NCBI GenBank assembly: GCA_002683405.1 | Contig: NYTH01000041.1 | Location: 1-64,000 of the forward strand | Direction of reading: 5' to 3' | DNA: 64,000 nt | Origin: Salinisphaeraceae bacterium | Lineage (GTDB): Bacteria > Pseudomonadota > Gammaproteobacteria > Nevskiales > Salinisphaeraceae | Translations under genes and position numbers: made by a program | The notes under the pieces: model-generated | Seen by the model: only the letters and a program-made list of their open reading frames with translations | Databases searched by the model: none | Told to the model about the DNA's origin: nothing | Shown here: one piece after another, positions 1 through 64,000 of the stretch | Layout of the letters: each line of letters starts with the position of its first letter | Position numbering within the stretch: position 1 is the stretch's first letter

Positions 1-55
1 AAAAAAAAAAAAAAAAAAGCCGGTCGCACAGGCGCTGTTCGTCCGGCGATAGCGC
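1..55 (-). terminator. Terminator-like hairpin with an 18-base homopolymer
   Basis: Read on the minus strand, an imperfect hairpin with outer arms GCCGG/CCGGC and an inner ACAG/CTGT stem runs directly into 18 consecutive T residues (18 A on the plus strand at the extreme window start). It lies just downstream of the DUF4845 gene that ends the rpoE-lepB operon. An intrinsic terminator would look like this, but a homopolymer of exactly 18 at a sequence edge could also be an assembly or padding artefact. Confidence 0.4.
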
Positions 56-77
56 CATTCAGGCAGGCAGTTGGCTG

Positions 78-479
78 CTATTCGTCATCCGGCGCCTGAA
101 TGCGCGACACGACGTTGAAGTCGAAGAACAGGCTGATGTTGTAGAACAGCGGTTCCTTCACGTCGTAATCCACGGACAGCTCACGGCCATTCTTTACGCG
201 CCTGACCTTCACGTCGCGGCCCTTGATGTTGGTCACGTAGCCGCTGTCGAACCGGCGCTGGATACGGCTCTGAATCTCGGCACCGGAGGCCTTGGCCAGC
301 TCCGGCTGGCTCGAAGCCCAGGCCAGCGTGCTCTTGATATCGTAATAGTTCATGTAGATGGGCACGGCCTTGATAAGCACCAGCAGAATCATGCCGAGCG
401 TGCCCAGCACGTACATCCATCCCCATATCGTCAGCCCGCGCTGGCGCTGCGGCCAGCCGGCGTGTGCAGATTGCGTCAT
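78..479 (-). CDS. DUF4845 family membrane protein
   Basis: A 133-residue protein with a short basic N-terminus, one hydrophobic segment at about residues 14-34 and a basic soluble C-terminal part. The combination and the position directly after lepB match the DUF4845 family of gammaproteobacteria, whose function is not established. The start at 479 is chosen because its ATG overlaps the lepB stop (ATGA), giving translational coupling; a longer in-frame reading would run back through lepB. In related genomes this gene usually precedes rnc and era, which would lie outside the window. Confidence 0.8.
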   Translation of the reverse strand: MTQSAHAGWPQRQRGLTIWGWMYVLGTLGMILLVLIKAVPIYMNYYDIKSTLAWASSQPELAKASGAEIQSRIQRRFDSGYVTNIKGRDVKVRRVKNGRELSVDYDVKEPLFYNISLFFDFNVVSRIQAPDDE

Positions 480-1252
480 TCGATGATCTCCCCCAGTCGT
501 GCGAAGCGCAGATCCCAGTTCTCCGTGTCCAGACTCATCCAAATCATGAATGCCTTGCCCACCAGATGGTGTTCCGACACAAATCCCCACACCCGGGAAT
601 CGGCGCTGTTGTCGCGGTTGTCGCCCATCACGAAGTATTCGTTTTCAGGCACTTCCGCGCGCAAGTTTAGCGCACCGCGACTGTTGACCGACAAGACGGT
701 GTGCGTGTGTTCGCCCAGCACCTCCGTGAACGCCTCCACGTCGAGGTATTCGCTGACGCCCTCGCCGTTGTAGCGGCCCAGGCTCTCCATGGGGACCGGC
801 TCGCCGTTGACCGTGAGCTGCTTGTCCCGGTAGACGATCTCGTCACCCGGCAGACCGACCACACGCTTGATGAAATCCTTGCTCGGATCAGGCGGATAAC
901 GGAACACCATCACGTCGCCGCGCTCGGGTTCGCCGAAATCAACGAATTCGGTATGCAGCACCGGCAAGCGCAGGCCGTAGGCGAACTTGTTGACCAGAAT
1001 GAAGTCGCCGGTGAGCAGGGTCGGCACCATCGAGCTGGAGGGAATGCGGAACGGCTCCACGATAAAGGCGCGCAGCAGCAGCACGGCCACGATGACCGGG
1101 AAGAAGGAGCTGCAGAATTCGATGAGCCAGGACGCCGACTCGCCCTCCATGCGCCGGCGGCGCAGCCACAGCAGATCGATCAGCCAGAAGATACCGGTGC
1201 CGATGGCGGCCAGGACGAGGGCTGCCTCGAAATCAAAGTGGACATCGTTCAT
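476..1252 (-). CDS. lepB: Signal peptidase I
   Basis: Leader peptidase that cleaves signal peptides from exported proteins at the outer face of the inner membrane. The 258-residue protein has two N-terminal hydrophobic segments (about residues 9-29 and 46-62), the nucleophile motif PSSSM with Ser74, the general-base Lys129 in the motif FIKRVVGLPGD, and the conserved GDNRDNSADSR box. It follows lepA by 35 bases and overlaps the next gene by 4 bases, so it belongs to the rpoE-lepA-lepB transcription unit. Length and motifs are normal for a proteobacterial LepB. Confidence 0.97.
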   Translation of the reverse strand: MNDVHFDFEAALVLAAIGTGIFWLIDLLWLRRRRMEGESASWLIEFCSSFFPVIVAVLLLRAFIVEPFRIPSSSMVPTLLTGDFILVNKFAYGLRLPVLHTEFVDFGEPERGDVMVFRYPPDPSKDFIKRVVGLPGDEIVYRDKQLTVNGEPVPMESLGRYNGEGVSEYLDVEAFTEVLGEHTHTVLSVNSRGALNLRAEVPENEYFVMGDNRDNSADSRVWGFVSEHHLVGKAFMIWMSLDTENWDLRFARLGEIIE

Positions 1253-1287
1253 CGGGCCTGCCCTGTGGATTGCCGCATGGTGATTGT

Positions 1288-3090
1288 CTAGTCGTTATCG
1301 TCGGTACTCAGCACCGCCAGGAAGGCTTCCTGCGGTATTTCCACGGTACCCAGCTGCTTCATTCGCTTCTTGCCGGCTTTCTGTTTTTCCAGCAGCTTGC
1401 GCTTGCGGCTGATATCGCCACCGTAACACTTGGCGGTCACGTTCTTGCGCAGGGCCTTGACCGTGGTGCGCGCGATAATGCGCGTGCCGATACTAGCCTG
1501 AATGGCCACGTCGAACATCTGCCGCGGCACGATGCGCTGCAGCCGCTCGACCAGCGCCTTGCCGCGCTCGTACGCCTTGTCCCGATGCACGACGTGCGCG
1601 AGCGCATCCACCTTGTCGCCGTTGATCATCACGTCCAGCCGGACCAGCTTGGAGGACGCGAAACGCGAAAAGTCGTACTCGAACGAGGCAAAACCGCGCG
1701 AGACCGACTTCAGCCGGTCGAAGAAATCCAGCACCACTTCGGCCAGCGGCAGCTCGAAGATCAGCGATACGGACTGCCCCATGTACCGCATGTCCTTCTG
1801 CTCGCCGCGCTTTTCCATGCACAGCTGCATGACCTGCCCCACGTACTCCTGCGGGGTGAGAATGGTGGCGCGGATGATGGGCTCGCGAATGTCCTCGATC
1901 TCGTTCATGTCGAGTTCGGTCGGGTTGCTCACGGCCACCACTTCGCCGTCCTGACGCTGGACCTCGTAGACCACCGTGGGCGCGGTGGTGATCAGCTCGA
2001 GCCCGTATTCGCGCTCCAGCCGCTCCTGCACGATTTCCATGTGCAGCATGCCCAGAAAACCGCAGCGAAAGCCGAAGCCCAGCGCGGCCGAGGATTCGGG
2101 TTCGAACTGCAGCGACGAGTCGTTCAGCCGAAGCTTGGACAGCGCATCCCGGAAATCCTCGAAATCGTCGGCGCTGATGGGAAACATGCCGGCAAAAACG
2201 CGCGGGCGAATCTCCCGGAAACCGGGTAGACGGGCCTCGCAGGGGGCATCCGCGTGCGTAAGCGTGTCGCCGACCGGCGCCCCGTCGATTTCCTTGATAC
2301 CGGCAATGACGTACCCGACCTCGCCGACCGTCAGCGCGTCACGCTTGACCTTCTTGGGGCTGAAGATGCCCACCTCGTCAACTTCATGATCACGTCCGGT
2401 GGCCATGACGCGAATCTTGTCCTTGGGCCGCAGCGCGCCATGCATCACGCGCACCAGCGACACCACGCCCAGGTAATTGTCGAACCAGGAATCGACAATC
2501 AGCGCCTGCAGACGACCGTCCGGATCACCCTCGGGCGGCGGAATACGGCGGATGATGGCCTCAAGCAGGTCATCCACACCCAGCCCGGTCTTGGCGGACA
2601 CCAGCAGCCGGTCGGTGGCATCCAGGCCGATCACGTCCTCGATCTGCTGCGCCACGCGGTCCGGATCGGCGCTGTCCAGATCGACCTTGTTGAGCACCGG
2701 CACAACTTCCAGATCCTGATCGATGGCCGTGTAGGTATTGGCTACGCTCTGGGCCTCCACGCCCTGCGAGGCGTCCACCACCAGCAGCGCTCCCTCGCAG
2801 GCAGCCAGCGAGCGCGATACCTCGTAGGAGAAATCGACGTGGCCCGGGGTGTCGATGAAATTCAGCTGGTAGGTTTCGCCGTCCCGGGCCTGATAACCCA
2901 GGGTGACAGCCTGGGCCTTGATGGTAATCCCGCGCTCGCGCTCCAGATCCATTGAATCCAGGACCTGCTCGGCCATTTCACGGTCGCTCAACCCGTCGCA
3001 GCGTTGAATGAACCGATCGGCCAGCGTCGACTTGCCGTGATCGATATGGGCAATGATGGAAAAGTTTCGTATGCGCGATTGCATGGACAT
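1288..3090 (-). CDS. lepA: Elongation factor 4 (LepA back-translocating GTPase)
   Basis: Ribosome-associated translational GTPase of 600 residues, the normal LepA length. The P-loop AHIDHGKS, the DTPGHVDF G3 motif and the NKVD G4 motif are all visible near the N-terminus, and the lysine/arginine-rich LepA-specific C-terminal domain is present. A second in-frame ATG two codons inside the chosen start is an alternative. It lies between degP and lepB on the same strand. A gap of about 120 bases to degP contains two hairpins, so a secondary promoter or processing site is possible. Confidence 0.98.
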
Positions 3091-3110
3091 GCGTGGCTGT
3101 TCGAGTGGGT

Positions 3111-3127
3111 CACGTCCGGCGGACGTG
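3111..3127. repeat. Short inverted repeat upstream of lepA
   Basis: CACGTCC and GGACGTG separated by three bases form a perfect 7-bp inverted repeat about 20 bases before the lepA start. No T-run follows on either strand, so it is not a canonical terminator. It could be an operator or part of the lepA leader; no function is shown. Confidence 0.3.
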
Positions 3128-3151
3128 AAAAATCACGGCAGTATACGCAAT

Positions 3152-3183
3152 GCGGGCCACCGGCTTCATGCCCGGTGGCCCGC
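3152..3183 (-). repeat. Strong 12-bp hairpin between degP and lepA
   Basis: GCGGGCCACCGG pairs perfectly with its complement across an 8-base loop. On the minus strand the run of T residues precedes rather than follows the stem, so it is not a normal intrinsic terminator. It may stabilise the upstream degP transcript or partially attenuate read-through into lepA. Confidence 0.4.
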
Positions 3184-3212
3184 AAAAAGGGTCGACAATG
3201 TGAGAATGCGAA

Positions 3213-4676
3213 CTATTTGCCGGACGGATCCAGTGCGACAAACAGCGGCGTACCGTCGCGCCGAACCAGCAGCGCCACGGTTGAATCGGCGTTTCGCAGC
3301 GTGCGCGTGAGCGCGCGGGCGTTCTGCACCGGCTTGCTACCGACCGCCATCACGATGTCGCCCGGCCGCAAACCGGCCGAAAAGCCCGGGCCGGGTCCGA
3401 CTTCCGTGATGACCACGGCGCCGCGATCGACGCCCGCGCTGTCGCGTTCATCATCGGTCAGATCGCGGAACTGCAGACCCAGCACGTCCGTGCCGGGTTG
3501 TTCCTGCGCGGGGACGGCGGCCATGTCGTCGGTCTCGAGCCGGCTGATCTCCACGTCCAGGCTCTTGCGCTTGCCGTCACGCAGCACCACCAGCTCCACT
3601 TCGTCACCGGGCGGTACCGAGCCGACCAGGGGCGGCAGACCCGCCGCCGACTCCACCGCACTGTCGTTGAACTCGATGATGATATCGCCCTGCTTCACGC
3701 CGGCCTTCAGCGCCGGGCTGTCCGGCAGCACCTGCGCCACCAGCGCGCCCTCGGGCTTGTCCATGTCGAATGATTCGGCCAGTTCGCGCGTGACTTCCTG
3801 AATCTGCACGCCCAGCCAGCCGCGCGAGACGCTGCCGCTCTCGCGCAGCTGTTTCACGACGCTCATGGCCACATCGATTGGAATGGCGAACGACACGCCC
3901 TGATAGCCACCGGTACGGCTGTAGATCTGGGAGTTGATGCCGACCACCTCGCCGGAGAGATTGAACAGCGGTCCGCCCGAATTGCCCGGGTTGATCGCCA
4001 CATCGGTCTGCAGGAACGGCACGTACTGATCGCCCGCCAGGTTCCGGCCCTTGGCGGACACGATGCCGGCCGTCACGGAGGTTTCGAAGCCGAACGGGGA
4101 ACCGATCGCAAGCACCCACGCGCCCACCTTCAGGTTGTCGGGATCGCCGATCTCGACGACCGGCAGGTCATCCGCCTCCACCTTGATCAGCGCCACGTCG
4201 CTGTGCCGGTCCAGACCGACGACTTCGGCCACCAGCTCGCGGCGATCGCTGAGTTTTACGACAACGTCGCCGCCCTGGCCCACGACATGGGCATTGGTGA
4301 GGATGTAGCCGTCCTCGGAGATGATGAAACCCGACCCCTGGGACTGCCGCGGCATCTGCTGCGGCGGCGCCTGGCCCGGCTGGCCCGGCATCTGGTCAAA
4401 AAAGCGCTTGAACCACTCCTCCAGCTCACCGAACGGCATGTCGGGCATGGGCCGGTTTCTGTCATCGGCAGCGGGCTGACTGGCGGCGGAGATGCTGATG
4501 TTCACGACCGCCGGCCCGGCGTGGGCGACCAGATCGGTGAAATTCGGCAGATTGACCTGCGGTGCCGGGCCAGACGGCGCGGCGCTGTCGTCGCCACCAC
4601 AACCGGCCAGACCGAGCGTCAGCCCCGCGCCAGCCAGCGCGCCAAGCGCGCCTTTGACAATGCTTCCTGATTTCAT
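3213..4676 (-). CDS. mucD: DegP/MucD-type periplasmic serine protease, lipobox-bearing
   Basis: Trypsin-like HtrA protease of 487 residues that degrades misfolded envelope proteins. The catalytic triad is visible: His130 in TNAHVV, Asp160 in HSDVAL and Ser233 in GNSGGP. Two PDZ domains follow, at about residues 275-375 and 390-485. The N-terminus ends in LGLAGC, a good lipobox with Cys26, so it is probably a lipoprotein; classical DegP has a cleavable signal peptide. The start at 4676 is chosen because it begins the signal sequence; upstream residues are not signal-like. The position after rpoE-rseA-rseB matches mucD of pseudomonads. Confidence 0.94.
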   Translation of the reverse strand: MKSGSIVKGALGALAGAGLTLGLAGCGGDDSAAPSGPAPQVNLPNFTDLVAHAGPAVVNISISAASQPAADDRNRPMPDMPFGELEEWFKRFFDQMPGQPGQAPPQQMPRQSQGSGFIISEDGYILTNAHVVGQGGDVVVKLSDRRELVAEVVGLDRHSDVALIKVEADDLPVVEIGDPDNLKVGAWVLAIGSPFGFETSVTAGIVSAKGRNLAGDQYVPFLQTDVAINPGNSGGPLFNLSGEVVGINSQIYSRTGGYQGVSFAIPIDVAMSVVKQLRESGSVSRGWLGVQIQEVTRELAESFDMDKPEGALVAQVLPDSPALKAGVKQGDIIIEFNDSAVESAAGLPPLVGSVPPGDEVELVVLRDGKRKSLDVEISRLETDDMAAVPAQEQPGTDVLGLQFRDLTDDERDSAGVDRGAVVITEVGPGPGFSAGLRPGDIVMAVGSKPVQNARALTRTLRNADSTVALLVRRDGTPLFVALDPSGK

Positions 4677-4771
4677 TGAATCCCTTCCCAATCGAAGTTG
4701 ATACCCGCGCCCGCCACGCGAACGAGCACCGCGCGGCCGGCCCTGGCCGGATCGCGGCACGCCTGCAGGCG

Positions 4772-5797
4772 CTATTTTTCTGTTGACGATTCGGCGGCGG
4801 CCGTCGTGGGCCGGCGCCGCAGATGTTCGGTGATGAAGCGTACCGTGACTTCTGGCACTTCACCGACGGCGGTCGCCTGAAACCCGTCTATCTGACGCCC
4901 GTAGGCGTTGACGGCACCCATGGTGGTCGCGCCCTTGAACTCGGGCCGGCTGTCCGGCGGCGCGATGAACAGCGAAATCGTGGTGACGCCATCGGTGAAC
5001 AGCATCTGCCGCGCATAGTCACCGTTGCCTATGCGGCGCACGCCCGATTCGGCCAGGCGAAAACCGGGTGGCAGTTGAGTGACCTCCCAGACATCCTGCA
5101 CCGCCAGCGGCGGGCTGCTCTTCGCGGCGGCGGCTTCGGCCTCCTGGGGCTCGGCGCCCGCCTGCGCGTCGGCCGGCTGGTGGCGCACCCATTTGAAGGC
5201 TTCGGTATCGAATGTGGGTGCCAGCGACGCGTCGGTGATGGTCTCGGGGAATTCGATCTGGGTAAACATCATCTGCTCGAGTATCTCGTCGCCCTGAACC
5301 AGGTCGAGTTTCAGGGGGAGATTCGTTTCCTCATCTACCAGCAGATGATAGCCGTAGCGGTATTCGTCACGCGGGGTCACCGCGATGGAGCGGCATTTCC
5401 GGTCCGCAAGCCGCTGCGTGCCGCGGTCCTCGATGGAATAGTTGGCGCCAACCTCGGCCCGAACCAGTTCGGCGACGCTGTTGAGCAGACCGCTCATGGA
5501 ATGACGGGCCACCAGCACCATGCGCTTGTTCGGCAGCACGCAGGTGACCACGCCACCGTCGCGGATAATCTCGCGCGGCTCGCCCGTCAGGGAAACGAGG
5601 CGCTCGCGCTCGTGGCCGTCGGCGAAGCGGTGAACGATGCGAAGCGTGTCCATCTTGCCGTTGCGCAGATAGACCAGCACGCCGCGATAGTTGCTGGTCC
5701 GCACGGCTTCCGACGCCCGGGCAAGCCAGTCATCCGGACTGGCCGGCCAGACGGCGAAGGTCGCAAATGCCAGCGTGACCGCCAGCAGTAATTTCAC
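4772..5797 (-). CDS. rseB: RseB/MucB sigma-E regulatory protein
   Basis: Periplasmic protein that binds the RseA anti-sigma factor and shields it from regulated proteolysis, sensing mislocalised envelope components. The 341-residue product starts with a signal peptide (about residues 1-18) and has the MucB/RseB N-terminal lipoprotein-like domain followed by the C-terminal domain that contacts RseA. It overlaps the rseA stop by 4 bases. Length is typical of the family. A variable alanine- and glutamate-rich linker lies around residues 200-225. Confidence 0.93.
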   Translation of the reverse strand: MKLLLAVTLAFATFAVWPASPDDWLARASEAVRTSNYRGVLVYLRNGKMDTLRIVHRFADGHERERLVSLTGEPREIIRDGGVVTCVLPNKRMVLVARHSMSGLLNSVAELVRAEVGANYSIEDRGTQRLADRKCRSIAVTPRDEYRYGYHLLVDEETNLPLKLDLVQGDEILEQMMFTQIEFPETITDASLAPTFDTEAFKWVRHQPADAQAGAEPQEAEAAAAKSSPPLAVQDVWEVTQLPPGFRLAESGVRRIGNGDYARQMLFTDGVTTISLFIAPPDSRPEFKGATTMGAVNAYGRQIDGFQATAVGEVPEVTVRFITEHLRRRPTTAAAESSTEK

Positions 5798-6438
5798 CGG
5801 CCGCTACCCTGTCCGTAGGTGGCCACCCGGACGAAGCTCGGCGTGGCACTCGACAAGCCGTAACCGCGAGCCAGGCCATTATGCTCGAGCAGATAGCCGT
5901 TCAGACGATCCTCGATAGCCGGGTCGGACACCGTCCAGTGATTGCTGTCGCCCCGCCGGGCGCCCAGCCGCGCAGCCGCCTCGCCCAGCCCTGCGCTGGC
6001 GTTCACGCTGACGGGGCGCTGCGTGGCCGAAGCAACGGATACGGCCGCCGGCGGCGGCGTTTGCTGCTGGGCCAGCTGCCCCTGGGTCTCCGGCGCATCC
6101 TGACCGACGTTGGTCAGCAGCACGACCGCGGTGACGATGGATGCCGCGGTGGCAAACCCGGTCATGGGACCCAGCCAGTGGCGTCTGAACCGTGCGGCGC
6201 GGGGCTGCATTTCGATGACGCGATCGCTGGCGCCGTCTTCCGCGTCTATTCGCGCGGCAAGACGATCGGCAAAGCCGTCGTCGAGTGGAAGCTGCTCGCC
6301 GCGCAGGGTTTCGTGCAGCCAGGCCTGACGGGAAAGCGCACGCCGGTAAGCGGCATCGCGACCCAGCTGGCGTAGCACGGCCGCCGTCTCGCGGGCGCTC
6401 GCCTCGCCGTCAACAAATGCGGAGAGTTTTTCGTTCAT
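5794..6438 (-). CDS. rseA: Anti-sigma-E factor RseA/MucA
   Basis: Inner-membrane anti-sigma factor that sequesters RpoE. The N-terminal cytoplasmic domain begins with the family-typical NEKLSAFVDGE motif. One membrane segment lies at about residues 92-111, and a glutamine- and alanine-rich periplasmic part follows. An ATG three codons upstream exists, but the GAGG ribosome binding site sits 9 bases before the ATG at 6438 and directly abuts the earlier one, so 6438 is preferred. It lies between rpoE and rseB. Confidence 0.92.
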   Translation of the reverse strand: MNEKLSAFVDGEASARETAAVLRQLGRDAAYRRALSRQAWLHETLRGEQLPLDDGFADRLAARIDAEDGASDRVIEMQPRAARFRRHWLGPMTGFATAASIVTAVVLLTNVGQDAPETQGQLAQQQTPPPAAVSVASATQRPVSVNASAGLGEAAARLGARRGDSNHWTVSDPAIEDRLNGYLLEHNGLARGYGLSSATPSFVRVATYGQGSGR

Positions 6439-6554
6439 ACCGGTCATCCTCGTGCGCCCCTCAACGCGCGGTCAAGCCGCGCGAAGTGGCGGTTGCTGCT
6501 GGTACAGACCGCTGTATCGGCAATTGGTTCGATCAAGTAAATCATTTACAGGCC

Positions 6555-7130
6555 TTATTTTTCACCGAGCGCGGTCAATTTTTCGTCAACCGCCGCGCGC
6601 GCCCGGAAAATCCGCGATCGAACTGTACCCACCGGACACTCCATCGCTTCGGCGATTTCCTCGTAACTGAGCCCTTCCACCTCACGCAGCACGATCGCTG
6701 TGCGCAGATCGGGCGGGAGCGCGGCGATGGTGGCGGCCACGGTATCCCGAATTTCTTCGCTCAGCGCCAGCTGCTCGGGCGTATCCTGACTGGTGAGCTG
6801 GTCGGATATGCCGTAGGCCTCGGCGTCCGCCACGTCGATATCCTGACTTGCCGGCCGGCGCGAACGCGCCACCAGATAATTCTTCGCCGTATTGATCGCG
6901 ATTCGATACAACCAGGTGTAGAAGGCGCTGTTGCCCTTGAAGCCGTCGACCGCACGGTAGGCCTTGATGAACGCTTCCTGCGCCACGTCCGGGGCATCCG
7001 CCGGGCTCACGTAGCGAGACACCAGTTTTATCAACTTGTACTGGTACTTGCGAACCAGCAGGTCGAACGCCATGCGATCGCCCTGCTGCGCTCTGGCCAC
7101 CAGCTGCTCGTCGGTGTTCTCTTCGCCCAT
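6555..7130 (-). CDS. rpoE: Extracytoplasmic-stress sigma factor RpoE/AlgU
   Basis: ECF sigma factor of 191 residues, the usual length. Region 2 includes the conserved segment DVAQEAFIKAYRA and region 4 the helix-turn-helix SYEEIAEAMECPVGTVRSRI. It should direct transcription of envelope-stress genes, including its own operon. The ATG at 7130 gives the canonical N-terminus; longer in-frame readings run into sequence without family similarity. It is divergent from nadB, a neighbour relationship also found in enterobacteria and pseudomonads. Confidence 0.97.
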   Translation of the reverse strand: MGEENTDEQLVARAQQGDRMAFDLLVRKYQYKLIKLVSRYVSPADAPDVAQEAFIKAYRAVDGFKGNSAFYTWLYRIAINTAKNYLVARSRRPASQDIDVADAEAYGISDQLTSQDTPEQLALSEEIRDTVAATIAALPPDLRTAIVLREVEGLSYEEIAEAMECPVGTVRSRIFRARAAVDEKLTALGEK

Positions 7131-7364
7131 GCGGGCCCGGACCCCTTTGGAATAAGCGCTCACCGCGATGGGTGGCAAAACGACTGTTTCCCTCGAACGG
7201 CCTGCTGCCACGCGGTCCACACCGGACTGCCTGCACGTCGGGCTCGACGGAATCTGAGTTATATTAGACCGTTGGCGCTGCCGGCCGGGTTACCCAAGTG
7301 ACGCAGCCCGGCGCGCCGCCATAGTTTACCGTCCGAGTTCACAGGCGTCATTTCGGGAATTCCG

Positions 7365-9008
7365 ATGGCAGGTATCGACAACGAGCAGGCATTCGATGTC
7401 CTGATCCTGGGAAGCGGCGCAGCGGGCCTGACGCTGGCTCTGCGGCTGGCCCAGGATGGATACTCAGTGGCGGTGTTTTCCAAGGCCGCGCTGGCCGAAG
7501 GCAGCACGCTGTACGCGCAAGGCGGCATTTCGGCCGTTCTGGACGCGGGCGACAGCGTGGACTCGCACGTGCAGGACACGCTGGCGGCTGGTGCCGGCCT
7601 CTGTGACGAGGCCGCGGTGCGATTCACGGTGGAACACGGGCGGGAGGCCATCGAATGGCTGATATCGCGCGGGGTCCCGTTCACACCGGCCGAAGATGAC
7701 ACCGGTTACGCCTACCATCTGACGCGCGAGGGAGGCCACAGCCATCGGCGAATCATTCACGCCGCCGATGCGACCGGCCGGGCCGTGGAGACAACGCTCG
7801 AGAGTCTGGCCCGTCATACCCGCGGCATCAGCCTGTTCGAGCACCATATGGCGGTGGACCTGATTACCGAGCGCCATCTGGGCCACCCGGCGCCCGGACG
7901 GGTGCTGGGCGCGTATGTACTGGATATCAAGGCCGATAGCGTGCGTCGTTTCGCCGCCTCCACGGTGGCGCTGGCCACCGGTGGGGCCAATCTGGCCTAT
8001 CTGTACTCGAGCAATCCGCATTCCGCGAGCGGCGACGGTATTGCCATGGCCTGGCGCGCCGGTTGCCGCGTAGCCAACATGGAGTTCATGCAGTTTCACC
8101 CCACCTGCCTGTTTCACCCACAGGCTCGGTCCTTTCTGATCAGCGAAGCGGTCCGCGGCGAAGGTGGCCAGCTGAAACTGCCCAACGGCCGCCGGTTCAT
8201 GCCCGACTACCATGCCCTGGCCGAACTGGCACCACGGGACGTGGTTGCACGCGCGATCGACGCCGAGATGAAGCGCCACGGCCTCGAGCATGTGCTGCTG
8301 GACGTCACCCATCTGGACCCAGACTTCGTGCGCAGTCATTTTCCGGCAATCCACGCCCGCTGCGCCGAGCTCGGCCTGGACATGACGCGCCAGCCTCTGC
8401 CGGTCGTCCCGGCCGCCCACTACACCTGCGGCGGCGTCATGACCGACCTTGCCGGCCACACCGACCTGACGGGGCTTTACGCAATCGGCGAAACCGCCTT
8501 CACCGGCCTGCACGGGGCCAACCGTATGGCTTCGAATTCGTTACTGGAGTGCGTCGTATTCGCCAAGGCCGCCGCCGACGACATCCGCCGACAGGGCCAT
8601 CCGCCGCCGCCACAGTCTCGTCTGCCTGAATGGGACGAATCCCGGGTCACCGATTCGGACGAGGAAGTGGTCGTGGCGCATAACTGGGAGGAGCTGCGCC
8701 GCTTCATGTGGGATTACGTCGGAATTGTGCGGACGACCAAACGCCTTGAGCGCGCCCTGCGCCGGATCGAGCTGCTCGAAATGGAGATTCACGAGTACTA
8801 CGGCAGCTTCCGGGTGACCCCCGACCTGATCGAGCTACGCAATCTGGTCAAGGTGGCGGAGCTGATCGTGCGCTGCGCCTTCGAGCGGCGCGAAAGCCGG
8901 GGTCTGCACTACGTGCTGGACTACCCCGGCCTGCAGGACACCGCTCGAAACACCATTCTCGAACCCGCCCGCTTGGGCGACAGCCTGCCGCTCAGCGCGC
9001 AGGGTTAA
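7365..9008 (+). CDS. nadB: L-aspartate oxidase
   Basis: FAD enzyme that oxidises L-aspartate to iminoaspartate, the first step of NAD synthesis. The 547-residue product has the dinucleotide-binding motif LGSGAAGL near residue 14, the flavin segment YAQGGIS and the succinate-dehydrogenase/fumarate-reductase-type catalytic region (HPTCLF, REAVRGE-like segment, HYTCGG). It is divergent from rpoE and converges on the next gene with a 4-base overlap of stop codons. No nadA or nadC is present nearby. Confidence 0.97.
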
Positions 9009-9907
9009 CGACTGCCGGCGGTGGACACCTCGAGCTTGTGACGCTGCGCAAAGGCTTCGGCCTGGGCCTCCTGCTCATGCATGAATGCCGCATCCGGCCG
9101 TAGCCCGGCACGACAGTCACCCCCGCCGTGGAACAGGCAATCGAGCATGGCGCCGTAAATACTGGCCAGACCATCCTCGCCGCCCCGCAGCCGAAGCTGA
9201 CGATAGGCCCAGGCGTGGTGAGCCTCGTGCAGCACAGTGGCCGTAAGCTCCCGGTCCAGATCAAGGCGGTGCACGTTAACGCCTAGCTGATTGACGCACA
9301 TGGGCGAAATGAGAATGACGGTGGGCAGCTGCGGCAGAACACCACCGCAATCCACATCCGTGGTTTCGTGCCAGTTGGTCACGGCCTTGGCGGCATCCCG
9401 CAAGGCCATGACGGGGCTGCGCCGGGCGGCCGCGAGAATGTCATCGACCCGGGCCTCGAGCCAGTCAATGCGGCCGTTGCGGTCGGTGTCCTGCCAGTGC
9501 CGCAGGCGAAGCGTTCGCTGCCTGCCCGCATGGCTTATCTGCAGCAGCGAGAGCCGCTCCGCGCCCAGGGCCTGATTGCCGAAATCCGCCACCGACCGCA
9601 ACTCGACAATGCCGCTGCCGGCGGGCAGCCGAAGCTGTATTGGCAACCGCGTGGCGCCCGAATGCCCGTTATATATACGCCCGCCGGGGTCGGAAATTGT
9701 GACCTGCGGGTCGGGCACGGCGCTGGTCGTGGGTTGCCATGGCAACTCGAGCTTGAGCAGCTGGACTTCGGCGTAATCGCGCTGACGGTCAATGACGAGC
9801 GGGCCCAGCGGCTCGACCTGCAGCCCAGTGCCGGCGGCGCATGCACAGTAAAAAAGCGTCACCCACCCTGCCGCCAGGCCAGAAAAGCGACCCCTCTGCG
9901 GGTTCAT
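9005..9907 (-). CDS. Secreted protein with EF-hand loop and HExxH motif
   Basis: A 300-residue protein not recognised as a named family. It starts with a hydrophobic export segment (about residues 10-25). Residues 140-151 match a 12-residue EF-hand calcium loop exactly: D, D, N, G, I and E at positions 1, 3, 5, 6, 8 and 12. Residues 227-231 are HEAHH, a zincin-type zinc motif, and several Glu residues near 278-284 could supply a third ligand. Its ATG overlaps the ygfX stop by 4 bases, so it is likely the last gene of the succinate dehydrogenase transcript. Peptidase activity is inferred only. Confidence 0.75.
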
Positions 9908-10380
9908 GATCGCGAGACGGGCTGCGCGTCGGCCGCAAACTGTGTCGGGCCGGCCAGGCGCAACCGCGCCCGCAGTTGCCGATGTTGCTCGCTGTCGAGC
10001 GCATCGACAGGCAGGTAGAGCGCCGCCGTGCGCCGGGTCCGAGATATGCGCAGCATGAGAATGACCAGGCGGGCGCTTACCACGGTGGTCGGCAAGAGCC
10101 GCCCCTCGTCGCGCTGACCATCCTGCCGGTCGACGCGCCAGCTGCCGTCAGGCCGGCAGACCAGGCCCACGACGGAACTCGCGCGGCCAAGGCTCACGCT
10201 GCGCCGCGCGTACAGGAATGAGGCGGCAATGGGGATGAGCAGCAGCGCAGGCCAGATGAATCGAGGCGTGAATGCAAGCGCCCCGGCGGCCGTCAGGGCA
10301 TGCAGCAGAGTATTCGCCCAGGCGAGCTGTCGAGACGGTCTAAGGCGCAATTCCAGCCTTTCGAGTCGCCCGGCGGTCAT
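9904..10380 (-). CDS. ygfX: YgfX (CptA) family inner-membrane protein
   Basis: A 158-residue protein with two adjacent hydrophobic segments at about residues 22-57 and a soluble C-terminal part, as in the YgfX/CptA family. In E. coli, ygfX is paired with sdhE (ygfY) and has been described as a toxin acting on MreB and FtsZ. Here too it lies 3 bases after sdhE. Sequence similarity is weak, as is usual in this family, so the call rests mainly on topology and context. Confidence 0.72.
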   Translation of the reverse strand: MTAGRLERLELRLRPSRQLAWANTLLHALTAAGALAFTPRFIWPALLLIPIAASFLYARRSVSLGRASSVVGLVCRPDGSWRVDRQDGQRDEGRLLPTTVVSARLVILMLRISRTRRTAALYLPVDALDSEQHRQLRARLRLAGPTQFAADAQPVSRS

Positions 10381-10383
10381 TCG

Positions 10384-10638
10384 CTACCCGACCGACTGGA
10401 ACCGTTGGAGGCGTTCGACCAGCCCACGCCCCACGCCGGGCGGCGGCGGCAGACGATCAAGCAGCACGGCGTGCAGCTCCGGGTCCTCCAGCTCGAGCAG
10501 AGCCCGGAATTCGCCGGCTTGCGCGGCGGAAAGATCGTCATAGCCCGAGGCCAGAAAGGCTTCGAGCAGCACGTCCAGTTCTTTCATGCCGCGGCGGCAG
10601 AGCCAGCGCAGCCGACGCGCCTCGCGATCATCGCTCAT
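10384..10638 (-). CDS. sdhE: FAD assembly factor SdhE
   Basis: Small protein of 84 residues that promotes covalent flavinylation of the SdhA subunit. The diagnostic RGxxE motif appears in RRGMKELD at about residues 14-21, and the rest is the expected helical bundle with a conserved L..PDPEL-like segment (here LEDPEL). The start at 10638 places the protein 4 bases after the sdhB stop and matches family length. It lies between sdhB and ygfX. Confidence 0.93.
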   Translation of the reverse strand: MSDDREARRLRWLCRRGMKELDVLLEAFLASGYDDLSAAQAGEFRALLELEDPELHAVLLDRLPPPPGVGRGLVERLQRFQSVG

Positions 10639-10642
10639 TCGG

Positions 10643-11422
10643 TCAGCCGCGGCGCTCGAGCAGCATCTTCTTGGTTTCCGCAATCGCCTTGGCCGGGTTC
10701 AGGTCCTTCGGACAGGTATTGGTGCAGTTCATGATCGTGTGGCAGCGATACAGCTTGAACGGATCCTCAAGCATGTCCAGGCGTTCGCCCGTGCGCTCGT
10801 CACGCGAATCTGCCAGCCAGCGATAGGCCTGCAGGAGAATGGCCGGACCGAGATAGCGATCCGGATTCCACCAGTAGCTCGGGCAGGACGTGGAACAGCA
10901 GGCGCACAGGATGCACTCGTACAGCCCGTCCAGGTGCTTGCGATCTTCCGGCGTCTGCAGGCGCTCACGGGTCGGGGCCGGCGTGTCGGTCTTGATCCAC
11001 GGCTCAATCGACGCGTACTGGGCATAGAAGTGGGTCAGGTCCGGTACCAGATCCTTGACGACCGGCATATGCGGCAGCGGGTAGACCTTCACGTCGCCCT
11101 TGACTTCGTCGATGCCCTTGGTACAGGCCAGCGTATTGGTGCCGTCGATGTTGAATGCACAGGAACCGCAGATGCCCTCCCGGCAGGAACGTCGGAAGGT
11201 CAGGCTGGGATCGACTTCGTTCTTGATCTTGATCAGCGCGTCGAGAACCATGGGCCCGCAGCTGTCCAGGTCGATGTCGTAGCTGTCCATGCGCGGGTTC
11301 TCGCCGGAATCCGGGTCCCAGCGGTACACGCGAAAGGTCTTCAGATTCTTGGGGTTGCCCTCGGCAGGAAAATGCTTGCCGTTGGTGACCCGGGAATTCT
11401 TGGGAAGGCGAAATTCAGCCAT
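10643..11422 (-). CDS. sdhB: Succinate dehydrogenase iron-sulfur subunit
   Basis: Electron-transfer subunit of complex II, 259 residues. The three cluster-binding regions are visible: CREGICGSC with a downstream Cys for the 2Fe-2S centre, [11 protein letters not shown] for 4Fe-4S, and [12 protein letters not shown] contributing to the 3Fe-4S centre. It passes electrons from SdhA flavin to quinone at the SdhC/SdhD membrane anchor. It follows sdhA by 61 bases and precedes sdhE. Confidence 0.98.
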
Positions 11423-11483
11423 GTTGGTTGCTCCGTAGCAAAAGGATCGAGCGGTATCGAAGGCGCGAGCGCCCCACCCGGTC

Positions 11484-13274
11484 CTAGTAAACCCGCTTCT
11501 TGGGGGGCACGGTTTCCATTTCGTCGGTCATCGTGTCCATGTGAACGGGCCGGTAATCCAGCTTGATATCGGTTGCTGCCGTGCGCCAGGCCAGCGTGTG
11601 CTTCATCCACTCGTCGTCGTCGCGGTCCGGATAGTCCTCGCGAGCGTGGGCGCCGCGGCTTTCCTTGCGATTTTCGGCCGAGGTAAGAGTCACCAGGGCC
11701 TGGCCCAGCAGATTGTCCAGCTCGAAGGTTTCCACCAGATCGGAATTCCAGACCATGGACCGATCAGACACGCCGACATCGCCGAAGCTGTCGACCACCT
11801 CCTTGAGCTTGGTGACGCCTTCGGAGAGCGTGTCACCCGTGCGGAACACGGCCGCGTAGTTCTGCATGGTCCGCTGCATACGGTCACGGATACCGGCCGT
11901 GGGCGTCGACCCCTTGGCGTGCCGCAGATGATCAAAGCGGTTGAGCATGAAATCGTCGGCGTCGGCCTTCAGGCTCTTGTGGGTCGCACCCGGTTTGACT
12001 ACGTCGGCGCAATGCTTGGCCGCGGCGCGACCGAAGACCACCAGATCGAGCAGCGAGTTCGATCCCAGGCGATTGGCGCCATGCACGGATACGCACGCCG
12101 CCTCGCCGATGGCCATGAGCCCGGGGACAACTGCATCAGGGTCGCCGTCCTTGAGGGTCAGCACCTCGCCCTTGTAGTTCGCCGGAATGCCGCCCATGTT
12201 GTAGTGCACGGTGGGCAGCACCGGGATGGGCGACTTCGTGACGTCCACCCCCGAGAAGATACGGGCGGTTTCCGCAATGCCCGGTAGCCGCTCGTGGATG
12301 ACTTCGCCGCCCAGATGCTCGAGATGCAGGTGGATGTGATCCTTGTCCTGCCCGACACCGCGACCCTCGCGGATTTCGATCGTCATCGAGCGCGAAACCA
12401 CATCGCGGGACGCCAGATCCTTGGCGTTGGGCGCGTAGCGCTCCATGAAGCGCTCGCCTTCGGAGTTGGTCAGGTAACCGCCCTCACCGCGCACGCCTTC
12501 CGTGATCAGGCAGCCCGCGCCGTAAATGCCGGTGGGATGAAACTGCACGAACTCCATATCCTGCAGCGGCAGCCCGGCGCGCAGCACCATGCCCCCGCCA
12601 TCACCGGTACAGGTGTGGGCCGAGGTGCAGGAGAAATAGGCGCGGCCGTAGCCCCCGGTGGCCAGAATGACCTGATGCGCCCGGAAGCGGTGCAGCGTGC
12701 CTTCCGACAGATCCCAGGCCCAGACGCCGCGGCAAACGCCTTCGTCGTCCATGATCAGGTCGAGGGCGAAATACTCGATGAAGAATTCAGCCTGGTATTT
12801 AAGCGCCTGCTGATAGAGCGCATGAAGCATGGCGTGACCGGTCCGGTCGGCCGCCGCACAGGTGCGCTGCGCGGTGCCCTCGCCGTAGTGTGTCGTCATG
12901 CCGCCGAAGGGGCGCTGGTAGATCTTGCCCTCCTCGGTACGCGAGAACGGCACGCCGTCATGCTCTAGCTCGATGACCGAGGGCACCGCCTCACGGCACA
13001 TGTACTCGATGGCGTCCTGATCGCCCAGCCAGTCCGACCCCTTGACGGTGTCGTACATGTGCCAGCGCCAGTCGTCATCCCCCATGTTGCCCAGTGACGC
13101 CGAGATGCCGCCCTGCGCAGCCACCGTGTGGCTTCTGGTCGGGAAAACCTTGGTGATACAGGCGGTGGACAACCCCTCTTCCGCAAGACCCCGAGTGGCG
13201 CGCAGGCCCGCGCCACCGGCGCCCACCACGACCACGTCGTGCCGATGTTCCTGAATCTTGTAGGACTGGCTCAT
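11484..13274 (-). CDS. sdhA: Succinate dehydrogenase flavoprotein subunit
   Basis: Catalytic subunit of complex II, 596 residues, converting succinate to fumarate. The flavin-binding motif [10 protein letters not shown] is at about residues 15-24, the covalent-FAD histidine lies in the SHTVAAQGG segment, and the active-site HPTGIYG and arginine-containing SRD/SRS segments are present. The start at 13274 is chosen because its ATG overlaps the sdhD stop by 4 bases; longer readings enter sdhD in another frame. Flavinylation probably depends on sdhE two genes downstream. Confidence 0.98.
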
Positions 13275-13657
13275 CGGCCGCCTCCCAGAGCAATGTAAAG
13301 CACAGAAAAGATGGCGCCCGCGGCAAGCAGGATATTTGCGAACTGCAGCGCCAGTAGCGTGAACAGCTTCAGCCCCTCGTGATGCACGTAATCCTCGACG
13401 ACCACCTGCAGACCCAGCTGTGAGTGGTAGAACACGGCCGCCATGTAGAGCACCAGCAGCACAGCGCTCACCGGTGACGCGATCCAGACGATCATGGCGT
13501 CGCCGCCGCTGCCCGCCTGCGCGGCAATCGAAAAGACAAACCAGAACGTCAGCGGCACCAGCGCCACGGCGGACACGCGCTGCGCCCACCAGTGTCCGAC
13601 ACCGTCCTTGGCCGAGCCGAGGCCGCGGGCACGCGCGAGAGGAGATTGAATGCTCAT
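13271..13657 (-). CDS. sdhD: Succinate dehydrogenase membrane anchor SdhD
   Basis: A 128-residue protein with three hydrophobic segments (about residues 29-47, 53-75 and 98-124). The family motif appears as [17 protein letters not shown], which contributes to haem b and quinone binding. It is followed by sdhA with an ATGA overlap and preceded by sdhC. Confidence 0.94.
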
Positions 13658-13737
13658 GTCAGAATTGCTCCGTGACTGGCCGGCGCCATTCCGGCCGGCC
13701 TGATCGGTTGACGGGCGCGAACGAGGGCGCGCGTCAT

Positions 13738-14121
13738 CTAGAAAATGGCGACCACCCAGGCGACCACCGTCAGCAGCGCCGCAGCGGCCGCCGTGATATA
13801 GCCCGAGAGATAGGCGGTTTCTATATCCAGCCCCATCCCGGCGTCCCAGAACAGATGCCGTATGCCGTTACACAGGTGATAGAAGAGCGCAAAGCTCCAG
13901 CCGAACATCAGAACCAGGCCGTACCAGGCGGACACCACGCCGTGCACGGCTTCGAAACTGCTGCCTCCCAGCGCCGCGCTGATCAACCAGATGGCCAGCA
14001 CCGCGCTGCCCATGGACAGCAGCACACCCGTTATCCGGTGCGCGATTGACATGATCGACGTCAACTGCGGCTTGTAGATGAACAGATGCGGTGAGAGGGG
14101 TCGGTTGCTACTGGTCGACAT
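13738..14121 (-). CDS. sdhC: Succinate dehydrogenase cytochrome b556 subunit
   Basis: A 127-residue membrane anchor with three hydrophobic segments. It carries the family signatures SPHLFIYKP near the N-terminus, SIAHRITG (quinone-site Ser and Arg) and HLCNGIRHLFWD containing the likely haem ligand His. It is the first gene of the sdhCDAB run; 136 bases separate it from the SDHAF4-type gene upstream, leaving room for a promoter. Confidence 0.95.
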   Translation of the reverse strand: MSTSSNRPLSPHLFIYKPQLTSIMSIAHRITGVLLSMGSAVLAIWLISAALGGSSFEAVHGVVSAWYGLVLMFGWSFALFYHLCNGIRHLFWDAGMGLDIETAYLSGYITAAAAALLTVVAWVVAIF

Positions 14122-14257
14122 GCAGATTTCTCCCGGCCGCGTCTATCGCCGCGGCTGAACTTGTTCTGGTTAATGGCCACCGATCATCAGGGTTGGCGGC
14201 ATTCGCGTCCCGGCTCACGGGCCACCGCAGAAGCGCGGCCGGACCATGACCAGCACC

Positions 14258-14449
14258 CTAGAAATCTATACAGCGGCCCTGCTTTTCCCAATCCCCATAC
14301 CGGGTAGGCTCCGGGCCCTTCGGGCCACCGAATTCCTTACGCCGAACGGAGGTATCTTGCCGCTTATCCACAGCATCGTCGATCGAGACGTCCTGCTCGC
14401 CGGGATGCGAAGATTCTGATTGATTCCGGGGGTTGTCTGATGCGCTCAT
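14258..14449 (-). CDS. SDHAF4-type succinate dehydrogenase assembly protein (DUF1674)
   Basis: A 63-residue protein whose C-terminus reads GGPKGPEPTRYGDWEKQGRC, followed by IDF. This is the DUF1674 signature shared with the mitochondrial complex II assembly factor SDHAF4, which binds free flavinylated SdhA and protects it before SdhB joins. The N-terminal 35 residues are polar and probably disordered, also usual for the family. It sits 136 bases upstream of sdhC on the same strand, strong contextual support. Function is inferred from the mitochondrial protein. Confidence 0.88.
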   Translation of the reverse strand: MSASDNPRNQSESSHPGEQDVSIDDAVDKRQDTSVRRKEFGGPKGPEPTRYGDWEKQGRCIDF

Positions 14450-14580
14450 GACACCTAAATACTACCCTCTGCCCGGCGGTCTAGGCAATATGAACAGTAG
14501 CTATACACACCGCGCCAGCCGCCGGGTCACCGACCGGCCAGACGCCGGAATTCGCCTTGCAAGACGCTTAACTCAACAAC

Positions 14581-15432
14581 ATGACGCATAGTTCAGGCCC
14601 TGACTCCTATCAGTTCGTCAGCCTTTCGGGCGCGGATGCCGCGGCCTTTCTGCACGGGCAACTCACGGTCGACATACAGTCAATGATTTCGGGCGACGTT
14701 CGGCGCACCGCCTGGTGCGACGCATCCGGGCGAGTGCTGGCTATCGTCCATCTGGTCCGTGACGCCGACCGATTCATTCTGAAGCTGCCGGGTGATCTGG
14801 CGGAGGGTCTGCTCAAGCGCCTTCGCATGTTCATTCTCCGGGCCAGCGTCGTCGTAGAGCCGTTGCCGGACTGGCGTCATGCCTGCTGGCCGGCGGGCAG
14901 GACGCCCGACGCCGCAGCCCTGAAGGCGTCCGAAATGGTGGGGTTCTGCTGGCCCGAGGCCTCGCACACGGAAATCTGGGGCCCGGAAGCCTCGGTAAAC
15001 CGCTGGGCGGCGGCCAATGCGCTACCGCTCGAGCCGGAATCGGACCTGCGCATAAACGCGGGTCACCCCTGGGTGACCGGCCCGGTATCCGGACTGTACC
15101 AGCCGCAGATGTTGAATTTGCACTGGCTGGGCGGCGTGGACTTTCGCAAGGGCTGCTACCCCGGCCAGGAAGTGGTTGCCCGCCTGCAGTACCGCGGCAA
15201 GCTCAAGCGGCGCCTGTACCGCGTGAGCAGCGCCGCGAACGTCGACTTGCAGGCCGGTGACTTGATCGAAGCCGACGGCAAGCCCGTGGGTCGGATACTC
15301 GAAGCGGCACGCAACGAGGCAGATGATCGACTGTTCGCCACCGCCGTACTCGGCACGACCGTCGACAGCCCGCTGTCCTGTCGTCATGCCGAACTGAACA
15401 AGGCTCAGCTGCCGTATCCGACAGCGGCCTGA
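14581..15432 (+). CDS. ygfZ: Folate-binding protein YgfZ
   Basis: A 283-residue member of the YgfZ/GcvT-like family that supports repair or assembly of iron-sulfur proteins with tetrahydrofolate. The signature KGCYPGQEVVARLQYRGKLKR matches the conserved motif containing the functional Cys. It is divergent from the SDHAF4-type gene, so an Fe-S maintenance gene adjoins the succinate dehydrogenase locus, as in E. coli where ygfZ neighbours sdhE/ygfX. Its end is 6 bases from the convergent lysS stop. Confidence 0.92.
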   Translation: MTHSSGPDSYQFVSLSGADAAAFLHGQLTVDIQSMISGDVRRTAWCDASGRVLAIVHLVRDADRFILKLPGDLAEGLLKRLRMFILRASVVVEPLPDWRHACWPAGRTPDAAALKASEMVGFCWPEASHTEIWGPEASVNRWAAANALPLEPESDLRINAGHPWVTGPVSGLYQPQMLNLHWLGGVDFRKGCYPGQEVVARLQYRGKLKRRLYRVSSAANVDLQAGDLIEADGKPVGRILEAARNEADDRLFATAVLGTTVDSPLSCRHAELNKAQLPYPTAA

Positions 15433-15438
15433 GGGCGT

Positions 15439-16944
15439 TCAATCGTCCTGCGCCCGAGTCGCACGCGGTCGCAGTTGCGGGAACAGCAGCACATCGCGGA
15501 TCGCCTGGCGGCCGGTCAGGAGCATTAACAGGCGGTCTATACCGATCCCGGCTCCGGCTGTGGGCGGCAAGCCGTATTCCAGTGCCTCGACGTAATCGGC
15601 GTCGAAATACATGGCCTCATCATCGCCGGCTTCCTTGGCCGCCACCTGCTCCCGGAATCGTTCCGCCTGATCTTCGGGATCGTTCAACTCGGAAAAGCCG
15701 TTGGCTATTTCACGGCCACCGATGAAAAGCTCGAAACGTTCGGTGATGAACGGATCGTCATCTCTTCTGCGAGCCAAAGGCGATACTTCCGCAGGATAAT
15801 CAACAACAAACGTCGGCTTCTTGAGATTCGGCTCGACCGTCTTCTCGAAAATCTCCGTCAGTATTTTACCGGCGCCCCAGGCCGGCTGCACGGCGACACC
15901 CACCGACTCGGCGAGGGTCGTAAGCGCGGCGACATCGCGCGTCTGCCCGGCGTCGACCGAAGCATTATGGGCACAAACGGCGTCGGCCACCGTGATCCGC
16001 TCGAACGGTGCATCAAGCGTCAAAGCAGGGTCGAGCCCGGGCTTGATCCTGGCGTCATCACGAATAGCCTGAAACAGATCCTCGATCAGCGCCATCAGAT
16101 CATCATGCCGCGCGTAGGCCTGATAGAACTCCAGCATGGTGAATTCGGGATTGTGCCGTGTGGAGAGCCCCTCGTTGCGAAAATTCCGGTTCAGCTCATA
16201 GACGCGATCCATGCCGCCGACCACCAGGCGCTTGAGATACAGCTCCGGCGCAATACGCAGGTAGAAATCATGATCGAGCGCGTTGTAGTGCGTGCGAAAG
16301 GGCCGGGCCGCCGCGCCACCCGGCATCGCCTGAAGCATGGGCGTTTCGACTTCCTGGAAGCCCCGCTCGTCGAAATAGTTTCGAATTACCGAGAGCAGTC
16401 GGCTTCTTGCAGCAAATACCTCACGTGATTCCTCATTCATGAGCAAATCAAGATAACGCTGCCGGTAGCGAGACTCGGTATCGGTCAGCCCATGCCATTT
16501 CTCCGGCAGTGGCCGCAGCGATTTCGTCAATGGCCGCAAGCGCGTCGTACGCACCGAGAGCTCGCCCGTTTTCGTGCGCATCAAGCCCCCGGTTGCGCCG
16601 ACGATATCGCCCACGTCCAGACTCTTGAATCGCTTGTAGACCTCTTCACCCACCGCGTCGCGCTGAACGAAAAGCTGGATACGCCCTGTCCGGTCCTGCA
16701 GCTGGGCAAAGCTGGCCTTGCCCATCACGCGCTTGGCCATCAGGCGACCGGCCACGGCTACCTCATTCATCGAGTCCAGCGCTTCGTCTTCCAGACCGTC
16801 ACACTGCGCCTGGAGCGAGGCTGCCGTGGCATCGGGCCGGAAATCATTGGGGAACGCCGGCCCGGCGGCCCGCCAGTCCTCCAGTTTCTGACGGCGCCGG
16901 GCGATCAGGCGATGTTCGTCTTCAGCGTCGGCTTGGTCGGTCAT
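15439..16944 (-). CDS. lysS: Lysyl-tRNA synthetase, class II
   Basis: Charges tRNA-Lys with lysine. The 501-residue protein has an N-terminal OB-fold anticodon-binding domain (about residues 60-150) and the class II core. Motif 2 is visible as [20 protein letters not shown] and motif 3 as [15 protein letters not shown]. The ATG overlaps the prfB stop by 4 bases; prfB-lysS coupling is conserved in gammaproteobacteria. Confidence 0.98.
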
Positions 16945-18042
16945 GTCACACCCTGTTTCAGGCTTTCCTCGATAAACGGGTCAAGATCACCATCCAGCAC
17001 CGCCTGCGTGTTGCCGGTTTCGTAGCTGGTGCGCAAGTCCTTGATTCTCGATTGGTCAAGTACGTAGGAGCGAATCTGGCTGCCCCAGCCGATATCGGAT
17101 TTCTCGGCTTCGGTCGCCTGCGCCACGTCCCGGCGCTTCTGCATTTCCAGCTCGAACAGCTTGGCTCGCAGCTGCTTCATCGCTGTGGCCCGGTTCTTGT
17201 GCTGCGATCGGTCGTTCTGACACTGCACCACGATACCGCTCGGATTGTGCGTGATACGCACAGCCGATTCGGTTCGGTTGACGTGCTGTCCGCCCGCCCC
17301 ACTGGCGCGGTAGACATCGACCCGCAGATCAGACGGATCGATTTCCACCTCTATATCGTCATCAATCTCGGGCGAAACGAATATCGCGGCGAAAGACGTA
17401 TGTCGGCGGGCGCCGGAATCAAACGGCGACTTGCGGACCAGCCGGTGCACGCCCGTCTCCGTGCGCAGCCAGCCGTAGGCATAGCTGCCCTTCACCAGCA
17501 CCGTGGCGCTTTTCAGTCCGGCCACCTCTCCGGCCGACATTTCGATGATCTCTGTCTCGAAATCGTGCTTCTCGCACCAGCGCAGATACATGCGAAGCAG
17601 CATGTCGGCCCAGTCCTGCGCTTCCGTGCCGCCGGAGCCGGCCTGGACATCAAGAAAGGCGTTGTTGGCGTCGGCTTCACCTGAAAACATGCGCGCAAAT
17701 TCCAGTTTTTGCGCCAGTTTTTCAACGCCGTCCAACTCGCCGGCAATGTCTTCCAGTATGGAGGATTCGTCCTCGGCGTCTGCAAGCTCGAGCAGTTCGC
17801 CGGATTCCTCCAGCGTACGGCTCGCCTCGTCCAGGGGCTCAATGATTTCCTCAAGCCGAGCCTTTTCCTTGCTCAGTGACTGCGCCTTGTCGGAATCATT
17901 CGCCCACAAATCCGGATTTTCGAGCTCGCCGTTGATCTCGGCGAGCCTGTCGCTGCGTTCAGCGTAGTCAAAGATAGCCCCGCAGGTCGTCTATGCGACT
18001 CTGCAGGGCGTCCATGCGTGCCAGTAGTTGATGGGATTCCAT
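16941..18042 (-). CDS. prfB: Peptide chain release factor 2, with programmed +1 frameshift
   Basis: RF2 recognises UGA and UAA stop codons. The gene is split: 24 codons from the ATG at 18042 to an in-frame TGA at 17968-17970, then the +1 frame to the stop at 16941. Skipping one T gives a 366-residue protein. The slip site CTT-TGA-C follows a purine-rich GCGGGG stretch, as in E. coli prfB, where low RF2 favours the shift and gives autoregulation. The stop-recognition tripeptide SPF and the catalytic GGQ ([12 protein letters not shown]) are both present. lysS follows with a 4-base overlap. Confidence 0.97.
17966..17983 (-). promoter_or_regulatory. RF2 programmed +1 frameshift site
   Basis: On the minus strand the sequence GCGGGG, TAT, CTT, TGA, C encodes R-G-Y-L then stop in the zero frame and L-D-Y in the +1 frame. 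The upstream purine-rich element resembles the internal Shine-Dalgarno-like stimulator of known prfB sites. Both flanking readings match RF2, so the frameshift is functionally required rather than a sequencing error. Confidence 0.93.
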
Positions 18043-18160
18043 ATCGATTCGCTTTGAAGGAATGAACTCTTCCTCGGTCCGGGCGGCTCGTCCGCCGGGC
18101 GCGGGATTAGAACAAAGCCTTGCAGCAACAACAAGTCCGCAGCAGCTACGTGGCTTTACG

Positions 18161-18190
18161 TTGCGCATTCACCAACTTAGGCGCCATACT
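18161..18190 (+). promoter_or_regulatory. Possible promoter for the first OmpA gene
   Basis: TTGCGC and CATACT are separated by 18 bases in the 253-base gap between prfB and the first OmpA gene. This is a modest match to a sigma-70 promoter and would leave a leader of about 100 bases. No experimental or comparative support is available. Confidence 0.25.
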
Positions 18191-18295
18191 AGCGGCGCTG
18201 CACCGGTCAGCCGCACACACGGGACGAATCCGAGCGTCTTGTCTGCCGGTGTCCGGGGGAAGAGCAAAACCTGTATTCAAGGGAGTATTCTGCAC

Positions 18296-19465
18296 ATGTT
18301 AAACAAAACCAAGGCTTACGCGGGCCTCGCCGGCGCCGTGGGCCTGGCACTTTCTGCCAGCGCCGTTCAGGCCGCCGAACAGGACATGCGGTTTTACGTC
18401 GCACCGATGGCGAGCTACGGCTTCTTTGGCGACGACGCGACCGGCGGTCTCGAAGTCGATCTGGACGATCAGGTCGGCGGCACGCTGGCCATCGGCAAGC
18501 CGCTGGGCAGCATGGTCAACGTTGAGGCCTACGGCTTCATGTTTGACGGCGTCGAACTGGACGACAATTCCGGATTCGAGACCGACATCGAAGGCTTCGG
18601 TCTGGATTTCCTGCTCTTCCCCTTCCGCGACACGCTGCCGGTCTTCGGTATCTTCGGCGTGTCCGCCGGCGACTATGATCTGGACGCGGGGGGCGCGAGT
18701 ACGATCCTGACGCCTTCCACGGGTCAGACGATTGACGTCGATCGCTCCGGCGATGCCGACTTCATCGACCTGGGCGTGGGCTACATGTACCAGTTCGGCG
18801 GTTACGGCTTCGGGCTGCGCGGCGAGTACCGCTACCGTCAGGCCGACGTGGAAGTCGATGGCGCCAGCGACCTGGACTTCGATGATCACATCGTTTCTCT
18901 GGGTATCCACATTCCGCTAGGCAGCCCGCCTGCCGAGCCCGAGCCGCGCCCGAAAGCCGAGCCGGCCAAGGCCGCGCCGCCGCCTCCGCCGCCGCCCGAG
19001 CCGCGTGATAGCGATGACGATGGCGTGCTCGACAAGGACGACGAATGCCCGGGTACCCCCGCCGGCGTCGAAGTCGACGAAAGCGGCTGCCCTGTCGAAA
19101 AGGCTGCGCCCATCATCCTCAAGGGCGTGAACTTCGAGTTCAATTCCGACAAGCTCACCAGCGAAGCGGAAAACAGGCTCGATAACGTGGTCAACGCCCT
19201 CAAGGCCAGCCAGGACATCGAAATCCGGCTGGAAGGGCATACCGACAGCAAGGGCTCGGCTTCCTACAACCAGCGCCTGTCGCAGCAGCGCGCCGACGCC
19301 GTCAAGCGTTATCTCACGCAGCACGGCATCGACGCCAGCCGCATGACCACGCAGGGCTTCGGTGAGAGCCAGCCGATTGCGCCGAATACCAACCCCGACG
19401 GGTCGGACAATCCGGACGGCCGCGCCAAGAACCGGCGCACCGAGCTGGAAGTGACCGACCAGTAG
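18296..19465 (+). CDS. OmpA-family outer-membrane protein, paralog 1
   Basis: A 389-residue exported protein: signal peptide (about residues 1-26, ending VQA), an OmpA-like 8-strand beta-barrel domain (about 30-210), a proline-rich linker, one TSP3-type calcium-binding repeat (DSDDDGVLDKDDECPGTP), and a C-terminal OmpA peptidoglycan-binding domain with GVNFEFNSDKL, LEGHTDSKGS and RAKNRRTELEV. It should tether the outer membrane to peptidoglycan. The start at 18296 begins the signal peptide and is preceded by GGGAG. It is the first of three tandem paralogs and has its own terminator. Confidence 0.93.
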   Translation: MLNKTKAYAGLAGAVGLALSASAVQAAEQDMRFYVAPMASYGFFGDDATGGLEVDLDDQVGGTLAIGKPLGSMVNVEAYGFMFDGVELDDNSGFETDIEGFGLDFLLFPFRDTLPVFGIFGVSAGDYDLDAGGASTILTPSTGQTIDVDRSGDADFIDLGVGYMYQFGGYGFGLRGEYRYRQADVEVDGASDLDFDDHIVSLGIHIPLGSPPAEPEPRPKAEPAKAAPPPPPPPEPRDSDDDGVLDKDDECPGTPAGVEVDESGCPVEKAAPIILKGVNFEFNSDKLTSEAENRLDNVVNALKASQDIEIRLEGHTDSKGSASYNQRLSQQRADAVKRYLTQHGIDASRMTTQGFGESQPIAPNTNPDGSDNPDGRAKNRRTELEVTDQ

Positions 19466-19490
19466 TCCTTCAGGCTACACAGCCTTCTTC

Positions 19491-19522
19491 AAGCCCGGTC
19501 CTCGTGACCGGGCTTTTTTTTT
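19491..19522 (+). terminator. Intrinsic terminator of OmpA paralog 1
   Basis: AAGCCCGGTC and GACCGGGCTT form a perfect 10-bp stem with a 5-base loop, followed by an uninterrupted T-run. It lies 25 bases after the stop codon. Confidence 0.92.
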
Positions 19523-19556
19523 GACTTCGGCGCACGTCCGATCAAAGAAAAAGTCT

Positions 19557-19585
19557 TTGCCCGTCGGCATGTTCCATGCTAATTA
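19557..19585 (+). promoter_or_regulatory. Probable promoter of OmpA paralog 2
   Basis: TTGCCC, a 17-base spacer and TAATTA give a reasonable sigma-70 match between the terminator of paralog 1 and the start of paralog 2, leaving a leader of about 65 bases. Together with the terminator it suggests independent transcription. Confidence 0.4.
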
Positions 19586-19655
19586 TGTGCCGCGGCAGGC
19601 ATTCCGAGAGGATGCTCGCCCGGCCGAAAAACAACCAATTCAGGGAGACGAGACG

Positions 19656-20792
19656 ATGAAGAAAACTCTCGCGATGCTGGCCCCGGCATTGCTCGCACTA
19701 TCGATGTCCGCTGGTGCCCAGGAAGAGCCGTTTGATGACCGGTTCTATGTGGCGCCGCAAGTGAGCTGGGGATTTTTTGATGACCAGAATGATATCGAGC
19801 TTGATGACGAGTTTGGTTACGGCGTGGCCATCGGCAAGCCCATTACCAAATGGTTCAACCTGGAGGGGTACTACTTCCGCTTCGACGATGTTGGCATTGA
19901 AGAAGCCGCCGCGCTGGGCGATCCCGAAGTCACGCTGGAAGGCTACGGCCTGACCGGCCTGTTCTTCCCCGTGCCGGACGCCTTCCGCATGTTCTTCCTG
20001 GCCGGTTACGCCGTGGGCGACTATGACGTGAGCGGCTCCAACGTCCAGGCACTCAATGCCGTTGACGAGGATGCGGACCACATCGATGTCGGCCTGGGCT
20101 ACATGCACGAGCTGAACGATTACGGCCTCGCGCTTCGTGGCGAGTACCGCTACCGGATTACCGACGCCGACAACCCGCGCAATATTCCGGGCGCTGACCT
20201 GGAGGACAACTACGACAATCACGTTGTTTCTCTCTACCTGCAGATCCCGCTGGGCGCCAAGCCGGTTGCACCGCCGCCGCCCCCGGCGCCCGAACCCGCG
20301 CCCGAGCCCGAGCCCGCTCCGGTGGCTCCCGTGGACACCGACGGTGATGGCGTACCGGACAATGCCGATCAGTGCCCCGGCACGCCGGCCGGCACCCAGG
20401 TGGATGCCCAGGGCTGCCCGGTCAAGAAAGCCGAGCCGATCATCCTCAAGGGCGTGAACTTCGAGTTCAACTCGGCGAAGCTGACCAGCGAGGCGACCAA
20501 TCGCCTGGATAACGTCGTGAACGCGCTCAGCGCCAGCGAGCAGATCGAAGTTCGCATTGAAGGCCATACCGACAGCATCGGTGGCGCCAGCTATAATCTG
20601 AAGCTGTCCAAGGAGCGTGCTGCATCGGTCCGTCAGTACCTGATTGACCGGGGTATTGCCGCCGACCGGCTCACCAGCGAAGGTTATGGCGAATCACAGC
20701 CGATCGCGGCGAACAACAAACCCAACGGTGCGGACAACCCGTCCGGCCGCGCCAAGAACCGTCGCGTCGAACTGGAAGTCGTAAACCAGTAG
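19656..20792 (+). CDS. OmpA-family outer-membrane protein, paralog 2
   Basis: A 378-residue protein with the same architecture as its upstream paralog: signal peptide (about residues 1-21, ending SAGA), barrel domain starting RFYVAPQVSWGFF, a proline/glutamate linker, a TSP3 motif (DTDGDGVPDNADQCPGTP) and an OmpA C-terminal domain with IEGHTDSIGG and RAKNRRVELEV. The ATG at 19656 is preceded by AGGGAGA. Barrel regions of the three copies differ much more than the C-terminal domains, implying the same anchor with different surface-exposed parts. Confidence 0.93.
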   Translation: MKKTLAMLAPALLALSMSAGAQEEPFDDRFYVAPQVSWGFFDDQNDIELDDEFGYGVAIGKPITKWFNLEGYYFRFDDVGIEEAAALGDPEVTLEGYGLTGLFFPVPDAFRMFFLAGYAVGDYDVSGSNVQALNAVDEDADHIDVGLGYMHELNDYGLALRGEYRYRITDADNPRNIPGADLEDNYDNHVVSLYLQIPLGAKPVAPPPPPAPEPAPEPEPAPVAPVDTDGDGVPDNADQCPGTPAGTQVDAQGCPVKKAEPIILKGVNFEFNSAKLTSEATNRLDNVVNALSASEQIEVRIEGHTDSIGGASYNLKLSKERAASVRQYLIDRGIAADRLTSEGYGESQPIAANNKPNGADNPSGRAKNRRVELEVVNQ

Positions 20793-20812
20793 ACAGACCG
20801 GGTGCTTGATTC

Positions 20813-20840
20813 AAGGCCAGCCCTCGGGCTGGCCTTTTTT
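20813..20840 (+). terminator. Intrinsic terminator of OmpA paralog 2
   Basis: AAGGCCAGCC pairs with GGCTGGCCTT across the tetraloop CTCG, followed by T residues. It lies 20 bases after the stop codon. Confidence 0.92.
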
Positions 20841-21030
20841 GTTCAACTGGCCCGATGCCGAAACCGGGCCGAGGGGCGATGGTTGCGGGCTTTCCGAGTA
20901 GCTAGCGTGAATCCTTTGCGCTATGATCGGCTTCGGATGCTCGAGCCATATAAATCAGTCATTTGCTGATTCGAGTTTGAGCTCAGGGAGCGCATTCGCC
21001 ATTTAGAACTTCTTCCTTGGGAGGGAAGTA

Positions 21031-22197
21031 ATGCAATTCAAGAAAATCGCAGCCTTGCTGGCCGGCATCACGGTGGCCTGGGCGGCAACCGCGAACTCGG
21101 CCGAACGCGCCGACGCCTCGGAATACGAACGCTGGGACCCCACTGACAAGCGGTTCTATGTCGCACCCATGGCGAGCTACAGCGACTTTGACGAAGACAC
21201 TTACGATACCGACGATGCCTTCGGCGGTACGCTGGCACTCGGCAAGACCTTCACCAAGTATCTTGCGCTCGAGCTCTACGGCTTTCACTTCAATGGCGCT
21301 GACAGCCAGATCAACAGCAACGACGTGGAAGACATCGACGCCACCGGCTACGGTGTAAGCGCGCTGTTCTTCCCGATTCGCGACATCTTCCCCGTCTTCG
21401 GCGTCGCCGGTATCGGACAGGGCGAATACGAATTCAACGGCGGCGTTCTCGATGAGGGCGAACAGGACGCTGACTTCGTCGATATCGGCGTTGGCTTCCT
21501 GGCTCCGCTCGCCGACATGGGCGTGGACAACCGCTACGACATCGCAATTCGCGGTGAGGTGCGCTGGCGTTCCTATGACGTGGAAAGCGACTTTTCCGAC
21601 AAGGAATACCAGTTCCGTAGCTACGTCGCCTCCCTCGGCCTGCAGATCCCGCTGGGCGCCAAGGCCGAGCCCCCGCCCCCGCCGGCACCGGAACCGGTGG
21701 CCGTGCCCGTACCTGTACCTGTCCCCGCACCGCCTGTTGATTCCGACGGCGACGGCGTACCCGACAACCGCGACCAGTGCCCCGGCTCTCCGCCCGGCAC
21801 GCAGGTTGATGCGAACGGCTGCCCTGTCCAGAAGGAAGAGCCGATTGTCCTGAAGGGCGTGAACTTCGAATACGATTCCGCGCGTCTGACGTCGCAGGCC
21901 CAGAATCGCCTCGATAATGTGGTCAACGCGCTGGCGGCCAGTCAGCAGATCCGGGTTCGGGTCGAAGGGCATACCGACAGCAAGGGCTCTGCGTCGTACA
22001 ACCTGACGCTGTCGCGCGAACGTGCCGCTTCGGTGGTGAGCTATCTGGTGTCGCATGGCATCGACCGCTCGCGCCTGCAGTCCGAAGGCTACGGTGAGAC
22101 GCGCCCGATCGCGCCGAACACCAAGCCCAGCGGCGCCGACAACCCGGCCGGTCGTGCGCAAAACCGTCGCGTGGAGCTGCACGTTATCGAGCAGTAG
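21031..22197 (+). CDS. OmpA-family outer-membrane protein, paralog 3
   Basis: A 388-residue protein with signal peptide (about residues 1-24), barrel domain containing RFYVAPMASYSDF, a linker rich in PVPVPVPAPP, a TSP3 motif (DSDGDGVPDNRDQCPGSP) and an OmpA C-terminal domain with VEGHTDSKGS and RAQNRRVELHV. The ATG at 21031 follows GGGAGGGA. It ends the tandem array and has its own terminator. The role is presumed structural at the outer membrane; calcium binding by the TSP3 loop is inferred from the family. Confidence 0.93.
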   Translation: MQFKKIAALLAGITVAWAATANSAERADASEYERWDPTDKRFYVAPMASYSDFDEDTYDTDDAFGGTLALGKTFTKYLALELYGFHFNGADSQINSNDVEDIDATGYGVSALFFPIRDIFPVFGVAGIGQGEYEFNGGVLDEGEQDADFVDIGVGFLAPLADMGVDNRYDIAIRGEVRWRSYDVESDFSDKEYQFRSYVASLGLQIPLGAKAEPPPPPAPEPVAVPVPVPVPAPPVDSDGDGVPDNRDQCPGSPPGTQVDANGCPVQKEEPIVLKGVNFEYDSARLTSQAQNRLDNVVNALAASQQIRVRVEGHTDSKGSASYNLTLSRERAASVVSYLVSHGIDRSRLQSEGYGETRPIAPNTKPSGADNPAGRAQNRRVELHVIEQ

Positions 22198-22230
22198 ACC
22201 AGCGATAGACGTTCCAGGCGAACGCAAATT

Positions 22231-22260
22231 AAAGCCCCGGTCATACCGGGGCTTTTTTTT
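22231..22260 (+). terminator. Intrinsic terminator of OmpA paralog 3
   Basis: AAAGCCCCGGT and ACCGGGGCTTT form a stem with a short CAT loop followed by a T-run. On the other strand the stem is followed by a T-rich stretch, so it may also stop transcripts leaving the convergent gluQ gene. Confidence 0.92.
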
Positions 22261-22345
22261 GCCCATGCCCGGTCTGCCGTGCACGCCGAAATAAACTGAC
22301 AAGACTTTTGCCGCCTCGGTCCAGCGGCCTCTCGCTACCGGCCTG

Positions 22346-23308
22346 TCAGTCCGACGCAATCCCCCAGCGGTGCATGGCCAGCGACACGCTGGACCAGCCA
22401 ATGCTTTTCCCACAGGGCAATTCCGACGGTTGCCAGTAACGGATCGCCCACTGGCTGATGGTGCTCACTGGCTCTTTCATCATCGAAGGTGGGGGGCGCT
22501 GGCCAAGCAGGTCCAGACTGAAACACCACAGGGCGCTCGCCCGACGCCCGATGTGATCTACGGTATCTCCGGCGGACTTGGAAAATTTCTCGCCATTGGG
22601 CCCCAGCAAAACGGGAACGTGGAGATAGTCCGGCCTGGGCAGATCAAGGCACTGCTGCAGATAAACCTGGCGGGCGGTCGACCCCAGCAGGTCCGTGCCG
22701 CGCAACACACGCGTAATCCCCTGCCAGGCATCATCCACCACCACTGCCAGTTGATAGGCATACGGCCCATCAGCGCGTCGGATCACGAAATCACCGACTT
22801 CGGACGACAGTTCCTGAGACTGCTCGCCCTGTATCGTGTCGTGCAGACGAATAACCTGCGGGGTGACGCGCAGTCGTACGGCGCGTGGCGTGCGATCCAC
22901 GGGAACACCATCCCGACAGGTGCCCGGATAGATGAATCCCTCCGGGCCGGTACGGGCTTCGGCGCGCAGATGCCTGCGCGTGCAGCCGCAATCAAAACTC
23001 AGGCCGCGATGCCGCAGCGTGTCGAGTGCTCCGGCATAGGCTGCGCTTCTCGTGGACTGGAACAGGGGCGGCTCGTCCCAATTCAACGCCAGCGAGTCGA
23101 GCGAGCGACAGATGAGCTCTGCGGCCCCCTCTACTTCGCGCGGCGGATCGATATCCTCGATACGCAACAGCCACTGACCATCACGACTTCGAACATCCAG
23201 ATAGCTCGCAATGGCCGCGTACACCGAGCCCAGATGCAGCGGCCCGGTCGGAGATGGCGCAAACCGGCCGCGCACGCATCCGCCCCGCCGATCCGGGCGA
23301 TCCGGCAC
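22346..23308 (-). CDS. gluQ: Glutamyl-Q tRNA(Asp) synthetase
   Basis: Attaches glutamate to queuosine 34 of tRNA-Asp. The 320-residue protein is a truncated glutamyl-tRNA synthetase without the anticodon-binding domain. It has the class I motif FAPSPTGPLHLGS at about residues 16-28, a zinc-ligand region with DCGCTRRH and YPGTC, and the KMSKS-equivalent KFSKSAG near residue 240. It is often near dksA, but no dksA is seen here. The gene is convergent with OmpA paralog 3 and 14 bases from the SPOR-domain gene upstream. Confidence 0.94.
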   Translation of the reverse strand: MPDRPDRRGGCVRGRFAPSPTGPLHLGSVYAAIASYLDVRSRDGQWLLRIEDIDPPREVEGAAELICRSLDSLALNWDEPPLFQSTRSAAYAGALDTLRHRGLSFDCGCTRRHLRAEARTGPEGFIYPGTCRDGVPVDRTPRAVRLRVTPQVIRLHDTIQGEQSQELSSEVGDFVIRRADGPYAYQLAVVVDDAWQGITRVLRGTDLLGSTARQVYLQQCLDLPRPDYLHVPVLLGPNGEKFSKSAGDTVDHIGRRASALWCFSLDLLGQRPPPSMMKEPVSTISQWAIRYWQPSELPCGKSIGWSSVSLAMHRWGIASD

Positions 23309-23322
23309 CTGTCGAGAAGAAA

Positions 23323-24255
23323 TCAGCGCGACTGTTCGACCTGCGGCGAAAGGCCCGTCAGGTCCTTGACTGTCCGCTGCCTCGATATTGCAGCAGTCTG
23401 CGACATGAACGAGCCCACATATACGCGGTAGCGCCCCTTCTCGTTGTCCACCACCTTGAAACGGTCCTTGACGCCCGCTTCGGCCAAACGTCGGTCCATC
23501 TCCAGCACATCCTCCGCGTTGCCTGCCACATAGACCACGTTGAACCGCTCCGGAGTTGCCGCACCGGTTTCCGGCCGCCCGTCGGCTTTTCCTGCGGATC
23601 GCGCCGAGCCGGGTGCCGGGTCGTTCGTGGGGATCGTTTCAGGTGAGGACTGCGATGCCGGTCGCGCAGCAGCCTCGGCGTCCTCTCCGGGCGAATAACG
23701 CGCGAGATCTCCGCGCATGTCATCCACCAGTTCCGCCCGCCGCGATTCGCCCCAGATTTCCGGCGGCTGCGGCGGTAATTCCACCGTTTGCGCCTGCGAC
23801 GTCTCCGCATCGCGGGCCTGGCGCCGGGTCTCAACCACGCGCAAGCGCTCCGACGGATAGTCGGTGCGGACCCGATCGCCTATTTTTGGCATGCCCGTTG
23901 GCGCTGTCGCTTCCGCCCGGGGCGCCGTCTCGGATGCTTCTGGCAACTCGCCGGGGGCCTGCGCCGACTCATAGTCCGCCTGGGCCTGTTCAAGGCGACT
24001 CAGACGCTGTCGCAGGCTCAGCAGATGTTCGCGCTGGGCCCGAATCTGGGATTCCAACCGCTCTACATCCTCGCGTAATTCATCAGCGGTCTGTCCCGTC
24101 ACCTGATCAACGGGTCCACCCGCATCCGGCGCGGCCAGCCCGATCGGACTACACAGCGCGGCAATGAGAACGAGGGACAGAGAAATAGCGGTTCTGGTCA
24201 ACACGATAAGTTCGCTTCCACGGTCGTGATCCAGCGAAAACCGACGTGAATGCAT
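23323..24255 (-). CDS. SPOR-domain envelope protein
   Basis: A 310-residue protein with an N-terminal hydrophobic signal or anchor (about residues 20-42), a predicted coiled coil (about 55-100, rich in Glu, Arg and Leu heptads), a low-complexity middle and a C-terminal SPOR domain (about 235-305, with RFNVVYV, FKVVDN and YRVYVGSF). SPOR domains bind denuded peptidoglycan at division sites. The start is uncertain: a downstream GTG giving a cleaner signal peptide is possible. No specific orthologue was recognised. Confidence 0.8.
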   Translation of the reverse strand: MHSRRFSLDHDRGSELIVLTRTAISLSLVLIAALCSPIGLAAPDAGGPVDQVTGQTADELREDVERLESQIRAQREHLLSLRQRLSRLEQAQADYESAQAPGELPEASETAPRAEATAPTGMPKIGDRVRTDYPSERLRVVETRRQARDAETSQAQTVELPPQPPEIWGESRRAELVDDMRGDLARYSPGEDAEAAARPASQSSPETIPTNDPAPGSARSAGKADGRPETGAATPERFNVVYVAGNAEDVLEMDRRLAEAGVKDRFKVVDNEKGRYRVYVGSFMSQTAAISRQRTVKDLTGLSPQVEQSR

Positions 24256-24272
24256 GCCGGTCCCGCTCGAAG

Positions 24273-24554
24273 ATGATTCCTGCGGATATTCTGAACAAGG
24301 TGCGGGTGAATTTGAAGGGCGCCTCAGAACGCAAATTGGTCGTCGGAAGGAAACGGCTCATTTCCGACAGGCCCGCCACACGGGTCCTGGAGTCAGGCGG
24401 GAAGAAGTTCCACTTGATAGAAGATGCGGGCGCTATCGGCGCTCGGCGTCAATTCATTGATGATCGGGCCATTGACTGTTCTCCAGGCGGAATTCGTCTC
24501 GGGCAATATGCGGAACAGCCCACTCAGCAGAGGATTCCGACCTACCTTCTGTAG
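24273..24554 (+). CDS. Doubtful small reading frame
   Basis: An open frame of 93 codons with a polar, basic product and no recognised motif. Third-position GC bias is weaker than in neighbouring genes and no good ribosome binding site precedes it. It lies in the roughly 830-base gap between the SPOR-domain gene and tRNA-Pro. It may be a decayed gene or chance; no function is proposed. Confidence 0.2.
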   Translation: MIPADILNKVRVNLKGASERKLVVGRKRLISDRPATRVLESGGKKFHLIEDAGAIGARRQFIDDRAIDCSPGGIRLGQYAEQPTQQRIPTYLL

Positions 24555-24579
24555 AAGAGACCGCCGCTAGACCGGTTTA

Positions 24580-25084
24580 GGCTTGCCGCTGGCGACCCAG
24601 TTTCGTTGCTTTGCCGGCGCGCGTACCGCCTTGGCGGCAAAACGGTCTGTAAGGGGCTGATTGCGGCTCGGCTCGTGGAGTAAAAATTGTCGCTGAGGCG
24701 CGTCATAGCCCTCTAGCGACAGCGATGTTCCGTTTTCCCCGGTCCGCGTACCGCGTTGGCGAAGATGCGATGTTGGAGGAGGAAATTCCGGCCTGGCTGT
24801 TGGAGTAGGAACTGCGGCGAGGCCGATTCGCTCTTTCCACCAACGGCCATTTTCCGTTTTCCTCCCGGTCCGCGTACGGCGTTGGCGAAGATGCGATGTT
24901 GGAGGAGGAAATTCCGGCTTGATTGCTGGAGTAGGAACTGTGGCTGAGGCGCATTGACGCTTTCCACAGACGGCCATTTTCTGTTTTCCTCCCGGTCCGC
25001 GTACCGCGTTGGCGAAAATGCGGTGCTGGAGGAGGAAATTCCGGCTTGATTGCTGGAGTAGGAACTGTGGCGGTGGGCCGGAAT
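24580..25084 (-). repeat. Tandem array of about 126-bp repeats 3' of tRNA-Pro
   Basis: Four head-to-tail copies with a period of 125-127 bases fill the region immediately downstream of tRNA-Pro on its strand. The conserved plus-strand box TGGAGTA recurs at 24676, 24801, 24927 and 25054. Copies also share GGAGGAGGAAATTCCGG, GGTCCGCGTACC/G and a GGCCATTTTC-like box. The three tRNA-proximal units are close copies; the distal unit is degenerate. A long open frame crosses the array and the tRNA, but the product is repeat- and tRNA-derived and is not accepted as a protein. Confidence 0.88.
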
Positions 25085-25161
25085 TGGTCGGGGTAGCAGG
25101 ATTTGAACCTACGACCTTCTGCACCCCATGCAGACGCGCTACCAAGCTGCGCTATACCCCG
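25085..25161 (-). tRNA. tRNA-Pro (anticodon GGG)
   Basis: A 77-base cloverleaf. The acceptor stem CGGGGTA pairs with TACCCCG, the D-arm contains AGCGCAGCTTGGTAGCGC, the anticodon stem TCTGC/GCAGA encloses the loop ATGGGGT with GGG at positions 34-36, and the T-arm contains GGTTCAAATCC. The 3' CCA is encoded. It reads CCC and CCT codons. It stands alone and is followed by the tandem-repeat array. Confidence 0.97.
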
Positions 25162-25216
25162 AACGCGGCGAATGATAACTGATTAACCGGAGCGAGAAAA
25201 TGCTTGCGGCGGATAT

Positions 25217-25576
25217 TCAGCCATCCAGCGACGCAATAATATTCTCGAGTTCGCGGCGAATCTTGTTGAGTGAATCACTGGCGCTGCCGGCCGGCACGGC
25301 GGCCATTGCCTTGTTGCGCTCTTTCAACTGCAGCCGTGCCCCGCTGATGGTGAAGCCTTCCTCGTAAAGCAACTCACGAATATTGCGTACGGTCTGGACG
25401 TCCTGCTGCTTGTAGTAACGCCGGTTGCCGCGTCGCTTCACCGGTTTGAGCTGAGGAAACTCCTGCTCCCAGTAGCGCAATACGTGCGGTTTGACGCTGC
25501 ACAGATCACTGACCTCACCAATTGTGAAGTAGCGCTTTTCTGGAATGGGGGGCAGCGTGTCAGTGCTTGGATTCAA
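25217..25576 (-). CDS. MerR-family transcriptional regulator
   Basis: A 119-residue protein with an N-terminal winged helix-turn-helix: [22 protein letters not shown], followed by RRGNRRYY and [13 protein letters not shown] short helical C-terminus has no visible metal- or redox-sensing cysteines beyond the one in the HTH. It overlaps the ihfA 3' end by 17 bases. A MerR-like gene directly after ihfA is common in gammaproteobacteria; its target is unknown. Confidence 0.88.
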
Positions 25577-25859
25577 CGGCGGACTCTACTCTGGCCCGCA
25601 GCTTCTGGCCCGGGCGGAAAGTCACGACGCGACGGGCAGATATGGGAATTTCCTCACCCGTTTTCGGGTTCCGGCCCGGACGCTGATTCTTGTCACGCAA
25701 CTCGAAGTTCCCGAAACCGGAAAGCTTCACCTGCTCGCCCGCCTCCAGGCGGCCGCGAATATCTTCGAAAAACGCGTCAACAAAATCTTTTGCTTCGCGC
25801 TTGTTGAAACCCAGCTGCTCGAACAGCGTGTCGGCCAGATCCGCTTTTGTCAGTGCCAC
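25560..25859 (-). CDS. ihfA: Integration host factor alpha subunit
   Basis: DNA-bending nucleoid protein, 99 residues, acting as a heterodimer with IhfB. The GTG at 25859 gives the canonical N-terminus (V/M)ALTKADLAD and is preceded by GGGGAC about 10 bases upstream; the upstream ATG readings lie within pheT and lack family similarity. The beta-arm motif [10 protein letters not shown] with the intercalating proline is present. It follows pheT by 4 bases, the universal gammaproteobacterial arrangement. Confidence 0.95.
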
Positions 25860-25863
25860 TTTT

Positions 25864-28266
25864 TTATTGTCCCCGTATTCTGGCGCCGTGATCACGCGAC
25901 AGTCTGTCCGTGATTGCGGCAACCGAGTCATCAACCACCCCGTCGGTTAATGTGCTCGAATCGGCTTGGAAAATCAAGCCCAAAGCCACGCTCTTAAAGC
26001 CATTTTCCATATCATCCCCCTGATAGACGTCAAACACCACCACGTCGCGCAGATCAGTCTGCTCGGCGGCCCAGGCACTCTCCATCAACCCGGCTACAGG
26101 CAGATCATCCGGCACGAGCAGCGCCAGGTCCCGGCGAACGGCCGGATAGGGCGAATCCACTCGATAACGCGGCAGCGAGCCGCCAACAATAATCTCTGTT
26201 TTCAGTTCAAATAAGTAAGGTATTTCCTTGATGTTTAGTATTTTTTTTAACTCGGGATGAATCTCGCCCAGCCACCCCGCATGCTGGCCATCGTAGCGGA
26301 TGCGGGCGCTGCGCCCCGGATGAAGGGCCGGATGGGTATCGGCCACAAAGGCAAGGCGTTCGCGTGGCGCAAGCCCCTGCAGGTTGAACAGCGCCTCGAC
26401 ATCGGCCTTGACGTCGTAAAAGTCAACCTTGCGCGCGTCGTTGTCCCAGGCTTCGGGCATCACCGTGCCGCTGGCAATACCGGCCATCTGCTTCACCTGG
26501 CGAATGCCCATGGGGGCCGCCTGCTCTCTCGAGAACACCTGTCCGGTTTCAAACAGCCGGATGCGGGGCTCACGGCGCCGCAGATTATGCTGCCAGGCCG
26601 GCAACAGGCTGCTCCACAGCGTGGTGCGCATCTGCGCCAGCTGGGCGGAGATCGGGTTATCCAGATCGATCGGCGCCTCACCGGGCGCCAATCGAGACTG
26701 AAGCTGCGGGTCGACGAACCCGTAGGTCACCGCCTGCGAGTAGCCCCGCTGGAGCATTGTTTCCTGAATCCGGTACGCCGGCACGCGAGACTCGTCCAGC
26801 CCCGCCAGCTCGACCGGCACACGCCGAGCTGCCGATGGCAGGCGGTCATAACCATGTACCCGGGCGACTTCTTCGATCAGGTCGGCCTCCTGCTCAACGT
26901 CAAAGCGCCAGCTGGGTGGGCGGACACGCCAGCTGCCGTCGCCGGCCGCTTCGCTCACCTCCATACCCAACCCGCGCAGGATGCCGGGCACGCTGTCTCG
27001 CGGGATGTCGCTGCCCAGAAGCTGCACCAGACGAGCATGACGTAGATCAATGCTTTCCCGGTCGCCGGTCTCACGACCGGTCTCCACAACGACCGGCCCG
27101 GGCTGGCCACCCGCGATGTCGACAATCAGGGCAGTGGCGCGCTCGATCGCCTGCTCGGCCATGGCCGGATCCACCCCGCGTTCGAACCGGTGCAGTGCGT
27201 CGCTGTGTCGCTTGTACTCACGGCCTATGCCGGCCATGGCCGACGGCGAGAAGTGTGCGCTCTCGAGAAAGACACGCTCTGTGGCCTGGCTGACGGCAGA
27301 CGTCTCGCCGCCCATGACGCCGGCCAGCGCAACCGGCCCATCGTGATCGGCGATCACCAGCGTGCCGGCGTTCAGCTCGACTTCCGTGCCGTCGAGCAGC
27401 AGCACCCGCTCACCGGCTCGCGCGTCTCGCACGACAATCCCCTGACTCAGGCAATCCGCATCAAAGGCATGCATGGGCTGGCCCAGTTCGAGCATGACGT
27501 AATTCGTCACGTCGACCAGAATGCCAAGGCTGCGCAGACCCGCCCGGCGCAGTCGTTCGCGCATCCAGTCCGGTGTGCGGGCGCCCGCGGCAACACCCTC
27601 GATGAGGCGGCCGCAGTAGCGGGGGCAGGCGTCGGGATTTTCGATGGAGACCGGCCAGACCGCCTGGCTTGATGCCGGTACCGGATTTGCAGCCGCCGAC
27701 TTTAAAGAGTATCCGCGACCGGCCGACGCGTCCCGCGCCACGCCCAGGATGCTCAGGCAGTCGCCTCGATTGGGCGTCAAGTCGATCTCGATGATCTGGT
27801 CATCCAGCCGGAGGTGACCGGCGACAGGCGTGCCCGGAGTCACATCCTCATCCAGTTCGAGCAGCCCTGCGTCGTCATCGTCAAGACCCAGTTCAGCCGA
27901 CGCGCACAACATGCCCTGCGACGTGACACCGCGCAGGTCCGAGGCCTCTATTACCAGGCCACCGGGAAGCCGCGTACCGACCAGCGCCACCGGCACCGTC
28001 AGACCGGACCGTGCGTTGGGCGCGCCGCAGACGATGGTCAGCGCCCCGCTCTGCCCGACGTCTACCGTACAGACGCTCAGCGCGTCGGCCTGAGGATGTG
28101 CCACGCATGTCTCGATGCGGCCGGCCACCACGGTATCGGGCAGCGCCGGCGCGGCCGGCGCAACGCTGTCGACCTCCAGCCCCAGCATCGTGAGGTGCTC
28201 ACAAAGCGCCTCCGAATTCAGGGGAAGATCAATCCATTCACGCAGCCATTGTTCGCTGAATTTCAT
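25864..28266 (-). CDS. pheT: Phenylalanyl-tRNA synthetase beta subunit
   Basis: An 800-residue subunit of the alpha2-beta2 PheRS. It has the N-terminal tRNA-binding EMAP-like domain (about residues 40-150), the B3/B4 editing domain (about 210-370), B5 (about 400-475), a class II-like core and a C-terminal anticodon-binding FDX-ACB domain (about 705-798, [11 protein letters not shown]). It starts 9 bases after the pheS stop and is followed by ihfA. Confidence 0.98.
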
Positions 28267-28275
28267 AAGCGGGGA

Positions 28276-29301
<1,026 letters not shown>

Positions 29302-29314
29302 TTACCATTCGCCC

Positions 29315-29349
29315 AACAAAAAAGGGAAAGGCGCCACGCCTTTCCCTTT
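29315..29349 (-). terminator. Terminator-like hairpin between rplT and pheS
   Basis: On the minus strand AAAGGGAAAGGCG pairs perfectly with CGCCTTTCCCTTT across a 3-base loop, followed by three further T residues. It sits between the ribosomal protein genes and pheST, where E. coli has an attenuator. Here no Phe-codon leader is visible, so partial termination is more likely than classical attenuation. Confidence 0.8.
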
Positions 29350-29376
29350 CCGATGCAGTCCGGCCCGATGCCGGCG

Positions 29377-29739
29377 TTACGCAGAGGCGAGTGCTGCCTT
29401 GGCCTGCTCGGCCACCTGCGCAAAGCCCGCCTTGTCATTCACGGCCATATCGGCCAGCACCTTGCGATCGAGCTCGACACCAGCCCGCGACAAACCGTGA
29501 ATCAGGCGACTGTATGACAGGCCCTCCAGCTTTGCAGCAGCACCGATGCGCTGAATCCACAGCGCGCGGAACTCGCGCTTGCGTGCCCGGCGATCACGAT
29601 AGGCATACTGACCGGCCTTGAAAACGGCCTGGCGGGCTGTCTTGTAGGTGCGACTCCGCGCGCCGTAATAGCCCTTCGCTTTCTTGAGTACCTTCTTGTG
29701 GCGCTTCTTGGCGGTTACGCCGCGGCTCACTCTGGCCAT
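29377..29739 (-). CDS. rplT: 50S ribosomal protein L20
   Basis: A 120-residue basic protein with the family start [18 protein letters not shown] and the conserved [12 protein letters not shown] segment. L20 binds 23S rRNA early in assembly and in E. coli represses the rpmI-rplT message. It follows rpmI by 58 bases in the infC-rpmI-rplT cluster. Confidence 0.98.
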
Positions 29740-29797
29740 GTCTATCTACCTGTCATCTGTGTATGCGTCTGCCGGCTCGATGGTTTCGAGCGACAGG

Positions 29798-29995
29798 CTA
29801 TTTGTAGGGGATCAGCCGGTCGATGCCGGGCTGGTCACAATGCGCAACTGTCGTACCGGTCGCCAGGCGGCGTTTCCGCCCGGGCGCTTTCTTGGTCAGG
29901 ATGTGATTCGCATTGGCCCGGCTGCGCGCGAGCTTGCCGCTGCCGGTGCGCTTGAAGCGCTTGGCGGTACCACGGTTGGTCTTGATCTTCGGCAT
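29798..29995 (-). CDS. rpmI: 50S ribosomal protein L35
   Basis: A 65-residue basic protein with the canonical start MPKIKTNRGTAKRFK and the conserved HILTKKAPGRKRRLA segment. It lies between infC and rplT, as in most bacteria. Confidence 0.97.
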   Translation of the reverse strand: MPKIKTNRGTAKRFKRTGSGKLARSRANANHILTKKAPGRKRRLATGTTVAHCDQPGIDRLIPYK

Positions 29996-30041
29996 GTCGT
30001 GTTCCTTAACTCACCTGTCGGGGCGTCGTCAGACTCGCTGA

Positions 30042-30593
30042 TTATTCGCCACTGCTTTGTTTGCCCGGCTTGGTGCCCTTCTTGTGCGGCGCCATCACCA
30101 TGATCATCAACCGGCCCTGCATTTCGGGCCGCTGCTCCACGCCGGCGAGATCCTCAAGATCGTCCCGGACCCGGTCCAGCAATTCCAGCCCAAGCTCCTG
30201 ATGCGCCATCTCACGGCCCCGAAATCGGAGCGTGATCTTGATCTTGTCGCCTTCGTCCAGAAACTCGCGCAGCTTGCGGAGCTTGGTGTCGTAATCACCC
30301 TTTTCCGTACCCGGCCGGAATTTCACTTCCTTGACCTGGGTCTGCTTCTGTTTCTTCTTCGCTGTCTGCTGAGACTTGCGCTTCTCGAACAGGTGCTTGC
30401 CGTAGTCCATGATGCGGACTACCGGCGGCTCGGCGTTGGGCGCCACCTCCACCAGATCCAGCCCGAACTGGGATGCCTTTTCGAGCGCGTCGTCGCGCTT
30501 CATGATACCGAGCTGCTCACCTTCCGGGTCGATCACCCGCAACTCGTGGGCGACTATCTCGTCGTTTCGCCGGTCCTTCTGTCCAGAAGCGAT
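30042..30593 (-). CDS. infC: Translation initiation factor IF-3, probable ATC start
   Basis: IF-3 controls start-codon fidelity on the 30S subunit. The core is clear: [39 protein letters not shown] and [11 protein letters not shown]. No ATG, GTG or TTG lies at the family start. The codon at 30593 is ATC, 8 bases after a strong GGAGGA, and gives 183 residues against 180 in E. coli. An ATG at 30662 would add 23 unrelated residues overlapping the thrS end. Non-canonical starts (usually AUU) are conserved in infC and allow IF-3 to repress its own translation. Confidence 0.93.
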
Positions 30594-30601
30594 ATTAGTG
30601 T

Positions 30602-30606
30602 CCTCC
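30602..30606 (-). promoter_or_regulatory. Ribosome binding site deciding the infC start
   Basis: GGAGG on the minus strand lies 8 bases before the ATC codon at 30593-30591. No conventional start codon is at a suitable distance, so this site supports initiation at ATC. Confidence 0.75.
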
Positions 30607-30658
30607 AACAACGAAAAACCCGCCGCGTCCGCCGACAGTCGCCGGCCTACGATCGGGT

Positions 30659-32566
30659 TCAACCACGCCGGGCAACTTCTGTCCCCAGCTTGTCCTGCAA
30701 CGCCGAAATAGTGAGCGCCCCTTCATCCTGACCGTCACGAGTACGAACGGCTACTTCGCCAGATTCCATCTCGCGATCGCCGACAACAAGGAGGTAGGGC
30801 ACGCGCTGCATCGTGTGCTCGCGGATTTTATAGCCGATTTTCTCGTTTCTCAAGTCTGATTCAACGCGAAACCCGCTCTTTTTCAGAGTTTTCTCGATAT
30901 CGGACGCATATTCGGCCTGGCGATCGGTGATATTCAGCACCACCGCCTGCACCGGCGCGAGCCACAAGGGCAGCGATCCGGCGTGATGCTCGATCAGAAT
31001 ACCGATGAAACGCTCCACCGATCCAAGGATCGCGCGATGCAGCATGACCGGCGTCTTGCGCTCGCCGTCCTCGTCCACGTACTCGGCACCCAGTCGCTCC
31101 GGCATGGAGAAATCCAGCTGGATGGTGCCCAGTTGCCAGACCCGATTCAGACAGTCGCGCAACGAAAACTCGACCTTCGGCCCGTAAAACGCGCCCTCGC
31201 CGGGCTGCAGCGCCCAGTCCAGCCCCTTGTCATTCAGGCACTGCTCCAGCGCGGCTTCGGACTTGTCCCAGATATTGTCGGCACCCACGCGCTTCTCGGG
31301 CCGTGTGGAGAGCTTGACAAGCACGTCCTCAAAACCGAAGTCGCGGTAGACCTCGAACAGCAGGTCAATGAAATCCGAAACTTCCGGACCAATCTGCGCC
31401 TCGGTGCAGAAGATATGCGCGTCATCCTGCGTGAAACCGCGCACCCGCATTAAACCGTGCAGGGTGCCCGACGCTTCATTGCGATGGCAGGAGCCGAATT
31501 CGGCCATGCGCAGCGGCAGATCGCGATAGCTGCGCAAACCGCGATTGTATATCTGGATATGCGCCGGGCAGTTCATCGGCTTGATCGCGAACTGGCGTTC
31601 CTCGGCGCCGGTCAGGAACATGTCGTCGGCAAACTTTTCGGCGTGACCCGATTTTTCCCACAGCGACAGGTCGATGATCGACGGGGTATGCACCTCTTCG
31701 TAATCACGCTCGCGGAGTTTGGCCCGGATATAGGACGTGATTTCCAGGTAGATTCGCCAGCCCCGGTCGTGCCAGAACACCATGCCCGGCGCTTCCTCCT
31801 GCGTGTGGAACAGGTCGAGGCGGCGGCCGATGCCGCGATGGTCGCGCTTCTTGGCCTCCTCGATCTGCGCAAGATAGGCCTTGAGTTCCTTCTTGTTGGA
31901 CCAGGCGGTGCCGTAGATGCGGGTCAGCATCTCGTTGTTCGAGTCGCCCCGCCAGTAGGCACCCGCGAGGCTGGTCAGCTTGAAGGCACGCAGGTGGCGC
32001 GAATTGGGCACATGCGGGCCCCGGCACATATCCACGTAGTCCTCGTGGTGGTACAGCGCGATGGTTTCGCCGTCGGGTATCTCGCGCGTGATCTCCACCT
32101 TGTAGGACTCGTTGCGGGCCTCGAACGCTTCGATCGCTTCCTCTCGCGTGACAACCCGGCGAATGACGTCGTGGTCCTTTTCCGCCAGTTCGAGCATGCG
32201 CTTCTCGATGGTCTCGAGATCCTCGGGCGTGAGCGTGCGGTCGATGGCCACGTCGTAATAGAAGCCGTCATCGATCACCGGACCGATGGCCATTTTCACA
32301 TCGGGATAGAGCGTCTTGAGGGCCTGACCCAGAAGATGCGCGCAGGAATGACGCACGATATCCACGCCGTCGGGCTCGCGCGCGGTGACGATCTCCACGC
32401 GGGCATCGTGGTCGATCTCGACGCAGGCATCTGCCAGCTCGCCGTCGATGCGCCCGGCCAGCGCGGCCTTGGCCAGGCCCGGACCGATGGACTCGGCCAC
32501 CTGCATGATCGTGACCGGCTGGTCGAAAGACTTGGTGGAACCGTCAGGCAGCGTGATTACGGGCAT
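30659..32566 (-). CDS. thrS: Threonyl-tRNA synthetase
   Basis: A 635-residue enzyme with an N-terminal TGS domain (about residues 1-62), the editing domain containing [10 protein letters not shown] and CRGPHVPN, a class II catalytic core (zinc ligands in MNCPAHI and later His residues) and a C-terminal anticodon-binding domain (about 535-630). It heads the thrS-infC-rpmI-rplT-pheST-ihfA cluster. Confidence 0.98.
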
Positions 32567-32708
32567 GTCTGCTCCAGTGGCGGCCGCTACGAGGGGCCGC
32601 GTGAACTCGTGAAATCGCCGAGCGCCGGCGAGCGGCCGCGGATGATAAGTCCGCCGTCAGGCAAGGGTCAATTGAATGGCGGGCGACCGGCCGGCCGCCC
32701 TCGCCGCC

Positions 32709-33494
32709 TTATTGCAGCAGCCGCCGCGAATAAAAACGCACCGACAGCGCGTAACCGGCGCCGGCATAGAGCAACAATACCAGCCCATGCACCAGCGGCG
32801 CGGACAGCGGGGCCTGCGTCGCCAGCGGCCTCGCCAGCTCCACCGCGTGATACAGCGGCAGCAGGCTGGCGGCCCACTGCCCCGCCGCCGGCAGCGAGTC
32901 GATCGGGTAGAACACGCCGGAGCACATGAACATGGGCACGATCACCAGCGTGTAGAAATAGCTGAAGTAGTCGTAGCTGCGCGCGAAGGGCGCCAGGGGC
33001 ATGACAAAGCCGGCAAAGGCCAGTCCGGTCAGGAAGGCGACCGGGATGACCCCCAGCGCGCCGGGGAAGCTGATCAACCCCATGCAGCCGGCCACGATGA
33101 GAATGGCGGTGCTCGCGATGACGCCCTTGGTGGCACACCACAGCAGCTCGCCCGCCACGATATCCGCCACTCGCAGCGGCGTAGCCAGAATGGCCTGATA
33201 GGTCTTCTGCGGCTCCATGCGGGTATAGACCGAATACATGGCCTCGAACGCCGTGGTATGCATGACTGCCGACACGAGCAGCCCGCTGGCCAGAAAAACC
33301 ATGTACGGCAAGCCGTCCATGGCCCCCACGAAGCGCTGCAGCCCGTAGCCCAGCGCCAGCAGGTAGATGACCGGCTCGCCGAAATTGAGCACGATGCTCA
33401 CGCGGATGAGCTTGCGCCAGACACGAACGTTGCGCCGCCACACGGCCAGACTGCCGCGCCCGGGCCGGAAATCACTGGCCGTCAGCTCAATCAC
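32709..33494 (-). CDS. ABC-2 type (NodJ-like) exporter permease
   Basis: A 261-residue integral membrane protein with six hydrophobic segments and the ABC-2 permease pattern, including MEPQKTYQAILATPLRVADIV in the conserved cytoplasmic region. Its start overlaps the end of the ATPase gene by 8 bases, so the two form a single exporter. The family is related to the NodI/NodJ lipo-oligosaccharide exporters; the substrate here is unknown. Confidence 0.9.
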   Translation of the reverse strand: MIELTASDFRPGRGSLAVWRRNVRVWRKLIRVSIVLNFGEPVIYLLALGYGLQRFVGAMDGLPYMVFLASGLLVSAVMHTTAFEAMYSVYTRMEPQKTYQAILATPLRVADIVAGELLWCATKGVIASTAILIVAGCMGLISFPGALGVIPVAFLTGLAFAGFVMPLAPFARSYDYFSYFYTLVIVPMFMCSGVFYPIDSLPAAGQWAASLLPLYHAVELARPLATQAPLSAPLVHGLVLLLYAGAGYALSVRFYSRRLLQ

Positions 33495-34431
33495 GCAAAT
33501 CCCGCCGCGTTAGTCGAAGAAAGACATCTTCGAGATTGTGATGCCGGTGCAGCATTCGCAGCTGTGGATGACCGGCCGCCCAGTCGTGTACGGGATCGGC
33601 CTGCTCTGTATAGGCATACCAGCTCGTCCCCGAGCGCTCGAGGCGCACCTCCGGCAGGGCGTCAAGCGCCGCCTGTTGCGGTGCGTCCAGGCGCGGAAAC
33701 TCGAACACGTTGCGCTCGCAGTGCGCTCGCACCAGCTCGGCGGGCGAGCCGTGCGCGATGATCCGGCCGTGATCCATGATGGCCAGCACGTCGCAAAGCC
33801 GTTCCGCCTCTTCCATATAATGCGTGGTCAGCAGCAGCGTTTTGCCGGACTGCTGCAGATCCCGCAGGCGCGACCACATGACGTGCCTTACCTGCGGATC
33901 CAGACCGGTGGTGGGTTCGTCCAGCACGATTAGACCCGGATTGTTCACCAGCGCGCGAGCCAGCGTGAGCCGTCGCTGCATGCCGCCCGACAGCTCGCCA
34001 ATCCGCGCGTGCTGCTTGTGCGTAAGTTCGGCAAACTCGAGCAGCCAGTCCACCCGGTCATCCAGAGTGTTGTCCGGCAGCCCGAAGAAGCTCGCGTAGA
34101 CGCTGAGATTCTCGCGCACCGAGAAATCCGGGTCGAGATTGTCCAGCTGCGGCACCACCCCCATGCCGGCACGCGCCCGGTGCGCCTGCTCCGGCACGGC
34201 GTGACCGAGCACGCGTATCGATCCGGATTCCGGATGCGTCATGCCAAGCAGCATGCGAATCGCCGTGGTCTTGCCTGCCCCGTTCGGCCCCAGCAGACCA
34301 AAACACTGCCCCTGCTCGATACGCAGCGACAGGCCGTCCACCACCCGGCGGCCATCGTACTGCTTGACGACATGGGCAAATTCTATGACGGGGTCGGACA
34401 CGGGGACGCAGACTGAGGAGCGGCCGCGCAT
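33487..34431 (-). CDS. ABC exporter ATPase (NodI-like)
   Basis: A 314-residue ATPase with Walker A GPNGAGKTT, Q-loop QLDNLDPD, signature LSGGMQRRL, Walker B LIVLDEPTTGLDP and the switch His in TTHYMEE. The C-terminal extension fits the DrrA/NodI group. The start is somewhat uncertain: ATG at 34431 gives about 15 residues before the family-typical VIEFAHVVKQY; an internal GTG is possible. It is translationally coupled to the permease gene downstream. Confidence 0.92.
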   Translation of the reverse strand: MRGRSSVCVPVSDPVIEFAHVVKQYDGRRVVDGLSLRIEQGQCFGLLGPNGAGKTTAIRMLLGMTHPESGSIRVLGHAVPEQAHRARAGMGVVPQLDNLDPDFSVRENLSVYASFFGLPDNTLDDRVDWLLEFAELTHKQHARIGELSGGMQRRLTLARALVNNPGLIVLDEPTTGLDPQVRHVMWSRLRDLQQSGKTLLLTTHYMEEAERLCDVLAIMDHGRIIAHGSPAELVRAHCERNVFEFPRLDAPQQAALDALPEVRLERSGTSWYAYTEQADPVHDWAAGHPQLRMLHRHHNLEDVFLRLTRRDLRD

Positions 34432-34454
34432 TCTGCTTGCAGGCCGGGAGGCTT

Positions 34455-35681
34455 TCAATTGGCGGTGGTCACGACACCGCGATTCAGCCGCAGCGCCAGC
34501 AGCCCGCCGCGACGGGCAGCCAGCGCAATGGGCACCAGGGCAAGCACGGCCGTCACGGCCCCCAGCAGGAAATAGCGGGTGTAGCCCAGCCACTCGGCCA
34601 GAAACCCGCTCGCCACTGAGGCCAGGCCCATGGCGATGACAAAAATGCAGGCCTGCAGACTGTAGTCGCTGCCTTCGCTGGCGGGCCGGCAGGCGTCCAT
34701 CATCATCGTGAATACCGCGGCGGTGACCATGCCGCTGACCAGACCCTCGGCCGCCACCACGCCGTACAGGGGCCAGGCTGATCCGGCCGGCAGTATGCTG
34801 ATCGCCGCAAAGCCGGCAATCGCGATGGCCTGACCCAGGCCGAAACTCAATACACAGCGGTAATACCCCAGGCGCGAGGTCAGCCACCCCCCGACCAGGG
34901 CGCCGGCCAGGCTGGCGCCGAAGCCCACGGTGCCCAGCAGCCAGCCGATCTGCGCCAGGGTCAGACCCCGGTCCACCAGGAAGGGGCGGGTCATGCCGGC
35001 GCCGATCGCCTCGCAGAATTTGTAGGTCAGAATAATAAGCAGCCAGCTCGCCACGCCGGGCCGCAACAGATATCGCCAGGCGACGCCGTAGCCGGCCGGC
35101 CCGGGTGTGGCCGGCGGCTCCCGGAACAGCAATACCGGTAGCGTTAGCAGCAGAATCAGGCTGCCCAGCAGCAGAAAACTGCCGGACCAGCCCAGTCTTT
35201 CGAACACCACCAGCAAAAACCCGCCGGCGATCACCATCCCTACCCGGTAGCCCGCCACCTGCACCCCGTTGCCCAGGCCCCGCTCAGGCGGCCGCAGCAG
35301 CGACACCGCCAGGCCGTCGGTGGCGATATCCAGCGTTGCGGCCAGCAGGTTGCATAGCGCCACCAGCGCAAACAGCCAGGCCAGCTGCGTGTCCGGGTCC
35401 AGCGCCACGGCCGCGAAAAGCACCGCGGCGGTCGCCAGCTGAACCGGAATGATCCAGCTGCGTCGGCGACCAAGCCGTCGAACCCAGTATCGATCAACCA
35501 GCGGCGCCCACAGGAATTTCAGGGCCCAGGGCAGCGTCAGCAGCGAGGTCAGTCCGATATCGCTCAGCGACACGCCGGACTCGCGCAGCAGCACCGGCAG
35601 GGCCTGCGTGAAAAAGCCGAAAGGCAGTCCCTCCGACATGTAGAGACAGCCGACCAATCCGAGCTTGGCCGAGGTGCGCAT
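34455..35681 (-). CDS. MFS permease, AmpG-like
   Basis: A 408-residue transporter with about 12 hydrophobic segments. The N-terminus LYMSEGLPFGFF, the LPWALKFLWAPLVDRYW loop and the ATLDIATDGLAVSLL segment are typical of the AmpG/PAT (acetyl-CoA transporter-like) group of MFS proteins. AmpG imports cell-wall muropeptides, but other members have different substrates, so the substrate is left open. It is on the same strand as the ABC exporter, 23 bases upstream of its ATPase. Confidence 0.88.
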   Translation of the reverse strand: MRTSAKLGLVGCLYMSEGLPFGFFTQALPVLLRESGVSLSDIGLTSLLTLPWALKFLWAPLVDRYWVRRLGRRRSWIIPVQLATAAVLFAAVALDPDTQLAWLFALVALCNLLAATLDIATDGLAVSLLRPPERGLGNGVQVAGYRVGMVIAGGFLLVVFERLGWSGSFLLLGSLILLLTLPVLLFREPPATPGPAGYGVAWRYLLRPGVASWLLIILTYKFCEAIGAGMTRPFLVDRGLTLAQIGWLLGTVGFGASLAGALVGGWLTSRLGYYRCVLSFGLGQAIAIAGFAAISILPAGSAWPLYGVVAAEGLVSGMVTAAVFTMMMDACRPASEGSDYSLQACIFVIAMGLASVASGFLAEWLGYTRYFLLGAVTAVLALVPIALAARRGGLLALRLNRGVVTTAN

Positions 35682-35720
35682 GAACGTGGCTACGCCGGGT
35701 CAGAAACCCAATCGACCGGC

Positions 35721-36494
35721 TCAGCCCTGCTCTTCCAGCACCTGCTTGAGCGCAGGCGGCGGCACGTAACCGCCCACAGTGCGGCCCTGCTCGTCGATGA
35801 TCATGGGTGTGCCGCGCAGGCCGAGCTGACCGCCCAGATCATGATCGCGCGCAACGGCCTGTGTGTCGCAGTTGGCGGGCGCGACCTCGAAATCGTCCCG
35901 GTGAAGCTTGGCCTGGGTCAGCATCGCCTTGCGGTCGTCGGCGCACCATATCTGTTCGGCAATCTGCCATGCGGTCGAGCCTTGCCCGGCACGCGGATAC
36001 GCCAGATAACGAACTTCGATGCCCAGCTTGTTGTACTGCGCCATCTGCGAATGCAGACGCTGGCAATACCCGCAGTCCACATCGGTAAACACCCACACTA
36101 CATGCTCGGTCTTGCCCTCAGGCGCGAAGTTGATGGTGTCCAGATCGTCGATGGCTTCCAGCGCGGCCAGCCTTTGCTCCGAGCGACGCGCCTCGGTCAG
36201 GTTGGCCTGGTCCGATACGCGATACAGGTCGCCCACCAGAATGTAGGCGCCCTCGGCATTGGTATGCACCGGCTGCCCGTCCAGCATGACGCTGTACACG
36301 CCCGGCCATTCGGTTTCGCGCACATCGCCCACCTCGCCCAGTTTGCCCAGCGCGGCGCGTATGGTGGCTTCGGCATCGGCGCCGGACTCGGTTGTCGGCG
36401 CAGTCTGCGCCTGATCCTGGCCGGCGGGCTCTCCGCAGGCGCAGAGCAGCAGCACCAGCGCCAGAGGCAGAACGAAACGGACGGTGTGAGGCAT
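35721..36494 (-). CDS. dsbC: Thiol:disulfide interchange protein DsbC
   Basis: Periplasmic disulfide isomerase, 257 residues. It has an N-terminal dimerisation domain (about residues 40-100) and a thioredoxin-like domain with active site Cys141-Gly-Tyr-Cys144 in VFTDVDCGYCQRLH and the cis-Pro segment LRGTPMII. The N-terminus ends in LLLCACG, which fits a lipobox with Cys20, so the protein may be membrane-anchored; E. coli DsbC is soluble. It lies between the permease and zwf on the same strand. Confidence 0.94.
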   Translation of the reverse strand: MPHTVRFVLPLALVLLLCACGEPAGQDQAQTAPTTESGADAEATIRAALGKLGEVGDVRETEWPGVYSVMLDGQPVHTNAEGAYILVGDLYRVSDQANLTEARRSEQRLAALEAIDDLDTINFAPEGKTEHVVWVFTDVDCGYCQRLHSQMAQYNKLGIEVRYLAYPRAGQGSTAWQIAEQIWCADDRKAMLTQAKLHRDDFEVAPANCDTQAVARDHDLGGQLGLRGTPMIIDEQGRTVGGYVPPPALKQVLEEQG

Positions 36495-36596
36495 GCTGAT
36501 TCCAGTATCTCGGACAGGACGGCCGTACGGCCGGCGGGCGGCTATTGTGAATCAGACCGGGCGCCGAATCGAATCATTGCCGTGGGGTGCGCGCAG

Positions 36597-38066
36597 CTAC
36601 AACTCCTCGCTCCACGAATGCCCGCCACGCGCCACCAGCGCCGATGCCGCCTGCGGGCCCCAAGTGCCGGCGTTGTAGCCGCGCGGCGGCGCCGTGCTCT
36701 CGGCCCACCCTTGCTCGATCGGGTCAATCCAGGCCCAGGCCTGCTCGATTTCATCCCGCCTGACAAAGAGCATGAGCCGGTTATTGATCAAGTCCATGAG
36801 TAGGCGTTCGTAGGCATCGGCCGTCCGCTGGCGAAACGCCTGCTCGAAGCTCAGGTTCAGGGTGATGGGCGCCAGACGGATACGCTCGCCCGGCATCTTG
36901 GCAAGCATGTTCAGGTCAAGCGAGTCATCGGGGTTCAGCCGGATGACCAGACGGTTGGGAAACGGCAGTTCCGACACCGTGCCGAAGATGTCGTGGGCCA
37001 CTGGGCGGAAGAAAATGACGATTTCCGCGAGCCGCCGCGCCATGCGCTTGCCGGTGCGCAGATAAAACGGCACGCCGGCCCAGCGCCAGTTGGCAATTTC
37101 GCAGTGGATGGCCGCATAGGTTTCAGAATGGCTGGCCGGGTCCACGCCCTGCTCTTCGAGATAACCGCAGACCGGTTCGCCGTTGATGATGCCGCCGCGA
37201 TACTGCCCGCGCACCGTCGCCTGCGATACCCCGCCCCCGGTGATAGGCACCAGCGAGCGCAGGACCTTGACCTTCTCGTCACGCACGCAGCCCTCGTCCA
37301 GCTGCATCGGTGGCTCCATGGCAATGGCGGCCAGCACCTGCAGAATATGGTTCTGCACCATGTCGCGCAGCGCCCCCACCCCATCGTAATAGGGTGCACG
37401 CCCTTCCACGCCGACGGTCTCGGATACGCTGATCTGCACATGGCTGATCGACTGCCGGTTCCAGAGCGTCTCGAACAGCGCGTTTCCAAAGCGTAGCGCC
37501 AGCAGGTTCTGAACCGATTCCTTGCCCAGATAATGGTCGATCCGGAAGATCTGGTCCTCGTCGAAATAGCGGCCCACGGCGTCATTGGTCGCGCGGCAGG
37601 AGGCCTGATCGTGGCCAATCGGTTTCTCGAGCACGATCCGGCTGTTCCGGTTCAACCCGGCTGCCGCAAGGTCATCACATATGTCCACCATCACGCCGGG
37701 GGGCACCGCCAGATAGAACAGCCGCTCGCAGGCGTCGGCAGGCCGAAGCTCCGCCGCCAGCGACCGCATGGCCGCGGCGCTGTCCGAGGCCACGGTCCGA
37801 TATTCGATCCGCGCAAGCAGGCGATTGGCGATGGCCGGATCAAATCGCTCCGGCAGGTGCCGACGCAAGGCCGTCTCCACCGCATCGCGATAGCCTTCGG
37901 TACTGTATTCGCTGCGGGCAATCGCGAATATTCGGGCACCCGGCTGCGACATGTCGCGCGCCTCAAGCGCAAACAGCGCCGGGACCAGTTTGCGCATCGC
38001 CAGGTCGCCCGTGGCGCCGAACAGCACGAGATCGAAATCCGGCAGCGCCTCGGTAGCACCCGTCAT
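36597..38066 (-). CDS. zwf: Glucose-6-phosphate 1-dehydrogenase
   Basis: Oxidises glucose-6-phosphate to 6-phosphogluconolactone with NAD(P)+, feeding the Entner-Doudoroff and pentose phosphate routes. The 489-residue protein has the coenzyme motif LFGATGDLA near residues 15-23 and the active-site signature RIDHYLGKE. The ATG at 38066 gives normal length; longer in-frame readings run into the promoter region. It is divergent from edd across 183 bases that should hold both promoters; no clear HexR-type site was recognised. Confidence 0.97.
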   Translation of the reverse strand: MTGATEALPDFDLVLFGATGDLAMRKLVPALFALEARDMSQPGARIFAIARSEYSTEGYRDAVETALRRHLPERFDPAIANRLLARIEYRTVASDSAAAMRSLAAELRPADACERLFYLAVPPGVMVDICDDLAAAGLNRNSRIVLEKPIGHDQASCRATNDAVGRYFDEDQIFRIDHYLGKESVQNLLALRFGNALFETLWNRQSISHVQISVSETVGVEGRAPYYDGVGALRDMVQNHILQVLAAIAMEPPMQLDEGCVRDEKVKVLRSLVPITGGGVSQATVRGQYRGGIINGEPVCGYLEEQGVDPASHSETYAAIHCEIANWRWAGVPFYLRTGKRMARRLAEIVIFFRPVAHDIFGTVSELPFPNRLVIRLNPDDSLDLNMLAKMPGERIRLAPITLNLSFEQAFRQRTADAYERLLMDLINNRLMLFVRRDEIEQAWAWIDPIEQGWAESTAPPRGYNAGTWGPQAASALVARGGHSWSEEL

Positions 38067-38249
38067 GACCGGGCCGCACCTGCCAGGCGCGGTCTGAAAA
38101 AAGCATCCGGTCCTGTCATGCTCAGACTCCTGTAGTTCAGTCGCACCGAACGCGTTGCAAGGCCCATGCCGAACACCTTCTGCACGATAATTGCATAACC
38201 CGATAACCTGAGCGACACCCACTCCACGCCGCCGGCGAGGTGGCCAAGC

Positions 38250-40082
38250 ATGAACAGACAGGAACGCCAGCAGGCCCTGCAGGACGTCACCCACGGCATT
38301 CGCGAACGCAGCCGCAAGGCGCGGCAACGATATCTCGAGCGTCTGGACGAAGCCGCTGCCCGGCCGCGCGGCGGCATGAGTTGCGGCAACCTGGCCCATG
38401 TTGCCGCGCCGCTGGCGCGGGGTGACCGGGCGGCGGTGCTCGCCCAGGACCGCCCCAACATCGGCATCGTCAGCGCCTATAACGACATGCTTTCGGCGCA
38501 TCAGCCCTACGCACGCTTTCCCGATCTGCTGCGCCACGCGGCGCGGGAAGCCGGCGCCACGGCACAGTTTGCCGGCGGCGTTCCGGCCATGTGTGACGGC
38601 ATCACCCAGGGGCGCGACGGCATGCAGTTGTCGCTGGCCTCGCGGGACGTCATCGCCATGGCCACCGCCGTTGCGCTCAGCCACGACGTATTCGACGCCG
38701 TGCTGCTGCTGGGCATCTGCGACAAGATCGTGCCGGGGCTGCTGATCGGCGCCCTGAGTTTCGGCCATCTGCCCGCCCTGGGCGTGCCGTCCGGGCCAAT
38801 GCCCAGCGGCCCCTCCAACGAAGACAAGGCGAAAACGCGCGAAGCCTACGCCCGCGGCGATATCGGCCGCGATGAGCTGCTGGACATGGAGGCTCGCTGC
38901 TATCACTCCCCCGGCACCTGCACGTTTTACGGTACGGCCAACACCAATCAGGTCATGATGGAGGCCATGGGCCTGCACCTGCCCGGCGCGGCGTTCGTGC
39001 CCCCGAATACGCCGTTACGCGACGCACTGACTGACCGGGCCGCCACGCAGGCCGCCAGGCTGGCGCGATCCGGCGACAAACGCCTCTGGCTGGGGCAACT
39101 CGTCAACGAGAAGTCGCTCGTCAACGCGGTCGTGGCACTGCTCGCTACCGGTGGTTCCACCAACCACAGCCTGCATCTGCCCGCCATCGCACGCGCCGCA
39201 GGCATCACGCTCAACTGGACCGACCTGAACGACCTGTCCGCCATCACGCCGCTGCTGGCGCGCATCTACCCCAACGGCAGCGCGGACGTGAACAGCTTTC
39301 ACGCCGCCGGCGGCACCGAACAGATTCTGGCCGAACTGGCCGACGCCGGCTTGCTGCATACCGATGTGCTGAGTGTTACCGGCGAGACGATCGATGTCAG
39401 CGGTCAGCGCCCCACGCTGGATAATCATGGCGAACTGCTGTGGTCAGCCGGGCACCACCAGCCCGACGACACGGTATTGCGCGGCCATTCGGCAGCGTTC
39501 CAGGCCGCAGGCGGCCTGCGCCTGCTGGAAGGGAATCTGGGCCGGGCGGTAGTCAAGGTGTCGGCCGTGGCCGAAACCCACCAGCAGATTCATGCGCCTG
39601 CCATTGTGTTTGATACGGCCGAGGCCGTTCAGACCGCCTTTCAGGCCGGCATGCTGGATCAGGACTGCGTAGTGGTGCTCCGCGGTCAGGGGCCGCGCGC
39701 CAACGGCATGCCGGAACTCCACCGCCTGATCACCACCCTGGCCGTCCAGCAGAACAAGGGCGTGAACATTGCGCTGCTCACCGACGGCCGGCTATCCGGC
39801 GCCAGCGGCAAGGTCCTCGCGGCGATCCACCTGTACCCGGAAGCTGCCGCCGGCGGACCGATCAGCCGGGTACGTACCGGCGACGCCATCATCATCAACG
39901 CGCGCAGCGGTGAGCTGAGCTGCCAGCCTGCGAACGGCGAGATCACCAGGCGGGAAAGCGACTGGCAGCCTGATCCGACCGATCAGTACGGCACCGGCCG
40001 CGAACTGTTCGCCCTGTTTCGCAATCAGGCCGGCGACGCGGAACACGGCGGCTCGCCCCTGATGCCGGACGCCGACTCGTGA
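38250..40082 (+). CDS. edd: Phosphogluconate dehydratase
   Basis: Entner-Doudoroff enzyme converting 6-phosphogluconate to 2-keto-3-deoxy-6-phosphogluconate. The 610-residue protein belongs to the IlvD/Edd family. The likely Fe-S cysteines lie in PAMCDGIT, GICDKIVPG and CYHSPGTCTFYGTANTNQ; the motif TDGRLSGASGKV is near the C-terminus. Its stop overlaps the next start (GTGA), so it is coupled to the lactonase gene and then to eda. Confidence 0.97.
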   Translation: MNRQERQQALQDVTHGIRERSRKARQRYLERLDEAAARPRGGMSCGNLAHVAAPLARGDRAAVLAQDRPNIGIVSAYNDMLSAHQPYARFPDLLRHAAREAGATAQFAGGVPAMCDGITQGRDGMQLSLASRDVIAMATAVALSHDVFDAVLLLGICDKIVPGLLIGALSFGHLPALGVPSGPMPSGPSNEDKAKTREAYARGDIGRDELLDMEARCYHSPGTCTFYGTANTNQVMMEAMGLHLPGAAFVPPNTPLRDALTDRAATQAARLARSGDKRLWLGQLVNEKSLVNAVVALLATGGSTNHSLHLPAIARAAGITLNWTDLNDLSAITPLLARIYPNGSADVNSFHAAGGTEQILAELADAGLLHTDVLSVTGETIDVSGQRPTLDNHGELLWSAGHHQPDDTVLRGHSAAFQAAGGLRLLEGNLGRAVVKVSAVAETHQQIHAPAIVFDTAEAVQTAFQAGMLDQDCVVVLRGQGPRANGMPELHRLITTLAVQQNKGVNIALLTDGRLSGASGKVLAAIHLYPEAAAGGPISRVRTGDAIIINARSGELSCQPANGEITRRESDWQPDPTDQYGTGRELFALFRNQAGDAEHGGSPLMPDADS

Positions 40083-40984
40083 ACTGGCGGATATTCGATG
40101 CCGGCCCCGGCGTGTTTCCCGAAAGCACGCTCTGGGATGCAGCGCGTGAAGGCCTGTGGTGGCTGGATATCCATGCCCGGTTGCTTTGTTTCAGGTCTCT
40201 GAACGGCCAGACGCGGAAAAACTGGCCAGTGAACGACGAGCCTGGCGCCCTGCTGCTGGACGCCGACGGCAGGCTGCTGCTGGGCGGCCGCGAAGCGCTC
40301 TGGCGCTTTCATCCCGACACCGAATCGCTGACCCGGCTTATCGACACGCCATTCAACGCCGAAACCATGCGCTTCAACGACGCCGGCGTCAGCCCGACCG
40401 GCGAGCCGGTATTCAGCAGTCTCTACGACCCCAAGGACGCCGCCCGTGCCGGCCTGTTCCGCTACGACGGCGCGGGCTTCGAGCGGCTGGCCGACGACGT
40501 GATCACGGGCAATACGCCCGTGTGGAATCGCGACGGCAGCCGCCTGTACTGGGCCGACACCCGCGGCCACCGGATTCTGTGCTTCGACGTCAGCCCGGCT
40601 TCGGGCCGTTTAAACGGGCGACGCGTGCACTGGTCCGGCCGGGCATTCTCTCCCGGACGTCCCGACGGCATGGCGCTCGATTCCGAAGACTGCCTCTGGG
40701 TGGCGCTGTTTGAGGGTGCCGCGGTGGTCCGCATCAGCCCGACCGGCGAACTGCTGCGCGTGCTGCCGGTGCCGGCACTCTGCCCCACCAGACCGGCCTT
40801 TGGCGGACCCGATCTCCGGACCCTTTTTCTGGCCACGGCCGGCACGGCGCGTCCGGCCGGCGAACGGCACGCCTATCCCTGCAGCGGCGCGATCCTGGCG
40901 CTATGCTGCGACATCGCCGGGCACCCGCCAGGCCTCGCGCGGCCGGGATCAGCCCCGGCACAGGCGCAAACGCAGGAGCCATGA
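40079..40984 (+). CDS. SMP-30/gluconolactonase-family lactonase
   Basis: A 301-residue beta-propeller protein of the SMP-30/regucalcin/gluconolactonase family. Likely divalent-metal ligands are Glu15 in VFPEST, an Asn in ITGNTPVW and the Asp of RPDGMALD. It starts with GTG overlapping the edd stop and ends overlapping the eda start, so its product is made with the two Entner-Doudoroff enzymes. By position it could hydrolyse 6-phosphogluconolactone or a sugar lactone feeding edd. The last 30 residues are low-complexity and probably disordered. Confidence 0.87.
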   Translation: MNWRIFDAGPGVFPESTLWDAAREGLWWLDIHARLLCFRSLNGQTRKNWPVNDEPGALLLDADGRLLLGGREALWRFHPDTESLTRLIDTPFNAETMRFNDAGVSPTGEPVFSSLYDPKDAARAGLFRYDGAGFERLADDVITGNTPVWNRDGSRLYWADTRGHRILCFDVSPASGRLNGRRVHWSGRAFSPGRPDGMALDSEDCLWVALFEGAAVVRISPTGELLRVLPVPALCPTRPAFGGPDLRTLFLATAGTARPAGERHAYPCSGAILALCCDIAGHPPGLARPGSAPAQAQTQEP

Positions 40985-41625
40985 GCATGCACGCAAGAAA
41001 ACAGCACTTCGAGTCGCAACTCAACGGCTGTCCGCTGCTGCCCACCATCGAGCCCGGCGAGGCCGACTGGGAAACCCTGCTGCCGGTCTGCGAGGCCGCC
41101 GGCCTGACCTGCATCGAGGTGCTGCTGCGTCATGCCGGCTCGCTGGCACTGCTCACCCGTCTCAAGGGCCTGACCACGCTGGCCATCGGCGCCGGCACGG
41201 TCACGAATGTGGAACAGTGTGAAGAGGCTATTCAGGCCGGGGCCGATTTCATCGTCAGCCCCGGCCTGAGCAAGCCGCTGGTCCGCACGGCGCAAGGGGA
41301 ATCGGTCCCCATCCTGCCGGGCGTGGCCACACCAACAGAAATCATGGCCGCGCTTGATCTGGGATTGATGACCTGCAAGTTCTTTCCGGCGCGCGCCATG
41401 GGCGGCACGGAGCGCCTGAAAGCGTTTGCCGGGCCGTTTCCGCAGATGCGGTTCATCCCCACCGGCGGCATAGCCGAGACCGACTTTCGCAATTACCTCG
41501 CCCTCCCCAACGTGGCGGCGGCCGGCGGCGGTTTCATCCTGCCCCCCGCCATGCTGAAAAGTGGCAACGCGAATGCGCTGCAGGCCCATCTCGGCCGTCT
41601 GCTCGGCCGGCGCGGAACGGCCTGA
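40981..41625 (+). CDS. eda: KDPG aldolase (2-keto-3-deoxy-6-phosphogluconate aldolase)
   Basis: Splits KDPG to pyruvate and glyceraldehyde-3-phosphate. The 214-residue protein has the catalytic Glu in CIEVLLRH, the phosphate-binding segments GAGTVTN and PTGGIAETD, and the Schiff-base Lys in CKFFPA. The ATG at 40981 overlaps the lactonase stop (ATGA) and is preceded by CAGGAGCC. A longer reading would lie inside the lactonase gene. Confidence 0.96.
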   Translation: MSMHARKQHFESQLNGCPLLPTIEPGEADWETLLPVCEAAGLTCIEVLLRHAGSLALLTRLKGLTTLAIGAGTVTNVEQCEEAIQAGADFIVSPGLSKPLVRTAQGESVPILPGVATPTEIMAALDLGLMTCKFFPARAMGGTERLKAFAGPFPQMRFIPTGGIAETDFRNYLALPNVAAAGGGFILPPAMLKSGNANALQAHLGRLLGRRGTA

Positions 41626-41766
41626 CGCCGCGCGACCGGGCAGGATGGCGTGCAGACATGGCCGCCGGCGACGCCTCACGAAAAGACGGGTATCGCTTAG
41701 CGGCCCGGCGTTTTCCGGAAATTCCCCGTTGGCCAGGCGCTTCCAGGACCGTCTTCGGATGGAATT

Positions 41767-41789
41767 TGGTGGGGGCGATTGGATTCGAC
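41767..41789 (-). repeat. Duplicated 3' tail of tRNA-Val
   Basis: Twenty of 23 bases match the last 23 bases of the tRNA-Val gene in the same orientation, including the T-loop TCGAATCC and the terminal CCA. No other part of a tRNA is present. The copy lies 185 bases downstream of the intact gene. It resembles the tRNA-tail repeats behind E. coli tyrT or a relic attachment duplication. Confidence 0.8.
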
Positions 41790-41906
41790 CGAATTGTCCG
41801 GAACAATTTGGCGTGAGCGTAGCGAATCCCGCAGGGACGAGGCCCAGGGACGGGCCTCGCAACCCACGACGCAGTCGTTGGTGAGAATCCCCAAACGTAG
41901 CCCAAA
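41790..41906. other. Structured non-coding spacer between tRNA-Val and its tail copy
   Basis: No gene is supported in 41626-41951. This part holds several short inverted repeats: AATTGT/ACAATT near 41790-41810, GAGGCCC/GGGCCTC near 41840-41860, and a REP-like segment GGCGTGAGCGTAGCGAATCC. Apparent open frames here are products of tRNA and repeat sequence. Confidence 0.5.
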
Positions 41907-41939
41907 ACAAAAAAGCCCCTGCGCAGCGCGCAGAGGCTT
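41907..41939 (-). terminator. Intrinsic terminator of tRNA-Val
   Basis: On the minus strand AAGCC, one mismatch and CTGCGC pair with GCGCAG, one mismatch and GGCTT, followed by a T-run. It begins 12 bases after the tRNA 3' end, so the tail copy lies beyond it. Confidence 0.85.
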
Positions 41940-41951
41940 CGGCATTCGGCT

Positions 41952-42028
41952 TGGTAGGCGCGATTGGATTCGAACCAACGACCCCCACCATGTCAAGGTG
42001 GTGCTCTAACCAACTGAGCTACGCGCCT
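41952..42028 (-). tRNA. tRNA-Val (anticodon GAC)
   Basis: A 77-base cloverleaf. The acceptor stem AGGCGCG pairs with CGCGCCT, the D-arm contains AGCTCAGTTGGTTAGAGC, the anticodon stem CCACC/GGTGG encloses TTGACAT with GAC at 34-36, the T-arm is GTTGGTTCGAATCCAAT, and CCA is encoded. It reads GTC and GTT codons. Confidence 0.97.
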
Positions 42029-42141
42029 GCCGGGAGGCGGGAAGATACCGGAACAATCCGGCGGGCTCAAGCGTCGTCGACGGATGACAGCCGGGCTACC
42101 GACTCGCAGCCCTGCTCACCCGGTCTGCCGCCCGCGACGCA

Positions 42142-42822
42142 TCAGAAACGGTAGGCAGTGCCCAGCTGCAGTACGGGATAAAGCTCGTAGTTGTCCAGAT
42201 CATCTTCCAGCTCGCGCTCTTCCGCCTGGGCGGCAAGCTGGCAGGCAGCCAGATTGGCCGGCACGGCCACGTTGCTGCAGGTCACATCGGCGCTCGCCGA
42301 GCCCACGAAATAGACGCCCAGATCGAGCGAGAAGGTCCAGCGCCCGTCGGTGGCCACGGCGTTGCCCCAGCCGATGCCCACATAGGGAGATGTTCCCTTG
42401 AATTCGACATCGGCATCCACGCGATCGCCCAGAAGCACCTGACTGCCGCTGTCGCCCAGCTCGCAGGTCGTCTCTTCACAGGTAGCGCTGCCTTCGAGCG
42501 AGTTGTTCACGTGGCCCAGGCCGGCCGTCAGCCGCAGTCCCCCGCCAAACGGGTGATAATCAAGCAGCGCGCCCATGCTGAACAGGTCGACCTCGCCTTC
42601 GTATTCAAGGTCCTCGCCGTCGTAATCAATGTCCGGATCGATACTCAGACCGGCAACCAGCACCCGCGCATTCAGCACGCGATTCACGTCGAAGGTGGCC
42701 GCAAGGCCGACACCCAGGGTGCCGACGTTCAGGCCCACGGCCGATTCCGGGGGCGCCGCCTGGGCACTGGCAGCGGGTACAAGCAGGCCGGCGCCGAGCA
42801 CGGCGGCAAAAACTGATTTCAT
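42142..42822 (-). CDS. Small outer-membrane-like protein, copy 1
   Basis: A 226-residue exported protein with a signal peptide (about residues 1-22) and alternating hydrophobic/polar strands ending in an aromatic residue (LGTAYRF), typical of a beta-barrel. No named family was recognised. Cysteines occur in two pairs: TCEETTC, and a distal pair between ADVTC and AACQL. The start at 42822 follows GGGAGA; an ATG 11 codons upstream is less likely. It lies about 140 bases from the related protein encoded upstream. Confidence 0.8.
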   Translation of the reverse strand: MKSVFAAVLGAGLLVPAASAQAAPPESAVGLNVGTLGVGLAATFDVNRVLNARVLVAGLSIDPDIDYDGEDLEYEGEVDLFSMGALLDYHPFGGGLRLTAGLGHVNNSLEGSATCEETTCELGDSGSQVLLGDRVDADVEFKGTSPYVGIGWGNAVATDGRWTFSLDLGVYFVGSASADVTCSNVAVPANLAACQLAAQAEERELEDDLDNYELYPVLQLGTAYRF

Positions 42823-42964
42823 GAGAAGTCTCCCTGGGTGCAATAGCAGTCGCAATAGAAGTTTATCGGCAATCGCCTCGAGGCTTTGAGCGTATTCGCA
42901 CGGATTGCCCTCCCCAGCCTAAACCGGCCGGATGGCCGGTTCGTGTCACGGACAGCGGTCGCGC

Positions 42965-43453
42965 TCAGAAGCGGAAGGCCCAGTCCAGCCGCACCATCGG
43001 CCGGAGACTGGCGCCACCAAAGGCTGTATCGAAATCCTTGTGGCGTTGCTCGGGTGCACGGTCGCAGGCGGCCTGGCAGCCGGCCACGTCTGCCGTAGAA
43101 GTAAACGCCACGCCCAATCGGGTCAGCCTGGCGTTCGATTCACCGGTACCGGTCGTCGCCTGCGCCCACTGCAGCCCTACATACGGCACGTAGCCTTCGA
43201 AATCGGCCGTGCCTGCAAGCCGGTCACTGCCGGCATAGTCGGCATTGATGCCGCCAACTTCGCAATGCATGCGCTGCTCGCACTGGTAATAGCTATCGGT
43301 ACCCGCACGCGTGGCCATGGCGCCGGCCGCCAGGTGGATGCCGTCGTCGAGCTGAGCCAGTCGAGCGATGGGATGGGATTCCGGATCGAGTGCCTGAGCT
43401 GTACTGGCTAACGCCGCGCCGCCAAGCAGACAAAGTAGACGGGACATTTTCAT
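42965..43453 (-). CDS. Small outer-membrane-like protein, copy 2 (shorter)
   Basis: A 162-residue exported protein with a signal peptide (about residues 1-21). It resembles the C-terminal two-thirds of its neighbour: both contain a PYVG(L/I) strand, paired cysteines (here QCEQRMHC and GCQAAC), a charged segment, and end in an aromatic residue (WAFRF). The N-terminal barrel part of the longer copy is mostly missing, so this may be a shortened duplicate. Function is unknown. Confidence 0.72.
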   Translation of the reverse strand: MKMSRLLCLLGGAALASTAQALDPESHPIARLAQLDDGIHLAAGAMATRAGTDSYYQCEQRMHCEVGGINADYAGSDRLAGTADFEGYVPYVGLQWAQATTGTGESNARLTRLGVAFTSTADVAGCQAACDRAPEQRHKDFDTAFGGASLRPMVRLDWAFRF

Positions 43454-43499
43454 GCGGATAACTCGCTAATGGTCGGGACATTACGGTTATCGGCACGTA

Positions 43500-43581
43500 G
43501 TCCATTTGGACTAGATATTTCGACAAGCGTTCGACCAACGGACGCTTCGGCAATTTTTTGTCGAATAACGCCAATTTTTTG
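43500..43581. promoter_or_regulatory. Repeat cluster upstream of the small OMP gene
   Basis: This stretch holds an inverted repeat GTCCA-TT-TGGAC at 43500-43511, an AGCGT/ACGCT inverted repeat near 43527-43547, and two copies of CAATTTTTTG at 43551 and 43572, spaced by two helical turns. It is about 50-130 bases upstream of the copy 2 start and is AT-rich relative to the surroundings. Regulator binding is plausible but unproven. Confidence 0.4.
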
Positions 43582-43740
43582 AACCGTGTGACTCGACCCG
43601 AGCGGTCGACGCGCGGACAAGCGCCTGGAAAGCAACCACGTCCAATCTAAAGGCCGCGCTCGCTCAACATCAGCCTGCCTACACGCTGCCGCGCACTGCA
43701 TTGCCCCACCTCTCCCAGAAATAGCGCTTCGAGCGGTTGG

Positions 43741-45747
43741 TCAGGCCGTTTTTCGGAAGGCGCCTTCCCGCACTTTCTGGATTTCATCGCGCAGGCGGGC
43801 CGCCTCCTCGAATTCGAGATTCTCCGCCGCCTGGAACATCTGCTTTTCCAGCTTGTCGAGCGCCTTGGCCAGCTTGGCCGGCGACATGGCGGCATAGTCG
43901 GAGAGTCCTTCCGCTACCTTGCGTTTTTGCGCATCGTCGTATTCTTCGTAGCCGTAGCGCATGACGTCCGCAACGGCCTCCTGGATCGTCTTCGGCGTGA
44001 TGCCGTGTTCCTCGTTGTGGGCAAGCTGCTTGATACGACGGCGTTCCGTCTCGTCCATCGCGCGGCGCATCGAACCGGTGACCGTATCGGCATAGAGAAT
44101 GGCCTTGCCGCGTACGTTTCTCGCCGCGCGACCGATGGTCTGGATCAGAGAGCGCTCGGCCCGCAGAAAACCTTCCTTGTCGGCATCCAGCACGGCCACC
44201 AGCGACACCTCGGGGATATCCAGGCCCTCGCGCAGCAGATTGATGCCCACCAGCACATCGAACACGTGCAGCCGCAGATCACGAATGATTTCCATGCGCT
44301 CGACGGTGTCGATATCCGAATGCAGGTAGCGCCCCCGCACGCCGTTCTCATGCAGGTATTCGGTCAGGTCTTCGGCCATGCGCTTGGTCAGCACGGTCAC
44401 CAACACGCGATCACCGAGTTCACAGCGCTCGCGCACTTCGCCCAGCAGATCATCCACCTGATTACCGGCGGGTCGCACCTCGATATCCGGGTCCACCAGG
44501 CCGGTGGGCCGGACGACCTGCTCGACCACCTGCCCGGCGTGTTTCTCCTCGTACGGGCCGGGCGTGGCCGACACGAAAATCATCTGCGGCGCGATCGCCT
44601 CGAACTCGTCGAAGCGCAGCGGGCGGTTATCCAGCGCCGATGGCAGGCGGAAGCCGTACTCCACCAGCGTTTCCTTGCGCGCCCGATCGCCCTTGTACAT
44701 GGCGCCGATCTGGGGAACCGTCACGTGCGACTCGTCCAGCACCATGATCGCGTCCGGCGGCAGATAGTCCAGCAGACAGGGCGGCGGCTCGCCTGCTGCG
44801 CGGCCAGATAAGTAGCGCGAGTAATTCTCGATGCCGTTGCAGAAGCCGATTTCCTGGATCATCTCCAGGTCGAATATGGTGCGCTGCTCCAGCCGCTGGC
44901 GCTCCAGCAGCTTGCCGGCAGATTCAAGTTCCGCCAGCCGTTCCTTGAGCTCCTTCTTGATCTCGCCCATGGCCGACAGCATGCGCTCACGCGGCGTGAC
45001 GTAGTGCGTCTTCGGATAGATCGTCAGCCGCGGCACCTTGCGGCTGACCGTGCCCGTGAGCGGATCGAAGTACGAAAGCCGCTCGACTTCATCATCGAAC
45101 AGCTCCAGCCGCACGGCGTCGCCATCCGACTCGGCCGGAAAGATATCGATGATCTCGCCCCGCACCCGGTAGGTGCCGCGCTCCAGCGCCATGTCGTTGC
45201 GCGTGTATTGCAGCTCGGCAAGACGGCGGATCACCTCCCGCTGCGAAAGCTGATCGCCCTCCTTCAGGTGCAGCACCATCTGGAAATAGGCCTGCGGATC
45301 ACCCAGGCCGTAGATCGCGGACACCGAGGCCACGATAATGGTATCGCGCCGCTCCATGATGGCCTTGGTGGCCGACAGCCGCATCTGCTCGATGTGCTCG
45401 TTGATGGAGCTGTCCTTCTCGATATAGGTGTCGGAGGACGGCACGTAGGCCTCGGGCTGGTAATAATCGTAATAGCTGACGAAATACTCGACCGAATTGT
45501 CCGGAAAGAACTCGTTGAACTCGCCATACAGCTGCGCCGCCAGCGTCTTGTTGGGCGCCATGACCAGCATGGGTCGGCCCGCCCGCATGGCGATATTCGC
45601 CATGGTAAATGTCTTGCCGGACCCGGTGACGCCCAGCAGCGTCTGATGGGCCAGGCCATCGTCCAGCCCCTCGAGCAGACCCTCGATGGCTGCCGGCTGA
45701 TCACCGGCCGGATCCCAACTGGCTTTCAGGTCGAATCGTTCGGTCAT
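43741..45747 (-). CDS. uvrB: Excinuclease ABC subunit B
   Basis: Damage-verification helicase of nucleotide excision repair, 668 residues. It has Walker A GVTGSGKT near residue 38, the beta-hairpin region [12 protein letters not shown], helicase motifs including DESHVT and QTIGRAARN, and a C-terminal UVR domain (about residues 625-660) for UvrC contact. The ATG at 45747 gives the family start [18 protein letters not shown]; longer readings add unrelated residues. It is divergent from the aminotransferase. Confidence 0.98.
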
Positions 45748-45901
45748 GCGGGCATGTTGGGGGCAGCCCCGGCGAATAGCAATCCGCCTCGCCCGTGGAC
45801 CGTAATCGACCGGCACAGCCTGCCGCGCCGCCTGTTCATGCCCGGGCCGAGCGCTTATCATGCGCCGCAGCATTCCACTTCACTTCGACAAGGGATTTTT
45901 C

Positions 45902-47086
45902 GTGGCCATCAAGCTTTCCCAGCGTGTGCAGAGCATCAAGCCGTCCCCTACCCTCGCCGTCACGGCGCGCGCCGCCGAGCTGCGTGCCCAGGGCCAGGAC
46001 ATCATCGGTCTGGGCGCCGGCGAGCCCGACTTCGACACCCCCGAGCACATCAAGAACGCCGCCAAAAAGGCGCTGGACGAGGGCGCCACGAAGTACGCGC
46101 CTGTTCCGGGCACACCGGGCCTCAAGAAAGCCGTGGTCGACAAGTTCAAGCGTGACAATGGCCTGGACTACAGCGCCGACCAGATTCTGGTATCGGTCGG
46201 CGGCAAGCAGAGCTTTTACAACCTGTTCCAGGCGCTGCTGGACGACGGCGATGAAGTGGTGATCGCCGCGCCCTACTGGGTGTCCTACCCGGCCATGGTG
46301 CAGCTCGCCGGCGGGATCCCCGTCGTCCTGGAAGCGGGTTTCGACGCCGAGTTCAAGATCACCCCGGAACAGCTCGAGGGCGCCATCACCCCGAAGACCC
46401 GCTGCGTGGTCTTCAACAGCCCGTCGAATCCCACCGGCAAGGCCTATACCAAAGCCGAACTCGCCGCACTGGGCGATGTGCTGAAGCAACATCCGGATGT
46501 GCTGGTCGCGACCGACGACATGTACGAGCATATTCTCTGGACCGACGAGCCGTTCGTGAACATCGTCAACGCCTGCCCGGACCTGTTCGAGCAGAGCATC
46601 GTGATGAACGGCGTTTCCAAGGCCTACTCAATGACCGGCTGGCGTATCGGCTATGCCGGCGGCCCGCTGCCGCTGATCAAGGCAATGAGCAAGATCCAGG
46701 GCCAGTCCACCTCGGGTGCCACCACGGTGTCGCAGAAAGCCGCCGAGGCCGCGCTGAACGGCGACCAGGGCTGCGTGGCCGATATGGTCAAGGCATTCAA
46801 GGAACGGCACGACTATGTGGTTGACGCGCTTAACCAGCTTCCGGGCGTGCGCTGCCTGAAGTCAGACGGCACCTTCTACGCCTTCCCGGACTTCTCCGAA
46901 GCCATTGCCGCCAGCGGCGCCGACAACGACGTTGCGTTCAGCGAAATGCTGATCGAGAAGGCCAACGTGGCGCTGGTGCCCGGCTCCGCCTTCGGCGCGG
47001 AAGGCCATCTGCGGCTGTCCTACGCCACCAGCATGGACAACCTGAAAAAGGCCATCGACCGGATCGACTCCGCGCTGCGGAGTTGA
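45902..47086 (+). CDS. aspC: Aspartate aminotransferase, class I PLP enzyme
   Basis: A 394-residue fold-type I aminotransferase, most like the bacterial/thermophilic Ib aspartate aminotransferases. It has the substrate-loop GAGEPDFDTPEHI, the SNPTGKAY segment, the PLP lysine in NGVSKAYSMTGWRIGY and the carboxylate-binding Arg in LRLSYA. The GTG at 45902, 6 bases after AGGGA, gives the family N-terminus AIKLSQRVQ; an upstream ATG would add 14 residues. Specificity for aspartate is by family. Confidence 0.93.
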   Translation: MAIKLSQRVQSIKPSPTLAVTARAAELRAQGQDIIGLGAGEPDFDTPEHIKNAAKKALDEGATKYAPVPGTPGLKKAVVDKFKRDNGLDYSADQILVSVGGKQSFYNLFQALLDDGDEVVIAAPYWVSYPAMVQLAGGIPVVLEAGFDAEFKITPEQLEGAITPKTRCVVFNSPSNPTGKAYTKAELAALGDVLKQHPDVLVATDDMYEHILWTDEPFVNIVNACPDLFEQSIVMNGVSKAYSMTGWRIGYAGGPLPLIKAMSKIQGQSTSGATTVSQKAAEAALNGDQGCVADMVKAFKERHDYVVDALNQLPGVRCLKSDGTFYAFPDFSEAIAASGADNDVAFSEMLIEKANVALVPGSAFGAEGHLRLSYATSMDNLKKAIDRIDSALRS

Positions 47087-47144
47087 CGCCGACGGACGGC
47101 GCGAGCAGAACCGGCCCGGCGCGGTCCAATGGACCGTGCACGGA

Positions 47145-48116
47145 ATGCCTTTAATCGCAGCCTGCAGGCGGCCCCTGATTGCCGCTCTGGTGGCCCTGTC
47201 GGTCACCAGCGGCGTGGCTCATGGCGCCGAATGGCGCAACGCGCGATCCACGCAGATTCCGGTGGACGGCGGACTCGTGGAAGTCAACGTGCATGCCGGC
47301 CGCTACAGTGTTTCGGCAGAGTCCATAAACGACTGGGTTACACGCTCGGCCCACGCTGTCAGCACCTACCTGGGCCGCTTTCCCGTCGAGTTACTGCGTC
47401 TGGAGATACGCAGCGAGGCCGGCGATGACGTCGGCTTCGGCATGGCCTATGGCCACGATCATCACATCGAAGTCGACCTGGGCCACCGCGCCAATGCCAA
47501 CGCCCTAATGACCGACTGGGTGCTGGTGCACGAGATGCTGCACATGGGCCACCCGGATGTGGGCGACCGGCACAAGTGGTTCAAGGAAGGCCTCGCGACC
47601 TATGTGGAGCCCATTGCCCGGGCGCAGATCGGCAACCGGACGGCCCAGCAGGTCTGGAACGGCTTCCGGACACAATTGCCGCAAGGACAGCCCCAGCCGG
47701 GTGACCGCGGCCTGGACTTCACGCCGACCTGGGGACGCATCTACTGGGGCGGCGCCCTTTATTTCTTCGTCAGCGATATCGCTATCCGCCAGCAAACCGG
47801 AAACCGCAAAGGCCTGCAGGACGCGCTGCGAGCCATTCTGAGGGCCGGCGGAACGCTCGACAGGGACTGGTCCATCCAGAAAACCCTGGCCATCGGAGAC
47901 GCCGCCACGGGAACCACCGTGCTGCAGGATCAGTATCAGCGCATGCGCGCCCGCCCCGTCCGCGTTGACCTGGAGCGCATCTGGCAGCAGCTCGGCGTGT
48001 CACCTGAGGCCGCGCCCGGCCCGCAGGTGGACGAGAAAGCCCCGCTCGCTACCCTCCGCACGGCCATCCTGACCCCGCCGGATCCGCCCGTAAAAACCGG
48101 CGGCGCGCCAGATTGA
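47145..48116 (+). CDS. Secreted gluzincin-like metallopeptidase
   Basis: A 323-residue protein with a signal peptide (about the first 27 residues). The zinc motif HEMLH is followed 14 residues later by the WFKEGLATYVEP segment, giving the HExxH...E arrangement of gluzincins similar to M1/M61-like peptidases. No other domain is recognised. A GTG three codons upstream is an alternative start; the ATG at 47145 gives a cleaner signal peptide. It is about 60 bases downstream of aspC, possibly co-transcribed. Substrate is unknown. Confidence 0.82.
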   Translation: MPLIAACRRPLIAALVALSVTSGVAHGAEWRNARSTQIPVDGGLVEVNVHAGRYSVSAESINDWVTRSAHAVSTYLGRFPVELLRLEIRSEAGDDVGFGMAYGHDHHIEVDLGHRANANALMTDWVLVHEMLHMGHPDVGDRHKWFKEGLATYVEPIARAQIGNRTAQQVWNGFRTQLPQGQPQPGDRGLDFTPTWGRIYWGGALYFFVSDIAIRQQTGNRKGLQDALRAILRAGGTLDRDWSIQKTLAIGDAATGTTVLQDQYQRMRARPVRVDLERIWQQLGVSPEAAPGPQVDEKAPLATLRTAILTPPDPPVKTGGAPD

Positions 48117-48220
48117 ATCGGCCAGGCCAGGAAATTCCCGGCCACGTATTGCACAACCGTTCCCCTTCGCCTAGGATACCGCCCCGCTGGCGCCGAGCAC
48201 GGCCCAGCGCTCCCAATGAT

Positions 48221-48296
48221 TCCCCGGTAGCTCAGTTGGTAGAGCGGGTGACTGTTAATCACTAGGTCGGCGGTTCGAGCCCGTCCCGGGGAGCCA
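48221..48296 (+). tRNA. tRNA-Asn (anticodon GTT)
   Basis: A 76-base cloverleaf. The acceptor stem TCCCCGG pairs with CCGGGGA, the D-arm contains AGCTCAGTTGGTAGAGC, the anticodon loop CTGTTAA carries GTT at 34-36, the T-arm contains GGTTCGAGCCC, and CCA is encoded. It reads AAC and AAT codons. Confidence 0.97.
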
Positions 48297-48343
48297 AATT
48301 CCGTTTTTAGGCGTATCGATTACGCCAAAACCGCACGGAATTT
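48296..48343 (+). repeat. Nested inverted repeat after tRNA-Asn
   Basis: Outer arms AAATTCCGT/ACGGAATTT and inner arms GGCGTA/TACGCC could fold into one long hairpin starting at the tRNA 3' end, followed by TTTCTTT-like sequence. It may serve as terminator or processing signal for the tRNA transcript. The remainder of 48344-48639 shows no supported gene. Confidence 0.5.
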
Positions 48344-48639
48344 CTTTACAAGATATCGAATCCGTCAGCACCGCCTCTCTTTATTTAGTCGGTAGCAACC
48401 CCAAAGCGCCGACTACGTCGGGGTTGTTCGACCCGCCCCTGGGCCGAATCCTTTGGGCTCGATGCGCTCGCGCCCGTCCGTTCCGAACTAATCCGCCAAA
48501 TCCCTGACGGGAAGCAATAACCCGTCTTTGCTCGCACCTGTCGCTGGCCAACAGTTCGAGGCTGTTCGACATTGCCCTCACCGCCAACGCCGTCTAGGTT
48601 TGTTCGGGTCGTTCACGCGCGGATCAAAGGAGCCTGGAG

Positions 48640-49323
48640 ATGAGCAAACGCATCGTGCATGTAGTCACCAACGTGGCGCATTACGAGGATGCCAAACACG
48701 CCACGGGACTGTGGCTGTCCGAGCTGACCCACGCCTGGTCGATTTTTGAAAACCGGGGGTTCGAGCAGACGCTCGTAAGCCCGAAAGGCGGCAGAACGCC
48801 GCTGGAACCCCGTTCGCTCAAATGGCCCAACATCGATGCCACGGCCAGGACATGGCTGGCAGACCCTGCCCGGATGCGGCGTCTGGAACAGACGGCCCGG
48901 CCGGAGGACATCGACGGCAGCGCAATCGACGCGATCTACTTCACCGGCGGGCATGCGGTCATGTACGACTTTCTGGAAAACGAGGGTCTGATTCGATTGA
49001 CGCGGGAGATTTTCGAAAGCGGCGGCATCGTTTCGTCGGTCTGCCACGGCTATTGCGGCCTGCTGAACGTCACCCTGTCTGACGGGTCTCGGCTCATCAG
49101 CGGTCGTCGGCTGACCGGGTTTTCCTGGATCGAAGAAGTGCTGGCCGGCGTGGCGAAGAAAGTGCCCTACAATGCCGAGCAGATGACGCGGGATCTCGGC
49201 GGCCTGTACGAAAAGCGCCGGCTGCCATTCGTTTCCCACGTCATTGTCGACGGGCGCCTGGTCACGGGGCAGAATCCTCAGTCAGCCAAGGCCACAGCAA
49301 ACCGAGTGGCTTCGCTGCTATGA
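48640..49323 (+). CDS. DJ-1/PfpI (Hsp31-like) family protein
   Basis: A 227-residue class I glutamine amidotransferase-like protein. The nucleophile elbow is VCHGYCG with Cys135 and His136, and Glu28 in TGLWLSEL matches the conserved Glu of the family. Members act as glyoxalase-III/deglycase-type enzymes or chaperones. The ATG at 48640 follows AAGGAGCC. The next gene starts 33 bases downstream on the same strand. Confidence 0.87.
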   Translation: MSKRIVHVVTNVAHYEDAKHATGLWLSELTHAWSIFENRGFEQTLVSPKGGRTPLEPRSLKWPNIDATARTWLADPARMRRLEQTARPEDIDGSAIDAIYFTGGHAVMYDFLENEGLIRLTREIFESGGIVSSVCHGYCGLLNVTLSDGSRLISGRRLTGFSWIEEVLAGVAKKVPYNAEQMTRDLGGLYEKRRLPFVSHVIVDGRLVTGQNPQSAKATANRVASLL

Positions 49324-49356
49324 AGACCATTTTGACCACAAGGCGGACCCAGGCTT

Positions 49357-50280
49357 ATGCAAACCATACTCGGCTCCACCGGCCAGATTGGCCAGGAACT
49401 CGCCCGCAGTCTGGCACGTGACTTCACCCGGGAGTTGCGGCTGGTCAACCGCCGGCCCCGACAGATCAACGACGGCGATGAACTGGTGCCGGCCGACCTG
49501 CTGGACGCCCGCCAGACGCGCGACGCCGTGGCCGGCTCGCAAATTGTCTACATGACCGCGGGCCTGCCGATGGATACGCAGCGCTGGGTTGAGCAGTGGC
49601 CCGTTCTGATGACCCACGTCATCGACGCCTGCGCGGCGCATGGCGCGAAGCTGGTGTATTTCGACAACACCTACATGTACCCGCAGACGGCCACCCCGCA
49701 AACCGAGGACACGCCGTTCGAGCCGCATGGTCCGAAAGGCGCGGTTCGCGGGCGGATTGCGCGCATGCTGCTGGAGGCTATGCAGGACAAACGGCTGGAA
49801 GCCGTCATTGGCCGGGCCCCGGAATTCTATGGTCCGGGTCTGACGCAAAGCATTACCAACACGACGGTCATCGACAATCTCAGAGCCGGGAAAAAAGCGC
49901 GGGTGTTCCTGCGGGACGATACGCTGCGGACACTGATCTACACGCCGGATGCCAGCCGAGCCATGGCCCTGCTGGGCAATACGCCGGACGCTTACGGTCA
50001 GAGCTGGCACCTGCCCTGCGATGATGCGCGGCGCACGTATCGCGAATTCGTTCAGCTGGCGGCCGAGATATTCGGTGTTCGCGCCGATTACAGCGTGCTC
50101 AAGTCCTGGCAGCTCAGGCTGGCAGGTCTGTTCAGCCCGCGTATTCGCGACGCAGCCGAGCTGCTGCCGCGTTATCACGTGGACAATATTTTCGTATCGG
50201 ACAAGTTCAAGCAGCGATTTCCCGAGTTCCAGGTCACGCCGCTGCGCCGCGGGTTGGAGGCCATGGCGGCCGAAGAATGA
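49357..50280 (+). CDS. NAD(P)-dependent epimerase/dehydratase-family protein
   Basis: A 307-residue extended-SDR/NmrA-like protein with the N-terminal nucleotide motif LGSTGQIGQEL and a strand VYFDNTYMYP containing the likely catalytic Tyr. No classical YxxxK spacing is obvious: the Tyr is followed by a charged loop with a GPKG segment. The role is probably sugar or small-molecule redox; no substrate is proposed. It follows the DJ-1 gene and is convergent with the PQQ dehydrogenase. Confidence 0.78.
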   Translation: MQTILGSTGQIGQELARSLARDFTRELRLVNRRPRQINDGDELVPADLLDARQTRDAVAGSQIVYMTAGLPMDTQRWVEQWPVLMTHVIDACAAHGAKLVYFDNTYMYPQTATPQTEDTPFEPHGPKGAVRGRIARMLLEAMQDKRLEAVIGRAPEFYGPGLTQSITNTTVIDNLRAGKKARVFLRDDTLRTLIYTPDASRAMALLGNTPDAYGQSWHLPCDDARRTYREFVQLAAEIFGVRADYSVLKSWQLRLAGLFSPRIRDAAELLPRYHVDNIFVSDKFKQRFPEFQVTPLRRGLEAMAAEE

Positions 50281-50283
50281 TCG

Positions 50284-50315
50284 CCCGACCCGGCACGAGC
50301 CCCTGCCGGGTCGGG
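50284..50315. terminator. Hairpin between convergent genes
   Basis: CCCGACCCGGCA pairs perfectly with TGCCGGGTCGGG across an 8-base loop. There is no T-run on either strand, so termination would be weak or rho-assisted, but the position between two converging stop codons suggests a bidirectional end signal. Confidence 0.6.
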
Positions 50316-50324
50316 ATCAACGCA

Positions 50325-52559
50325 TCAGGCTGCGGCGTTCTTGAACCACTCCAGGGCCGATACGACCCAGCCCGCCACGGCCGCCATGGCGCTGAAGCTG
50401 GTCATCTTGAACTTGTACCAGAGCGAACCCTCCTGCTCGATACGCTGTAGCTCCTGATGATTCAGTTCGATGAGGTAGGCGTGAATGGCCTGCGCCTCGT
50501 CCGTCGTCAGACTGTCTGCGAAACCGGGCATGCCCTGCTTTGCCTGCGAGCCGCCCATCACGATGCCCAGAAAGTTGCGATGTGTCTCGGCGCTCATGCT
50601 GCGCAGATCCGCCACGTTGGGATGGCTGATACCGCGCGGGCCATGGCAATAGACGCAGTAGCGATGATAGAGCGTATTGCCCTCGCTCACGGTGTCGTCG
50701 CTGGCGGTGGCTTCCGGGGGTTCGGGGGTGCGCGCCTGACGCTCGATTGCCGGAAGTTCGGCATTGGCGCCCAGCCTGAAGGTCATCAAGCGGCCCTGGG
50801 TCGACGGTGCCTCGACGGTATTGGCGGCAAAACCGAAAGTCATGCCGAAAGCGCCGCCCCAGCCCACGAGAATGCTCATGTACTGATCGCCGTCGATCGT
50901 GTAGGTCACCGGCGAGCCGATGATGCCCTGCTGGGCATTGAACGACCACAGTGATTCGCCGGTACTGGCGTTCATTGCCCGGATCCGGCCCTGGCCGGTA
51001 CCGTCAAACACCAGGCCACCACCCGTGCACAGTGCGCCGCTGTTCCAGGGGCTGCCAGCATCGGCCCGCCACGCGGCTTTCTGTTCGACCGGGTCCCAGG
51101 CCAGCAGCGAGCCTGCCGCCATGGCGCTGCCGACCTTCTTCACCAGTTCGGCGTCCATCCAGGGCGGCACGGTGAAATCCTTGGCGACGTCCATGCCCAC
51201 GTTCCAGTACCCGGGGTCGTACTCGAACTGCGCGTCCTCGCGGTAGATCATCGCCAGCTGGCGCGCCGGAATGTACACGTAGCCGGTCTGCGGCGAGTAG
51301 CACATGGGCTGCCAGTTGTGCCCGCCCATGGGTGACGGAAACTGGTAGACCGCGCCTTCGGAATAGTCGTTGTCGGTTTCGATGGGGCGGCCGGTTTCCA
51401 GATCGATTCCCTCGGCCCAGGACACCGGCACGTAATTGTCTGCCGAAATCAGCTCGCCGGTCTCGCGGTCCAGCACGTAGAAGAAGCCGTTCTTCGGCGC
51501 CTGCATGAGCACCTCGCGGGTTTCTCCGTCGATCTCCAGATCGGCCAGAATGATGTGCTGGGTCGCGGTGTAGTCCCAGCCGTCACCCGGCGTGGTCTGG
51601 TAGTGCCAGACGTAGCTGCCGTCGTCGGGGTTCAGGGCCACGATGGAGGACAGGAACAGGTTGTCCCCACCGGAGGGGCTGCGGATATGCTTGTTCCAGG
51701 GTGAGCCGTTGCCCACGCCGATGTAGAGCAGGTTCAGCGCCGGATCGTAGGCCATGGAATCCCAGACGGTGCCGCCGCCGCCAATCTCCCACCAGGGCCC
51801 GCCGCCCCAGGTTTCGGCGGCCTTTTCCAGCACGGGATTTTCGAAGGGCTCGTCCGGATTGCCTGGCACCGTGTAGAACCGCCAGAGCAACTCGCCGTCA
51901 GCGGCATCGTAGGCGCTGATGTAGCCCCGCACGCCGAACTCGCCGCCGCCGTTGCCGATCAACACCTTGCCATCGACGATGCGCGGCGCGCCGGTAATGC
52001 TGTAGGGCTTGTCCAGGTCAATGGTGAGCTTGTCCCAGATGACTTCGCCGGTGGCCGGGTCAAGCGCGATAAGCCGACCGTCAATGGTGCCGACGTACAG
52101 GCGGTTCTGCCACACGGCCATACCGCGGTTCACGACGTCACAGCACATGTATTTGGCGCGCGTCTTGTCGACGTTCAGATCGTTGCGCCAGAGAATGTCG
52201 CCGGTTCGGCCGTCCACGGCGAACACTTCGCTGTAGGTGCCGGTGAAATACAGCACGCCATCCACCACCAGCGGCGTGGCTTCCAGGCCGCGCCGCGTGC
52301 CCAGATCGGTGAACCAGGCCAGCCCGAGGTTTTCCACCGTGTCCTGGTTGATCTGATCCAGCGGGCTGAACCGCTGTTCCGAATAGGTGCGGCCGTGGGT
52401 AATCCAGTTACCGGGTTCGCTGTCAGCCGCCTGTATGCGAGTCCCGTCCACGTTCAGGCCCGATTTCGCGCCATCCGACGCTGCGGCAAATCCGGGCGCC
52501 ATCGCGACCAGCAGCCCTATCGGGATGAGCACGAATTCGAAAAAGCGAGTTACTGCCAT
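50325..52559 (-). CDS. PQQ-dependent quinohemoprotein alcohol dehydrogenase
   Basis: A 744-residue periplasmic enzyme: signal peptide (about residues 1-27), an eight-bladed PQQ propeller domain (about 45-600) with the vicinal Cys139-Cys140 pair typical of PQQ alcohol dehydrogenases, and a cytochrome c domain with haem motif Cys635-Val-Tyr-Cys638-His639. A final hydrophobic segment (about residues 718-738) may anchor the protein, unlike soluble type II enzymes. It oxidises primary alcohols and passes electrons through haem c to the respiratory chain. No PQQ synthesis genes are in the window. Confidence 0.93.
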   Translation of the reverse strand: MAVTRFFEFVLIPIGLLVAMAPGFAAASDGAKSGLNVDGTRIQAADSEPGNWITHGRTYSEQRFSPLDQINQDTVENLGLAWFTDLGTRRGLEATPLVVDGVLYFTGTYSEVFAVDGRTGDILWRNDLNVDKTRAKYMCCDVVNRGMAVWQNRLYVGTIDGRLIALDPATGEVIWDKLTIDLDKPYSITGAPRIVDGKVLIGNGGGEFGVRGYISAYDAADGELLWRFYTVPGNPDEPFENPVLEKAAETWGGGPWWEIGGGGTVWDSMAYDPALNLLYIGVGNGSPWNKHIRSPSGGDNLFLSSIVALNPDDGSYVWHYQTTPGDGWDYTATQHIILADLEIDGETREVLMQAPKNGFFYVLDRETGELISADNYVPVSWAEGIDLETGRPIETDNDYSEGAVYQFPSPMGGHNWQPMCYSPQTGYVYIPARQLAMIYREDAQFEYDPGYWNVGMDVAKDFTVPPWMDAELVKKVGSAMAAGSLLAWDPVEQKAAWRADAGSPWNSGALCTGGGLVFDGTGQGRIRAMNASTGESLWSFNAQQGIIGSPVTYTIDGDQYMSILVGWGGAFGMTFGFAANTVEAPSTQGRLMTFRLGANAELPAIERQARTPEPPEATASDDTVSEGNTLYHRYCVYCHGPRGISHPNVADLRSMSAETHRNFLGIVMGGSQAKQGMPGFADSLTTDEAQAIHAYLIELNHQELQRIEQEGSLWYKFKMTSFSAMAAVAGWVVSALEWFKNAAA

Positions 52560-52729
52560 AACGTTGATCCACCGCGCACTGTTAAGAGGCTTAAGCGCCG
52601 CCGCGACCCGCCGGTCGACTGGCTGCTCAAGCCCGGTTAGCTCGTTGATTCTCGTCAGCGGGAACGAACGGCGCTAGCGCGCTCGTTCGGTCTGGTCCCG
52701 CTTGAACGGGTTTTGCCCCGGCCGGCGCG

Positions 52730-52743
52730 GTCCCGATCGGGAC
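52730..52743. promoter_or_regulatory. Perfect 14-bp palindrome upstream of the PQQ dehydrogenase
   Basis: GTCCCGATCGGGAC is a perfect palindrome about 170 bases before the dehydrogenase start, in a 267-base gap without genes. A second inverted repeat (CGAACG.../CGTTCG around 52664-52690, with GCGCTAGCGC inside) lies closer. Either could be an operator; no regulator gene is adjacent. Confidence 0.35.
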
Positions 52744-52826
52744 GCCGGTCGATATCACCGCCCTATCATCCATATTTCGGCGTCGCGATGTGGTAACTGA
52801 AATTACTCAACGCCTGCCGTAATGGA

Positions 52827-53477
52827 CTAACGCGTGCCCGAGGCCTCGCGGGCGCGCTTGCCAACGCAGCCGGCCTGTTCCGTTGGTTCGGCCAGACAGA
52901 CTGGCCAATCCACCGTCGCCAGCAACTGCCGGGCACCGGCCATGGCGCTCTCGCGTTGCGCCACGGGCGCGGTACTGCGCATCTTCAGAAAGCCGCCCGG
53001 CCCGGCCAGCAGGCGCAGCCGCGCGTGAACCGGCTGTACTCGCCGGTCAAAGATATCCTCGTATTCGAAATCCGCTGTATAACCCGCGTACCGCTGCCCA
53101 CCGCGCTCGACCGGCCCGCGTGATTCGGCCAGCAGGCTTGCGTCGGCATGCGCTTGCTCCATGCCGGCCCGCTCCGCGCGAAACTGCGTGGCAGGCGCCG
53201 CGCCCGTCTCGTACACGAAGAACACCACGGTTTGCGCAAACCCGTCGCTTCGATGGTAGGTCACCGAATAGTTCCGATGATTCGGGCCATAGATCAGGAC
53301 GCGTTCGCGCGTGAAGCCCGCCGCCTCGACCGGAAACACCGATCGCTCGGCGACCGCGGTCAGTTCGACAACGTTCGGGGGAGCCACATCCACTGGCGCC
53401 GTGGCGCATCCGGCCAGTGCCAGCATGAGTGCCGCAGTCCCTATGGCAAACGGCGAACAGGAAGCAGGAAATGGCAT
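52827..53477 (-). CDS. Putative lipoprotein
   Basis: A 216-residue protein with an N-terminal export segment ending in LALAGC, a good lipobox with Cys at about residue 24. The rest is mixed alpha/beta with no recognised family; residues 70-90 contain YSVTYHRSDGF and the C-terminal part has two cysteines. It is followed on the same strand by the PQQ dehydrogenase after 267 bases and preceded by the 54-residue membrane protein gene. Confidence 0.72.
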   Translation of the reverse strand: MPFPASCSPFAIGTAALMLALAGCATAPVDVAPPNVVELTAVAERSVFPVEAAGFTRERVLIYGPNHRNYSVTYHRSDGFAQTVVFFVYETGAAPATQFRAERAGMEQAHADASLLAESRGPVERGGQRYAGYTADFEYEDIFDRRVQPVHARLRLLAGPGGFLKMRSTAPVAQRESAMAGARQLLATVDWPVCLAEPTEQAGCVGKRAREASGTR

Positions 53478-53557
53478 GCGCGAGCCGGTGGAGATCCGAT
53501 GCTCATGCTGCCGGCTGGCGATCGGCGCGGCAAGCTTTGGCCGCGCCAGATGGGGAG

Positions 53558-53722
53558 CTACAAGCCGTGCGAGCGCGCCCAGAACATGATGGCGGCATAC
53601 ACGCAGGCCGCACCCAGAGTCATCAGCACGTAGCCGGCGCCGCCCGGGCGATCCATCTCGTTGACGATGGCCATTGGCGCGTCCATGGAAACCGAAGAGG
53701 TCTGAGCGGTCGGGTGCAGCAT
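53558..53722 (-). CDS. Small 54-residue single-pass membrane protein
   Basis: ATG at 53722, stop TAG at 53558. The polar N-terminal half is followed by one hydrophobic segment (about residues 30-48, GYVLMTLGAACVYAAIMFW) and a short basic end (RSHGL). AAGG lies 8 bases upstream of the start. Nothing in the sequence identifies a family. It sits alone between the GGDEF gene and the lipoprotein, all on the minus strand. A translated small membrane protein is likely but unproven. Confidence 0.6.
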   Translation of the reverse strand: MLHPTAQTSSVSMDAPMAIVNEMDRPGGAGYVLMTLGAACVYAAIMFWARSHGL

Positions 53723-53805
53723 CGTATTAACCTTTGTCGAGCCCGCGTAGGGGCCTGAATATCGTCACTGAACCGTTATCGGCGGCTGCGGACCGTCGCT
53801 TTAGA

Positions 53806-54831
53806 TCAATCCGATAAACGGTTGCCGCATGGTGGACTGCTGCCGGGCGACAGGGGCGGCGCAGCATCGCCGCGGGCAGCATCGCCGTGCGTGATGATCT
53901 GCTCGGGGCCAACCGCCTGCCCCACCCGAAGCGCACTATAGGCTTGCGAGAGCATGACTCGCGGGTTGCTCTCGCGGGCCAGGGCATCCTGCCCGGCACA
54001 AGCCAGTCCGATGCTCACGGTCACCACGCCCGCGTGGCTGCCTCGAAACGGCAGGGCAAGTTCGCGGACGGCCTGCTGCATCCGGTGGCCTGCGACACGG
54101 GCCTGCGCGGCGTCGGTATTGGCCAGCAGCACCACGAATTCGGCGCCCCGGTAGCGCGCCAACACATCGCCGGCGCGCGCGAACCGCACCGCCAGTATTT
54201 CGCCGACACGGCGGAGCGCACGGGTTCCGGCGGTACGCCCGTGGGTCTGATTGAATCGGGCGAATTCGTCGACTGCCATCACCAGTACGCCCAGCGGCTC
54301 CCCGGCGCGCCTGGAGCGGCGGGCCTCGCGGATGGCCTCCTCCTCGAAGTGATCCCGATTGAACAGTCCCGTCAGTTCGTCACGCACCGAGTTCGCCCGC
54401 AACCGCAGCAGTTCCTCCAGTGCAGCGGCCATTTCCTTGAACAGGGCAAGCTGGGCGGTGGCCAGTCGCCGGTTCTGAAAATCGAACAGCGCCAGCACGC
54501 CGACCGGGCGGTCCTGCGCCGAGAGCAACGGCGCACCGCAAAAAAATCGCACCCCTTTCTCGTGCTGTACCAGGGCCGTCATCGACAGCGCCGTGTGACG
54601 CACCGGGTCCGGCACGTGCATCAGCCGCAGCTGCTCGAACGGCACGCTGCACAGCTCGGCCAGTTCGGCCGCGCGCATGGATTCGATACCGCAGCCGGCC
54701 ACTACGCGGTTTCGATCACCTTTGCGGGCCATATAGACCGCATGCCGCAATCCCAGCGCGCCGGCCAGCGCCTCCAGCAAGGCCAGTACGGCGCGATCCT
54801 GGCTGCGCCGATCCGGGAGGGCCTGTTTCAT
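53806..54831 (-). CDS. GAF-GGDEF protein with degenerate active site
   Basis: A 341-residue cytoplasmic protein with an N-terminal GAF-like sensor domain (about residues 12-145) and a GGDEF domain (about 148-305, beginning RDELTGLFNRDHF). The catalytic motif is RGAEF at residues 228-232 instead of GG(D/E)EF, and the first metal-binding Asp is Ala186. The inhibitory-site RxxD motif is kept as Arg219-Asp222 at the usual distance. It probably cannot make c-di-GMP but may bind it. The start is uncertain; upstream GTG and ATG codons exist. Confidence 0.85.
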   Translation of the reverse strand: MKQALPDRRSQDRAVLALLEALAGALGLRHAVYMARKGDRNRVVAGCGIESMRAAELAELCSVPFEQLRLMHVPDPVRHTALSMTALVQHEKGVRFFCGAPLLSAQDRPVGVLALFDFQNRRLATAQLALFKEMAAALEELLRLRANSVRDELTGLFNRDHFEEEAIREARRSRRAGEPLGVLVMAVDEFARFNQTHGRTAGTRALRRVGEILAVRFARAGDVLARYRGAEFVVLLANTDAAQARVAGHRMQQAVRELALPFRGSHAGVVTVSIGLACAGQDALARESNPRVMLSQAYSALRVGQAVGPEQIITHGDAARGDAAPPLSPGSSPPCGNRLSD

Positions 54832-55079
54832 GCCTGATCGCCCGGCTCGCCGGTGCGCTGCCCGGCGTAAGCAGTCTTCATCCGACACATGGCGCTTCCC
54901 CCGCGTTCGTGATGCCTCATAGCCACATTGTCGGCCCGTTTTCTTCGGGCTGAACGGCCGACAAACGCGGCATTTCACGCGTTTTGCTGGCGTTATGGCG
55001 CAGATTCATTACGCTGCGGCGAGCCGCGGGCCGGTTTCATGTCATCCTTGCCAATCTGTTCACTCCGGAAATTTTTTTC

Positions 55080-55832
55080 ATGAGCCAGACGGAAAAAAGA
55101 CCCAGCTGTATCGTGATAGGCGCCGGCAGCGCGCGCGGCATCGGCGGTGCCTGCGCCCGCCGCTTCGCGGCAGGCGGGTTCCACGTCTTCGTGGCCGGAC
55201 ACACCGAACACAAGATCAGCGAACTCGCTCAGACGCTGCGCAGCGAGGGCGGGCATGTTGAACCGGTCGTCACCGACGTCACCCGCAAGGCGGATATCGC
55301 CCGCCTGTTCGACTACGCCATGTCCGGCTCGCAGGGGCATGCGCCGCCCGAACTGGTGATCTACAACGCCGGCAACAACAAGCCGATTCCCCTGCTCGAC
55401 CTGGATGCGGACGCCTTCGAGCACTACTGGCGCGTGGGCTGCTACGGCGGCTTTCTCGCCGGCCAGGAGGCGGTACGCCGTCTGCTGCCGCTCGGTCGCG
55501 GCAGCATCATCTTTACCGGTGCATCCGGCAGCCTGCGGGGACGCGAGCAGTTTGCGCACTTCGCCGTCGCCAAGGCCGGGCTGCGCATGCTCGCGCAGAG
55601 CATGGCCCGGGAGTTCGGCCCGCAGGGCCTGCACGTGGCGCACGTGCTGATCGACGGCGGCGTGGATGGCGACCGGCTGCGCAGCGTGCTGCCCGATCTG
55701 GCCGATCGGCTGGGCGAGGACGGCATGCTCAGCGTCGAGGGCATTGCCGACGCCTACTGGTACCTGCACCACCAGCCTCGCAGCACCTGGACGCAGGAGC
55801 TGGATTTGCGGCCGTATCGCGAGAGTTTCTGA
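55080..55832 (+). CDS. SDR-family protein lacking the catalytic tyrosine
   Basis: A 250-residue short-chain dehydrogenase/reductase-like protein with cofactor motif GAGSARGIGG (about residues 14-23), NAG at about 96-98 and the Ser149 region FTGASGS. At the YxxxK position it has Phe161-Ala-Val-Ala-Lys165. Related subfamilies with Phe here are known, so this is probably not a sequencing error. Substrate unknown. The ATG at 55080 is selected for the family start SQTEKRPSCIVIGAG; an upstream start is possible but has no support. Confidence 0.86.
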   Translation: MSQTEKRPSCIVIGAGSARGIGGACARRFAAGGFHVFVAGHTEHKISELAQTLRSEGGHVEPVVTDVTRKADIARLFDYAMSGSQGHAPPELVIYNAGNNKPIPLLDLDADAFEHYWRVGCYGGFLAGQEAVRRLLPLGRGSIIFTGASGSLRGREQFAHFAVAKAGLRMLAQSMAREFGPQGLHVAHVLIDGGVDGDRLRSVLPDLADRLGEDGMLSVEGIADAYWYLHHQPRSTWTQELDLRPYRESF

Positions 55833-55858
55833 AGTACGGCCCGATCCGGCCAGCTGTC

Positions 55859-56731
55859 TCAGAGGACGACGAACAGCACGGCCGGCATGATCAGTACCGC
55901 CAGCACATGCCCGGCCGCCACGATCGAAGCCGACGTTTGCGGACGGTGGCCGTACTGCTCGGCCAGAACATAGTTCATTACGGCGGGCGGCAGTGCGGCA
56001 TACAGCAGGATGGCGGCGGCAAGCGGCGGCTCCGGGTCGAACAGCCAGATCAGCGGCGCCGCTACGATCAGCCCGGTGAGCGGCGTCAGCAGGCCGCCCA
56101 GCAAGCCGTCACGCCACTGCGACAGCCCCCCTTCTGCCAACCGGATACCCAGCGCCGTCAGCATGAGCGGGATGGCCACGTCCCCCAGCATCTTGATGGC
56201 CGGCAGCAGCATGGCCGGCGCGTGCCAATCCAGCCCGAGTGCCAGCAGGCCGGCGAGCGTGGCCAGCAGCAGCGGGTTGGTGATCAGCACCCGCCAGTCG
56301 AGCCGGCCGCTCACGATGAGCAGACCCAGCGTGAACTGCAGCAGCGTGGTCACGATGAGAAAGACGATGCCGATCGGTAGCGCCTGCTGGCCGAAGGTCA
56401 GCGTTACCAGCGGCAGACCCATGTTGCCGCAGTTGTTGAACATGGCGGCGGGCACCAGGCTGCGCAGATCCTGTCCGAGCCAGCGGCACAACAGCCACGC
56501 AAGCGCACCGGAGCCCAGCACGATCACGGTCGAAGCCAGCGCCGCGTTCACCAGCACGGCGCCACCCGCCGTCTGTTCGCTGAGCGCGTAGAAGATCAGC
56601 GCGGGCACGAACAGCGCAAGGTTGAGCCGGTTGGCGGGCCCCATGTCCACCGGCCGCCAGCGGCCGTAGGCATACGCAACCAGGATCACGGCGAACACCG
56701 GCACCGTGATCTCCAGCACGCGCAGGATCAT
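55859..56731 (-). CDS. AEC-family (auxin efflux carrier-like) transporter
   Basis: A 290-residue membrane protein with about ten hydrophobic segments and the family motif FNNCGNMGLPL in the middle of the protein. Bacterial members export or import malate, malonate or other small acids; the substrate is not identifiable here. It is convergent with the SDR gene and follows the hydrolase gene by 42 bases on the same strand. Confidence 0.9.
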   Translation of the reverse strand: MILRVLEITVPVFAVILVAYAYGRWRPVDMGPANRLNLALFVPALIFYALSEQTAGGAVLVNAALASTVIVLGSGALAWLLCRWLGQDLRSLVPAAMFNNCGNMGLPLVTLTFGQQALPIGIVFLIVTTLLQFTLGLLIVSGRLDWRVLITNPLLLATLAGLLALGLDWHAPAMLLPAIKMLGDVAIPLMLTALGIRLAEGGLSQWRDGLLGGLLTPLTGLIVAAPLIWLFDPEPPLAAAILLYAALPPAVMNYVLAEQYGHRPQTSASIVAAGHVLAVLIMPAVLFVVL

Positions 56732-56773
56732 GCGCCGGTCCTGCGCAATCGCGGCGGCCGGACCGCAGTCCGC

Positions 56774-57673
56774 CTAGCCGGCAGCATGGGTGTTGATGAA
56801 TTCTCCGCTCTGCTGAATGGACGCCCGCGCCTCGGACATGAGCGGCGCCATGAGCTGCCACACGTGCCACAGATCACGCTCCGCCGTCAGCGTCACGTCG
56901 ACACCCGCTGCTCGAGCCGCTTCGGCGAACCGCGTGCTGTCGTTGTAGAGCATCTCGTTGTCCGATACCTGAACCAGCGTTGGCGGCAAACCGCGCATGT
57001 CGCCGTGAATCGGCGAGGCCGCCGGGTCAGCGGCCTTCTCCTTGGGCGCAAACCAGGCCGCACAGCGCGAGATGGTGGGCGGCAGAATGAGAATTTCGGT
57101 GTTGCGGTTGGTCTGCATGCTCTCGCTCTGTCCGGCCACATCCAGCCAGGGGCTCCACAACACCAGACAGGCCGGCATGGGTAGCCCCTCGGCGCGGGCC
57201 GCCTGCAGGGTGGCCAGCGACAGGCCGCCGCCAGCGGAATCCCCCATGACGGCCAGCTTGTCCGGCGCATACTTCTCGAGCATGGCCTTGTAGGCCTTGA
57301 GGCCATCCCGGGCCGGGGCCGGATGCGGGTACTCGGGCGCAAGGGCGTAATCAGGCAGATAGACGCTGGCCCGCGCCGCCTTAGCGACGCGACCGGCCGT
57401 ACCGCTGTAGCCGGCGGTTGTGCCGAACACGTAGCCGCCGCCATGAAACATGAGGACACCGCGGCCAGTGTGCGCGCCGGCTTCAGTGCTCATGCGCACG
57501 CACTGCAACCCGTCAAGCTGGATGTTGTCGCGTCGCGCCCCTCGGGCGGGCAGCATCAGATTGCTGATCAGACCGAATTCCCGGCGCAGTCCCTCCGCCG
57601 AATTCGCGGCCGCCAGGCGCTTGCCGAAAACCTGGACCACCGGGCGGGTGGCTCGGGCGCTCAAACTGGGCAT
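56774..57673 (-). CDS. Alpha/beta hydrolase, hormone-sensitive-lipase group
   Basis: A 299-residue esterase/lipase-like protein. It has the oxyanion-hole motif HGGGY (about residues 77-81), the nucleophile GDSAGGG (Ser at about 145), the acidic residue region VQVSDNEML and His in LWHVW. Typical substrates are short-chain esters; the natural substrate is unknown. It lies upstream of the AEC transporter on the same strand. Confidence 0.9.
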   Translation of the reverse strand: MPSLSARATRPVVQVFGKRLAAANSAEGLRREFGLISNLMLPARGARRDNIQLDGLQCVRMSTEAGAHTGRGVLMFHGGGYVFGTTAGYSGTAGRVAKAARASVYLPDYALAPEYPHPAPARDGLKAYKAMLEKYAPDKLAVMGDSAGGGLSLATLQAARAEGLPMPACLVLWSPWLDVAGQSESMQTNRNTEILILPPTISRCAAWFAPKEKAADPAASPIHGDMRGLPPTLVQVSDNEMLYNDSTRFAEAARAAGVDVTLTAERDLWHVWQLMAPLMSEARASIQQSGEFINTHAAG

Positions 57674-57711
57674 CGACTTCTCCTTGAAAACTCGTTCAGG
57701 CCTCTGCGGCG

Positions 57712-59449
<1,738 letters not shown>

Positions 59450-59454
59450 GCGAC

Positions 59455-60357
59455 GTGCCCGTTGCCCTGATCTATCTGGCCGTGGTGGCCATCTGGTCTA
59501 CCACTCCGCTCGCCGTCAAGTGGAGCACGGATCCGCATATCAGCTTTATTGAAGGGGTCGGCATCCGCATGGGGGCGGCCGCGCTGCTTACCAGCCTCCT
59601 GCTGCGCCTGTTTGCCATTCCGCGGCGCTATGACCGCGAGGCCTGGCGGCTGTACGCGGCGGGCGCTCTGGGTTTTTTCGGCGCGATGACGCAGCTCTAC
59701 TGGGCCGCGCAATTCGTACCCTCCGGGCTGATCGCCCTCATTTTCGGCCTGGCGCCCCTTTTTGCGGGCGGGCTGGCCCGCCTCATTCTGGGCGAGCGTG
59801 TACTCAACCTGCCCAGGGTACTGGCCCTGCTGGTGGCGCTGGCCGGTCTGGCGCTGATCTTCCGGAACGAGGTGCGACTGGACCCGGGTGCAGCGCCCGC
59901 TATTGCCACGCTGGTCGTCGCTACGCTGTTCTATGCCATGAGCAGCGTGCTGGTAAAGAAATATCAGACGCGCATCCATCCACTGACCCAGGTCAGCGGC
60001 TCGCTCTGGCTGTCCTGCATCGGTTTCGCCGCGGTCTGGCTGCTGGTCGACGGGCAGCTCCCGACCGCCGTCAATCCGCGCACGCTGGCCGCCATCAGCT
60101 ACCTGGCGCTGTTCGGGTCGGTGCTGGGGTTCATGTTCTATTTCCAGCTGCTGGCGCAGCTGCCGGTGGCCACCGTGGCGCTTATTACCCTGATGACGCC
60201 GCCCTGCGCGCTGATCATCGGCTGGCTGGCGGCCGGAGAAACACTCACGGCCCGCACGCTGATCGGCGGCGGCGTTGTCATGCTGGCGCTTGCCGTCTAT
60301 CAGTTCGCCGCGCCGCGATCACCCGCTCAGGCAAACAACCTGGCCAATCGCCGATAG
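59455..60357 (+). CDS. EamA-family (DMT) transporter
   Basis: A 300-residue membrane protein with ten hydrophobic segments arranged as two EamA repeats, ending AGETLTARTLIGGGVVMLA. The GTG at 59455 starts 5 bases after the DsbA-like stop and gives the natural first transmembrane segment; longer readings overlap that gene in another frame. Its 3' end overlaps the convergent luciferase-like gene by 31 bases. Substrate unknown. Confidence 0.88.
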   Translation: MPVALIYLAVVAIWSTTPLAVKWSTDPHISFIEGVGIRMGAAALLTSLLLRLFAIPRRYDREAWRLYAAGALGFFGAMTQLYWAAQFVPSGLIALIFGLAPLFAGGLARLILGERVLNLPRVLALLVALAGLALIFRNEVRLDPGAAPAIATLVVATLFYAMSSVLVKKYQTRIHPLTQVSGSLWLSCIGFAAVWLLVDGQLPTAVNPRTLAAISYLALFGSVLGFMFYFQLLAQLPVATVALITLMTPPCALIIGWLAAGETLTARTLIGGGVVMLALAVYQFAAPRSPAQANNLANRR

Positions 60358-61316
60358 GTGTCGAAGCGGGCTTCCGGCTCGTACAGATTGCAGACCACCA
60401 TGAGTTCGTCGGCGCCGGTCTCGGCGAGCATGCGCTCCAGCCGCGCCTTGACCTTGTCCGGACCGCCCACGATGTGGCGTTCGCGATTTTCCGCCACCAG
60501 AATCCGTTCGTGCTCGTCGTAGGGATAGTCCAGCGCCGCTTGTGGCGAGGGCAGCGGCGGAAATTCGCCCCGGCTGATGCGCAGACTCATCAGGTCCACC
60601 GTCGCCGCCAGCCGTTCGGCCTCTTCGTCGGTTTCGGCACAGACCACCGACGCGCAGAGTATGGCGTGCGGACGGGGAAAGGCTGCCGAAGGCTCGAAGG
60701 CTTCGCGGTAGGCCTGCATGGGCGGCGCGGCCGGCATGGGGCTGAAATGACTCGCGAAACCGTAGCCCATGCCGGCCCGTCCGGCCGCCGTGGCGCTTGC
60801 GCCGCTGGAACCCAGAATCCAGATGGGTGGCAGATCAACGTCGTCCGGCATCACCGCGACGCCGGAAAACGGGTGAGTGCGGGGCAACTCACCCCGTGCC
60901 AGCGAGAGCATCTCGTTGAACATTTCGCCGAATTTTTCGCCCGGCGCCGACCGCAGCGCGCGCGAGGCCTTGACGTTGGAACCCGGCGCCCGGCCGATTC
61001 CCAGGTCCACCCGGCCCGGATACAGCGCCTCCAGCGTGCGGAAGTTTTCGGCAACCCGCATGGGTACGTGATTGGGCAGCATGATGCCGCCCGAGCCGAT
61101 GCGGATGCGCTCGGTCAGCGCGCCAATGCGAGTCAGCAGCAGTTCGGGCGCCGAACTGGCTATGACCGGCATGCCGTGATGCTCGGAAATCCAGTAGCGG
61201 GCGAAGCCGAGGGATTCACCCAGGCGTGCCAGATCGACACTGGCCCGCACGGCCGCGGATGCCGGCGTACCTTCCGGCACCGGCACGAGATCAAGTATGG
61301 ATAGCGAAACGGTCAT
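60327..61316 (-). CDS. LLM-class flavin-dependent oxidoreductase
   Basis: A 329-residue luciferase-like monooxygenase of the MsnO8/YhbW type, with LSILDLVPVPEGTPASAA at the N-terminus, RYWISEHHGMP, GSGGIMLPNHVP and the F/Y-rich GYGFASHFSP segment. Such proteins use reduced flavin; the substrate cannot be inferred. It is 15 bases downstream of the VOC gene and overlaps the DMT transporter 3' end. Confidence 0.91.
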   Translation of the reverse strand: MTVSLSILDLVPVPEGTPASAAVRASVDLARLGESLGFARYWISEHHGMPVIASSAPELLLTRIGALTERIRIGSGGIMLPNHVPMRVAENFRTLEALYPGRVDLGIGRAPGSNVKASRALRSAPGEKFGEMFNEMLSLARGELPRTHPFSGVAVMPDDVDLPPIWILGSSGASATAAGRAGMGYGFASHFSPMPAAPPMQAYREAFEPSAAFPRPHAILCASVVCAETDEEAERLAATVDLMSLRISRGEFPPLPSPQAALDYPYDEHERILVAENRERHIVGGPDKVKARLERMLAETGADELMVVCNLYEPEARFDTYRRLARLFA

Positions 61317-61331
61317 GCTGTTCCTGGCGGC

Positions 61332-61880
61332 TTACGAACCGGGCGGCGGCGCCGGATACCACTCCACCGGATCGGGCAGCCCGGTTTCGGGAATGTCGAA
61401 TATTTCAACGATAGTGCCCAGATCATCCCGGGTATCGAAATAGGCATAGGGCACATCGCCATTGAACACGCCGGATTGCACCATCTCGTAGCCGCGGGCC
61501 CGGAATTCGTCGATACGCGCCTGCATGCCCAGCTCGCCGCAGGCTACGGCAACATGCTGGATGCCCTCGCCCTGCGCCTCGAGAAACTCCGTGTAGATGG
61601 ATTCGCCCGCCGTCGGCTCGATGATTTCCCACAGCATGTTGCCGCTCCAGGCCAGACACAGGCGCATGGCGTACTGGCCGGGCCGGCCGCGATAGGTCGT
61701 TTCGGTAATGTGCGGCGGCGCAAAATCATAGACGGCCCAGGGACCAATCCCCAGATTCACGAACCCCGCCATGCGTTTGCGGTGATCACGCGTCACCACA
61801 CAGATCTGGATGGTGTCGCCCAAAAAACTGTTGCTCAGTCGCGCCGGATCGAGTACCTCGGGCATGTCATGCTGGTTCAT
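61332..61880 (-). CDS. VOC-superfamily (glyoxalase-like) protein
   Basis: A 182-residue protein of the vicinal oxygen chelate fold, with the first half-domain QICVVTRDHRKRM and the second half IQHVAVACGELGMQ containing the likely metal ligands His and Glu (GTIVEIFDIP). The length and lack of a second pair of domains fit a single-domain lyase or dioxygenase-like protein. The ATG at 61880 is taken because upstream residues are not family-like. Confidence 0.84.
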   Translation of the reverse strand: MNQHDMPEVLDPARLSNSFLGDTIQICVVTRDHRKRMAGFVNLGIGPWAVYDFAPPHITETTYRGRPGQYAMRLCLAWSGNMLWEIIEPTAGESIYTEFLEAQGEGIQHVAVACGELGMQARIDEFRARGYEMVQSGVFNGDVPYAYFDTRDDLGTIVEIFDIPETGLPDPVEWYPAPPPGS

Positions 61881-62048
61881 CGCTCGCTTCCTGTCGTTGT
61901 GGCCTAGACGGCCGCCCCTGGCGACCTGCCCGCGGAAGCGTCGCCCGCGGCCGGCCACCCGGTCAACTTCACCCAGCCGTTTCGAGGTGGCCGTTTGCTA
62001 GAGTCCGCGTTTCACCCTGCACGGCTGCCCGGGAGGGCCTGTTTGAGC

Positions 62049-63248
62049 ATGAATGCGCCACTCGACGGCATACGCGTCATCGACCTCACCGCCATGGTGT
62101 CCGGCCCGCTGGCCACCCAGCTGCTGGCGGACCAGGGGGCGCAGGTCATCAAGATCGAAAAGCCGGGCAGCGGTGATTACACCCGGCTCGCGCCCAATCA
62201 GCAGGGCGGCCTGTCGGCGAGCTTCCTGAACAACAACCGCAACAAGCGCTCGGTCGCGGTGGACCTGAAGCAGGCCGAGGGCCTGGCCGTGGTCAAGCAC
62301 CTCATTGCCACGGCGGACGTGCTGGTGCAGAACTTTCGCCCGGGCGTGATTGACCGAATGGGGCTGGGCGAGGCGGATGTACGGCTTGTCCGACCCGATA
62401 TCGTGTATGTCTCGATCAGCGGTTTCGGCGAAAAAGGGCCCTATGCGGCCAAACCGGTCTATGATCCGCTGGTGCAGGCGCTGTCCGGGCTGGCCACGGT
62501 TCAGGGCGGCGCCGACACGGCCCGACCCAGGCTGGTTCGCACCATCCTGCCGGACAAGCTGACCGGCTACGCCGCCGCGCAGGGCATTACGGCCGCGCTG
62601 TTCGCGCGCGAACGCACCGGCCAGGGTGAGCACCTGCGCCTCTCCATGCTGCAGACCGTCATCGATTTTCTCTGGCATTCCGACATGGCCGGCCAGACTT
62701 TCGTGGGTGACGAGATGGATCAGCAGCGCGCCGCAAGCTTCATCGACCTGATCTACCAGACCACGGACGGCTACATCAGCGTGGCAGTACAGACCGACCG
62801 CGAGTGGCAGGCGCTCACGCGCGCACTGGAGCGGCCCGACTGGCTGGACGACCCCAGATTTGCCACCCCGGCGCTGCGGCAGGATCACATCAACGAGCGG
62901 CTCGAACTGACCCAGTCTGTGCTTCGCGAACGCAGCAGCCGAGAATGGCTGGCGCGGCTGGAGGCCGAAGACGTGCCCTGCGCCCCGGTGCTCACGCGCA
63001 GCGAAGTCATCCGTCACGAACAGATTGGCGCCAACGACATGCTGGTGGAGCATGATCATCCCCTCGCCGGCCGGATTCGTCAGGCCCGGCCTGCCGCCGT
63101 TTTCAGCCGGCACGACGACTGGCCGCTGGCCGGCGCACCGGCGCTGGGGGCCGATACCCGGGCCGTACTGGAGGAGGCGGGCTACCCGGCGTCGGATATT
63201 CAGTTGCTGCTTGACGCTGGCGTGCTGGCCGAGCCGGCCCGATGCTGA
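62049..63248 (+). CDS. Family III CoA transferase (CaiB/BaiF type)
   Basis: A 399-residue enzyme that transfers CoA between carboxylic acids. Typical segments are MNAPLDGIRVIDLTAMVSGP, ADQGAQVIKIEKPGSGD, NRNKRSVAVDLK and SISGFGEKGPYA; the catalytic Asp is probably in the VYDPLVQALSG region. The start at 62049 begins the family N-terminus. Its stop overlaps the start of the exchanger gene. The acid substrate is unknown; neighbouring VOC and LLM genes suggest a small-acid or xenobiotic route, but this is inference. Confidence 0.93.
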   Translation: MNAPLDGIRVIDLTAMVSGPLATQLLADQGAQVIKIEKPGSGDYTRLAPNQQGGLSASFLNNNRNKRSVAVDLKQAEGLAVVKHLIATADVLVQNFRPGVIDRMGLGEADVRLVRPDIVYVSISGFGEKGPYAAKPVYDPLVQALSGLATVQGGADTARPRLVRTILPDKLTGYAAAQGITAALFARERTGQGEHLRLSMLQTVIDFLWHSDMAGQTFVGDEMDQQRAASFIDLIYQTTDGYISVAVQTDREWQALTRALERPDWLDDPRFATPALRQDHINERLELTQSVLRERSSREWLARLEAEDVPCAPVLTRSEVIRHEQIGANDMLVEHDHPLAGRIRQARPAAVFSRHDDWPLAGAPALGADTRAVLEEAGYPASDIQLLLDAGVLAEPARC

Positions 63249-64000
63249 TGGCCCTGCTCCTGTGGACCGTCGTCGCGCTGGCCGGTACAGCGGTGATCTG
63301 GCTGGGCAGTACCTATCTGGAAAGTGCCAGCCAGCGGCTGTCCGCCTACTACCGTCTGCCCGAAATCGTTCAGGGCGCCCTGGTCGTGGCCATCGGGTCC
63401 AGCTTCCCCGAATTGTCGACCACGGTCATCTCCACTCTCGTACACGGCGAATTCGAGCTGGGCGTGGCCGCGATCGTCGGGTCGGCGCTGTTCAATATTC
63501 TGGTCATTCCCGGCCTGTCGGGCCTGTTCGCGCGCGAGCCCATGCAGACCAATCGCGACCTGATCTACAAGGAAGCACAGTTCTACATGATCGCGGTGGC
63601 GGTGCTGACGCTGACCTTTGCCTTCGCGGCCATCTACAACCCGGTGGACGGCGGCGGCGACGGCGTTATTCGCGGCGAGGTGACCCGCTGGCTGGCGCTC
63701 ATGCCGATTGCGCTGTACGGGCTGTACGTGTTCGTGCAATACCAGGACGTCGTGGAGGCCGATACGCCCGACCCCGACGCCGATATCCGGCCCCTGCGCG
63801 AATGGGGCCGACTGGCCGTGGGCCTGGTGCTGATCGTCGCGGGTGTGGAGGCGCTGGTGCGGGCGGCGCTGTCCTACGGCGATATCTTCAACACGCCCAG
63901 TTTTCTCTGGGGCCTGATCGTGGTGGCCGCCGGCACATCACTGCCCGACGCATTCGTGTCGGTACGTGCCGCCCGGTCCGGACGCAGCGTGACCAGCATG
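63242..64000 (+). CDS. Na+/Ca2+-exchanger-family membrane protein, truncated at window end
   Basis: The first 253 codons of a CaCA-superfamily transporter. The alpha-1 motif appears as GSSFPELSTTVIS followed by GSALFNILVIPG, and the beginning of the second repeat as AAGTSLPDAFVSVRAARSG. Several hydrophobic segments are visible. The ATG at 63242 overlaps the CoA transferase stop; another in-frame ATG follows two codons later. The gene has no stop within the window. Confidence 0.9.
   Translation, partial: MLMALLLWTVVALAGTAVIWLGSTYLESASQRLSAYYRLPEIVQGALVVAIGSSFPELSTTVISTLVHGEFELGVAAIVGSALFNILVIPGLSGLFAREPMQTNRDLIYKEAQFYMIAVAVLTLTFAFAAIYNPVDGGGDGVIRGEVTRWLALMPIALYGLYVFVQYQDVVEADTPDPDADIRPLREWGRLAVGLVLIVAGVEALVRAALSYGDIFNTPSFLWGLIVVAAGTSLPDAFVSVRAARSGRSVTSM

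Follow-up and report, generated by a model that had tools for sequence, protein, structure and literature searches.

A hairpin flush with the CCA end, and tandem repeats behind it, in tRNA 3′-trailers of a Salinisphaeraceae genome

Results

Tandem units behind tRNA-Pro(GGG)

The window analysed here is the whole stretch of 64,000 nucleotides taken from contig NYTH01000041.1 of a Salinisphaeraceae bacterium (assembly GCA_002683405.1). A tRNA-Pro(GGG) gene lies on its minus strand at 25085-25161. The gene was identified by ARAGORN and by Rfam RF00005 (63.4 bits); it encodes the CCA terminus and its discriminator base is A. Upstream of the gene there are a MerR-like gene and ORFs whose translations were read as IHF and PheT. 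Downstream of the array described below, a SPOR protein and a GluQ-like tRNA-synthetase homologue are encoded. Elsewhere in the window, two adjacent and similar ORFs arranged in tandem (19521-20792 and 21031-22197) were read from their translations as OmpA-like.

An earlier note had described four tandem units of 125-127 bp behind this tRNA gene and on its strand, and they were confirmed at 24568-25072 (minus strand). Tandem Repeats Finder reported 24728-25072, with a period of 127, 2.7 copies and 90% matches. The repeat search placed the starts at 24568, 24693, 24819 and 24946, with spacings of 125, 126 and 127. Unit 1 (24946-25072) and unit 2 (24819-24945) are 127 bp long, unit 3 (24693-24818) is 126 bp and unit 4 (24568-24692) is 125 bp. 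All four were also detected by an iterated HMM, in which the distal unit, correctly described as decayed, scored 58.9 bits as against 112.8, 110.8 and 90.2 bits for the others.

The units had been said to begin at the tRNA 3′ end. The array does lie directly behind the tRNA, but its first unit starts 12 nt past the CCA. The supposed likeness between the units and the tRNA tail was not borne out. Aligned with the final 45 nt of the tRNA, the units scored 11-14, and 770-988 of 1000 shuffles scored equally well or better; for the GTTCCTACTCCAGC box, which had been likened to the T-arm/CCA end, the scores were equalled or beaten by 428-846 of 1000 shuffles. Past the array, at 24526-24551 (minus strand), the 3′ part of tRNA-Pro recurs in degenerate form; its local alignment score is 25, a value reached by 9 of 1000 shuffles and by 2 of 1246 background windows. 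What the units have in common is not a tail copy but an arm that can pair with the bases at the start of the tRNA trailer.

Other classes of sequence were rejected for this array. An intrinsic terminator (GC hairpin and T run) was found neither within 24200-25700 nor in the 130 nt behind tRNA-Pro(GGG). Intrinsic terminators occur behind 1 of 10 tRNAs that carry the hairpin described below and behind 7 of 33 others (P=0.66). Because this rarity is not significant, replacement of a terminator is not supported. A 192-aa frame spans the array; it has no Pfam match, and because a unit is 127 bp long, the frame changes from one copy to the next. As for a tRNA-targeted integrative element, no integrase was found among the window neighbours tested; such an element is present at tRNA-Phe, where it probably displaced the array. 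Although 374 phage records were matched, the 20 matches listed cover the tRNA part alone (query 1-83), and viral_contigs gave no match; therefore, a phage origin was rejected.

A covarying hairpin starts at the first base past the CCA

The 12 nt between the CCA of tRNA-Pro(GGG) and unit 1 contain the 5′ arm ATTCCGGC (25077-25084, minus strand), which is flush with the CCA. It forms a perfect 8-bp helix at offset 0 with the first 3′ arm, GCCGGAAT (25038-25045, minus strand), and thereby closes a hairpin of 47 nt. The core TTCCTCCTCCA (25027-25037, minus strand), defined by alignments, is located immediately 3′ of this hairpin.

We scanned the trailers of all 43 tRNA genes of the genome for such helices, using 300 shuffles for each trailer. 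The best helix lies at offset 0 after the CCA in 11 of 43 trailers, with 0-3 of 300 shuffles as good. A CCTCC-type core stands behind ten of these 11 helices. The exception is tRNA-Asn(GTT), where a perfect 8-bp helix of the same size is flush with the CCA (window 48297-48342) and no CCTCC core follows. In the case of tRNA-Lys(CTT), the hairpin sits behind a second copy of the tRNA's own tail. A second hairpin of tRNA-Pro(CGG) also follows a tail copy, and contig C28 ends with two further hairpins that follow tRNA-Phe tails. In all 14 hairpins, ACCA precedes the helix, the start is the first base past the CCA, the 8-bp arms are perfect and closure comes 47-50 nt on.

Across these 14 loci, five arm variants occur (TTTCCCGC, ATTCCGGC, TTTCGCGC, TTTCCCAC and ATTCCCGC), each with its exact complement. 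All eight pairs are present in 14 of 14 hairpins, and four of the eight have changed on both sides. The covariation score was 0.291, compared with 0.075 in shuffles, and none of 500 shuffles reached it. A ninth candidate pair is formed in just 5 of 14 hairpins, and RNAalifold recovered the flush helix alone. It should be mentioned that the 14 sequences are mutually related, so that compensatory events are few, and that arm-to-arm templated repair in a DNA hairpin could mimic compensatory changes. The core is altered in tRNA-Leu(CAG) and in both Phe hairpins.

The element is found only in arrays behind tRNA genes

The genome comprises 3.72 Mb in 58 contigs. BLAST with two units gave ten matches, all behind tRNAs: Pro-GGG, Pro-TGG, Pro-CGG, Lys-CTT and Val-CAC. 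An HMM built from these matches detected 19 units across the five arrays and, when run over the window and the sequences flanking the 43 tRNA genes, gave weaker matches, each of them directly behind another tRNA: Leu-TAG, Tyr, Leu-CAA, Leu-TAA, Leu-CAG or Lys-TTT. We also built a covariance model from 12 hairpins. It gave 25 matches at E<=0.01, namely the 14 flush hairpins and 11 internal units; 13 of the 25 were outside the model set. The earlier note had named copies scattered at non-tRNA loci as counter-evidence to a tRNA origin. None was found: all 25 matches lie in arrays behind a tRNA 3′ end and on the same strand, and scattered palindromes of the REP/BIME type were rejected on the same ground. 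Seven weaker matches (E 0.07-0.69) comprise four array units and partial matches on contigs C8, C18 and C30, which we take for chance. In this search, the first look scored 150 of 2877 candidates, so that weak copies may be missed. Thus, the Pro-GGG array is not isolated but belongs to a genome-wide set, and its link to tRNA is strong.

Twelve tRNA genes carry the hairpin: Pro (three), Leu (four), Lys (two), Tyr, Val-CAC and Phe. All 12 have discriminator A, compared with 22 of all 43 tRNAs (P=4.2e-5, although the several Pro, Leu and Lys genes do not count as independent cases). Contig C43 has the intact tRNA-Phe gene, which is immediately followed by a phage-type integrase (Pfam E=1.2e-29; L013:1656-2720). 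On contig C28, a tail copy (L208:2345-2390) is an exact match to the last 46 nt of the tRNA-Phe gene, and a hairpin comes next. Probably an integrating element split tRNA-Phe from its old trailer, in which case the Phe array would predate that element.

Internal units keep the 3′ arm and lose the 5′ arm

Nine of the twelve tRNA genes have further units, of about 59 to 130 bp. These non-first units keep a CCUCC-type core and a 3′ arm, the complement of the flush 5′ arm of their own array. In the Pro-GGG array, the 3′ arm GCCGGAAT is repeated in unit 2 (24911-24918) and unit 3 (24785-24792), both of which have lost the local 5′ arm, and unit 4 has the arm GCCGCAAT with one mismatch. At the position of the local 5′ arm, internal units reach at best 3-6 of 8 pairs, even with shifts of up to 4 nt. 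The scan for 3′ arms allowed up to two mismatches and is therefore biased towards matches; in a unit alignment made without any arm condition, 10 of the 13 internal units at the Pro, Lys and Val loci had the exact complement.

The spacing of the 3′ arms is locus-specific: 59-60 nt for Tyr and Leu-CAA, 81 for Leu-TAG, 124 for Leu-CAG and 126-130 for Pro, Lys and Val. Thus, the same core was apparently amplified several times. The units cluster mostly by locus. Inside the units, RNAalifold (18 units) detected no conserved structure beyond weak short stems, and an internal CCTCC/GGAGG helix, considered as a candidate, was not recovered.

The element is confined to one lineage among the genomes searched

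The earlier note proposed a search for the unit in related genomes. BLAST with two units gave no match in 60 relatives. In the 16 other genomes of the family, the hairpin model had no match under E=0.05; three of them gave one weak match each (E 0.056-0.096). The pairing of MerR with tRNA-Pro(GGG) is conserved in 17 of 17 family genomes. In the 15 other family genomes with usable sequence behind this tRNA, neither a flush hairpin (P<=0.01) nor a tail copy was found there. Pattern scans of genome_contigs and viral_contigs gave no match with a pattern that fits 9 of our 14 hairpins, in collections from which records close to this genome are possibly absent. A stricter pattern matched 1 of 369 genomes, a weak figure because it fits 3 of the 14 hairpins. 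Within the sequences searched, the element is confined to one species or genus.

Tail-copy cassettes and RtT

When tRNA-trailer repeats are discussed, those of the E. coli tRNA-Tyr operon usually serve as the example. The comparison that the earlier note drew with them proved apt: RtT-type units are the nearest known system. The RtT model (RF00391) matched 17 of 41 genomes, ten above the cut-off, with relatives and E. coli among the matches. Examples from the relatives follow tRNA-Tyr and tRNA-Arg, and in them the tail recurs at intervals of about 180 nt; as a yardstick, E. coli K-12 has tails at 178, 356 and 534. In the genome studied here, the model had no match at E<=0.01, and ten loci scanned at E<=1 had none. 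Conversely, the hairpin model found nothing at 15 RtT loci (best E 0.71).

A second kind of trailer repeat is present in this genome. A copy of the tRNA's own tail occurs within 700 nt downstream in 11 of 43 tRNAs, compared with 0 of 43 upstream and 0 of 43 with the reversed tail. These cassettes fall below the RtT model and yet end like RtT units: in the Ser, Gln, Gly, Met and Val-GAC cassettes, GC hairpins lie inside the T-loop copy and a tail copy stands at the end. Repeats of either kind are found at 21 of 43 tRNA genes (12 with the hairpin and nine more with tail copies only), and the two kinds co-occur at Lys-CTT, Pro-CGG and Phe. Tail-copy cassettes look widespread. In distant Gammaproteobacteria, 4 of 40 tRNA-Pro(GGG) genes have downstream tail copies, for example at 113 and 226 nt (L100, L115, L119 and L151; L115 is Saccharospirillum salsuginis).

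Predicted folding of precursors

In computed folds with trailers of 60-62 nt, the flush helix has a probability of 0.92-0.99 in seven of ten precursors and is weak (0.10-0.22) in Tyr, Val-CAC and Leu-TAA. Seven of the ten are predicted to keep the acceptor stem (0.86-1.00), and Pro-TGG, Pro-CGG and Val-CAC to lose it. When 520 nt are added to tRNA-Pro(GGG), the 5′ arm would pair with the first 3′ arm at a probability of 0.20 and with the third at 0.74. Thus, a choice of 3′-arm partner is possible in silico. However, the predicted acceptor stem falls to 0.00-0.07 in such long folds, and because it is broken they are poor models of a pre-tRNA.

Discussion

Four properties suggest that the element belongs to the pre-tRNA transcript: the strand, the exact start past the CCA, the covarying helix and the loss of this helix from internal units. 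We therefore propose, tentatively and as the explanation to which we give most credit, that the Pro-GGG array is a locally amplified form of a transcribed tRNA 3′-trailer element. The element would be transcribed as the trailer of the pre-tRNA, and its hairpin may set where nucleases cut or stop during formation of the tRNA 3′ end. With extra 3′ arms in reserve, the single 5′ arm might still find a partner, and the trailer could still fold, after the transcript has lost sequence at its 3′ end. Units that are set free may remain in the cell as small RNAs. The arrays presumably grew in place through duplication and to some extent spread from one tRNA locus to another. The function of the element may lie in processing, in insulation or in small RNAs.

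This proposal is supported by the flush start in 14 of 14 hairpins together with the 25 of 25 tRNA-anchored matches, 13 of them outside the model, and by a helix that covaries and stays perfect at the CCA while internal units keep the 3′ arm only. Amplification of the core with unit lengths that differ from tRNA to tRNA, and the clustering of units by locus, argue in the same direction, as does the strong helix predicted for most short precursors. On the other side stand the relatedness of the sequences with their few compensatory events, the possible repair of DNA hairpins, and the weak helices and acceptor-stem losses predicted for some short precursors. Because the element is absent from all relatives examined, tRNA maturation in general does not need it.

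We also considered a more specific form of the proposal, in which a lineage-specific device of the pre-tRNA trailer uses the tRNA-fused 5′ arm to pick among tandem 3′ arms. Because several loci have arms in common, trailers of different tRNAs could pair in trans. Such a device is improbable. If it existed, six tRNA families (Pro, Leu, Lys, Tyr, Val and Phe) would have their 3′ maturation linked.

In our ranking, 3′-end processing or insulation comes before a tRNA-targeted DNA element, and trans-acting RNAs come third. The second explanation, which we regard as unlikely, is a non-autonomous DNA insertion beside ACCA that enters at tRNA tails, perhaps via recombination there, and multiplies in place; the helix would then be a structured end with no role in RNA. 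The sharp left end at the CCA and the restriction to one lineage among the genomes searched agree with such an insertion. At Lys-CTT, Pro-CGG and Phe, moreover, the arrays stand behind tail copies as if trailers had moved as blocks. The bias to discriminator A, with its partly non-independent copies, fits a tRNA-targeted DNA element and the processing or insulation reading alike. However, neither a right end, nor a target duplication, nor an empty site was found. A DNA element would also retain its helix, whereas the internal units lose it, and no copy is found away from tRNA tails although ACCA is common.

Units freed as trans-acting small RNAs would pair with Shine-Dalgarno sequences through the CCUCCU core, or a protein would bind the repeats. 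In most copies this core has the sequence of the anti-Shine-Dalgarno hexamer, and tandem copies suit a sponge. CcsR of Rhodobacter is a group of small RNAs with CUCC motifs in tandem, which resemble the tandem copies of the CCUCC-type core; to our knowledge, CcsR-type small RNAs are not tRNA trailers. Another parallel is 3′ETS-leuZ of E. coli, a tRNA 3′ external transcribed spacer that acts as a sponge, and thus a tRNA trailer with a possible second role. We know of neither a tandem array nor a CCA-flush hairpin in it. PMC4986893 describes E. coli RtT as released from the tRNA transcript, which favours trans-acting RNAs; RtT is also treated in PMC2965389. In contrast, weak short stems are the only conserved structure found by RNAalifold inside the units, and the core is altered at three hairpins. 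We consider this explanation distinctly improbable.

Still less probable is a neutral origin, in which tRNA loci slip and recombine and the by-products persist through chance and through gene conversion among tRNA copies. Tail-copy cassettes are common, both here and behind tRNA-Pro in distant Gammaproteobacteria, so that these loci do recombine readily, and the distal units decay. Such an origin is difficult to reconcile with a flush helix that is perfect in every hairpin despite five arm variants, and with amplification of the same core at different tRNAs in different unit lengths.

Membership of the RtT family, which is present in relatives and shares the place and tandem arrangement directly behind a tRNA gene on its strand, is refuted at the level of the sequence family and can hardly be entertained, because the RtT model has no match in this genome, the period is 125-127 and not 178, and the units lack a tRNA tail. 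The array differs further in its CCA-flush hairpin, with a single 5′ arm and many 3′ arms. Thus, of the tRNA-derived repeat growth suggested in the earlier note, the tie to tRNA genes stands, but the units are not copies of the tRNA tail, unlike rtT units.

In search listings and the opening lines of abstracts, nothing was found on tandem repeats behind tRNA genes in general. RtT-type cassettes are now seen across relatives and several tRNA types. One genome contains two kinds of trailer repeats, and the hairpin kind has a signature at the RNA level, the covarying helix flush with the CCA. This helix makes it testable whether trailer repeats act in tRNA 3′-end formation, act as small RNAs or are mere products of recombination. 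The arrays hint at an unrecognised handling of the tails of tRNA transcripts.

Additional trailer features

RtT-type cassettes of tRNA-Arg and tRNA-Ser(TGA) (L076, L075 and L094 in relatives; L025 in this genome) contain the 5′ half of the T-arm as an exact antisense copy, which follows the tRNA type. Such copies occur in 1 of 43 tRNAs of this genome and 5 of 53 of the relatives, never upstream, and not in the window array. Two Arg trailers of relatives have a 14-15 bp hairpin flush with the CCA.

The GC-hairpin inserts of the tail-copy cassettes form a Ser/Gln group (L025, L053, L050, L032 and L044) and a Met/Gly/Val/Phe/Pro group (L016, L033, L014, L023, L208 and L010). Inserts of one group match each other on the plus strand, and those of different groups match on the minus strand. 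Apparently, the T-loop copy can hold the insert either way round, although the insert's palindromes could blur this picture. Near tRNA-Pro(CGG), a 14-bp repeat, CCTTCGACAGGCTT, is arranged in tandem (L010:4268-4350). In the cassette of tRNA-Gln(CTG) (L044:1552-1720), an intrinsic terminator is located directly past the CCA and again after the tail copy.
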